From Candidatus Acetothermia bacterium (GTDB taxonomy: Bacteria > Bipolaricaulota > Bipolaricaulia > RBG-16-55-9 > DRXL01): a stretch of DNA of 33,950 nucleotides. Where the stretch lies: contig JAPWVB010000003.1 of assembly GCA_028275205.1 (NCBI GenBank), forward strand, positions 1 to 33,950, written 5' to 3'. Below the pieces are notes generated by a model. The model searched no databases, was not told the DNA's origin, and saw only the letters and a list, made by a program, of their open reading frames with translations. Each line of letters starts with the position of its first letter. Position 1 is the first letter of the stretch. The position numbers were made by a program, and so were the translations under genes. Positions 1 through 33,950 of this stretch are shown here, piece by piece.

Positions 1-1
1 G

Positions 2-3000
2 GTGACGCTCACCGGGCCTGCGGGGCCGTATCTCATTGGAGCACCAGTCACGCTGACGGCCACGGGCAATCCCGGGAGCTCCTCAGGCCTGTGGACCTAT
101 AGCTTCAGCGCTAGCCCAGCTTGCGGGACCTTCAACCCTGCTACGATTGGGCCGACCGATCAAAAGACCGTCACGACAGAGTTCACCCCGACAGTGGAGA
201 CGCCCAGCTGCACGCTCGAGGTGACGCTGACGACTGCCTCGGGCAGGACGGCCAAGGCGTCTATCACCCGCGCCATCCAGGGTGCTAAGATCATTATCAT
301 TAAGGACGCTGTCCCCGATGACCCGCAGGACTTCTCGTTCTCGAGCACGGGTGGTTTGGTCCCGGCGACCTTCACCCTCGATGATGATGGTGATCCGACA
401 TGGCCCAATACCCAGACCTTCACAGGCCTGGCCCCTGGGACGTACACCGTGACCGAAGCTGATCCCTCGCCTGGGTTCTTGCTCACAGCGATCACCTGTA
501 CTACAGGTGGCAGCGGCGACGTCCCCTCCCGCACCGCGACCATCACCTTAGCTCCGGGAGCTACGGTCACTTGTACGTTTGTCAACACTAAGCAGCTAGG
601 CACGATCGTGATCAACAAGGCGGCTGTGGGCGGGGATGATACGTTCAATTACACCGCCAGCGGCACCGGCCTGCCCGCTACCTTCCAGATCACAACTTCT
701 GGTGGCAGCGGTAGCCAGACATTTGCCAACTTGGCAGGCGGTTCCTACACCGTGACAGAACAGACCCCGCCAACAGGCTGGGATTTCACGAGCCTAGTCT
801 GCACCGACCCTGACGGCGGCACCACAGTCGTCGGCCAGACCGCCAATATTGACCTCGATCCGGGCGAAACAGTCACTTGTACTTACACCAATACCAAGCG
901 CGGCACGATCGTGATCAACAAGGCGGCTGTGGGCGGGGATGATACGTTCAATTACACCACCAGCGGCACCGGCGGCTTGCCCGGCTCTTTCTCGATCACC
1001 ACTGCGAGCGGCTCCGGTTCCCAGACCTTCACTAATATCATCCCTGGCAGCCACACCGTCACCGAGGGCACTCCGCCAACAGGCTGGAGCTTCACGAGCT
1101 TAGTCTGCACCGACCCTGACGGCGGCACCACGGTCGTCGGCCAGACCGCCAATATTGACCTCGACCCCGGCGAAACGGTCACCTGCACCTACACTAACAC
1201 TTTCACACCGCCGGCCCAGCCACAGTGTCCGGCCAATCTCATTGCCGAGAGCGAGCCCAATAACGACAATGCAAGCGCGCAGCCCCTCAACCTCGCGCCC
1301 GGCCAAGGGACGGCCATCGTCAGCGGCGGCATCACGCCCGCGGGCGATCTGGACTACTATCAAATCACTGTCACTGAACCGTCCCTGGTCTTCGCGTACG
1401 TGCGCACCAATATAGCCACGACGAACACAGACTCGACTCTCTTCATCGGCGTGAGCCCGGTCACCACGGGGAGCAGCTGCACCGGAACCGGCTTCACTGA
1501 GTGCGACGACGACGACGGCGGCCAAGGTGGAATAAGCTCGTCCATCGCTGGTCTTAACTTAGCTGCCGGCACCTATAACATCTTGGTGAAGCAGTACAGC
1601 AATACTGGCGCCCCTGGCAGTGGCTCTACTATGACTCCGTACCGGCTCTACGTCGCCGTGGTGCCGACGTCTGCTGTCATCACCGAGAGCGAGCCCAACG
1701 ACACTCCGGCCACTGGGCAGCTTATCAACACCTGTCCGGCGGTCATCTCTGGCACGGGCGGCGGCGTAGGAGGCAGTGACTACTATCGCTTCCTCGTCCC
1801 CGGCGGAAACACTGTCTTGTGGGCCAGCGCTTTGCAACCCAACCCCGGAGAATGGAACTCTCGGCTCGAGCTCTGGAGAGTCTCTACGAACGTCAAGATC
1901 CCGTTCGTCGGAGCCGCGGGCTTGCCGAACTGTGACTCCGCGGGTACCGGCACGGCGACCAATCCCGCGTCAGAATCGTGCTCGAAGCACTACGAGTATG
2001 ACTCTGCCGACACTTGGCCGAACACACCTGAGGACTACGCGGTCAACATCCGACGGAACGCCGATCCCGACACCGGCACCGGCGGGACATACAACCTGCT
2101 GATTGTTGTGATGACCGACATCGGCTCGCCACCGCCACCGCCACCTGCGAACCTGCCGGCGGTCTTCGCGTACGCGAAGCGTGGTGCCACAAATAACGAC
2201 ACCGTGATGCGTCTGAGGACGACAACGTCTGGCGTGCCGGTCTACTCGAGCTGTGCCGCGGCCACACCACCGGACATCGAGTGCGATGACGACGCCGGAC
2301 ATGGCTATACGACGCCGCCAGACGTGGTCTACCCGCCCACGGGCGGTGGCGGTGGGCTCAACTCGGCGATCGCTGGGCATCCGTTTGGGAACATCGGCGA
2401 GCTGATCTTCATCCAGGGCTATGGCTCGACGACTACAGTCGGTCCGTTCGACCTCTACATCCACGTCCCCGACGGCTCGCTGGGCCAGCTCACGGAGATG
2501 AACGACGCCACCAACGGCACGATCGCCGGCGCTGAGAGCGTCCCGGCGCTGCCGGCCTGCACGCAAGTCTACAGCGAGGCAACCGGCAACCAGAGGCCAG
2601 GCTTCGGCGCGGGCGGCTCGGACAACGTCCCTGTGCCTTCTCCTTCCGCGGGCTGGACGATGGACGGCAGCTTCAGCAGCGACACCGACGTGGATTACTT
2701 CGGGCCGATTGCCATCGGGGCGACGGAGCGCGTCTTCATTGCCATTGACGGCAGCCTCAACTACGGAGGCGCGCCCCACGACCATGATGGCTACAACGCG
2801 GATATCTCGTTCAGCTTGCGTACGTCAGGTGATGCGGTCATCATCACCATTGACGGTGAAAGCGGCACCAGCCAGGGTGCTCTGGCCGAGGTCTTCAGTG
2901 GGACGCCCGGCGCGTTCCCTCTACCTGACGGGGTCTTCTACATCCGCGTGGCAGCCAAGTCGGGTGATGCCTTCAAGGGCTATCGGCTGACGGCCTGCAA

Positions 3001-3007
3001 GTTCTGA
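2..3007 (+). CDS. Large secreted surface protein with prealbumin-like repeats and PPC-like domains (5' partial)
   Basis: The reading frame is open from the first bases of the window, so the GTG at base 2 is probably not the start and an N-terminal signal peptide would lie upstream. What is visible is 1001 residues. Residues about 95-199, 200-300 and 301-400 are three related beta-rich units, each ending in a variant of TVTCTYTNTK. They resemble the prealbumin-like/SpaA-type repeats of bacterial surface proteins. From about 410 there are segments starting ESEPNN and ITESEPND, typical of bacterial pre-peptidase C-terminal (PPC) domains, and later divergent ones (DTDVDYF). A proline stretch (PPPPPP) lies near residue 713. 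Composition is Thr/Gly/Ser/Asp rich with scattered cysteines, as expected outside the cytoplasm. No catalytic domain or membrane anchor is seen in the visible part. A role as adhesin or envelope/matrix protein is inference. A hairpin terminator follows. Confidence 0.8.
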   Translation: MTLTGPAGPYLIGAPVTLTATGNPGSSSGLWTYSFSASPACGTFNPATIGPTDQKTVTTEFTPTVETPSCTLEVTLTTASGRTAKASITRAIQGAKIIIIKDAVPDDPQDFSFSSTGGLVPATFTLDDDGDPTWPNTQTFTGLAPGTYTVTEADPSPGFLLTAITCTTGGSGDVPSRTATITLAPGATVTCTFVNTKQLGTIVINKAAVGGDDTFNYTASGTGLPATFQITTSGGSGSQTFANLAGGSYTVTEQTPPTGWDFTSLVCTDPDGGTTVVGQTANIDLDPGETVTCTYTNTKRGTIVINKAAVGGDDTFNYTTSGTGGLPGSFSITTASGSGSQTFTNIIPGSHTVTEGTPPTGWSFTSLVCTDPDGGTTVVGQTANIDLDPGETVTCTYTNTFTPPAQPQCPANLIAESEPNNDNASAQPLNLAPGQGTAIVSGGITPAGDLDYYQITVTEPSLVFAYVRTNIATTNTDSTLFIGVSPVTTGSSCTGTGFTECDDDDGGQGGISSSIAGLNLAAGTYNILVKQYSNTGAPGSGSTMTPYRLYVAVVPTSAVITESEPNDTPATGQLINTCPAVISGTGGGVGGSDYYRFLVPGGNTVLWASALQPNPGEWNSRLELWRVSTNVKIPFVGAAGLPNCDSAGTGTATNPASESCSKHYEYDSADTWPNTPEDYAVNIRRNADPDTGTGGTYNLLIVVMTDIGSPPPPPPANLPAVFAYAKRGATNNDTVMRLRTTTSGVPVYSSCAAATPPDIECDDDAGHGYTTPPDVVYPPTGGGGGLNSAIAGHPFGNIGELIFIQGYGSTTTVGPFDLYIHVPDGSLGQLTEMNDATNGTIAGAESVPALPACTQVYSEATGNQRPGFGAGGSDNVPVPSPSAGWTMDGSFSSDTDVDYFGPIAIGATERVFIAIDGSLNYGGAPHDHDGYNADISFSLRTSGDAVIITIDGESGTSQGALAEVFSGTPGAFPLPDGVFYIRVAAKSGDAFKGYRLTACKF
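599..1201 (+). repeat. Two tandem 303-bp (101-residue) coding repeats
   Basis: Two units begin with GGCACGATCGTGATCAACAA at 599 and at 902, giving a 303-bp period. The first 65 or so bases and a block around CTGCACCGACCCTGACGGCG are almost identical. The middle and the final 30 bases differ, partly by synonymous changes (ACTTACACCAATACC versus ACCTACACTAACACT). Patchy identity suggests recent duplication with gene conversion. A third, older relative of the unit precedes them at about 284-598. Confidence 0.9.
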
Positions 3008-3067
3008 AGGATGTGTCGAGGGGGTACAGCACGCTGTGCCCCGTGGAAACGAACGAGCGGACTTGGC

Positions 3068-3097
3068 GGGGCCTGCCCGCGAGCACGGGCAGGCCCC
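3068..3097 (+). terminator. Strong hairpin, probable transcription terminator of the surface-protein gene
   Basis: GGGGCCTGCCCG and CGGGCAGGCCCC form a perfect 12-bp GC-rich stem with a 6-base loop, 60 bases after the stop codon. The following bases (TTCCTGTTCTGT) are only moderately T-rich, so termination efficiency is uncertain. The position between a stop codon and a strong promoter supports the role. Confidence 0.75.
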
Positions 3098-3144
3098 TTC
3101 CTGTTCTGTGCTGTTCCGTGCCTGCCGTGATTCAAAGAATGGGC

Positions 3145-3173
3145 TTGACAGAAAAGAGGGTAAGGTCTATAAT
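3145..3173 (+). promoter_or_regulatory. Perfect consensus sigma-70/sigma-A promoter
   Basis: TTGACA (3145-3150), a 17-base spacer and TATAAT (3168-3173) match the housekeeping consensus in 12 of 12 positions. The expected transcription start is near 3180, giving a leader of about 30 bases for the subtilase gene. It probably drives the subtilase and the flavoprotein gene 4 bases behind it. No operator-like repeat is visible beside it. Confidence 0.9.
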
Positions 3174-3212
3174 CGCGCTATGCATCCTCCATAACCGTAC
3201 CGAGGTATGGTG

Positions 3213-5021
3213 ATGAAAATGAGACCCCTGCGATGGCTCATAGCTGGGATAGCCCTTGGGGCTGTGCTCGTTCGATTCAGTTCTGCCCAGCCCTCCTCCC
3301 CCGTTGATCCTGAGGTGCTTCAGGAGATTCAAGCGAATGGCTCCACTCGCGTCATCGTCACCCTGACGGACACCTCAGCTTTGCGGGTCCAGCAGATCGC
3401 TCAGAGGATCGAGGGCGTCCTGCGCGAGCTGACCCCACAAGATTTTCAGCTCTCGCGGCGATTTCAGTCTATCGCGGCCTTTGCCGGGGTCGTGACCGCT
3501 ACAGGGATCGCGAAACTAGAGCGCCATCCGGACGTCATGCGCGTCCAGCTCGATCTTGTGCTCCGCGCGATCTCTCCCCAGCCCCGCCTCCAGCCTCACC
3601 TCAGCGAGAGCGTCCCCTTGATCCAAGCGAACAGCGTGCATAGCTTGGGCATTCGAGGGAATGGGGTACGCATCGCCATCATAGACACGGGCATTGATAC
3701 AGACCACCCCGACTTCAGCACCGCTGCGCCTGGGGATCGCATCGTCGCACAGAATTGCTTCCTCAGCGGGGCAAGCTGCCCTTCCCCGCCCAACGTCGCC
3801 GAGGACGGCAACGGCCACGGGACGCACGTGTCGGGGATCGCCGCTTCCGACGGCTCGGTCTCTCCCGTCGGCGTTGCCCCTCAGGCCCAGCTCGTCGCAA
3901 TCAAAGTGCTGCGCGATAATGGCAGTGGCTATCTCTCCGATACCGTTGCGGCCCTCGACTGGATCTATACGCACAACGCTTCGCTCAACGTGAAGGTTGT
4001 CAACATGAGCCTGGGGAGCCTCGATCTCTACACGCCTCCGTGCGATACGGCCTACCCTGCTATGACCACAGCGATCAACAACCTACGCAATATCGGCGTG
4101 ATCAGCTTTGCGGCCTCGGGCAACAACGCCAACGCCACGCAGATGTCGCTGCCGGCGTGCATCAGCACTGTTGTTTCGGTAGGGGCAGTCTACGATGCGA
4201 ACGTCGGGTCCATCAGCTGGGGAAACCCCCAAGTCTGCAGGGATTTGACAACTGCGGCAGATCAAGTCGCGTGCATCACCAACGGTGTGCCCGATCTGCA
4301 GGCCCCCGGCGCCTTGATCACTTCTTCGTTCATAGGGGGTGGAACGGCTACCCTTGGTGGCACGTCAATGGCCTCACCCCATGCGGCAGGCACCGCAGCC
4401 CTGCTCATCCAAGCGAAGCCCTCGATCACGCCGACGGAGATCGAGACCGTCTTACAGACGACCGGGGTTCCTGTGACCGATCCCAAGAACGGGCAGACGC
4501 GCCCTAGGATCAATGCGTTTGCTGCTGTCTCGGCAGTCCTCTCGTGCACAGCTACAGGAGCAATCTTCCGCATCGAGCGCGCCACGGGGAACGTTTGTAC
4601 TGATGGCTCGTTCTTTAGTGGCAACGCCGACGTCGCCGAGTATATCCTAGCTTCGGAGCCCTTAGAGCCAGGGGATGTCGTCGAGCTCGATCCCCACAAT
4701 CCCAAGCACTACCGCAAGGCGCGAGAGCCCTACAGCCCCTGGGTCGCGGGAGTGATATCGACGCAACCGGGGGTCGTCCTAGGTGCTCGTGGTCACTACG
4801 TGGGAGAGCGCGCTCTCTTGGCGCTCCTTGGTCGTGTGCCGGTCAAAGCGACGACGGAGAACGGCCCGATCCGACCGGGGGATCTGCTCACGAGCGCTTC
4901 GAAGCCCGGCTACGCTATGCGCTGCGTTGACGTCACTCAATGTGAGGGTGCGATCATCGGCAAAGCCCTCGAAGCGTTCGATGAGGGCGAAGGGGCCATC
5001 CTCATGCTCGTGATGCGCTAA
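3213..5021 (+). CDS. Secreted subtilisin-family (S8) serine protease with a C-terminal G2/IMC-like tail
   Basis: The track starts at 3207, but GAGGT at 3202-3206 abuts that ATG and is 6 bases from the ATG at 3213, which gives MKMRPLRWLIAGIALGAVLV, a good signal peptide ending near SSAQ. An I9-type propeptide follows (about 30-115). The S8 domain shows all three catalytic motifs: IIDTGIDTDHPDF (Asp158), GHGTHVSG (His202) and GGTSMASPHAAG (Ser385), with an oxyanion Asn in AASGNN. The protein should be exported through Sec and self-processed. After residue 440 comes a tail of about 160 residues (GNADVAEYILASEPLEPGDV ... GRVPVKATTENGPIRPGDLL), which resembles the peptidase G2/intramolecular-chaperone-like tails of some phage and bacterial surface proteins. 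That assignment is from memory of the motif pattern. The substrate is unknown. Confidence 0.9.
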   Translation: MKMRPLRWLIAGIALGAVLVRFSSAQPSSPVDPEVLQEIQANGSTRVIVTLTDTSALRVQQIAQRIEGVLRELTPQDFQLSRRFQSIAAFAGVVTATGIAKLERHPDVMRVQLDLVLRAISPQPRLQPHLSESVPLIQANSVHSLGIRGNGVRIAIIDTGIDTDHPDFSTAAPGDRIVAQNCFLSGASCPSPPNVAEDGNGHGTHVSGIAASDGSVSPVGVAPQAQLVAIKVLRDNGSGYLSDTVAALDWIYTHNASLNVKVVNMSLGSLDLYTPPCDTAYPAMTTAINNLRNIGVISFAASGNNANATQMSLPACISTVVSVGAVYDANVGSISWGNPQVCRDLTTAADQVACITNGVPDLQAPGALITSSFIGGGTATLGGTSMASPHAAGTAALLIQAKPSITPTEIETVLQTTGVPVTDPKNGQTRPRINAFAAVSAVLSCTATGAIFRIERATGNVCTDGSFFSGNADVAEYILASEPLEPGDVVELDPHNPKHYRKAREPYSPWVAGVISTQPGVVLGARGHYVGERALLALLGRVPVKATTENGPIRPGDLLTSASKPGYAMRCVDVTQCEGAIIGKALEAFDEGEGAILMLVMR

Positions 5022-5025
5022 CAGT

Positions 5026-6246
5026 ATGCAACGCTATGACGTGATCGTCGTGGGCGCCGGGCCGGCAGGCGCGACGGCCGCCTATAGCGCCGCGCGGCAC
5101 GGCGCCAAGGTGCTCTTGCTCGAAGAGCACACCCAAATCGGCCGCCCGATTCAGTGTACCGGGCTGCTAAGTCTTCGGGGCTGGTGGCTCGCCCGTGCTT
5201 CAGATTCGATCATTGTCCGAGCGATCACGGGCGTGCACGTGCACTCTCCCGACGGCTCAGTCTACGAGCTAGGCGGCGACCGCGTCCGCGCCTACGTCAT
5301 TGACCGAGATAGATTCGATCAGCACTTAGTGGAGCGCGCGGCACGCTCCGGAGTGGCCGTTCGGGTTGGGACGCGCGCCGTCGAGCTTGGCCCCTACGAG
5401 CACGGCACCCGCGTCCTGCTCACACAGACTCCCGCAGGCGCCCGCGAGAAGCTTCACGCTTCCGTCATCATCGGGGCCGATGGGCCTCACAGTCTCTTAG
5501 CTCAGCAAGCGGGTCTGCCCCGCCCACAGAAGATGCTGTTGGGGCTGCAAGCCCTCATCGAGCATCACGCGCAGAGCTCAGATTTTGTCGAGGTCTTCTT
5601 CGGACGACGCTTTGCGGCCAATGGCTTCGCCTGGTCCGTCCCCGCTGCCGAGGGCACCGCGCGCGTGGGACTTCTTACAGAAAGATTTCGCGAGGCCAAG
5701 CCGTGCTTTGAGCGCCTGCGCGCAGAGTGCCATAGCTCTGGGAGGATCCTCTCGTACCAGTCGGGGATGATCCCCATCGGCCCAGCGCGACGCACCGTCG
5801 CCGACGGGTTTTTGATCGTTGGCGACGCTGCCGGACAAGCCAAGCCCACCAGCGGCGGGGGAATCTATACGGGGATGCTCTGCGGCAGAATCGCTGGAGA
5901 AGTGGCCGCGCGCTGCGCCCTTGTGGGGAAGACCACAGCGCGATTCTTGAGAGAATACGAGCGGCGCTGGCGCGCCAAGCTCGACCGCGAACTCTCGCTG
6001 GGCATGAGAGCTCATCACATCTTGACGCAGCTTGACGATGCTGCCATTGCTGCGGGGCTCAAGCTCTTAGCTCTGCCCCAGCTGCGCAAGCTGATCGAGC
6101 GCTTTGGAGATATAGACTATCCGAGCAAGATCGCGCGCGAGCTCTTCCGACGCCCTCGACTGTGGAACGCGGTCTGGCCCGTCGTTCCCGCGGGGCTGGC
6201 TCAGTACGTCAAGAGCGTCTATCGGGCAACGATGGCGAGAATGTGA
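5026..6246 (+). CDS. Geranylgeranyl reductase family FAD-dependent oxidoreductase
   Basis: The 406-residue protein begins with a Rossmann FAD-binding motif VVGAGPAGATAAYSAARHG and an acidic strand end (LLLEEH). It has the family's PIQCTGLLS segment near residue 45, and the second FAD motif FLIVGDAAGQAKPTSGGGI near residue 263. Length and motif order fit the geranylgeranyl reductase/FixC-like group, which saturates isoprenoid chains of lipids or quinones. The true substrate (menaquinone side chain, other isoprenoid, or something else) cannot be told from sequence. It starts 4 bases after the subtilase stop with no clear Shine-Dalgarno sequence, so it is probably translationally coupled. The functional link with a secreted protease is not obvious. 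A repeat-rich gap follows. Confidence 0.85.
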   Translation: MQRYDVIVVGAGPAGATAAYSAARHGAKVLLLEEHTQIGRPIQCTGLLSLRGWWLARASDSIIVRAITGVHVHSPDGSVYELGGDRVRAYVIDRDRFDQHLVERAARSGVAVRVGTRAVELGPYEHGTRVLLTQTPAGAREKLHASVIIGADGPHSLLAQQAGLPRPQKMLLGLQALIEHHAQSSDFVEVFFGRRFAANGFAWSVPAAEGTARVGLLTERFREAKPCFERLRAECHSSGRILSYQSGMIPIGPARRTVADGFLIVGDAAGQAKPTSGGGIYTGMLCGRIAGEVAARCALVGKTTARFLREYERRWRAKLDRELSLGMRAHHILTQLDDAAIAAGLKLLALPQLRKLIERFGDIDYPSKIARELFRRPRLWNAVWPVVPAGLAQYVKSVYRATMARM

Positions 6247-6258
6247 TATACTCATTTG

Positions 6259-6356
6259 ACCCCTCCCCGGCACAGAGAGGGGAGACCTCACCCGTTCCCT
6301 CTCCGTTTACGGAGAGGGTCAGGGAGAGGTAGGGAAGGGGGCTAGGGGGTTAGGTC
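6259..6356. repeat. GC-rich palindromic intergenic repeat, copy A
   Basis: The gap between the flavoprotein and PP-loop genes is almost wholly C-tracts followed by G-tracts. CCCTCTCCG-TTTA-CGGAGAGGG (6297-6318) is a perfect 9-bp hairpin, and the end reads GGGGGCTAGGGGGTTAGGTC. The same tail and a similar hairpin recur at 9320-9357, and a shorter version at 7151-7176. It looks like a REP-like dispersed element and may act as terminator or mRNA stabiliser. Confidence 0.75.
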
Positions 6357-6390
6357 ATTGAGAGCTTCCAGACAAGGGGGAACAGACTCT

Positions 6391-7080
6391 ATGCATGAGA
6401 TCTCTTCGTGGACGCTTGTTGAGCGCGAGCAGAAGAGCTTGGAGATCTTACGTCAAGCGCTCGCGGAGTTTGGGACGGAGATGGCCATAGCCTTCACCGG
6501 CGGGAAGGACTCGTTAGTGGCGCTCGATCTGGTGCGGCGAGCGGGCAATGGGCGCGTCCCTATCCCCGTCTTGCACATCGACACGACTGTAGACTTCCCC
6601 GAGGTCTACGAGTACCGCGACAGATTGGCGCGCGCGTGGGGCTTCCAGCTCATTATATATCAGAACCGCGAAGCCCTCGCCGAAGCCCCGCCCGTCAGCG
6701 ATCCCCATTTCTGTCTCTTCTGCACCAAGCGCCTCAAGACGGAGGCGCTCAACCAAGCTATCCAGAAATATAGATGGCGCGCGCTCATCACGGGCGTGCG
6801 CTGGGATGAGCACCACGCTCGATCCCAAGAGACGTATTTCTCCCCGCGGCCCGATCACGTGCGGGTACACCCCATTCTGCACTTCCGCGAGCGCGACGTC
6901 TGGGAGTATATTAAGAAATACCAGTTGCCCTACTGCCCGCTCTACGACAAGGGCTATCGCAGCTTGGGATGTGTGCCGTGCACCAAGCCCGTTACTGATA
7001 GAAGTGTGCCGGAGCGGGCCGGTCGCGGCACCGACAAAGAGGGGCTGATGGAACGCCTGCGGGCGCTGGGGTATTTTTGA
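6391..7080 (+). CDS. PAPS reductase/CysD-like PP-loop ATP pyrophosphatase family protein
   Basis: The track begins at a TTG (6358) inside the repeat region; the ATG at 6391 (MHEISSWTLVEREQ) with a GGGGG-rich stretch upstream is the better start, giving 229 residues. The PP-loop motif AFTGGKDSLVALDL is near residue 34 and HIDTTVDFPEVYEYRD follows. Two CxxC pairs are visible: FCLFC and LGCVPCT. The segment VRVHPILHFRERDVWEYI followed by LPYCPLYDKGYRSLGC is typical of CysD/PAPS reductases. It may activate or reduce sulfate (APS/PAPS) or be a related sulfur-transfer enzyme. No CysN, CysC, sulfite reductase or thioredoxin gene is near. The four cysteines could bind an Fe-S cluster, but spacing differs from classical APS reductase. 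The family call is firm, the substrate is not. Confidence 0.8.
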   Translation: MHEISSWTLVEREQKSLEILRQALAEFGTEMAIAFTGGKDSLVALDLVRRAGNGRVPIPVLHIDTTVDFPEVYEYRDRLARAWGFQLIIYQNREALAEAPPVSDPHFCLFCTKRLKTEALNQAIQKYRWRALITGVRWDEHHARSQETYFSPRPDHVRVHPILHFRERDVWEYIKKYQLPYCPLYDKGYRSLGCVPCTKPVTDRSVPERAGRGTDKEGLMERLRALGYF

Positions 7081-7082
7081 AT

Positions 7083-7177
7083 CACGGAAAGCACGGGATG
7101 CAGCCACGGAAGGCACGGAAAGCTTCTAAGACCCCTAAGCGAAGCTCTCTCTTCCCCGCAAGGGGAGGGGGCTTAGA
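7083..7177. repeat. Direct repeats plus short copy of the GC-rich palindrome (copy B)
   Basis: CACGGAAAGCACGG (7083-7096) and CACGGAAGGCACGG (7105-7118) are near-identical direct repeats 22 bases apart. They are followed by a hairpin CTTCCCC-GCAA-GGGGAGG (7151-7168) and GGGGGCTTAG. The latter matches the other GC-rich palindromes at 6259-6356 and 9320-9357. The stretch lies inside the track ORF that starts at TTG 7077, but looks like intergenic repeat DNA, so that ORF's first 39 codons are probably not translated. Confidence 0.65.
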
Positions 7178-7193
7178 CGCCGCACGCGCGCTC

Positions 7194-9311
7194 ATGAAGC
7201 GCGCTACGGCGCGCGTGCGATCCGTGTCGCTTTCCAGACTGCGCTTCTGGTTCTTAGTGACCATCGTCTTCGCCATCCCCATCGTGATCTATCTGCCCAA
7301 CACCGAGTACGGCTACACCAAGAGCACTCTCTTCTATCTTGGCGTCTCGCTCTTGCTCGCTCTCTGGGCGGTCGAGCTGTTCTTTCGTTCACAGATAGAG
7401 ATCAGCGTGACGCGGCTGGCGTGGCCGGCGCTGGGGGTGCTGGGCGCGGCCGCGCTCTCGCTCGTCAACGCCGAAAATCTCGCGCTCAGTCTGATAAGCT
7501 TCGTCGGGCTCATCTATTTTGGGCTGCTGGGCTTGCTCATCGTCAACACGATCGAGAGCGAGCGCGATATGAAGATTCTGCTGAGCGCGCTCTTGCTGTC
7601 AGCAAGCATCGCTTCAGTCTATGGGCTCTTGCAGTATTACGGGAAGGTGCCGGGGCCGCCAGGGTTTTTAGGAGGCAGCTTGGCGATGATCTCCACGTTT
7701 GGGAATCCCAATTATCTTGCGGGGTTTCTCGCGCATCTCCTTGTGCCGGGGATCGCCCTCTCGGTGATGATTGAGAATCGCTGGGCGCGCTTGGCGCTCT
7801 TAATAGTCTTAATCGCGATGACCGCGGCGCTCGTGGCGGCCAATTCTGTTGGGGCGTATCTTGCGGTGCTCTTTTCTGTGATCTTCTTCTTCGGTGGGAT
7901 GATGATCTTTCGGCTCAGATCGGCGATAGCGGGCCAGCGCCGCTGGGTCTTGGCTGTAGTGATTCTCTTGGCCATAACGGTGTGGCTGCAATCGCCCCCG
8001 GGGCCGCTCAACGCGCTCTTAGGCCGCGCCGCGACTCTTGAGCCGACGCCCATCGAGCGGGTCGTTCAGTTCTTCCAGCGCCTGTGGGAGGAGAACTCTG
8101 GGATTGCACGCAGCTGGAACTGGTGGATTGCCTACGAGATGCTCAAAGCGCACCCATTTGTCGGGGTGGGCCTGGGAGATTACAAAGTCGAGTTCTTAGA
8201 GTATAAAGCGCGCTTCAAAGAGACCCCGCTGGGGCAGCACTATAATTTCTATCTGCCCCGCGCAATCCAAGCGCATAACGACTACGTACAGCTCATTGCA
8301 GAGCTAGGGCTGATCGGGCTTTTAGCCATTGGGTTTTTTGCGGGGACGCTGATACGAAGCGCACATGCTTTTGTGCGTTCGTCGGCGAGTCCGCAGGCTC
8401 GCCTGTGGGTCGTAGCCCTCTCAGCGGGGATCGTCGCTTTTCTGATAGATGCTTCAGTGAGCTTTCCGTTGCACTTGCCAGCGTCGGAGCTCAACCTTGT
8501 GCTCTTTATCAGTTTGCTGTGCGCGCGCTCGCTGCTTGGCCCTGAGCCGACGGTGACGCTGCGATCGTCGGCCAAGATCACAGTTGGCGCGACAATGCTC
8601 GCTCTTGCGCTTGTCGTCTGCTTTTTTGCGTATCGCGACTGGCAGGCCGACATCGCCCTCGACGAGGGAGAGGCTGAGATGAATAGCTTTCGCTACGAGA
8701 CGGCGCGCATCGCTCTGGAGCGCAGCGTTGCTTTGGGGATCGCCCCAGGGAAGGCGTTTTACTATCTTGGGGTTGTCTACACTGAGCGCGGGGAGCTGCA
8801 GCGCGCCCGCGACTACTTTGAGCGATCTCTGAAGACTTACCCCACGGAGAACGCGTACATTCAGCTAGCTGATCTTTCTCTACGCTTGGGAGAACCTCAG
8901 CGCGCGCAAGAGCATCTCAAGACGCTCTTGCGGCTCGATCCGGAGCCCACTCTGCGCCTGGAAGCTGAGTTTATGCAGCGGGTGCTCGTGCCCCTCTCGC
9001 AAGGGGATCGCACTCTTGCGTGGGCGGAGCTAGCCAAATTCTTACAAGAGCATCCCGACTATCCCAGGGGATATCTGGCGCTTGGGATGCTGCATCTTGA
9101 GCGCGGCGAACGAGAGGCAGCCCGCGCGGAGTTCGAGCGCGGGCTCGCTGTCATCGCCCAGCTCAAGCAGAAGATTCTTCAGCGCTTGGATCAGATTCAG
9201 CGCAGTCGGCGGCTGGCTGACCCTGACGAGCTCACTCAGCTGCGAGCTCGCGCCGCGGCGCTCGCTCAGATGGAGGGCCAGCTCAAAGAGCTGATCGCGC
9301 AGCTGCGCTGA
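7194..9311 (+). CDS. O-antigen ligase (WaaL/Wzy-C)-family membrane protein with C-terminal TPR repeats
   Basis: The track start (TTG 7077) adds 39 repeat-derived residues, so the ATG at 7194 (MKRATARVRSVSLSRLRFWF) is preferred, giving 705 residues. About ten to twelve hydrophobic segments fill the first 400 residues. The conserved ligase-type loop is clear: HPFVGVGLGDYKVEFL followed by RAIQAHNDYVQLIAELGLIG. After the last membrane segment (TMLALALVVCFFAYRDW) comes a soluble tail with TPR-like helices, e.g. KAFYYLGVVYTERGELQRAR and RGYLALGMLHLERGEREAAR. Family members transfer or polymerise lipid-linked glycans at the outer face of the cytoplasmic membrane; others glycosylate proteins. No glycosyltransferase genes are nearby, so the acceptor is unknown. 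A palindromic repeat follows 9 bases after the stop. Confidence 0.85.
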   Translation: MKRATARVRSVSLSRLRFWFLVTIVFAIPIVIYLPNTEYGYTKSTLFYLGVSLLLALWAVELFFRSQIEISVTRLAWPALGVLGAAALSLVNAENLALSLISFVGLIYFGLLGLLIVNTIESERDMKILLSALLLSASIASVYGLLQYYGKVPGPPGFLGGSLAMISTFGNPNYLAGFLAHLLVPGIALSVMIENRWARLALLIVLIAMTAALVAANSVGAYLAVLFSVIFFFGGMMIFRLRSAIAGQRRWVLAVVILLAITVWLQSPPGPLNALLGRAATLEPTPIERVVQFFQRLWEENSGIARSWNWWIAYEMLKAHPFVGVGLGDYKVEFLEYKARFKETPLGQHYNFYLPRAIQAHNDYVQLIAELGLIGLLAIGFFAGTLIRSAHAFVRSSASPQARLWVVALSAGIVAFLIDASVSFPLHLPASELNLVLFISLLCARSLLGPEPTVTLRSSAKITVGATMLALALVVCFFAYRDWQADIALDEGEAEMNSFRYETARIALERSVALGIAPGKAFYYLGVVYTERGELQRARDYFERSLKTYPTENAYIQLADLSLRLGEPQRAQEHLKTLLRLDPEPTLRLEAEFMQRVLVPLSQGDRTLAWAELAKFLQEHPDYPRGYLALGMLHLERGEREAARAEFERGLAVIAQLKQKILQRLDQIQRSRRLADPDELTQLRARAAALAQMEGQLKELIAQLR

Positions 9312-9319
9312 GACACTTA

Positions 9320-9357
9320 TCCCTCCCCGCGTCGGGGAGGGGGCGGGGGGTTAGGTC
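9320..9357. repeat. GC-rich palindromic intergenic repeat, copy C (possible terminator)
   Basis: CCCTCCCCG-CGT-CGGGGAGGG is a perfect 9-bp stem with a 3-base loop, beginning 10 bases after the ligase stop codon. It is followed by GGCGGGGGGTTAGGTC, the same tail as copy A. There is no T-tract, so a role as intrinsic terminator is uncertain. It separates the ligase gene from the secA promoter. Confidence 0.7.
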
Positions 9358-9366
9358 CGAGAAAGC

Positions 9367-9395
9367 TTGCTCATGAGACTCATCTTGCTTAGAAT
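9367..9395 (+). promoter_or_regulatory. Putative secA promoter
   Basis: TTGCTC (9367-9372), a 17-base spacer and TAGAAT (9390-9395) match the sigma-70 pattern in 4 of 6 and 5 of 6 positions. The predicted start near 9402 would leave a leader of only about 15 bases before the secA ATG, which itself has no strong Shine-Dalgarno sequence. Confidence 0.6.
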
Positions 9396-9416
9396 AGAGT
9401 TCGGGGTGTTGCGAAG

Positions 9417-12008
9417 ATGGAATTTCTCAAGCGCGCCGTAGATTGGATCTTCGGAGAGACCAACGAACAGCAGCTTAGAAAGCTTCAGCCAATTGTGGAT
9501 GAGATCAATAGACTTGAGCCCGAAATCCAAAAGCTCTCCGACGATCAATTGCGAGCGAAGACCGATGAATTTAAAGACAGACTCGCCCACGGCGAGACGC
9601 TCGATAACATCTTGCCGGAGGCGTTCGCGGTGGTGCGCGAGACCGCGCGGCGCACCATCGGCCTGCGCCCCTTCGACGTCCAACTGATCGGCGGCATCGT
9701 CATCCACCAAGGCAAGATCGCTGAGATGAAGACCGGCGAGGGCAAGACCCTCGTCGCCACCATGCCCGCCTACCTCAATGCCCTCGTCGGAAAAGTCCAT
9801 ATCGTCACCGTCAATGATTACTTGGCCAAGCGCGACCGCGAATGGATGGGCCCGATCTACGAAGCGTTGGGGCTCAAAGTCGGGCTGCTGCAAGAGACCA
9901 GCACCCCCGAAGAGCGCAAGCACGCCTATCAGTGCGATATCATCTACGGGACGAACGCCCAGTTCGGCTTCGATTATCTTCGAGATAATCTCGTGATCTC
10001 CTGGGAGCAGCGGGTCCAGACGGGACTCGATTTTGCGATCGTTGATGAGATCGATAATATTTTGATTGACGAGGCGCGCACACCGTTGATTATCTCCGGC
10101 AGCACCTCGGAGACGATCAAGCTCTATAAGAAGTTTGCCGCGATCGCTCCGCGCTTCCAGAAGGGCGTCGACTTCGAGATCGACGAGAAGACCCGTCGCG
10201 TCCACCTCACCCCCGAAGCTGGGGTCAAAAAAGCCGAAGAGATCTTGAAGATCGACAATCTCTACGCCCCCGAACATGTCGACCTATTAAAACATTTGGA
10301 GACAGCCCTGCGCGCCTTGCATCTCTACAAGAGAGAGCGCGACTATATCGTCAAGGACGGGCGCGTCATCATTGTGGATGAATTCACCGGGCGGCTCATG
10401 CCCGACCGCCGCTGGAGCGATGGGCTTCACCAAGCGATCGAAGCCAAAGAAGGACTGGAGATCCGCAAAGAGCAGCAAACACTCGCTACTATCACCCTTC
10501 AGCACTACTTCAAACTGTATAAGAAATTGGCGGGCATGACCGGCACGGCCAAGACTGAAGAAGAAGAGTTTCAGCAGATCTATGGGCTGAGCGTCGTGGT
10601 CATCCCCACCCACAAGCCTATGATCCGCCAGGATCTCCCTGATAGACTCTTCACTACAGAGAAAGCCAAGTTCAATGCGATCGTCGAAGAGATCTCTCGA
10701 CTGCACGAGCTGGGCCGCCCGGTGCTCATCGGCACGACTTCGATTGAGAAATCTGAGTATCTGAGCACGCTGCTCAGCCGTCGCGGCCTGCCCCATAATG
10801 TGCTCAACGCCAAGTACCACGAGCGCGAAGCAGAGATCATCAAAGACGCGGGACAGAAGGGCGCGATTACGGTCGCCACGAACATGGCCGGGCGCGGCGT
10901 GGACATCAAGCTGGGTCCGGGAGTCGCTGAGCTGGGCGGGCTGCACATCATCGGAGCACAGCGCCACGAGAGCCGCCGCATTGACGATCAACTCCGCGGG
11001 CGCGCCGGCCGCCAAGGCGATCCCGGCAGCTCCCAATTCTACGTCTCCCTCGAAGATGATTTGATCAGACTCTTTGGTGACAGTAAGCTGCTCTCGTTCG
11101 TGAAGAAGGGCATGACCGAAGGCGAAGCCCTCGAACACCCCATGCTCACGAGAGCGATCCGCAACGCGCAAAAGCGCGTAGAAGTCTATTACTTCGGTAT
11201 CCGGAAGCGCTTGCTCGAGTATGATCTGGTCATGGCACGCCAACGCGAGGCAATATACAGCCTGCGGGAGAGGTTCTTGCTCGGCGGACAGCGCAGCCCC
11301 GAAGAGAGCGCTCAAGATTTAGATAATTATCTCACGGCCGTGCTCGAGGGATACACCGATACTCTGATAGCGCGCTATCTCTCCGGGACAGAGCGCGATG
11401 AAGAAGCGCTGCAGAAGGAGCTTTTGACCTTCCAGAACGCTCCGCTGGACTTCACGGTCGCGGGGCTCTCCCCCGACGTCGCGCGCACGAAAATCTTCGA
11501 TTTTCTGCTCAAGAACTATCACGCCCAGGCCGCGCGGCTTGGCGGAGCTTTTCCGCATCTGGCCCGCTATATGATCTTGAACCTCATTGATGAGAACTGG
11601 CGCCAGCACCTCTTCGCGCTCGACGAGCTCCAGGACGTGATCGGCTGGCGCGCCTATGCCGGCCGCGATCCATTAATAGAATTCAAGCGCGAATCTTTTG
11701 AGCTCTTCCAAGAGCTTCTCGGGCGCATCGAAGAGCAGATTATTAACTATCTGATTAAGCCCCAACTGAAGATCGTTGCGGCCCAGCCGGGACGGCCCGC
11801 CCATATCGAACGCGTCGAATCCCTACGCTATCGCCACGACGAGATCACAGCAACCGCGGGGAACTCCCCATCAGAGAAGCCCAAGGCCCAGCCGCGCCGT
11901 GCCTCCCAGAAGGTGGGGCGCAACGACCCCTGCCCCTGCGGCTCGGGCAAGAAATATAAACACTGCTGCATGAAGAAAGAGCCTACATCTGGATCCCAAA
12001 GCCCGTGA
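9417..12008 (+). CDS. secA: Preprotein translocase ATPase SecA
   Basis: This is full length at 863 residues. It shows the SecA Walker A region (MKTGEGKTLVATMPAYL, about 103-119), the Walker B/DEAD-like motif VDEIDNILIDEARTPLIISG near 207, the preprotein-crosslinking region, ATNMAGRGVDIKLGPG and LRGRAGRQGDPGSSQFYVS of the second motor domain, and the helical scaffold. The C-terminus ends with the zinc-binding tail RNDPCPCGSGKKYKHCC, which binds SecB and ribosomes or lipids in other bacteria. It powers export through SecYEG and would be needed for the subtilase and surface protein encoded upstream. The ATG follows a short leader from the putative promoter at 9367-9395. The 3' end overlaps the convergent acyP gene by 26 bases. 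Confidence 0.97.
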   Translation: MEFLKRAVDWIFGETNEQQLRKLQPIVDEINRLEPEIQKLSDDQLRAKTDEFKDRLAHGETLDNILPEAFAVVRETARRTIGLRPFDVQLIGGIVIHQGKIAEMKTGEGKTLVATMPAYLNALVGKVHIVTVNDYLAKRDREWMGPIYEALGLKVGLLQETSTPEERKHAYQCDIIYGTNAQFGFDYLRDNLVISWEQRVQTGLDFAIVDEIDNILIDEARTPLIISGSTSETIKLYKKFAAIAPRFQKGVDFEIDEKTRRVHLTPEAGVKKAEEILKIDNLYAPEHVDLLKHLETALRALHLYKRERDYIVKDGRVIIVDEFTGRLMPDRRWSDGLHQAIEAKEGLEIRKEQQTLATITLQHYFKLYKKLAGMTGTAKTEEEEFQQIYGLSVVVIPTHKPMIRQDLPDRLFTTEKAKFNAIVEEISRLHELGRPVLIGTTSIEKSEYLSTLLSRRGLPHNVLNAKYHEREAEIIKDAGQKGAITVATNMAGRGVDIKLGPGVAELGGLHIIGAQRHESRRIDDQLRGRAGRQGDPGSSQFYVSLEDDLIRLFGDSKLLSFVKKGMTEGEALEHPMLTRAIRNAQKRVEVYYFGIRKRLLEYDLVMARQREAIYSLRERFLLGGQRSPEESAQDLDNYLTAVLEGYTDTLIARYLSGTERDEEALQKELLTFQNAPLDFTVAGLSPDVARTKIFDFLLKNYHAQAARLGGAFPHLARYMILNLIDENWRQHLFALDELQDVIGWRAYAGRDPLIEFKRESFELFQELLGRIEEQIINYLIKPQLKIVAAQPGRPAHIERVESLRYRHDEITATAGNSPSEKPKAQPRRASQKVGRNDPCPCGSGKKYKHCCMKKEPTSGSQSP

Positions 12009-12258
12009 ACTCGTCGAGGTAGTCCGACCAGATCACTTCCATCTGCTCGATCTGCCCGGGGCCTTCCCTCTTGAGGATCTCTAAGAGCTTCTCGATCTGC
12101 TCGCGCTCGCCCTCGATCTCCGCGCGCACGCTGCCGTCCCGGAGATTCTGCACATATCCCGACAGCCCTAGCGGCCGCGCCTTGCGCACTGTAAAATTCC
12201 GAAACCCTACACCCTGCACTTCCCCCGTTATCCGCACGATCGCTCGCGCCTTGGCCAT
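11983..12258 (-). CDS. acyP: Acylphosphatase
   Basis: The 91-residue protein matches the acylphosphatase family over its whole length. The signature GEVQGVGFRNFTVRKA near residue 12 holds the phosphate-binding loop and catalytic arginine. GLSGYVQNLRDGSV near residue 31 holds the catalytic asparagine (YVQN; the usual form is VxN). It hydrolyses acyl phosphates such as 1,3-bisphosphoglycerate or carbamoyl phosphate in the cytosol. It starts 3 bases after the rny stop, so it is the last gene of the rimP-nusA-RND-rny operon. Its final 26 bases overlap secA on the other strand. Confidence 0.92.
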   Translation of the reverse strand: MAKARAIVRITGEVQGVGFRNFTVRKARPLGLSGYVQNLRDGSVRAEIEGEREQIEKLLEILKREGPGQIEQMEVIWSDYLDEFTGFGIQM

Positions 12259-12261
12259 AGT

Positions 12262-13806
12262 CTACTTCGCAGTCTCTACGAACTTGGTCTCCCGAATCAC
12301 ATGGACCTTGATCTCCCCAGGGTACTGCATCTTCTCTTCGATGCACCGCGCAATATCGTAGGAGAGCTTCGCTGCCATGTCGTCGTCGACTTCGTCAGGC
12401 CGGACCATGACGCGTACCTCGCGGCCCGCCTGGATCGCATAAGCCTCCTCAACACCAGGGAAGCTGTGACAGATCTCCTCGAGCGCCTGAAGTCGCTGCA
12501 CATAGGCCTCGAAGGTCTCCTGACGTGCCCCAGGGCGCGCTGCCGAGAGGGCATCAGCCGTCTGGACGATCACTGCTAAGAGTGTACGCGCCTCGACGTC
12601 TTCATTATGGGCCGCGATCGCATGGACGACCTCTTCGGGCTCCCCGTAGCGCCGCGCCATCTCCGCGCTGATCAGCGCGTGCGAGCCTTCCACTTTGTGA
12701 TCGACGACCTTGCCAATATCGTGCAGCAGCCCGGCGCGCTTGGCCAGCTTCTGCATATTCGTATCTAATCCAAGCTCCGCGGCCAACGCCCCAGCTAGAT
12801 ACGCAACTTCTATGCCATGTCTCAACTGATTCTGCCCATAGCTTGTCCGGAAGCTCAACCGCCCCACAAGCTCTACCAAGGCCGGATGCATATTGTCGAG
12901 CCCCAGCTCAAAGAGAGCCTTCTGGCCCTCCTCTTTGATGCGCTGCGCAATGCGCTCTTTCGCTTTATCTACTTGCTTTTTGATTTGGGCCGGGTGAATG
13001 CGCCCATCTTCTAAGAGCTTCTCCATAGCCAGCCGCGCGATCTCCCGGCGCACCGGATGGAAACAACTGAGCGAGATCGCATCCGGGGTGTCGTCCACCA
13101 GGACCTCGACGCCGGTGAGGGCCTCAAACGCTCGAATATTGCGGCCCTCCTTGCCGATCACCCGCCCTTTGTACTCTTCGTTGGGCAGCGGCACATGGCT
13201 CATGGTGGACGATTCGACCTCCTCGGCGGCGTAGCGCTGGATGACAGTGGCGATGATCTTGCGCGCCTCACGCTCGGCTTCCGCTTCGGCACGCTCCTTG
13301 ATCTGTCGAATCTTCTTGGCGAAGAAGCGCTCGGCTTCTTCTTCGACTTGTTGGATGAGCAGCTCTTTCACTTGCTCCGCCGAAAGCCCGGAGAGCTCTT
13401 CTAAGCGCTTGCGCTCCCCGGCAAGGAGCGCTTCGCCCTGGGCGATGAGCTCGCTCAATCGTTGGAGATCATCCTTGAGCGACTTCTCCGCGCGCAGCAG
13501 CTCGACGCCCTTCTGCTCTAAACGCTCTTCTTTCTTGAGCAGGCGCGCTTCGAGTCGTTCGAACTTCTCTTCCTGGCGCTTGAGGCGCCGCTCCAGCTCC
13601 TCCTCACGGACCTTGAGGGCCTTCTCGACCTCGGCGAGCTTGGCCGCCTTGAGGGCTTCGGCCTCGTGGCGCGCCGCTTCTAGGATCTCTTCCGCACGCT
13701 GGTGGGTGCGCGTAAACTCCCGCCGCATCTGCCAGCGCCCCACCACCCATCCCAAAGCTACTGACAATATTGCTAATCCTAACGAAAGCGCAATAGCCAT
13801 CGTCAT
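12262..13806 (-). CDS. rny: Ribonuclease Y, membrane-anchored endoribonuclease
   Basis: The 514-residue protein has the RNase Y layout: an N-terminal membrane helix (AIALSLGLAILSVALGWVVG), a long charged coiled coil (about 30-190), a KH domain (GRVIGKEGRNIRAFEALTGV) and an HD domain with AGLLHDIGKVVDH and HNEDVEA. It starts bulk mRNA decay at the membrane in many bacteria. A GAGGTGG sequence lies about 9 bases before the ATG, supporting the start, although the ATG two codons on (MAIALS) is also possible. A candidate small ORF with an AGGAGG site lies immediately upstream in another frame and overlaps the 5' end. An internal promoter at 13933-13961 could uncouple rny from nusA. Confidence 0.95.
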   Translation of the reverse strand: MTMAIALSLGLAILSVALGWVVGRWQMRREFTRTHQRAEEILEAARHEAEALKAAKLAEVEKALKVREEELERRLKRQEEKFERLEARLLKKEERLEQKGVELLRAEKSLKDDLQRLSELIAQGEALLAGERKRLEELSGLSAEQVKELLIQQVEEEAERFFAKKIRQIKERAEAEAEREARKIIATVIQRYAAEEVESSTMSHVPLPNEEYKGRVIGKEGRNIRAFEALTGVEVLVDDTPDAISLSCFHPVRREIARLAMEKLLEDGRIHPAQIKKQVDKAKERIAQRIKEEGQKALFELGLDNMHPALVELVGRLSFRTSYGQNQLRHGIEVAYLAGALAAELGLDTNMQKLAKRAGLLHDIGKVVDHKVEGSHALISAEMARRYGEPEEVVHAIAAHNEDVEARTLLAVIVQTADALSAARPGARQETFEAYVQRLQALEEICHSFPGVEEAYAIQAGREVRVMVRPDEVDDDMAAKLSYDIARCIEEKMQYPGEIKVHVIRETKFVETAK

Positions 13807-13888
13807 ACGAACGCCACCTCTTCACTGCGGAGAAATAGAAGCACAGCGCAAGGAGCGCAGCAATCCCATACAGTCCTACCATACTCAT
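13604..13888 (-). CDS. Candidate small membrane-protein ORF overlapping the rny start
   Basis: AGGAGG (13892-13897, minus strand) is one of the best ribosome-binding sites in the window and sits 9 bases before the ATG at 13882 and 3 before the ATG at 13888. The product begins MSMVGLYGIAALLALCFYFS followed by AVKRWRSYDD, a convincing single membrane helix with positive-inside charge. It then reads into rny out of frame with low-complexity sequence, which looks like a shadow. One other frame would stop at a TGA overlapping the rny start as ATGA, so an indel or frameshift near the helix end could make a normal coupled small gene. It could also be a translated leader that regulates rny. No family is recognised. 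Confidence 0.35.
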   Translation of the reverse strand: MSMVGLYGIAALLALCFYFSAVKRWRSYDDGYCAFVRISNIVSSFGMGGGALADAAGVYAHPPACGRDPRSGAPRGRSPQGGQARRGREGPQGP

Positions 13889-13932
13889 TGGCCTCCTGTG
13901 CGCGTGGGGCATAGAGTGCCCACTTCGCTGCT

Positions 13933-13961
13933 ATTATAGCTGGGAAGGCGAGGAGAATCAA
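13933..13961 (-). promoter_or_regulatory. Promoter upstream of rny and its leader ORF
   Basis: On the minus strand TTGATT (13961-13956), a 17-base spacer and TATAAT (13938-13933) give 4 of 6 and 6 of 6 matches. The -35 box overlaps the stop codon of the RND exporter gene. The start near 13926 leaves about 38 bases before the AGGAGG-led ATG. It would allow rny-acyP expression independent of the rimP promoter. Confidence 0.7.
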
Positions 13962-16771
13962 CAGCTGCGACGACGCAAAAAGGAGAGCAACGCCGGAAGA
14001 AAAGTCAGGGTAAAGAGCGTGGTAAACCCGACGCCGTAGAGCGCCGACTGCCCGAAGGCCCGCAGCCCTGGAGTAGCCGCAAAGAGCAAGCTCCCGAAAC
14101 TGACCATCGTCGTCAGGGCCGACCCCAGAATGGGCAGAGCGGTCTTGCGCCAGGCAAGCTCAACGTCGCGGTCCTCAAGAAAGCTGTGCAACAGATAGAC
14201 AGCATAGTCCACGCCATTGCCGATCAAAAGCGACGAGATGAGAATATTCGCGAAATTGAAGTTGAGCCCCGACAGCCGCATCGCTCCTAGCATCCACAAG
14301 AATCCCAACCCTACAGGAATAATCCCCACTGGCGCCCACCGCCATCCGAGCCCAATTCCCAAGATCGCTAAGATAATAAGAGTAGCGAACACGGTTGAGA
14401 TCTGAAAGTCTTTCTTCATCTTGCGCTCCAGATGATCTTGTATCATGCGATAACCAAGGAAATCGTGGCTGAATGACTCTACCGCTGCGATAAATTCCCG
14501 ATAGCGCCGCGGGTCGTTGAGGGTCTCGCGGTTGATGTGTGCATAGATGACGAACTCGCGCTCTTCGGTGACGAAGCGCTCTTGGAGATCTTTGGGGAGG
14601 GCCGCAAGCAGCCCTTGGACTTGCTGGAGCTCAGTGATCTTCTGGAGCAAGGCGCTGACGCGGCGGTTCAGTTCTGCAAGACGTTCGCGGAGCTCCCCCA
14701 GGCGCGCTTGCATCACTTCCAGGCTTTGGATGCTCGCTTCTATGCCCTCAAGCTGAAGGATCTGCTGCTGGATTTCGGGGGCGACGGTCTCGGTCCCAGC
14801 CCCGGTGAGGGCTATTTGGTCGAGAATGCGCGTCAAATTGCTCTTGAGCCGAGCCAGCTGGACAGCAAGATCTTGGAGTTGTTGGAGCTCCCTTTCGTAG
14901 CTCTCGATTTGGGATGAGGCGCGTGCAAGATCGCGCTCGAGATTGAGGGAAAATCTTTGCTGGCTCTCTGCCGATTCCGAGGGAAGGAAGAACATCAGCA
15001 GCGACCAGACGACGTTCACATGGCCTTGGGCGCGGAGCTCCTCCAGCCCAGCGTTGATCTGGCGCAGCTCGTCTAACGTTGGGGCGAAGAACAAGAAGTA
15101 CTCGGCCAAGCCCGAAGTCCCTACGTCGAAGTCTTGGCGCTCTATCTGTTGCATGAGCTTGGTAGGGAGGTCTTTGGGGGTCAGCTCTTCGTCGGCAAAG
15201 CGGAATTGTACGTGCGGGGCTTCATTCAACATCACGAGACTCCCCACGACCACAAGGAGCACGATAGGCCAGCGCGCCCAGCGCCAGAAAGTACTAGGCT
15301 GTGGGGCTTGAGGGGGAGAGGGCTGAGGGCGCGCGAGCCGCAAGCGCCGCCGCAACATAATATGCGAAACGATAATGAGCGCCGGAAGAATGAGCAGCGT
15401 TGCCATCAGTGCCACCAGCACCCCAACCCCAGCGATGATCCCCATCTCATAGAGTCCTGGGGAACTTGCGACCATCAAGCTAAAGAGCACTAATGCTGTC
15501 GCCAGCGATGCTGTGATCAGGGCGGAGCCCTTGGAGAGGATGGCGGACTTGAGGGCCACTTCCACGCGATGCCCAGCGCGGCGCTCCGCAAGGAAATGCG
15601 CGAGAAAGTTGATCCCATAATCGATCCCCAGCCCCAAGATCAGCGGGGGAAGGAACGACGTCACCAAGTTCAGCCCGTTGGTGGCAAACTTCGCCCACGC
15701 GAGGGTGATTATTAAAGCGAGAAAGAGCACAATAAGCGCCAAGATGGGGTAGAAGAACTGTCGGAGAATGAGAACGATCACGACGGTGACGCCGACAGCA
15801 GAGATGATCGTGGTATTGCGCATGTCGACGTTAAGCTGATAATTGATCTCCGCAGCGATGGCGTAGGGGCCTGTCAGACCCCATCTGATCCCTTGAGCTT
15901 CTAGGTGGAGCTCTTGAAGGTTCTTCTGGACAGTGCGAGTGACGGCGCGATTATACTCCAAGCCACGTTGGGAGCTATAGCGCGGGCGCACCCGCACCAG
16001 CAGCTTGGTACCGTCACGGGAGAGATAGAGCTCTTGGGGCCATGTCAGGAGCTTGTCAATCGTCTCGCTTATCTCGGTGATAGTTTGCAGAAGATCCGCG
16101 ACCAAGCGATCGGCATTCTGAATCAATCCTGGGGCGTGATCGAACTCGTCCTTGACGCGGGCGTTGAGAGCTTTCAGCTCATCAAAGCGCTTGAAGAGCT
16201 CCAGGGGATTGAGAGCTAATCTTCTCCAATCCAGCTCCCCAAGAAAGATGCGCTCAAGCTCTGTATTAATTTGGGCATAGATGGCGATGAGCTCGCGCAC
16301 CCCTGGCATGGGCGTCTGGGACTGCCCCACAGGGACGAGTCCGCGCAGGCGCTCTTGATACTCTCGGAGCTTCAGTAGGATCTCGTCGTACATGGAGAGC
16401 AATTCCGTGCTGCGGCGCGTCTGGATATCCTTGGTGAAGCTCACCGAGACGAACTCCGGGTCTTGGAGAAGACGCTCTTGGATCTGAATGGCTGCGGCTT
16501 GGAGGCGCTGGGCATCGCGCGGGGAGCCTTCGGGATCTTGCAACATTAAGATAATATCGAGGGCGTCGCTCTTGGTGATGATCTCCTCGCGCTCTTGGAA
16601 CTTGGTGAGCAGGGGGTCACCGGGGGGAAGGAGATCTAAGAACGAGCTGCGCATGGGGAGGGTGAGAATATAGCTGAGGGCGGCACCGCTTAAGAGAGCC
16701 GAGAGAAGCAGCACTACCCAGGCCCGAGCTCGTACAAGCCGATAGACCCCATGTAACAACGCAGCGCGCAT
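13958..16771 (-). CDS. RND-superfamily (MMPL-type) exporter
   Basis: The 937-residue protein has two repeats of the RND fold: a membrane helix near residue 20, a large outer loop, a bundle of about five helices (around 310-470), then helix, loop and bundle again (about 755-930). Motifs LILGLGIDYGINFLAHFLAE and LLIGNGVDYAVYLLHSFLED are the proton-relay-type GxDY segments of the MMPL/SSD group. The second outer loop includes a long coiled coil (ERDLARASSQIESYERELQQ to about 720). Family members move lipids, hopanoids or hydrophobic compounds across the envelope using the proton gradient. The closest group looks like predicted RND exporters of the HpnN/MMPL kind; the substrate is unknown. It starts 3 bases after the nusA stop without a visible ribosome site, so it is probably coupled. 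Confidence 0.88.
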   Translation of the reverse strand: MRAALLHGVYRLVRARAWVVLLLSALLSGAALSYILTLPMRSSFLDLLPPGDPLLTKFQEREEIITKSDALDIILMLQDPEGSPRDAQRLQAAAIQIQERLLQDPEFVSVSFTKDIQTRRSTELLSMYDEILLKLREYQERLRGLVPVGQSQTPMPGVRELIAIYAQINTELERIFLGELDWRRLALNPLELFKRFDELKALNARVKDEFDHAPGLIQNADRLVADLLQTITEISETIDKLLTWPQELYLSRDGTKLLVRVRPRYSSQRGLEYNRAVTRTVQKNLQELHLEAQGIRWGLTGPYAIAAEINYQLNVDMRNTTIISAVGVTVVIVLILRQFFYPILALIVLFLALIITLAWAKFATNGLNLVTSFLPPLILGLGIDYGINFLAHFLAERRAGHRVEVALKSAILSKGSALITASLATALVLFSLMVASSPGLYEMGIIAGVGVLVALMATLLILPALIIVSHIMLRRRLRLARPQPSPPQAPQPSTFWRWARWPIVLLVVVGSLVMLNEAPHVQFRFADEELTPKDLPTKLMQQIERQDFDVGTSGLAEYFLFFAPTLDELRQINAGLEELRAQGHVNVVWSLLMFFLPSESAESQQRFSLNLERDLARASSQIESYERELQQLQDLAVQLARLKSNLTRILDQIALTGAGTETVAPEIQQQILQLEGIEASIQSLEVMQARLGELRERLAELNRRVSALLQKITELQQVQGLLAALPKDLQERFVTEEREFVIYAHINRETLNDPRRYREFIAAVESFSHDFLGYRMIQDHLERKMKKDFQISTVFATLIILAILGIGLGWRWAPVGIIPVGLGFLWMLGAMRLSGLNFNFANILISSLLIGNGVDYAVYLLHSFLEDRDVELAWRKTALPILGSALTTMVSFGSLLFAATPGLRAFGQSALYGVGFTTLFTLTFLPALLSFLRRRSC

Positions 16772-16774
16772 AGA

Positions 16775-17734
16775 TTATTGGGGTGCAGTCTTCTTGAGCT
16801 CTTGGGGGCTGGTAACGTCGATCTTATATCCTGTGAGTTTAGCAGTTAGGCGGACGTTCTGGCCGCCCTTGCCAATAGCTAACGATAACTCTGCATCGGG
16901 GACGAGCACCCGGGCTTCTCTCTTGGCTTCGTCGAGGTCGATCTGTAAAACTCTAGCTGGCTCCAAGCTGCTTTTAATCAGCTCGCGCACGTCGGAGCTC
17001 CAGCGAATAATATCTATCTTCTCCCCGCCGAGCTCGCGCACGATCTCTCTGATGCGACTGCCCCCAGCACCGACACATGTTCCTACAGGGTCGAGCTCCG
17101 CCACAAGCGATCGCACAGCGACCTTGGTGCGCACCCCCGGCTCGCGCGCGATCGCCTCGATGCGAATGAGCCCTTGCTCGAGCTCCGGCACCTGTAGCTC
17201 TAACATCTTTTGGACAAACTCCTTGGCCGCGCGCGACAAGATAATCCTTGGATCCCCCTGGGTGCGCTCCACGCGCATCAAATATGCTTTAATCACGGCC
17301 CCCACGCGATAGCGCTCCCCGGGGATCCGTTCGGATTCGGGCAGGAGGGCTTCCGCTTGCCCGAGATTCACCCAGACGTCAGCCCCGGCAAAGCGGTGGA
17401 CATGCCCGCTGATAATAGAGCCCACGCGGCTCTGATAGCGCTCTAAGATCTTCTGGCGACGCTTGGCGATGATCTCGCTTTTGATAGTCTCTTCGGCTTT
17501 GCGGGTGGCAATGCGGCCAAAATCTGTGAGCTTAATATCTTTGGCTTGGCCGTCCACAATGACGTGAATATCTCCGGAGGTGCGATCGATGGCGATCTCG
17601 ATGTTGGCCGCCGGGCCAAATTGCTCGATATACGCGACGCGCAACCCCTTCTTGACCGCTTCATAAAGATCTTCGCGCTCGAGCCCCTCTTCCTTGGCCA
17701 TCTCCTCGAGCGCCTCGAGAAACTCAATATTCAC
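16775..17734 (-). CDS. nusA: Transcription elongation/termination factor NusA
   Basis: The 319-residue protein starts at GTG (MNIEFLEALEEMAKEEGLER). It has the N-terminal RNA-polymerase-binding domain (1-100), an S1 domain (SRVGSIISGHVHRFAGADVW), KH1 (VGTCVGAGGSRIREIVRELG) and KH2 (LSLAIGKGGQNVRLTAKLTG). It ends soon after KH2 and lacks the acidic C-terminal repeats of E. coli NusA, as is common outside Proteobacteria. It controls pausing, termination and antitermination. It lies 38 bases downstream of rimP, the conserved order, but the usual next gene infB is absent and an RND exporter follows instead. Confidence 0.95.
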   Translation of the reverse strand: MNIEFLEALEEMAKEEGLEREDLYEAVKKGLRVAYIEQFGPAANIEIAIDRTSGDIHVIVDGQAKDIKLTDFGRIATRKAEETIKSEIIAKRRQKILERYQSRVGSIISGHVHRFAGADVWVNLGQAEALLPESERIPGERYRVGAVIKAYLMRVERTQGDPRIILSRAAKEFVQKMLELQVPELEQGLIRIEAIAREPGVRTKVAVRSLVAELDPVGTCVGAGGSRIREIVRELGGEKIDIIRWSSDVRELIKSSLEPARVLQIDLDEAKREARVLVPDAELSLAIGKGGQNVRLTAKLTGYKIDVTSPQELKKTAPQ

Positions 17735-17772
17735 ACGCGATCACCATATTAAGAGTGAAGTCAAGCGATCTG

Positions 17773-18231
17773 TTAAAGAAACCGGCTCTCGACGACCTGG
17801 GCCGAGCGCACGGCCGCAAACGGGATGGGCACGTGGGCCCCAGAGGCGTCTTCGAGCCAGAGCTCCTCATCGGAGAGCCCTTGCAGCCAGCCCACAAGAA
17901 CTGTCGGTCCTTCTGCGGATTGCAAGCGCACTTCGATGGGCTTGCCCACAGCAAGCTCATAGTGCCTTCGGGTGTATAAGGGCCGATCCATCCCCGGCGA
18001 GGAGACCTCAAGCTCATAGCTGTGCTCGATGAGCGCATCGAGGGGCTCTTCCAGGGCGCGGCTAACGCGCTCGCAATCATCAATTGTGACCCCGCCATCA
18101 CGCTCAATATATACTGTCACCTGCCAGCGCGGCCCCGAGGTCCTCACCTCAAGCCAATAGAGCTCTACTCCCTGCTCCAGGGCAATCTGCTCCGCGATAG
18201 CCTGCACGGCCCCTTCCAACTGAGAATTCAT
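17773..18231 (-). CDS. rimP: Ribosome maturation factor RimP
   Basis: This is about 152 residues. It has the RimP core: ELYWLEVRTSGPRWQVTVYI, GVTIDDCERVSRALEE and the signature YELEVSSPGMDRPLYTRRHY, then the SH3-like C-terminal domain (GWLQGLSDEELWLED). It assists 30S subunit assembly. The track starts at a GTG (18234); the ATG at 18231 directly follows. A TATAAT lies only 9 bases before this ATG, so the transcript is probably leaderless or nearly so, and no Shine-Dalgarno sequence is present. It is the first gene of the minus-strand operon with nusA. Confidence 0.93.
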   Translation of the reverse strand: MNSQLEGAVQAIAEQIALEQGVELYWLEVRTSGPRWQVTVYIERDGGVTIDDCERVSRALEEPLDALIEHSYELEVSSPGMDRPLYTRRHYELAVGKPIEVRLQSAEGPTVLVGWLQGLSDEELWLEDASGAHVPIPFAAVRSAQVVESRFL

Positions 18232-18240
18232 CACAGTTTG

Positions 18241-18269
18241 ATTATACTCCTAAGGCTTTTTCAGTGCAA
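18241..18269 (-). promoter_or_regulatory. rimP-nusA operon promoter, likely giving a leaderless mRNA
   Basis: On the minus strand TTGCAC (18269-18264), a 17-base spacer and TATAAT (18246-18241) form a promoter whose expected start, 6-7 bases on, falls at about 18234. That is the GTG of the GTG-ATG start pair of rimP. A CAGTGC/GCACTG inverted repeat (18262-18267 and 18280-18285) overlaps the -35 region and could be an operator or chance. Confidence 0.65.
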
Positions 18270-18312
18270 TGGGGTTGCCGCACTGAGGAGAGCAGGGTAC
18301 CCTAGAGGGAGT

Positions 18313-19401
18313 ATGCGTCGAGTCTTGAGTGTCTCTGAGGGCGAAGCGGGCTCTCGGCTTGACCAATGGCTCTTAGCGCGCTTGAGCGAGCCCACACTGA
18401 CGCGCTCGCGCTTGCAAAAGCTCATACAATCTGGGGCAGTGCAGCTCAATGGCCAGCCCGCTCGAGCGGGGCTGCGCCTGCGCCCACACGATATCGTCAT
18501 CATCGAGCTTCCTGAGGACGCCCCAGAAGAAACCCTCGAACCTGAGCCCTTCACCCTGCCCATACTCTACGAAGACGAGCATATCATCGCGATTGACAAG
18601 CCCGCGGGCATGGTCGTTTACCCCGCGGCAGGACACCCGCGCGGCACGGTGCTTAATCAGCTCATCAGTCATTGTGCTCTGGCGAGCTTCGGGGCGCCCG
18701 CTCGCCCCGGGGTCGTCCATCGCTTGGACGAGGGGACAAGTGGAGTCTTAGTACTTGCTAAGACTGACTTAGCGTATCTGAAGCTCGTCGAGCAGTTCAA
18801 GAATCGCCAGATCGAGAAGATCTATCTCGCTGTAGTACACGGGCGCATCGCCGAAGACGAAGGGCGGATCGAAGGCCCCATCGGGCGCGACCCCGCGCAC
18901 CGCCAACGCATGAGGATAGTCGCTGCGGGAAAGCCGGCGATCACGGAGTTCCGCGTGCTCAAAAGATTCGACGAAGTGACAGTGCTTGAGGTGCGCCCGC
19001 TGACGGGGAGAACTCATCAGATTCGGGTGCACTTGAGCGCGATTGGGCACCCGGTCGTGGGTGACGATCTGTATGGGCCAGGCTTCGCCTGGCCAGACTT
19101 CGTCTGGACTGTGCGCCTTCGCCGGCCAATGGCCGGCGAAGCTGTACGGTCCAGGCGAAGCCTGGGGCTCCATGCGTGGCATATGAAGCTCGCGCACCCG
19201 ATCACGGGAGAGCGCCTAGAGCTTGTGGCTCCCATCCCTGTGGAGTTTCTCCCACTGCTGCAGGGCTATGACGATATACTCACCAAGAGCAGCGTAGGAG
19301 AGCGCGATGCCCCCATAGAGCACAAAGAGAGCGATACGGGAGAGAACCGGGAAGATGGGCTCGAGCAGGAGCCCCACCAGCCCCACGGAGAGCATCGTTG
19401 A
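18313..19401 (+). CDS. RluD-like 23S rRNA pseudouridine synthase with in-frame palindromic insert and C-terminal extension
   Basis: The track ORF starts at 18022 inside the antisense of rimP; the ATG at 18313 (MRRVLSVSEGEAGSRLDQWL) is the sensible start, giving 362 residues. An S4-like RNA-binding domain (1-75, SRLQKLIQSGAVQLNGQPAR) precedes the RluA/RluD catalytic domain with DKPAGMVVYPAAGH and VVHRLDEGTSGVLVLAKT, where the Asp of HRLDEGTSG is catalytic. RPLTGRTHQIRVHLSAIGHP follows. It converts uridines to pseudouridine, probably in 23S rRNA. Between HPVVGDDLYG and LHAWHMKLAHP, where relatives have a short variable loop, lie about 29 residues encoded by a palindromic element (19078-19165). 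The last 50 residues are charged and lie over the antisense 3' end of the phosphatidyltransferase gene. Confidence 0.9.
   Translation: MRRVLSVSEGEAGSRLDQWLLARLSEPTLTRSRLQKLIQSGAVQLNGQPARAGLRLRPHDIVIIELPEDAPEETLEPEPFTLPILYEDEHIIAIDKPAGMVVYPAAGHPRGTVLNQLISHCALASFGAPARPGVVHRLDEGTSGVLVLAKTDLAYLKLVEQFKNRQIEKIYLAVVHGRIAEDEGRIEGPIGRDPAHRQRMRIVAAGKPAITEFRVLKRFDEVTVLEVRPLTGRTHQIRVHLSAIGHPVVGDDLYGPGFAWPDFVWTVRLRRPMAGEAVRSRRSLGLHAWHMKLAHPITGERLELVAPIPVEFLPLLQGYDDILTKSSVGERDAPIEHKESDTGENREDGLEQEPHQPHGEHR
19078..19165. repeat. Nested palindromic element inserted in frame in the rluD-like gene
   Basis: The 88 bp begin with CCAGGCTTCGCCTGG (19078-19092) and end with its reverse complement CCAGGCGAAGCCTGG (19151-19165); each is itself a 6-bp hairpin. 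Next to the first is CCAGACTTCGTCTGG (19093-19107), differing by a G-C to A-T change on both sides of the stem. The centre is a perfect 11-bp hairpin CTTCGCCGGCC-AAT-GGCCGGCGAAG (19117-19141), inside a longer imperfect palindrome from about 19104 to 19154. It is translated without stop or frame change. It resembles in concept the palindromic elements found inside Rickettsia and cyanobacterial genes. Confidence 0.85.
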
Positions 19402-19785
19402 GGAAGCTTTCCCCAAGGCGCGCGCCTCGATGACGAGCCATCGAGAACTCTGCCAGCGCAGCCACAGAGCTCCCAAGACTAACACGATGGGAGGCACAGC
19501 AAACGCTATCAAGGCCCACCACGGAAGACGCCCCTCAACAGTAAGAGCGACAAAGAGACTGAGAAAGAGCATCTTGTCGGCTACGGGGTCTAGGAGCTTT
19601 CCTAGGGCAGTGATCTGGCGCTGGGAGCGCGCCAGCGCTCCATCAACGAGATCACTCGCCAGCACCAGGGCGAGCACGGTGTAAAAGAGCCACAACGGGC
19701 CCCAGAAGAAGAGCAGTATCAAGATGGGGATAGCGAGAATTCGTGAGAGTGTAATAGCGTTGGGCAGGGCCAAGACGTCCTTCAT
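19216..19785 (-). CDS. pgsA: CDP-alcohol phosphatidyltransferase (phosphatidylglycerophosphate synthase-like)
   Basis: The 189-residue integral membrane protein starts MKDVLALPNAITLSRILAIP, typical of PgsA (NIPNxLTxxR). It carries the family signature D-x2-DG-x2-AR-x8-G-x3-D-x3-D as DLVDGALARSQRQITALGKL then LDPVADK. About six membrane helices follow. The enzyme joins CDP-diacylglycerol to glycerol-3-phosphate, the first step to phosphatidylglycerol. Other CDP-alcohol transferases share the motif, so the exact alcohol is inferred. Its ATG overlaps the stop of the HD-domain gene (ATGA). Its last 186 bases overlap the 3' end of the rluD-like gene on the opposite strand. Confidence 0.85.
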   Translation of the reverse strand: MKDVLALPNAITLSRILAIPILILLFFWGPLWLFYTVLALVLASDLVDGALARSQRQITALGKLLDPVADKMLFLSLFVALTVEGRLPWWALIAFAVPPIVLVLGALWLRWQSSRWLVIEARALGKASSTMLSVGLVGLLLEPIFPVLSRIALFVLYGGIALSYAALGEYIVIALQQWEKLHRDGSHKL

Positions 19786-20348
19786 AGTCCCAACTGCGGT
19801 GCGATCCCCTGCATAGCTTTGATCACTATATCTATATGTTCGTCAAGAGGAACGCCCAGTTCTTGGGCCCCTTGCTCGATCTCTTCGCGGTTGACCCCGC
19901 GCGCGAACGCCTTGTCTTTCCATTTCTTCTTGACGGCCTCGACGGTCACCTCGGCTAAGCTCTTGGTGGGGCGCACCAACGCCGTAGCCACGATCAGCCC
20001 CGTTAGCTCATCGCACGCAAAGAGCGCCTTGGCCATGAGCGACGTGCGCGGGATGCCCGTGTATGAAGCGTGCCCTAAGATCGCTTGGCAGATCTCTTCA
20101 GCGACGCCGCGCTCCCGCAAGATCTGCACCCCAACCGTGGGATGCCCTTGGGTCGGGTGACGCTCATGGTTGGGATACCTTTCGTAGTCGAAGTCATGAA
20201 GCAACCCCGCCAGGCCCCAGCTCTCCTCATCTTGGCCGAACTTCCGTGCATAAGCTCGCATCGCGGCTTCGACCGCGAGCATGTGCTTGATGAGATTCTG
20301 ATTCTTCGTGTACTCGTGCACCAATGCTAATGCTTCTTCGCGCGTCAT
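19782..20348 (-). CDS. HD-domain (HDIG-type) metal-dependent hydrolase
   Basis: The 188-residue protein has an HD domain: IKHMLAVEAAMRAYARKFG (first His), WGLAGLLHDFDYERYPNH (HD pair), then GHPTVGVQILRERGV and AILGHASYTG, and ALFACDELTGLI for the last Asp. This pattern is that of uncharacterised bacterial HDIG-domain hydrolases, which usually act on nucleotides or phosphoesters. The specific substrate is unknown. A purine-rich GGGGGAG lies just before the ATG. It lies 48 bases after the ATL-endonuclease V gene and overlaps the phosphatidyltransferase start by 4 bases. Confidence 0.82.
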   Translation of the reverse strand: MTREEALALVHEYTKNQNLIKHMLAVEAAMRAYARKFGQDEESWGLAGLLHDFDYERYPNHERHPTQGHPTVGVQILRERGVAEEICQAILGHASYTGIPRTSLMAKALFACDELTGLIVATALVRPTKSLAEVTVEAVKKKWKDKAFARGVNREEIEQGAQELGVPLDEHIDIVIKAMQGIAPQLGL

Positions 20349-20396
20349 GACTCCCCCTTCTCTCCGCGAAAGCGTTACGTCATTCTACGCGACCGC

Positions 20397-21395
20397 TCAA
20401 GCTTTGTCGAACAGTCCCAACTGATGGGCCTTGTGGGAGGATTGGCGCTTGAGCGCCTGGGCGGCTTGGTGGCTGGCGTTGTGAGCATGCTGAATCGGCT
20501 CTGGTAAGAGATTCTTCAACGTCAGTTGAGTCAGCTCAATAGCAGTCTCTAGATCTATGCGATGCCCCGGCGAGACGAAGAATGGCTCAGACGAATCTGC
20601 AGGTTTGATTGCAGCCCCCGCGCGCTGGCCCCCAACGCGAATGTAACAGATCTCGCCGGGCGCTAAGCTCCGAAGATCTCTCTCAGGCTCGCCGTGTAAG
20701 AGCGATTTCGTGATCCCGATCGTGGGGATATCAAGCATCACGCCCAACTGAGAGGCGATGCCCGCTTGGCGATGATGGAGCGTCCCCGTGCCATCCACAA
20801 AAGTGATATCGGCGAGGGCGTTCTGTTCTTTGAGCTTTTGGAGTAAGGCGAGCATCACCGGCAGCTCGCGGAATGCCAAATAGCTGGGGATATACGGGAA
20901 GCGCACCTCTTGTGTGAGCGTGTGCGTCTCGATGAGGGTTAAGCTCGGCAGCTCCAAGCGCACATACGCTGCGACGCCTTGGGTTCCTACGTATGAGAGA
21001 TCCACCCCGCCCGCGGTGCGATAGTCCGATCTATCAGGGACGAGGCGCATCTGCGCTCGGATGGCGTTTTGGATCTCTTGGAGTTTCTGGAGGGGTTTTT
21101 CGCTGCGGAAATCGCGAAAGAGAAATTTTGTCAGCGAGAGCACGCGGCCGCCTTTGACGGGGACGCCCTCAGCTTGAAGGAGCTGAGCTTGTTCTTCCGT
21201 GACTGTGCCATCGAAGCTCACGACGCGATGGCTGGGGCAGTCTCTCTTATGCTGAGCCAAGATCGAGCCCACGGCGCGCGCGGCGATGGGATCGCCAAGC
21301 GCGAGGGCGATCTCGCGGAACGTCGCGACTTTGCCCTGAGGAATCTGAGCGACCAGCTCGAGAGTAATCTTTTCGATGTCGGGCAGGGCGAGCAT
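20397..21395 (-). CDS. Alkyltransferase-like (Ada/ATL) - endonuclease V fusion with C-terminal clamp-binding-like motif
   Basis: Two domains are visible in 332 residues. Residues 1-95 match the DNA-binding domain of O6-alkylguanine-DNA alkyltransferases: GKVATFREIALALGDPIAAR, AVGSILAQHKRDCPSHRVV, then GTVTEEQAQLLQAEGVPV. The active-site PCHRV is PSHRV here, so the acceptor Cys is Ser and the domain may bind alkylated guanine without repair, like ATL proteins. Residues about 100-300 are endonuclease V: TAGGVDLSYVG, FPYIPSYLAFRELP (PYIP wedge and catalytic Glu), DGTGTLHHRQAGIASQLG, GITKSLLHGE and FVSPGHRIDLETAIEL. Endonuclease V cuts next to deoxyinosine or inosine. The extreme C-terminus is HQLGLFDKA, fitting the beta-clamp-binding QL[SD]LF-type peptide. 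AGT-endonuclease V fusions are known from archaea such as Ferroplasma, with an active AGT. It is 24 bases downstream of the RHH gene. Confidence 0.88.
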   Translation of the reverse strand: MLALPDIEKITLELVAQIPQGKVATFREIALALGDPIAARAVGSILAQHKRDCPSHRVVSFDGTVTEEQAQLLQAEGVPVKGGRVLSLTKFLFRDFRSEKPLQKLQEIQNAIRAQMRLVPDRSDYRTAGGVDLSYVGTQGVAAYVRLELPSLTLIETHTLTQEVRFPYIPSYLAFRELPVMLALLQKLKEQNALADITFVDGTGTLHHRQAGIASQLGVMLDIPTIGITKSLLHGEPERDLRSLAPGEICYIRVGGQRAGAAIKPADSSEPFFVSPGHRIDLETAIELTQLTLKNLLPEPIQHAHNASHQAAQALKRQSSHKAHQLGLFDKA

Positions 21396-21419
21396 AGACC
21401 ATCTCCCATGCCCATCATA

Positions 21420-21677
21420 TCACTTGGAGTACTCCTTCACCAGCAGGGCGATGGCCTCGCGCATCAGTTCAGATTTATTAGCTTTGCGCCCGGTGCGCTT
21501 GCGGATTTGCAACTGAAGCTCCTCCAGGGCGATAATATCATCTGGGGTCAGGTAGAACGTCGCTTTCACCAGCCCTGGTGCGGACTCTTCGGGATCTTTG
21601 GGCGTGGGCTTGTAAAAATCCTTCATGATCTCGCTTTCGGCAAGCGGATCATGTGCGATAGAGCGACGCGGCTTCAT
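21420..21677 (-). CDS. Small ribbon-helix-helix protein, probable ParA partner
   Basis: The 85-residue protein has a disordered, charged N-terminus (MKPRRSIAHDPLAESEIMKD) and a C-terminal RHH-like fold: KATFYLTPDDIIALEELQLQ (strand and first helix) and RKANKSELMREAIALLVKEY (second helix, with the typical N-K-S-E). Such proteins bind DNA as dimers and act as centromere-binding partners or autorepressors of ParA-type ATPases. Its ATG overlaps the parA stop by 4 bases, so the two are co-translated. Basic and Pro-rich N-terminal tails in similar partners stimulate ParA ATPase; that role here is inference. No ParB/Spo0J-type protein is in the window. Confidence 0.75.
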   Translation of the reverse strand: MKPRRSIAHDPLAESEIMKDFYKPTPKDPEESAPGLVKATFYLTPDDIIALEELQLQIRKRTGRKANKSELMREAIALLVKEYSK

Positions 21678-22465
21678 CGAGCGATCACCTGCGCTTCTTG
21701 AGCGCGATGGCCATTAGAGCTTGGAGTTCCCTCAAGAACACGCTCAGCTAATCTTTTGTAATCTTGGGCGCCGTAGGAAGTGGGATCGTACTCGAAGATC
21801 GTCTGGTGGTGGCTGGCGGCTTCAGCCAGGCGCACGTTGGCGCGGATGGGCTCGGTGACTTTGGCGCCAAAGTGCAGTTCTAATCTCTCTAAGACTTCGC
21901 GGCTCTTGCGGTTGCGCCCGTCGTAGAACGTGGGGATGACCAGCGACACCTCGATGGGGTGTTCTAAGATCTCGCGGACCATCTTGAGGTTCTCTAAGAT
22001 CTGCTTGACGCCCACGAGCGCTAAATAGTCCATGCTCACGGGGATGAACGCTTCGTCGGCGTAGACGATAGCGTTCTGATTTAAGAGATTTAAGCTGGGC
22101 GGGCAATCCAAGAGCACAAAATCATAGCCGGAGAGCTTGGCGAGCTTGCGGCTGAGGACGCGCTCGCGCCCCGGAAGCCCCGTCAGAATCAATTCGGCCT
22201 GGGCGGCGGTCTTCGTGCTTGGGAGAATATCTATATGCTCGCGCACCGAGAGAATACACTCGTGGGGCGTGGTCATCTCATCGACGAGCAAGTGATAGAG
22301 CGACTTCTGGGGGACGACGTCGAACCACGTAGCTACGTTGCCTTGGGGGTCCATGTCAATTAAGAGAACTCTCTGATTGTAGAGGGCCAAGGCCGCTGCG
22401 AGATTGACGGCGGTTGTGGTCTTGGCCGTGCCCCCTTTCTGATTGATGATCGCGATCTTGCGCAT
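21674..22465 (-). CDS. ParA/Soj-family chromosome or plasmid partition ATPase
   Basis: The track starts 27 codons upstream in palindrome-rich DNA; the ATG at 22465 (MRKIAIINQKGGTAKTTTAV) preceded by GAGGTGAGAGG is the clear start, giving 263 residues. The deviant Walker A KGGTAKTT (usually KGGxGKTT, here Ala replaces the second Gly), Walker A' VLLIDMDPQGNVATWF and Walker B YDFVLLDCPPSLNLL are present. It should bind DNA nonspecifically in its ATP form and move cargo with its RHH partner. The size and lack of an N-terminal HTH resemble chromosomal Soj or type Ib ParA. The lack of parB argues against the main chromosomal ori system. Confidence 0.9.
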   Translation of the reverse strand: MRKIAIINQKGGTAKTTTAVNLAAALALYNQRVLLIDMDPQGNVATWFDVVPQKSLYHLLVDEMTTPHECILSVREHIDILPSTKTAAQAELILTGLPGRERVLSRKLAKLSGYDFVLLDCPPSLNLLNQNAIVYADEAFIPVSMDYLALVGVKQILENLKMVREILEHPIEVSLVIPTFYDGRNRKSREVLERLELHFGAKVTEPIRANVRLAEAASHHQTIFEYDPTSYGAQDYKRLAERVLEGTPSSNGHRAQEAQVIAR

Positions 22466-22489
22466 CCTCTCACCTCGTTCGGATTGTGA

Positions 22490-22524
22490 TGGCATGCCAG
22501 CACAATGGCTTAGCGCCATTGTGC
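22490..22524. promoter_or_regulatory. Adjacent palindromes upstream of parA, candidate RHH operator/centromere
   Basis: TGGCATGCCA (22490-22499) is a perfect 10-bp palindrome. Directly beside it GCACAATGGC-TTAGC-GCCATTGTGC (22500-22524) is a perfect 10-bp inverted repeat. They lie 25-59 bases upstream of the parA ATG, where an RHH repressor or partition complex would bind. There is no T-tract, so the hairpin is unlikely to be a simple terminator. Confidence 0.5.
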
Positions 22525-22538
22525 CACAAGAAAGAGAG

Positions 22539-22565
22539 CCTCCCAAGGACAGCTGTCCCTTGAGG
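22539..22565 (-). terminator. Possible terminator after larC
   Basis: On the minus strand CCTCAAGGGACAG is followed by CTGTCCTTGGGAGG, forming an imperfect hairpin around the palindrome GGACAGCTGTCC (22547-22558). The next bases on that strand are CTCTCTTTCTTG, a pyrimidine/T-rich run. It begins about 13 bases after the larC stop. Confidence 0.5.
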
Positions 22566-22578
22566 ATGGGGAGGACGC

Positions 22579-23748
22579 TCAGGCTGAACGACTTGCAGCT
22601 TCGGTCGCCGCACGGTAGATCTCTTTTAACGCGACGCCCCGCTCTTCCGCAAGCCTCTTGCAGTCCTCATACTCCGGCGCAATATTGATAATCTCAGAGC
22701 CCAGCATCCCCAGCTTCACCCGAACTTGCCCATACGGCGTCTGAACTTCTATAATTTTTCGGGCGAGCTTCTTGCGCTTCACTGAATAATAGATCGCCCC
22801 CAGCGTCGTCGTCTCGCGAAAGAGTATCTCGCAGAGCTTGTCCACTACCGCAGCATCGCAGAGCACGCGCACGAGCAGCCCAGGACGCCCCTTCTTCATC
22901 AAAATAGTGTGGGCGCTGACGCTCTTGGCCCCATGATCAAAGAGCTTCTGCTGCACATAGGGGAAGAGCTCCGGGTTCATGTCGTCAATCTCTGTTTCGA
23001 TGACGACGGTCTCGTCTTGTTCGAAATCTGTGACGCTCTCGCCAACGAGAACTCTCAGCACGTTAGGCTGCGGGAGGTCTTTCGTGCCCGCGCCATAGCC
23101 GATCTGGTGCCAGCGCGCTGGCGGCATGGCAAACTCCGGGGAGAGATATTTCAGAAGCGCCGCGCCGGTGGGCGTGGTCAGTTCTGTCTCGATCCCCGAC
23201 GAATAGACCGGAAAATCTTTGAGAAGCTCAAGCGTCGCCGGCGCGGGCACGGGGAGTCTGCCATGTGCCGTCTCGATCATACCGGACCCGAGATTAATCT
23301 TAGACGCGTACCATTGGTCAATCTGTAACGACTCTATCGCGACGGCAGCCCCGACGATGTCGCATATCGAATCGAGGGCGCCCAGCTCGTGGAAGTGCAC
23401 GTCATCTATAGCAATGCTGTGAATCTTCGCTTCGGCTTGGGCGAGAGCGCTGAAGATCGCGATGGCTCGCGCCTTCTCGGCAGGCGTCAATGAGCTCTTC
23501 TCAACCAGCGTGCGAATCTCCGACCAGTGCCGATGCGCATGAGAGTGGAAATCTGACTCAAAGCGCAGGTGGGTGGCAGCGATGCCCTGGCGCATCACGC
23601 GTTCGGTGCGCACCGAGATTGGGCCTAGGCCAAGCTGCGAGAGCTTCTCGCTCAAGAGCTGAGCTGTAATGAGCTGGGCGTCTATGAGCGCCGCGAGGAA
23701 CATATCTCCGGCGATGCCGGAGAAGCAGTCTAAGTATGCGATCTTCAT
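22579..23748 (-). CDS. larC: Nickel-pincer cofactor biosynthesis protein LarC
   Basis: The 389-residue protein opens with MKIAYLDCFSGIAGDMFLAA, the LarC (former DUF111) N-terminus. HSIAIDDVHFHELGALDSIC and VYSSGIETELTTPTGAALL follow, with ETEIDDMNPELFPYVQQKLF and GAKSVSAHTILMKKGRPGLL in the C-terminal part. LarC inserts nickel into the pyridinium-dithiocarboxylate nucleotide in a CTP-dependent step, finishing the NPN cofactor of lactate racemase and relatives. Here it is one continuous ORF, unlike the two-frame larC of Lactobacillus plantarum. It overlaps the larE-larB fusion by 4 bases, so the pathway is co-translated. Confidence 0.93.
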   Translation of the reverse strand: MKIAYLDCFSGIAGDMFLAALIDAQLITAQLLSEKLSQLGLGPISVRTERVMRQGIAATHLRFESDFHSHAHRHWSEIRTLVEKSSLTPAEKARAIAIFSALAQAEAKIHSIAIDDVHFHELGALDSICDIVGAAVAIESLQIDQWYASKINLGSGMIETAHGRLPVPAPATLELLKDFPVYSSGIETELTTPTGAALLKYLSPEFAMPPARWHQIGYGAGTKDLPQPNVLRVLVGESVTDFEQDETVVIETEIDDMNPELFPYVQQKLFDHGAKSVSAHTILMKKGRPGLLVRVLCDAAVVDKLCEILFRETTTLGAIYYSVKRKKLARKIIEVQTPYGQVRVKLGMLGSEIINIAPEYEDCKRLAEERGVALKEIYRAATEAASRSA

Positions 23749-25205
23749 GGTTCGTTGATCTTCGTCGCCAGCACGGCTGCGCCGAAGCCGTTATCTATAT
23801 TGACCACAGCCACCCCCGGCGCGCAACTGTTAAGCATCGTGAGCAGCGCCGAAAGCCCGCCAAAGCTCGCCCCGTACCCCACGCCCGTAGGCACAGCAAT
23901 GATGGGTTTATCCACAAGCCCTGCGACGACGCTGGGCAGCACCCCGTCCATCCCCGCCACTACGATCAGCACGCGCGCGGCGTTGAGACGCTCCCGATGC
24001 GCGAGAACTCTGTGCATCCACGCGACTCCGACGTCATAGAGTCGCTCTGTCGGGTTCCCAAGATACTGCGCCGTCACGGCGGCTTCTTCAGCAACGGGGA
24101 TATCTGAAGTTCCGGCGGTGACGACGAGCACGGTGCCACCCTGTGGAGCCTTGGGAGCTCCAAGGGTCAGCAGTCGCGCTTGCTCGTGATAGATCACTTC
24201 AGGGAGCAGCTCTTGCACAGCGCGGGCTTGCTCTGGGGTGGCGCGCGTTGCTAAGACGGGCTCGGTCTTCTTGCGCAGCTCGCTCATGATAGCTGCGATC
24301 TGTTCTGAAGTTTTCCCCGGACAAAAGACGGCCTCAGCGACCCCACAGCGTCCCTCGCGCTCGAGGTCGGGACGAGCGAAAGGGTCTGAGGGCGCGGGGC
24401 TGTGGTCCTTGAGGGCTTCGTTCATGCTGCCGCTGCGATAGCCCATAAGATCGAGCGTCACGTAGCGGAAGCCGAGCTTCTTCAGATGAGTAGCCACAGG
24501 GTCGCGATGCGCTAGCACTGTGGGCATCTCCTCTGGGGGCACTTCAATGCGTGCCATGCCCTCATGATGGCGCACGCGCACTTGGCTCAGCCCCAACCCG
24601 AAGAGAAACTCCTCGGCGTGCTCGATCTGTCTGAGCTTTTCAGGGGTGATCGTACTGCCGTAGGGCAGGCGCGAAGCTAAGCACGCCATCGCAGGCTTCT
24701 CAGCAGTAGGGAGCCCAAGCATCCGCGCGATCTCGCGAATTTCGGGCTTAGTCAGCCCAATCTCCAAGAGCGGGCTGCAAACAGTATATTCTTTGAGGGC
24801 ACGCATACCGGGCCGAAAGTCTTGGGTGTCCGAAGCGTTGGTGCCGTCGAGCACATGGGCAAAGCCGCGCGCGCGAGCTAGCTCGGTGAGCTTGCTGAAG
24901 AGCTCTTGCTTACAGTGAAAACAGCGCGTTGGGGGGTTGTTGACATAGCGCGGGTCGTCCAGCTCGCGCGTGAAGATGATCTCGTGAGGGACGCCAAGCT
25001 GTTGCGCGAGCTTCTGCGCGGCTTCAAGCTCGCGCTGGGCGTAGACGGGCGAGTGCGCCGTCACCGCGAGCACACGATCCCCTAGTTCTTGCTTAGCGAT
25101 AGCTAAGACGACCGAGCTGTCTACTCCCCCCGAGAACGCGACAATAGCACTACCGTAGCTTCGTATCAAGGCTCTCAAAGCCGTCAGTTTCTCTTGCAGG
25201 GTCAT
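23745..25205 (-). CDS. LarE-LarB fusion protein for nickel-pincer nucleotide synthesis
   Basis: The track starts 28 codons upstream, across the divergent promoter; the ATG at 25205 (MTLQEKLTALRALIRSYGSA) is preferred, giving 486 residues. Residues 1-260 are LarE, a PP-loop sulfur transferase: AIVAFSGGVDSSVVLAIAKQ, RCFHCKQELF (Cys95, Cys98) and KPAMACLASRLPYG (Cys175, equivalent to the sacrificial Cys of L. plantarum LarE). Three cysteines of this kind hold a [4Fe-4S] cluster in cluster-type LarE. Residues about 280-486 are LarB, a PurE-like carboxylase/hydrolase: VLVVTAGTSDIPVAEEAAVT and GVGYGASFGGLSALLTMLNS. LarB makes the dicarboxylated pyridinium nucleotide from nicotinate adenine dinucleotide and LarE thiolates it. 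LarB's usual N-terminal 30-40 residues appear shortened at the join. Confidence 0.92.
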   Translation of the reverse strand: MTLQEKLTALRALIRSYGSAIVAFSGGVDSSVVLAIAKQELGDRVLAVTAHSPVYAQRELEAAQKLAQQLGVPHEIIFTRELDDPRYVNNPPTRCFHCKQELFSKLTELARARGFAHVLDGTNASDTQDFRPGMRALKEYTVCSPLLEIGLTKPEIREIARMLGLPTAEKPAMACLASRLPYGSTITPEKLRQIEHAEEFLFGLGLSQVRVRHHEGMARIEVPPEEMPTVLAHRDPVATHLKKLGFRYVTLDLMGYRSGSMNEALKDHSPAPSDPFARPDLEREGRCGVAEAVFCPGKTSEQIAAIMSELRKKTEPVLATRATPEQARAVQELLPEVIYHEQARLLTLGAPKAPQGGTVLVVTAGTSDIPVAEEAAVTAQYLGNPTERLYDVGVAWMHRVLAHRERLNAARVLIVVAGMDGVLPSVVAGLVDKPIIAVPTGVGYGASFGGLSALLTMLNSCAPGVAVVNIDNGFGAAVLATKINEP

Positions 25206-25211
25206 ACTGCA

Positions 25212-25240
25212 ACTGTAGCGAGTTGGTTGCGGGTGCGCAA
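25212..25240 (-). promoter_or_regulatory. Putative larEB promoter (divergent, overlapping)
   Basis: On the minus strand TTGCGC (25240-25235), a 17-base spacer and TACAGT (25217-25212) lie just before the ATG at 25205, so the leader would be almost absent. The -35 box lies in one arm of the inverted repeat GGTTGCG-GGTG-CGCAACC (25225-25242). Confidence 0.5.
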
Positions 25241-25255
25241 CCCCAAAACTATAAT
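25227..25255 (+). promoter_or_regulatory. Putative promoter of the frameshifted gene (divergent, overlapping)
   Basis: TTGCGG (25227-25232), a 17-base spacer and TATAAT (25250-25255). The expected start near 25262 is about 5 bases before the ATG at 25267, so the mRNA would be nearly leaderless. The -35 box is the other arm of the 25225-25242 inverted repeat and interlocks with the minus-strand promoter. It may also feed pdxS. Confidence 0.6.
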
Positions 25256-25266
25256 GAGGCAGCGCT

Positions 25267-25520
25267 ATGGCTGAACCCCAAGGGATCACAGCGGAGCTCT
25301 ATCGCGCCATTGTCACTATAGTAGAGGACATCGCGCGCGTCGTGCTGCCGGGGTATCTGAAACAACGCTATGTGGGGTCACAGTAGAGCGATTAGAACGC
25401 CGCATCTTCTCTGTGGATGGGCAACGGTTCGATGTCGATCTGTATGCCGAAGTTGCTGCGTATCAGCCCACTATGGAAGCGACGGCGCCGCGTCGCCGCC
25501 GTCGCACAAAAAGAGTATAA
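25267..25520 (+). pseudogene. Frameshifted small gene (two frames, together about 84 residues)
   Basis: No track ORF covers this stretch. From ATG 25267 frame one reads MAEPQGITAELYRAIVTIVE and ends at TAG 25384-25386 after 39 codons. From 25377 the -1 frame continues as VTVERLERRIFSVDGQRFDV, then DLYAEVAAYQ, and ends TKRV at TAA 25518-25520. Both halves look coding, and joining them at GGGG (25374-25377) by -1 slippage, or by restoring one G, gives a coherent protein with a basic tail (APRRRRRTKRV). It faintly recalls small DUF3782-like proteins. It may be a real pseudogene, a sequencing error in a G run, or programmed frameshifting. Its position between larEB and pdxS with its own promoter suggests it was recently functional. 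Confidence 0.6.
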
Positions 25521-25521
25521 T
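25516..25521 (+). promoter_or_regulatory. Possible -10 element for pdxS
   Basis: TATAAT at 25516-25521 overlaps the stop codon of the frameshifted gene and lies 22 bases before the pdxS ATG. No convincing -35 box is seen 16-18 bases upstream, where the DNA is GC-rich, so this promoter is tentative. Confidence 0.35.
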
Positions 25522-25543
25522 TGATGAGAAGGGGGGATGACTG

Positions 25544-26431
25544 ATGGAACGGCTGACTGGGACATTCAAAGTGAAGTCTGGGCTCGCGGAGATGCTCAAG
25601 GGCGGCGTGATCATGGACGTGGTCAACGCCGAGCAAGCGAAGATCGCGGAGAAGGCCGGCGCGGTCGCGGTGATGGCGCTGGAGCGCGTGCCCGCTGATA
25701 TTCGTGCCGCTGGGGGCGTGGCCCGCATGGCCGACCCCAAGAAGATCAAAGAGATCATGGACGCGGTCACGATCCCCGTCATGGCCAAGTGCAGAATCGG
25801 GCACTTCGTCGAAGCGCAGATCCTCGAAGCTCTCGGGGTAGACTACATTGACGAGTCGGAGGTGCTCACGCCCGCCGACCCTGAACATCACATAGACAAG
25901 TGGCAATTCAAAGTGCCGTTCGTCTGTGGGGCGCGCGATCTCCCCGAAGCGTGTCGCAGAATCGCTGAAGGCGCGGCAATGATCCGGACGAAGGGCGAAG
26001 CCGGCACCGGCGACGTCATCGAAGCTGTCCGCCATATGCGCTTGATGAACAAACAGATTCGCATCGTGCGCCAGGCCTCCGACGAGGAGCTGGTCGCGCT
26101 GGGCAAGGAGTGGGGCGCGCCCGTCGAGGTCTTGAGACTGATCAAAGAGCTCGGGCGACTGCCCGTGGTGAACTTCGCCGCCGGTGGGATCGCCACGCCC
26201 GCGGATGCCGCCTTGATGATGCAGCTTGGCTGCGATGGCATCTTTGTAGGGTCTGGGATCTTCAAGTCAGAGAATCCCGAAAAGCGCGCGCGGGCCATTG
26301 TCCTCGCTACGACGTACTATAACGATCCCAAAGTTCTAGCGGAGATCTCCGAAGACCTTGGGGAGCCGATGCCCAGCATCAGTGCCGCGCGTCTCCCAGA
26401 GCGAGAGCTTTTGCAAGTGCGTGGGAATTGA
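25544..26431 (+). CDS. pdxS: Pyridoxal 5'-phosphate synthase subunit PdxS
   Basis: The 295-residue protein matches PdxS throughout: [90 protein letters not shown] and [20 protein letters not shown]. It is a (beta/alpha)8 barrel that joins ribose 5-phosphate, glyceraldehyde 3-phosphate and ammonia into PLP, as a dodecamer with PdxT. The active-site lysines of the VMAK and RTKGE segments are present. A GGGGGG ribosome site lies 7 bases before the ATG. pdxT follows after 4 bases. Confidence 0.98.
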
Positions 26432-26435
26432 AACT

Positions 26436-27005
26436 ATGCGCATTGGGGTGCTTGGGCTCCAAGGCGACTTTCGCGAGCATCTTGCGGTATTGCGCTCGCT
26501 GGGCGTGGATGCCCGGGACGTGCGCACCAGGGCGCAGCTCGATGAGATCGAGGGCTTGATCATTCCCGGCGGCGAGAGCACGACCATGGCGTATCTGTTA
26601 GAGAAGATGGGGATGCTCTCGGTCTTGCGCGAGCGCGGCGAGCAGGGCTTTCCCATCTACGGCACGTGCGCGGGAATGATTCTCCTTGCGCGCGAGCTCA
26701 ATGACGCTTATCCGGAGCATCGCCTCGCGCTGATGGATATCGCCGTGAAGCGCAATGCCTACGGGCGGCAGCTCGACAGCTTTGAGGCCGATATACATAT
26801 CAAAGATATTGGGAAGTTTCACGCGATCTTCATTCGGGCTCCCAAGATCGTGCGGGTGGGGCCGGGCGTCGAGATCTTAGCGGAGCACGACGGCGCCCCG
26901 GTGCTCGTAAGACAAAAAAATCTCTTGGCAAGCAGCTTCCATCCGGAGCTTACGGGTGATTCTAGGGTGCACGAGTATTTTCTGAAGATGGTCACGAAGG
27001 GGTAA
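26436..27005 (+). CDS. pdxT: Pyridoxal 5'-phosphate synthase glutaminase subunit PdxT
   Basis: The track ORF begins inside pdxS; the ATG at 26436 (MRIGVLGLQGDFREHLAVLR) is the true start, giving 189 residues. It is a class I glutaminase with IIPGGESTTMAYLLEKMG, the nucleophile Cys in YGTCAGMILLA and the His-Glu pair in SSFHPELTGD. RNAYGRQLDSFEADI is specific for PdxT. It supplies ammonia to PdxS. The 4-base gap to pdxS indicates one operon. Confidence 0.97.
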   Translation: MRIGVLGLQGDFREHLAVLRSLGVDARDVRTRAQLDEIEGLIIPGGESTTMAYLLEKMGMLSVLRERGEQGFPIYGTCAGMILLARELNDAYPEHRLALMDIAVKRNAYGRQLDSFEADIHIKDIGKFHAIFIRAPKIVRVGPGVEILAEHDGAPVLVRQKNLLASSFHPELTGDSRVHEYFLKMVTKG

Positions 27006-27008
27006 CCT

Positions 27009-27617
27009 ATGGCTCACACCGAAGCGCCCGCGAAGAAGATGACGTATGAGGAGTTTTTAGCGTGGTGCGATGAAGACACGTGGGCGGAATGGGTGGACGG
27101 GGAGGTCATCATGGTTTCACCGGCGTCATTACCGCATCAAGAGATCAAGAGATTGCTTGTCACAATATTACAGACTTATGTGGAGCAACACGACCTGGGA
27201 GAAGTGATTGATGCTCCATTTCAGATGCGCTTAGCCGAGCTGCAGCGTGGGCGAGAGCCGGACGTGCTCTTCGTGGCCAAAGAGCATCTAGATAGACTGA
27301 GAGAGACATATTTAGACGGCCCGGCGGACGTCGTGATCGAGATCGTCTCGCCGGAGAGCGGCCCGCGCGACCGCGGCGAAAAGTATTATGAGTACGAAGC
27401 CGCTGGCGTTCGCGAATACTGGCTCATTGATCCTGAGCGCCAGCACGCCGAGTTCTATCGCCTCAACAAACAGCACAGATACGACTTGATCTCCCCCGAT
27501 GATCAGGGCATCTATCGTTCCCACGTGATTCCCGGGTTTTGGCTGAAGGTAGGGTGGCTGTGGCAGCGTCCCCTGCCCCGTGTGCTCGACGTGCTCAAAG
27601 AGCTCAAGCTCATCTAA
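27009..27617 (+). CDS. Uma2 family (DUF820) putative restriction-like endonuclease
   Basis: The 202-residue protein has the Uma2/DUF820 layout: MTYEEFLAWCDEDTWAEWVD at the start, REPDVLFVAKEHLD with the conserved Pro-Asp, VVIEIVSPESGPRDRGEKYY, and EYEAAGVREYWLIDPERQHA. These residues make the PD-(D/E)xK-like nuclease core. The biological role of the family is unknown. Copies are often scattered and multiply in some genomes. It is 3 bases after pdxT and upstream of gap, but there is no obvious functional link with either. Confidence 0.88.
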   Translation: MAHTEAPAKKMTYEEFLAWCDEDTWAEWVDGEVIMVSPASLPHQEIKRLLVTILQTYVEQHDLGEVIDAPFQMRLAELQRGREPDVLFVAKEHLDRLRETYLDGPADVVIEIVSPESGPRDRGEKYYEYEAAGVREYWLIDPERQHAEFYRLNKQHRYDLISPDDQGIYRSHVIPGFWLKVGWLWQRPLPRVLDVLKELKLI

Positions 27618-27638
27618 AAAAATTATAAGGAGGTTCCC

Positions 27639-28631
27639 ATGATTCGCGTCGCGTTAAACGGCTTCGGGCGCACCGCGCGCACGTTCTTTCGGATCGTCCA
27701 CAAAGATCCCCAGATCGAGATCGTGGCGATCAATGTGCGATCGCAGACCCCAGAGCAAGCCGCGTATCTCTGTAAGTACGACTCCGTCTACGGGCGCTTC
27801 GACGGTGAGGTGAGCTTCGGCGAAGATTATATAGTCGTCAACGGCAAAAAGATTCAGCTCTTTCAAATCGAAGATCCCGCGAAGCTCCCCTGGGGAGAAC
27901 TCAAAGTAGACGTCGTCGTCGAGGCCACTGGCGTCTTCCGCGATGCCCAAAAAGCGAGCAAGCACCTGCAAGCGGGAGCGAAGAAAGTTTTAATCACCGC
28001 CCCGGCCAAGGGCGACATCCCCACAATCGTCTGGGGGGTCAACGAGAAGATCTACGATAAAGCCAAGCACGCTATCGTTTCCGCAGCGTCGTGCACGACT
28101 AATTGTCTTGCCCCGATCGCGTACATTCTGCACAAAGAATTTAAGATCAAGAAGGGCTTGATGACCACGGTGCACGCCTACACCGCAAGCCAAAACTTGG
28201 TAGACGGCAGCAACAAAGATATGGTCGAGGGCCGCGCCGCGGCGATCAATATCATTCCGACGACGACGGGGGCTGCCAGTGCCATTGGGCTGGTCATCCC
28301 CGAACTCAACGGAAAACTCGACGGCATGGCCTTCCGCGTCCCCGTAGCGACAGGCTCGGTGACTGATCTCGTCGCGGAGTTAGAGAAGACCGTCACCGTG
28401 GAGCAGCTCAACGAGACGTTCACCCGCTATGCCCACGGCTCGATGAAGCACATCTTGGCGGTCTCGCAGTGGCCACTCGTGTCGAGCGATTGCATCGGCG
28501 ACCCGCACTCGGCGATCGTTGATCTCAGCTCAACGAAAGTCATTGAGAAGAGCTTGGTCAAGGTCGTGGCGTTCTACGACAACGAGTGGGGCTACTCCGC
28601 GCGGCTGGCTGATCTCGTCAAATATCTATGA
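27639..28631 (+). CDS. gap: Glyceraldehyde-3-phosphate dehydrogenase
   Basis: The 330-residue protein is a bacterial-type GAPDH: VALNGFGRTARTFFR dinucleotide fold, the active-site SAASCTTNCLAPIA (Cys152), VHAYTASQNLVDG, INIIPTTTGAASAIGLVIPE and the C-terminal YDNEWGYSARLADLV. It interconverts glyceraldehyde 3-phosphate and 1,3-bisphosphoglycerate. The usual NAD-selecting Asp after strand two is missing (VAINVRSQTPEQ: Val33, Arg34 where INDL is common), as in NADP-using GapB-type enzymes. Dual or NADP preference is therefore likely. A strong AAGGAGG site sits 5 bases before the ATG. A small membrane protein gene overlaps its stop by 4 bases. Confidence 0.96.
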   Translation: MIRVALNGFGRTARTFFRIVHKDPQIEIVAINVRSQTPEQAAYLCKYDSVYGRFDGEVSFGEDYIVVNGKKIQLFQIEDPAKLPWGELKVDVVVEATGVFRDAQKASKHLQAGAKKVLITAPAKGDIPTIVWGVNEKIYDKAKHAIVSAASCTTNCLAPIAYILHKEFKIKKGLMTTVHAYTASQNLVDGSNKDMVEGRAAAINIIPTTTGAASAIGLVIPELNGKLDGMAFRVPVATGSVTDLVAELEKTVTVEQLNETFTRYAHGSMKHILAVSQWPLVSSDCIGDPHSAIVDLSSTKVIEKSLVKVVAFYDNEWGYSARLADLVKYL

Positions 28632-29020
28632 TCGAGATTCTTATCAAGGCGCATTCGGGGTTGCGCTGGGTGGTGCTCGCGTTGATTCTTCTAGGGATCG
28701 CGCGGGCGGCGTGGGGCTGGCTCGGCTCGCCCTCGTATGCGAAGTTTGATCGCATGTGGGGAGTTCTCTCGAGCGGCCTGATGGACCTGCAGATTCTCTT
28801 GGGTGTTATTATTTTCTTTCTGTTGGACCCCGAAGTGCGCCCCAGTTTGTGGCACCCCGCGCTGATGCTCACTGCAGCTGTGAGCGTCCATCTGGGGACG
28901 GTCTTCGCCCGACGCTTGAAAGAAGACCGTCGCAAGCACTATGCGCATCTCTTGGCGTATCTTGTCGGTTTGCTCTTCGTTCTCTTGGGGGTCTATGCGG
29001 TGCGTGGCTCGCTCTTCTAG
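28628..29020 (+). CDS. Small four-helix membrane protein of unknown function
   Basis: The 130-residue protein contains four hydrophobic helices: LRWVVLALILLGIARAAWGW, GLMDLQILLGVIIFFLL, WHPALMLTAAVSVHLGTVFA and YAHLLAYLVGLLFVLLGVYA. Histidines near the helix ends (KAHSGLRW, LWHPALML, SVHLGTV) recall haem- or metal-binding cytochrome-like membrane proteins, but this is only suggestive. The general pattern HSxxRWVVL is shared with uncharacterised bacterial membrane proteins. It overlaps gap by ATGA and precedes the comF-like gene, so it is probably cotranscribed with gap. Confidence 0.75.
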   Translation: MIEILIKAHSGLRWVVLALILLGIARAAWGWLGSPSYAKFDRMWGVLSSGLMDLQILLGVIIFFLLDPEVRPSLWHPALMLTAAVSVHLGTVFARRLKEDRRKHYAHLLAYLVGLLFVLLGVYAVRGSLF

Positions 29021-29028
29021 GAGGTCTT

Positions 29029-29799
29029 ATGAGCGCGCTCCGGGAGAGAGTTTTCTACGCCGTGCTCGATCTGTTCTATCCGCCTCATTGCGCTGTGTGT
29101 TCTACCCCCTTCAGCGAGGGCGAGCGCGCGTTTCTCTGCGCAGACTGTGATGGCAAGATCGAGCGCATAGATCAGCGTCACGTCTGCCGCTGCGGCTGCC
29201 CTCTCCCTGAAGGGCTCGATCTCTGCCCGTGGTGCGCTGCAGAGAGCGAGAGAGTCTTTGAGCAGATACGCTCATTCGGGTGGTACGAAGAGCGCGAAGA
29301 CCCCGATCACGTGCTGAGCACGCTCATAAAAACTTTTAAGTATGGTGGCGAGCGGGCGCTCGCCCCACTGTTAGCACAATATCTCGATGAAGCCGGACGG
29401 CCGCTGCGCCCTCAGATTGAGCAGATCACGTTTGTCCCCATGCGCCCCAAAGCTGAGCGCGAGCGCGGGTTCAATCAAGCCGAGCTCTTAGCGCGCGAGC
29501 TAGGCAAGCTTTGGGGGATTCCCGTGGTGCGCGCCCTAGAAAAAATCAAAGACACTCAACCTCAAGCGAGCCTCTCCCACCACGAGGCGCGTCGAGAGAA
29601 CATCCGCGGGGCCTTCCGACTTGCAAAATTTACCCCGTGCGCTAGTATTCTCATAGTAGACGACGTCTATACTACTGGGGCGACGCTCACTGAGTGCGCA
29701 CGCCTCTTGAAGGAGAGTGGGATTTCGCAGCTCTACGGGCTCACGGTGGCGCGAGCCACCCAAAAAATATATGAAGATCCAAAGCATCGTGCTCAGTGA
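29029..29799 (+). CDS. ComF family amidophosphoribosyltransferase-like protein
   Basis: The track ORF begins far upstream in another gene; the ATG at 29029 (MSALRERVFYAVLDLFYPPH) with AGGAGG (29019-29024) just before is right, giving 256 residues. The N-terminus has zinc-ribbon-type CxxC pairs (HCAVC, LCADC, CRCGCP, LCPWC). The C-terminus holds a type I phosphoribosyltransferase fold: RPKAERERGFNQAELLAREL and the PRPP loop ILIVDDVYTTGATLTECARL. ComF proteins take part in natural DNA uptake in competent bacteria, but many homologues exist without known competence genes and none is seen here. Confidence 0.88.
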   Translation: MSALRERVFYAVLDLFYPPHCAVCSTPFSEGERAFLCADCDGKIERIDQRHVCRCGCPLPEGLDLCPWCAAESERVFEQIRSFGWYEEREDPDHVLSTLIKTFKYGGERALAPLLAQYLDEAGRPLRPQIEQITFVPMRPKAERERGFNQAELLARELGKLWGIPVVRALEKIKDTQPQASLSHHEARRENIRGAFRLAKFTPCASILIVDDVYTTGATLTECARLLKESGISQLYGLTVARATQKIYEDPKHRAQ

Positions 29800-30379
29800 A
29801 TATCAGTCGAACTGTTACATCGTCACCGTCGGTGACGTGGGGGTAGTCATTGACCCCGGCGAGGAGAGCCCTGAGCTGTTGGAGCTGATCGGAGACACGA
29901 AGATTCTCTATATTCTGAACACGCACTGCCATCCAGATCACATTGGAGGGGATGAGTTCCTGCGTCGGCGCCTGGGCGCAAAGCTGCTCTTCCATCCCGA
30001 CGATCGTCCCATATTCGATTACTTTATGGCTAAGAGGGTCGAGCCCGACGGGTATCTTTACGATGGGCAGACCCTCGCGCTCAACGGGGTGCTCTTGGAA
30101 GTCTTGCACACGCCGGGGCACTCGCCGGGGAGCGTCGTCTTCAAGATCGAAAGCGAAAAGATTCTCTTCACGGGGGATTTGCTCTTTGCCGGGAGCATTG
30201 GGCGTACTGACTTCCCCGGCAGCGATCCCCAGCAGATGGTCCGCTCGCTCAAGAGAATCTTAGCACTCCCTGGGGATTACACGATCTACTCCGGACATGG
30301 CCCGGTAACAAAGCTCTCCGTCGAACGCTGGACGAACCCGTTCTTGCAAGATTTAGAGAGCCTCGTAGGAGGGTTGTGA
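29771..30379 (+). CDS. Metallo-beta-lactamase-fold hydrolase (glyoxalase II-like)
   Basis: The ATG at 29771 (MKIQSIVLSEYQSNCYIVTV) fits the family start, giving 202 residues and a 29-base overlap with the comF-like gene. The metal site motif HxHxDH is LNTHCHPDHIGG. VLHTPGHSPGSVVF and LFTGDLLFAGSIGRTDFPGS give the further His and Asp ligands, and IYSGHGPVTKL the last His. Short glyoxalase II-like proteins of this type act on thioesters or related compounds; the substrate is not known. Its TGA overlaps the dnaG start region. Confidence 0.87.
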   Translation: MKIQSIVLSEYQSNCYIVTVGDVGVVIDPGEESPELLELIGDTKILYILNTHCHPDHIGGDEFLRRRLGAKLLFHPDDRPIFDYFMAKRVEPDGYLYDGQTLALNGVLLEVLHTPGHSPGSVVFKIESEKILFTGDLLFAGSIGRTDFPGSDPQQMVRSLKRILALPGDYTIYSGHGPVTKLSVERWTNPFLQDLESLVGGL

Positions 30380-32076
30380 TGGCCAGCCGCGATGAGATCG
30401 AGCTCATCCGTGAGCGCGCCGACATGCTGGAGATCGTGTCGCGCTATGTCACCCTCAAGAAAGCCGGAAAGAACTATATTGGCTCATGCCCGTTTCACCA
30501 AGATAAGACGCCCAGCTTCACCGTCAACCCCGACAAAAAGCTCTTTCACTGCTTTGGCTGCAACGAGGGCGGCGATCTCTTTCAGTTCTTGATGAAGATC
30601 GAGCGCATTGACTTTGCTGAAGCCCTGGCGCGATTAGCCGCCCAAACGGGCGTCCCCATCCGGCGCGAGCGGGCCTCGCCGCTGCAAAAGCTCAAGGAGC
30701 TCAACGAGCGCATCTGCCTCTATTTTCAGACAAACTTAGTAAGCCCTGCGGGCCAGAAGGCGCGCGAGTATCTGAGGCAGCGCGGCTTCTCCAAAGAGAT
30801 CACGGAAAAATTCAGATTGGGCTACGCCCTGCCCCGCTGGGACGATCTTGTCAAAAAATTCCCTGGGAACGCGGAGGCGCTGGAGACGCTGGGCTTAGCA
30901 TTGCGCAGCAAGGACGGGTCGCTCTACGATCGCTTCCGAGATCGTCTCATCTTTCCCATCTGGTCTGCTGGGGGCGAGATCATCGGCTTTGCCGGACGAA
31001 CCCTCAGCGACGAGGAGCCAAAATATCTGAATATCTCAAACACGCCGCTCTTTGAGAAGGGCTCGGTGCTCTACGGGCTGAACTTCGCGCGCGGTGCCGC
31101 TGCTGCCTCGGAGACGCTCATCATCGTCGAGGGCTACACCGACGTGATGAGCGCGCATCAAGCGGGGATCGAGAACGTCGTCGCGGGGATGGGCACGGCG
31201 CTCACCCAAGCCCAAGCCCAGCTGGTGAAGCGCTATGCCACGCGCGTGATCTTGGCGTACGACCGGGATGCCGCAGGGCGAGCCGCAACTTTGCGGGGCA
31301 TGGCCAACTTGCGCAACGCGGGGCTCGACGTCGCGGTCGCTCTGCTGCCCCTAGAGCACGACCCCGATAGCTTCGTGCGCGCCTATGGGCGCGAGGCGTT
31401 GGCCCGGCTTCTTCAGCAAGCCATCCCGTTCCATCAGTTCTATTTACAGAGTCTCTTAGAAGATCACCCGCCGACGACGGTGGCCAGTAAAGAAAAGATC
31501 CTACAGAATGTGAGGGAATTCTTGCCCACGCTGGTCAGTGGAGCCCTACGTTATGAGATCATCCGGGAACTCGGACGGGTGCTCAACTTACCGGAAGAAG
31601 AGGTCGCACGGGCCGTGAAAGTCGGCAAAAGAGCGGGTATAATGGCGACGCCTGACACAGGGGAATCTACTTGGGGACCGGAAGAGCATGTGCTCTACTT
31701 GGTGCTCCAAGGGGATCTCCCCTTAGGCCAGGTGCGCCAGGAACTGGACATTCGGGACTTTACGCGGTATCCTGAGATCGCTGGGGCGCTGTGGGAGCTG
31801 AGCGACCCATGGACGGTCACGCAGTTGCTCGACCGGTTGTCGGTGGAGGACCAAGCCATAGTGCGGCGGTTGCTGCTCAGCCCGCCACCATGGCGCGAGA
31901 GCGATCGAGTGAAGGTTCTCAAAGATGCCCTGGCACGGATGCGCCGGGCGCAAGTTGAGAAGCGGTTGGCGCGGTTGCGCGAGGAGGTGCAAGCAGCCGA
32001 GCAAGCCGGGGATCGCGAGCGGGTGTGGCAGCTCCAAGAGGAGCTCGTGCAACTTCTCCACGGGGGAAGGAGGTAG
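30379..32076 (+). CDS. dnaG: DNA primase DnaG
   Basis: The start is ATG 30379 ([20 protein letters not shown]), 5 bases after AGGAGGG; the track begins one codon earlier at GTG. The protein is 565 residues. A zinc-binding domain ([20 protein letters not shown] then [10 protein letters not shown]) is followed by the RNA-polymerase core and the TOPRIM domain with [17 protein letters not shown] and [17 protein letters not shown]. The C-terminal region is helical and should bind the DnaB helicase. It makes RNA primers for replication. rpoD begins one base after its stop. Confidence 0.97.
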
Positions 32077-32077
32077 T

Positions 32078-33085
32078 GTGAGCACCAGAGGGTTGGAGCA
32101 GGACTTCGGGTCCAACGGCATGCCGGACGACGCAACTATCTACGACATCCCCGAGCTTACTGAAGAGGAGCTCGAGGAGCAGCTCGAGGAGGAGGTCGAC
32201 GAAGAACTCGAGGAAGAGGGCGAGGTTCTTGAAGGGGAGGCCGATCACGATCCGGTCAAGATGTATCTCCAAGAGATTGGGCGGGTCAGCTTGCTCTCCC
32301 GAGAGCAAGAGATCGAGCTTGCCAGCCGGGTCGTCGCCGGGGAGAAGTGGGCTCGCGATCAGCTGATCGTCGCCAATTTGCGCCTGGTGGTCTCCATCGC
32401 CAAACGATACATGGGCCGTGGGCTCTCATTCTTAGATCTCATCCAAGAAGGCAACCTGGGGCTGATGCGCGCGGTGGAGAAGTTCGATCATACCAAGGGC
32501 TATAAATTCAGCACGTATGCGACATGGTGGATCCGCCAGGCGATCACGCGCGCCATCGCCGATCAATCGCGGACGATTCGCATTCCCGTGCACATGATCG
32601 AGACGGTGCGCGAGTTGCAACGCCTCAAGAAGGAGCACCTTCAGGAGCACGGGTCGGCCCCAGACTTGGAGGCGCTCTCGACGGAACTGGGCATCCCCCA
32701 AGAGAAGATCAAACAAGTCGAAAATGTCTCCCCGTATACAACATCACTAGAGCGCCCCATCGGCGAGGATGAAGAAGATACTCTTGGGGATTTCATCGAA
32801 GACAAGGATGCGCCCTCGCCGACCAAAGAGACCTATCGTATGTTCTTGGTCGAAGAGCTCGATAAGGCACTCAACCAGCTGACCGACCGGGAGAAAGAGA
32901 TCTTAAAGTTGCGCTATGGGCTCGAAGACGGGCATCCGCGCACCCTGAAAGATGTCGCGCGGGTCTTCAATATCACGCGCGAGCGGGTGCGCCAGATCGA
33001 GATCAAAGCGCTGGAGAAGCTCAAGCACCCAACACGCAAAGAGGAACTCCAAAAGTTCCGGCAGCTCTTGCTCAGTGAAGAGTGA
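32078..33085 (+). CDS. rpoD: Primary sigma factor RpoD/SigA
   Basis: The track ORF runs back into dnaG. The GTG at 32078 is the best start, with AAGGAGG (32067-32073) 4 bases before it, giving 335 residues. A very acidic N-terminal stretch ([19 protein letters not shown]) stands in place of a full region 1.1. Region 1.2 ([20 protein letters not shown]), region 2 ([20 protein letters not shown] then [15 protein letters not shown]), region 3 and region 4 ([20 protein letters not shown]) are all present. It directs RNA polymerase to -35/-10 promoters, in accord with TTGACA/TATAAT sites in the window. The dnaG-rpoD order is that of the classical macromolecular synthesis operon. Confidence 0.97.
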
Positions 33086-33950
33086 GCAACCTCTCTTGAT
33101 CTTGGGGCCGACGGCCACGGGCAAGTCCGAGCTGGCCGTAGCTATCGCGGAGCATCTTGATGGCGAGATCATCTCTGCCGACGCCCGCGCCATCTATAGA
33201 GAGCTCAATATTGGCACAGCAAAGCCCCCTCCGCACTTGCGCGCCCGAGTTCCGCACCATCTCATAGATCTTCTCGATCCTACCGAGCACTATGATGTGA
33301 TGCGCTTTCGCCAGGATGTGCTGAAAGCCCTCGAAGAGATTCGCGCCCGAGGGAGGCTGCCCATCGTTGTGGGCGGGAGCACGCTCTATATCTCGGCGCT
33401 GACGGGAACGTTCTTCGCCGGCCCCAAGGCCGATCCCCAAATCCGTCAGCGCCTCGAAGCTCAGCCCCAAGAGCACTTACGAAAGCGTTTGGAAGAGATC
33501 GACCCCGAAGCCGCACAGCGCATTCACCCTAACGACAAAGTCCGCACCGTGCGCGCGTTAGAAGTCTACGAGCTCACGGGGCTGCCCATCTCCCGCTGGC
33601 ACAAAGAGTCGAAAGTCCCGTTCCCGTATAAATTTACAAAGATCGGGCTCACGCTCAATAGAAAAATTCTCTACGAGCGCATCAACGCGCGCGTCGAGCA
33701 GATGCTCGCAGCTGGGCTCTTAGAAGAAGCCAAAGCTTTGAAAGCTAAGCTCACCCCGGAGATGCCCGCTTACAGAACTATTGGGTACGAAGAGCTCTTT
33801 CAGTATCTTGACGGCAAGATCTCTTACGACGAAGCTGTGAGACTCATAAAGAAGCACACCCGCGAGTACGCCAAGAGACAGATCATCTATTTCAAGCGCG
33901 AGCCCGATGTCCACTGGATTGACGTGACGGGGAAGCTCCTCGAAGAGATT
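33075..33950 (+). CDS. miaA: tRNA dimethylallyltransferase MiaA (3' partial)
   Basis: The frame is open to the end of the window and so is missing from the ORF track. GTG 33075 gives [20 protein letters not shown], overlapping the rpoD end by 11 bases, and 292 residues are visible of about 310 expected. The P-loop GPTATGKS, the catalytic Asp in [56 protein letters not shown] and [16 protein letters not shown] identify MiaA. It adds dimethylallyl to A37 of tRNAs reading U-starting codons. Some motifs vary from usual forms (SADAR rather than SADSR, GGSTLY rather than GGTGLY). Confidence 0.93.

Follow-up and report, generated by a model that had tools for sequence, protein, structure and literature searches.

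In Rickettsia, the palindromic elements known as RPE are dispersed palindromes that lie in frame in many conserved protein genes and also in the RNase P RNA gene (PMC2229807); their placement is solvent-exposed and they recur at the same loci in related species (PMC3767692). The intragenic GTAG/CGTC REPs, known in other phyla, are short hairpin repeats, often arranged as inverted pairs, some of which are inside genes, including pseudouridine synthase genes (PMC3733652). Mitochondrial repetitive or double-hairpin elements are found in intergenic DNA, in RNA genes, and occasionally in protein genes without causing a frameshift (PMC2800124).

The window of this study is the whole stretch of DNA analysed, 33,950 nucleotides of contig C7 from a Candidatus Acetothermia assembly (1.19 Mb, 135 contigs, 61% complete; labelled G000). 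It contains an RluD-like gene with an 88-bp palindromic insert, and the features of the gene and insert are:

18313-19401, plus strand: gene for an RluD-like 23S rRNA pseudouridine synthase of 362 aa (S4 and PseudoU_synth_2 domains), host of the insert; from translation, Pfam and a structural relative
19078-19092, unstranded: extra G-type end hairpin CCAGGCTTCGCCTGG, a tandem end module outside the canonical unit; from sequence and from a like duplication elsewhere
19093-19165, plus strand: canonical 73-bp element, A end to G end; from the alignment of 35 distinct full units and a covariance model
19093-19107, unstranded: A-type end hairpin CCAGACTTCGTCTGG, with a 6-bp stem and a 3-nt loop; from sequence and alignment
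19108-19150, unstranded: linkers ACTGTGCGCC and GCTGTACGGT with the central long stem TTCGCCGGCC-AAT-GGCCGGCGAA; from the fold and the central palindrome classes in the alignment
19151-19165, unstranded: G-type end hairpin CCAGGCGAAGCCTGG; from sequence, 15-mer search and alignment

The coordinates and parts given by the initial annotation were all found in the sequence: two hairpin-forming 15-mers that are perfect inverted copies of each other (19078-19092 and 19151-19165), another hairpin 15-mer directly after the first (19093-19107), and the palindrome in the centre. The palindromic element it described as an 88-bp unit is real, but the repeating unit is the 73 bp at 19093-19165 (covariance model match of 81.3 bits, E 7.8e-17); the 15 bp before it form an additional end hairpin. 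Duplication of an end hairpin outside the A end is also seen in other copies (e.g., loci L007 and L008). The insert has a predicted folding energy of -71.4 kcal/mol, compared to -34.3 +/- 3.3 in shuffles (z = -11.4). In the same genome CCAGGCTTCGCCTGG occurs 107 times with at most two mismatches, compared to 2 for the reversed control, and CCAGACTTCGTCTGG occurs 47 times with at most one mismatch, compared to 0. The fold and these counts rule out a chance palindrome; a purely local tandem event is ruled out by an anatomy that is common to the whole family.

The search for further copies that had been proposed gave about 59 clusters here and more in eight relatives. With both strands counted, blastn of the element against its own genome gives 87 matches; these, the 15-mer searches, and the fetched stretches together resolve to the clusters, in a genome that is incomplete. 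From this genome and its relatives, 38 full units (35 distinct) were aligned end to end. The order is an A-type end (CCAGACTTCGTCTGG), the linker ACTGT, a central palindrome of several sequence classes, a linker ending in GGT, and a G-type end (CCAGGCGAAGCCTGG), so that a long central hairpin stands between two small ones. Units are about 67-74 bp overall, with 69 bp in 25 of the 38 and 73 bp in 10. The paired G-C to A-T change reported between the tandem 15-mers is also real; it is, however, a difference between left (A) and right (G) ends across the family, present in 37 of the 38 full copies, and not a local change. Since each end pairs perfectly with itself and imperfectly with the other, the local hairpin is apparently the conserved unit. 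Stems among 105 A ends include CCAGGC (39), CAAGC (29), CACGC (9), and CCAGAC (3), each self-complementary and in the same end slot, and some copies have CAAGC-GAA-GCTTG or CACGC-GCA-GCGTG as their second end, about as far from the A end as usual. This occupation of one slot by several self-complementary sequences strengthens the earlier suggestion of selection on hairpin structure.

The family is confined to a narrow set of genomes. Among 100 relatives, the degenerate 15-mer is frequent in G000-G005, which form one genus, has fewer copies in G007-G009, a second genus of the same family, and elsewhere gives only single matches. The covariance model gives 12-113 rows per genome in these nine (both strands counted) and six weak matches each in G010 and G014, from another family of the order, while neither G006 nor the remaining genomes searched have a match. 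Exact 20-mer matches in 85,462 species genomes are limited to 54 loci, all in Candidatus Bipolaricaulota/Acetothermia MAGs and spread over several of them. Carriage by viruses, phages, or plasmids was rejected, as viral contigs, phages, and plasmids gave no match. A repeat specific to this clade, one family of the Bipolaricaulota, is the best explanation of the element. A search of the open-access literature gave no relevant account of palindromic or inverted repeats in Bipolaricaulota/Acetothermia.

The host protein matches PF00849 (E 2.5e-33) and PF01479, and its closest solved relative is E. coli RluD (1v9f, E 6.8e-54). Between GD-x-x-YG and LHAW the element accounts for nearly all of the 30 residues of the window protein, while orthologues from the same genus have 9-20. 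The E. coli loop at this site is likewise longer, and the site is therefore a variable loop, as the initial annotation had claimed along with an unbroken frame; the window gene is open. Alignment with close RluD proteins shows empty sites or shorter loops in the same-genus orthologues rather than the same residues. The insert is in frame, but the estimate of about 29 added residues needs correction, because the native loop is missing and the 30 residues stand in its place rather than being simply added. An AlphaFold2 model, a check also suggested earlier, keeps the RluD fold; the insert is a loop of low confidence (pLDDT about 50-58), and the residues on either side of it are modelled confidently. 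The effect of the element on RluD is presumably near-neutral. In a distant relative (G057, locus L078), RluD has another long insertion of about 36 aa in the same loop, not recognisable as this element. A convergent ORF on the minus strand (19216-19785) overlaps the hydrophilic C-terminal tail of the window gene by about 185 bp.

Pfam-supported genes of this genome contain 15 in-frame copies, the window copy included, and a few more copies lie at gene ends. The in-frame hosts include RluD, an IleRS-like tRNA synthetase, aconitase, HypF, MutL, DXR, AsnB, lipoyl ligase, a transpeptidase PBP, and triosephosphate isomerase (TIM), and the copies use several reading frames and both orientations. Orthologues of RluD, TIM, AsnB, and PBP in relatives have empty or different loops. 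In TIM, where G001 has the eight-residue native loop AGLALSEN, G000 has 27 residues instead; in DXR, the element is at one linker in G000, and element-like peptides are at that place in G001, G003, and G004. Counting coding and non-coding copies together, so that the property is one of the family as sampled, 22 of the 35 distinct units are free of stops in all six frames and 12 more in five, with a mean of 0.4 stops; shuffles of equal composition average 3.0-4.1 stops, and the share of them without a stop in any frame is 0.35-1% with dinucleotide and 1-2.5% with mononucleotide shuffling. Judged from these sequences, the family appears unusually well fitted to translation in any reading frame, and the element is presumably translated without excision from host mRNAs.

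Copies are also found at genes for stable RNAs. Among element-bearing relatives that gave a match, from two genera, the P3 arm of the RNase P RNA always consists of the element or a variant; in G006 and G010-G013 this arm is short or unrelated. In the window's own genome, 6 of 32 tRNAs have the strict 15-mer flush at the 3' end, compared to 0.03 expected, and two more flush copies are among the blastn matches (C37:3693 and C37:13370). Fetched loci, a sample biased to elements, contain 72 distinct tRNA contexts, with an element end 3' of the tRNA in 26 and 5' in 10. Elements often fill a tRNA spacer completely, from CCA to position +1 of the next tRNA or RNA (tRNA-Asp/Phe, Arg/Leu, Gly/Leu, and Ser/SRP RNA), and different species have elements of differing internal sequence in the same place. 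The joint may be before, within, or after the CCA, and is thus flush rather than base-exact. The full replacement of native spacers and loops and the positions at tRNAs and RNase P RNA are the surprising parts of this distribution. Candidate molybdenum/tungsten (L015, 355-520) and fluoride (L031, 1997-2064) riboswitches, both Rfam gathering matches, are near element copies.

The likeness to the Rickettsia elements proposed by the initial annotation is one of behaviour, with dispersed in-frame copies and empty sites. Both kinds of element are in frame in conserved protein genes and in RNase P RNA; however, RPE are 105-146 bp rather than 67-74 bp, and the Bipolaricaulota element differs in that each end is a hairpin, many units can be read through in all six frames, tRNA spacers are filled flush, and the native loop is replaced. 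Its hosts belong to another phylum and not to the Rickettsiales. Compared to the GTAG/CGTC REPs, it is a longer unit of three hairpins, the window copy has no unpaired GTAG/CGTC tag, and the RAYT transposase is mostly absent. The canonical unit has no unpaired CGTC tag, and some copies with a CAAGC end read CGTCAAGCGAAGCTTG. The mitochondrial double-hairpin elements are alike as hairpin repeats in both RNA and protein genes, but are organellar and unrelated in sequence. Given the host clade, the lack of tags, and the lack of RAYT, the element is therefore outside the RPE and REP families as defined; the family is new in its lineage and apparently independent. A stop-poor family in another phylum makes the adaptation of selfish DNA to coding sequence testable, and related genomes in which the same gene does or does not carry the element serve as natural controls. 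From the copies at tRNAs and RNase P RNA one may ask whether RNA processing fixes the boundaries or whether these simply follow what is dispensable to the cell.

With a probability of about 0.78, the insert is a copy of a non-autonomous, clade-specific, RPE-like selfish palindromic repeat that is tolerated and translated in variable loops. Established parts of this explanation are the dispersal of the copies and their hairpin structure, their in-frame positions, the frequent openness of all six frames, the empty sites in relatives, and the replacement of loops and spacers; we infer mobility and selfish maintenance. Copies would spread to new sites, moved by a factor that recognises hairpins, probably as single-stranded DNA; recognition of the hairpin is suggested by the persistence of hairpins through changes in sequence. 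With almost no stops in any frame, units in dispensable protein loops could be read through as 23-30 extra residues, and such copies would survive. Survival would be limited to places where the host sequence tolerates a stop-free insert, and the same filter may leave the RNase P P3 and tRNA-spacer copies. No transposase is linked to the element (Y1_Tnp, the RAYT domain, was searched in its own genome and in relatives), and 32 of 38 copies have no target-site duplication where the null gives 32.1, so there is no excess; it is therefore the distribution of copies that points to transposition. A clean insertion does not predict the loss of native loop residues at occupied sites, and the absent native loops and spacers therefore point either to deletion of target DNA on insertion or to a later loss of dispensable residues.

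The positions at RNA genes could be read the other way, with the repeat being mainly a functional processing or spacing element of stable-RNA operons and the copies in protein genes being spill-over. The elements running flush from CCA to the next +1 in the same place across species, the excess of flush tRNAs in this genome, and a P3 arm shared by both element-bearing genera where matched, but not by outgroups, are all consistent with such a role. Most copies in this genome are not beside RNA genes, however, and at least 15 are in protein genes, while most tRNAs lack the element and flushness could also reflect the loss of all dispensable native spacer; the reading is unlikely. Spread at the RNA level, in which a spacer released by tRNA end processing (its ends flush with the CCA and with the site cut by RNase P) returns to DNA as a copy and replaces whole dispensable segments, would account for tRNA spacers, the P3 arm, and protein loops in common, but we consider it improbable.

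Hypotheses that name a known kind of mobile DNA fit less well than the selfish repeat. Two inverted hairpins per unit, conservation at the level of the hairpin, and the lack of target-site duplication would suit a REPIN-type element mobilised in trans by a RAYT (Y1 HuH) transposase, yet Y1_Tnp is absent from G000, G001, G003-G005, and G007-G009, several of them 87-93% complete, in a search that was positive in five control genomes; G002 has one weak partial match. There is also no GTAG or CTAC in 19078-19165, and CGTC is only within the paired stem of the A end. Mobilisation by RAYT was rejected on its absence from most element-bearing genomes, and we give it very little credence. It is equally hard to credit a MITE derived from a DDE transposon and recognised by its 15-bp terminal inverted repeats: the element is short and multicopy with such termini, but the 38 copies show no excess of target-site duplication, and end stems that are swapped, and that each form a perfect hairpin but pair with mismatches to one another, indicate that self-hairpins, not inverted repeats, are kept. 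The very stable hairpin inside an mRNA might instead be removed after transcription, like an intron, or bypassed in translation. Removal would leave shortened proteins, as the native loop is gone from the DNA in RluD and in TIM (8 residues), which disfavours intron-like excision, and excision does not require units open in most or all frames; this is the most far-fetched of the readings considered.

In the gap between ORFs at 6285-6330 of the window there is an imperfect 22-bp inverted repeat (ACCTCACCCGTTCCCTCTCCGT / ACGGAGAGGGTCAGGGAGAGGT), which appears to belong to a second palindromic family seen in relatives (CCCTCACCCC...GGGGTGAGGG). A second, unrelated palindromic family is read in frame in TIM of G003, G005, and G007 (L157, L156, and L158), in the same loop as the CCAG element of G000, and similar peptides are present in DXR of G005 (L191) and AsnB of G008 (L185). 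Three sequence-identical copies of the element in one MAG (L098, L106, and L122) are nested in the second palindromic repeat, as ccctcaccccgcctgacg[element]gggtgagggcc.

Follow-up and report, generated by a model that had tools for sequence, protein, structure and literature searches.

The window analysed here, 33,950 nucleotides of contig JAPWVB010000003.1 of Candidatus Acetothermia bacterium, contains a gene for a ParA-type ATPase followed by the gene of a small ribbon-helix-helix (RHH) type protein, with a cluster of palindromes just upstream. We consider it likely that the pair is a domesticated, chromosome-borne cassette of the plasmid type (Ib/SegAB-like), in which the palindromes would act as operator/cargo site and the N-terminal tag of the RHH protein would dock on ParA, a tag that in the sister family f8 is found on FtsZ. 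The gene order, its conservation, a common promoter block and the common tag are the observations from which the rest of this reading is inferred.

The parA-rhh gene pair

The two genes of the cassette are the following:

21674..22465, minus strand: parA, encoding ParA1, a 263-aa Walker-type ParA ATPase with no N-terminal HTH
21420..21677, minus strand: RHH partner, 85 aa, with the tag at residues 1-24, a linker, and the RHH core at about residues 38-84

The first-pass annotation, made on the letters of the window, had proposed a parA-RHH pair downstream of the palindromes; the ParA is a small one, of 263 aa and HTH-less. The Walker A motif, KGGTAKTT, occupies residues 10-17 and the AAA_31 match starts at residue 1. 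The best solved relative is the Soj protein of Thermus (1wcv, 3e-50). The Ala in place of the usual Gly in this Walker A motif was observed in two genera of the window's family, f1, while G006, of the same family, and the f8 proteins have Gly.

Of 100 Bipolaricaulota genomes, 15 have an orthologue of ParA1, 10 of f1 and 5 of f8, and these orthologues form a clade with 100/100 support; a sixteenth row of this search, the second ParA of G004, was not counted. The parA and RHH genes, which overlap by 4 bases (ATGA), are intact and adjacent in 10 genomes, representing three genera, and dN/dS is 0.04-0.11 in parA, 0-0.05 in the tag and 0.01-0.08 in the RHH core, values to be read with synonymous sites near saturation.

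In the partner, a near-invariant tag at the N-terminus is joined by a variable linker to a C-terminal core that has a K-SEL-REAI, RHH-like pattern. It is predicted to be of the RHH type from this pattern and, weakly, from Pfam matches below the curated cut-off (RHH_1, E=0.006; RHH_3, 4.9e-4, in an orthologue). Its N-terminal tail (MKPRRS...) is basic, near invariant and predicted to be flexible; in the AlphaFold model of the monomer (pLDDT 69.7) the block means over residues 1-40 are 48-61. A Foldseek search with this model gave no significant structural match, as expected, since the fold needs the dimer.

By tblastn against 72,556 plasmid records, the RHH protein gave five weak and partial matches, four of them on small linear plasmids of Streptomyces. 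In the two Streptomyces plasmids examined, the matched protein, which is not annotated, is encoded directly 3' of the ParA gene with an overlap of 4 bases, which indicates independently that the core belongs to a partner of ParA. Outside the phylum the search covered plasmids, phages and viral contigs, and genomes were scanned once with the RHH protein; no full-length relative was found on phage, plasmid or viral contigs, and all the relatives in named genomes belong to Candidatus Bipolaricaulota/Acetothermia MAGs.

The window belongs, as one contig, to a MAG of 1.19 Mb that is 61% complete. The absence of parB, which had been noticed from the window, extends to this MAG and to 40 members of the class, in none of which the HTH_ParB profile found a match (23 of the 40 are at least 90% complete; the controls were positive). 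The ParB_N matches seen in f1 are only weak and mostly below the cut-off, in short frames of 129-148 aa. In none of the genomes checked do parA and dnaA share a contig. Thus 'plasmid-type, Ib-like', as the pair had been called, is a fair description as far as it concerns the small HTH-less ParA, a partner that is RHH-type by sequence and weakly so by Pfam, the lack of a canonical ParB, and plasmid matches of the core that adjoin parA.

The further suggestion of a plasmid remnant was not supported. That the pair is such a remnant, or a selfish partition cassette with no role for the host, could be argued from the related ParA and RHH pairs present on plasmids, but we regard it as very unlikely: both genes are intact and under strong purifying selection in three genera, no full-length RHH relative is carried by a plasmid, phage or viral contig, and one family, f8, has wired ParA to FtsZ (see below). 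Moreover, no mobile gene was recognised among the neighbours tested. The gene upstream of parA in the window is larC, and 3' of the pair there is a fused alkyltransferase-like/endonuclease V gene, the same repair gene that follows the cassette in two of the three genera.

The region upstream of parA

The elements recognised between larC and parA are listed below in the direction of parA transcription:

22547..22558, no strand: palindrome GGACAGCTGTCC, abutting the -35-like element; GACA-N2-YGTCC in most of 9 genomes
22541..22546, minus strand: -35-like element TTGGGA; TTGGnn in 9/9, 17 bp from the -10 (18 in G004)
22518..22526, minus strand: extended -10-like element TGG-CACAAT; TGn-CAnnnT in 9/9
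22500..22524, no strand: 25-bp hairpin GCACAATGGC-TTAGC-GCCATTGTGC, spanning the -10 and the likely start site
22490..22499, no strand: palindrome TGGCATGCCA, just 3' of the likely start site; TGG(C/T)(A/G)TRCCR in other genomes
22466..22474, minus strand: ribosome-binding stretch GGTGAGAGG, invariant

The three perfect palindromes are exactly where the first-pass annotation had placed them. Taken singly, palindromes of such lengths are frequent in the window and it is their cluster that is unusual: perfect palindromes of at least 10 bp are 67 against a mean of 47 in 60 shuffles, and hairpins with arms of at least 10 bp are 5 against a mean of 0.5, while among 1500 dinucleotide-shuffled versions of the window only 3 gave a hairpin with two neighbouring palindromes. 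With up to 3 mismatches allowed, the 25-mer hairpin recurred neither elsewhere in the window (0.00 matches expected) nor in the host MAG.

The regions upstream of parA were compared in 9 genomes of f1. They have in common a block that consists, in this order, of GACA-N2-YGTCCTTGG (in G004 GACACGTGTCCTTGG), a spacing of 17 bp (18 in G004) and TGnCAnnnT, followed in most of the 9 genomes by CAAGCCA and TGG(C/T)(A/G)TRCC and then by the ribosome-binding stretch. The symmetry of the 25-bp hairpin is perfect only in the genome of the window, and in G002, the nearest relative, the arms are already disrupted; the outer two palindromes are the conserved part of the cluster, and the perfect hairpin between them is not conserved.

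TTGGnn and TGn-CAnnnT are spaced like a -35 and an extended -10 element, and a promoter is predicted here from conservation only, since a standard sigma-70 scan of the region found none and the -35-like element does not match the E. coli-type consensus. With the -35 and -10 so placed, GGACAGCTGTCC would abut the -35, the hairpin would extend over the -10 and the likely start site, with TGGCATGCCA immediately 3' of that start. The tenth f1 genome, G006 (locus L009), has a different region upstream of parA, without the block.

In two genomes the gene upstream of parA is not larC, and the block is kept with parA in both (L003 and L008). At zero mismatches the block was found upstream of parA only, at most once per genome. 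Because it accompanies parA even next to another upstream gene, and because it occurs once per genome, the block is best read, in its simplest interpretation, as candidate operator and promoter of a self-controlled parA-rhh unit, rather than as a terminator or a dispersed parS. A single local centromere at the block is possible. Further copies of the palindromes, or parS-like sites, had been proposed as something to look for in the genome, and none were found with these motifs: at zero mismatches the 25-mer and the block were found only upstream of parA, and TGGCATRCCR, with 25 matches in the nine genomes against 31 for the backward control, is not in excess. Dispersed parS sites were thus rejected for these motifs. 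The two genomes with a different upstream gene, G004 (L003) and G009 (L008), belong to different genera and have a shorter parA operator and the same non-larC gene upstream, which suggests exchange or relocation of the cassette flank.

The palindromes lie directly after larC and the RNA of this region folds better than shuffles (z = -2.8), as would be expected of a terminator or another RNA element of larC; nevertheless, we judge this origin extremely improbable, as the stem is not kept in relatives, no terminator-like site and no Rfam family was found, and the block remains next to parA where larC is not the upstream gene. A riboswitch was discarded on the same grounds.

A tag common to the RHH protein and to FtsZ

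In f8, the orthologue of ParA1 (60% identity) is encoded within the gene order murG-murC-murB-ftsA-parA-ftsZ, with ftsZ overlapping parA by 8 bases, and the FtsZ encoded there carries the same kind of tag as the RHH protein (NKSVGQDPLDGVMEDFYKS vs RRSIAHDPLAESEIMKDFYKP). The features concerned are:

21606..21677, minus strand of the window: coding stretch of the tag MKPRRSIAHDPLAESEIMKDFYKP, common to the N-termini of f8 FtsZ
L087:7941-9894 (G023), L090 (G029) and L093 (G026): parA between ftsA and ftsZ, the latter encoding the tagged FtsZ

The f8 FtsZ starts with MNKKNKSVGQDPLDGVMEDFYKS, which matches the RHH tag, and continues with a linker of roughly 35-45 residues and a normal FtsZ body. 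The tagged FtsZ is the only FtsZ found in each f8 genome with ParA1, and the FtsZs of f1 have no tag extension; in G038, the sixth f8 genome (70% complete), neither ParA1 nor an FtsZ match was found.

A profile of the tag, built from both groups (f1 RHH and f8 FtsZ), was run over the 100 Bipolaricaulota genomes and gave strong matches in exactly the 15 with ParA1, always just 3' of it, and none in the other 85. As this profile contained both groups, a profile from the f1 RHH proteins only served as an independent test of the match, and with it the five f8 FtsZ N-termini reached 13.1-19.3 bits, whereas the best of about 20,000 shuffles had 9.0. The tag is short and the f8 FtsZs are only five related sequences, so that the FtsZ fusion may go back to a single event and a likeness by chance, or by a bias at translation starts, has to be considered. 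The shuffles never reached the observed scores, and the tag co-occurs exactly with ParA1 in 100 genomes, in the same position after the same gene, which makes such a coincidence highly unlikely.

The tag looks like a ParA-activating docking peptide that has moved between cargos, both the docking and the cargo being inferred. Partners of ParA/MinD ATPases act via short basic N-terminal peptides while the rest of the protein chooses the cargo, and they have been proposed to be modular, with the N-terminal peptide giving the ATPase specificity and the remainder the cargo (PMC7993993, PMC10241942). We lean slightly towards the view that the docking tag passed from the RHH protein to FtsZ, so that the f8 FtsZ would be itself a direct partner and activator of ParA, with no MinC, ParB or adaptor, whereas in the window's family the same ATPase and tag would handle DNA. 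The earlier proposal that the system may position some other cargo thus gains support, of an indirect kind, from the FtsZ-linked version of f8.

By analogy with SegAB and the type Ib cassettes, the RHH protein is expected to bind the palindromes, shut its own promoter and present its tags. A dimer would bind across the -35/-10/start region, repressing parA-rhh and at the same time marking the DNA as cargo; the basic tag would then dock on ATP-bound, nucleoid-bound ParA and trigger ATP hydrolysis, and the tagged cargo would move on the ParA gradient. The tag would be in this way a portable 'luggage tag', which in f8 may bring ParA onto FtsZ, where the division ring would most likely be the target of the ATPase. 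For the window's family, DNA at the parA-rhh locus would be the most probable cargo, and the role chromosome segregation or its coupling to division.

Alternatively, ParA1 could work mainly on the divisome also in f1, in a MipZ/PomZ-like manner, with the RHH protein as an activator that is anchored on DNA and gives the ParA gradient its shape, the DNA not being the cargo. The orthologous ParA between ftsA and ftsZ and the tag common with FtsZ in f8 are in line with this, as are the lack of any MinC match in 40 class members (G000-G039) and the presence in f1 of other ParA systems that could segregate DNA. However, in f1 parA is away from ftsQAZ, FtsZ is untagged and the partner bears a plasmid-type RHH core, and we consider this alternative rather unlikely. 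With no ParB HTH or MinC detected in the 40 class members, either the f1 cassette or the f8 FtsZ system could be a main spatial regulator.

If true, the domesticated cassette would offer, in one ATPase lineage that keeps the tag but exchanges a DNA-binding protein for FtsZ as cargo, direct evolutionary evidence for modular partners, and it would hint at how bacteria in which neither ParB nor MinC was detected position the division ring or segregate the chromosome. We found no paper on FtsZ in Bipolaricaulota.

Related tags in other ParA systems

A second ParA, about 40% identical, is present in f1 and is followed 3' by another small tagged protein, e.g. KRRTTIGTNPLDAV or KRKTIGDNPLDALV. Its loci are L029 (G004), L030 (G006) and L091 (G005); in L029 and L030 the different small partner has its own tag, ending in NPLDA. 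The ParAs of f4 are followed by proteins that start with tags such as KRIVAANPLE or KSIVEENPLE. Moreover, cyanobacterial plasmids encode ParAs with 42-43% identity to ParA1, and 3' of these there are proteins with a related tag, e.g. SVLGANPLAKGVF, and others that start with GKKGSALGKNPL or KSRSVLGANPL. It seems that a widespread tag of ParA partners consists of a basic stretch and then [IVL]-x-x-[DN]-P-L; the DFYK ending would be specific to ParA1. Since plasmids of other phyla have such tags on a separate partner protein, the FtsZ arrangement is probably derived and that with the RHH protein older.

Comparison with known systems

One close parallel is the archaeal SegAB system of the Sulfolobales, in which a chromosomal ParA-type ATPase gene is followed by that of an RHH protein, and SegB (RHH) binds two imperfect palindromes just upstream of segAB (PMC12284271). 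Unlike SegAB, the cassette is bacterial, its tag is common with FtsZ in relatives, and the dispersed sites that SegB has were not seen here with the block or TGGCATRCCR motifs. The searches do not point to orthology with SegA and SegB, as the ATPase is nearest to Thermus Soj among solved structures and the RHH profile found no chain among PDB sequences at E<=5.

The type Ib plasmid cassettes, such as ParF-ParG of TP228 and delta-omega of pSM19035 (reviewed in PMC9178275), also have a small HTH-less ParA and a partner with a flexible basic N-terminus; their RHH partner and their sites upstream of the ATPase gene would correspond to the predicted RHH protein and the candidate operator here. The present cassette differs from them in being apparently chromosomal and vertically kept, in its unique upstream block in place of a repeat array, and in a tag portable to FtsZ.

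With PomXYZ and MipZ it would share a ParA-type ATPase tied to the placement of the Z-ring and a short basic N-terminal activating peptide (PMC7993993 for PomX), but the f8 peptide forms part of FtsZ and a separate adaptor is lacking. MipZ is not the best-matching family of ParA1, as the PF09140 match (1.2e-8) is far weaker than that to AAA_31 (2.6e-48), and no ParB was found in the 40 genomes. Finally, chromosomal ParABS resembles it in that Soj is the nearest solved structure of ParA1, and differs in that here neither a ParB HTH nor parS-like copies of the block were seen.

Other observations

In the families f6, f7 and f9 (G019-G039) most genomes have two FtsZ genes, and those of f1 and f8 mostly one. 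The DnaA of f1 (e.g. G000:C45:853-1881) matches its profile only from about residue 89-100 on, in frames down to 358 aa, which suggests that domain I is absent or has diverged strongly; the DnaA of f8 is full length.

In the window, the repair gene 3' of the cassette (20397-21395, minus strand) encodes a methylguanine-methyltransferase-type DNA-binding domain fused to endonuclease V; the PCHR active-site motif appears in it as PSHR, and it looks like a fusion of an alkyltransferase-like protein with endonuclease V. Upstream of larC, a single ORF (23745-25289, minus strand) has an ATP-pyrophosphatase-type N-terminus and a C-terminal AIR carboxylase domain and is probably a LarE-LarB fusion. Dense inverted repeats, with arms up to 36 nt and units like CCAGGCTTCGCCTGG, occupy positions 19078-19165 and are possibly REP-like.
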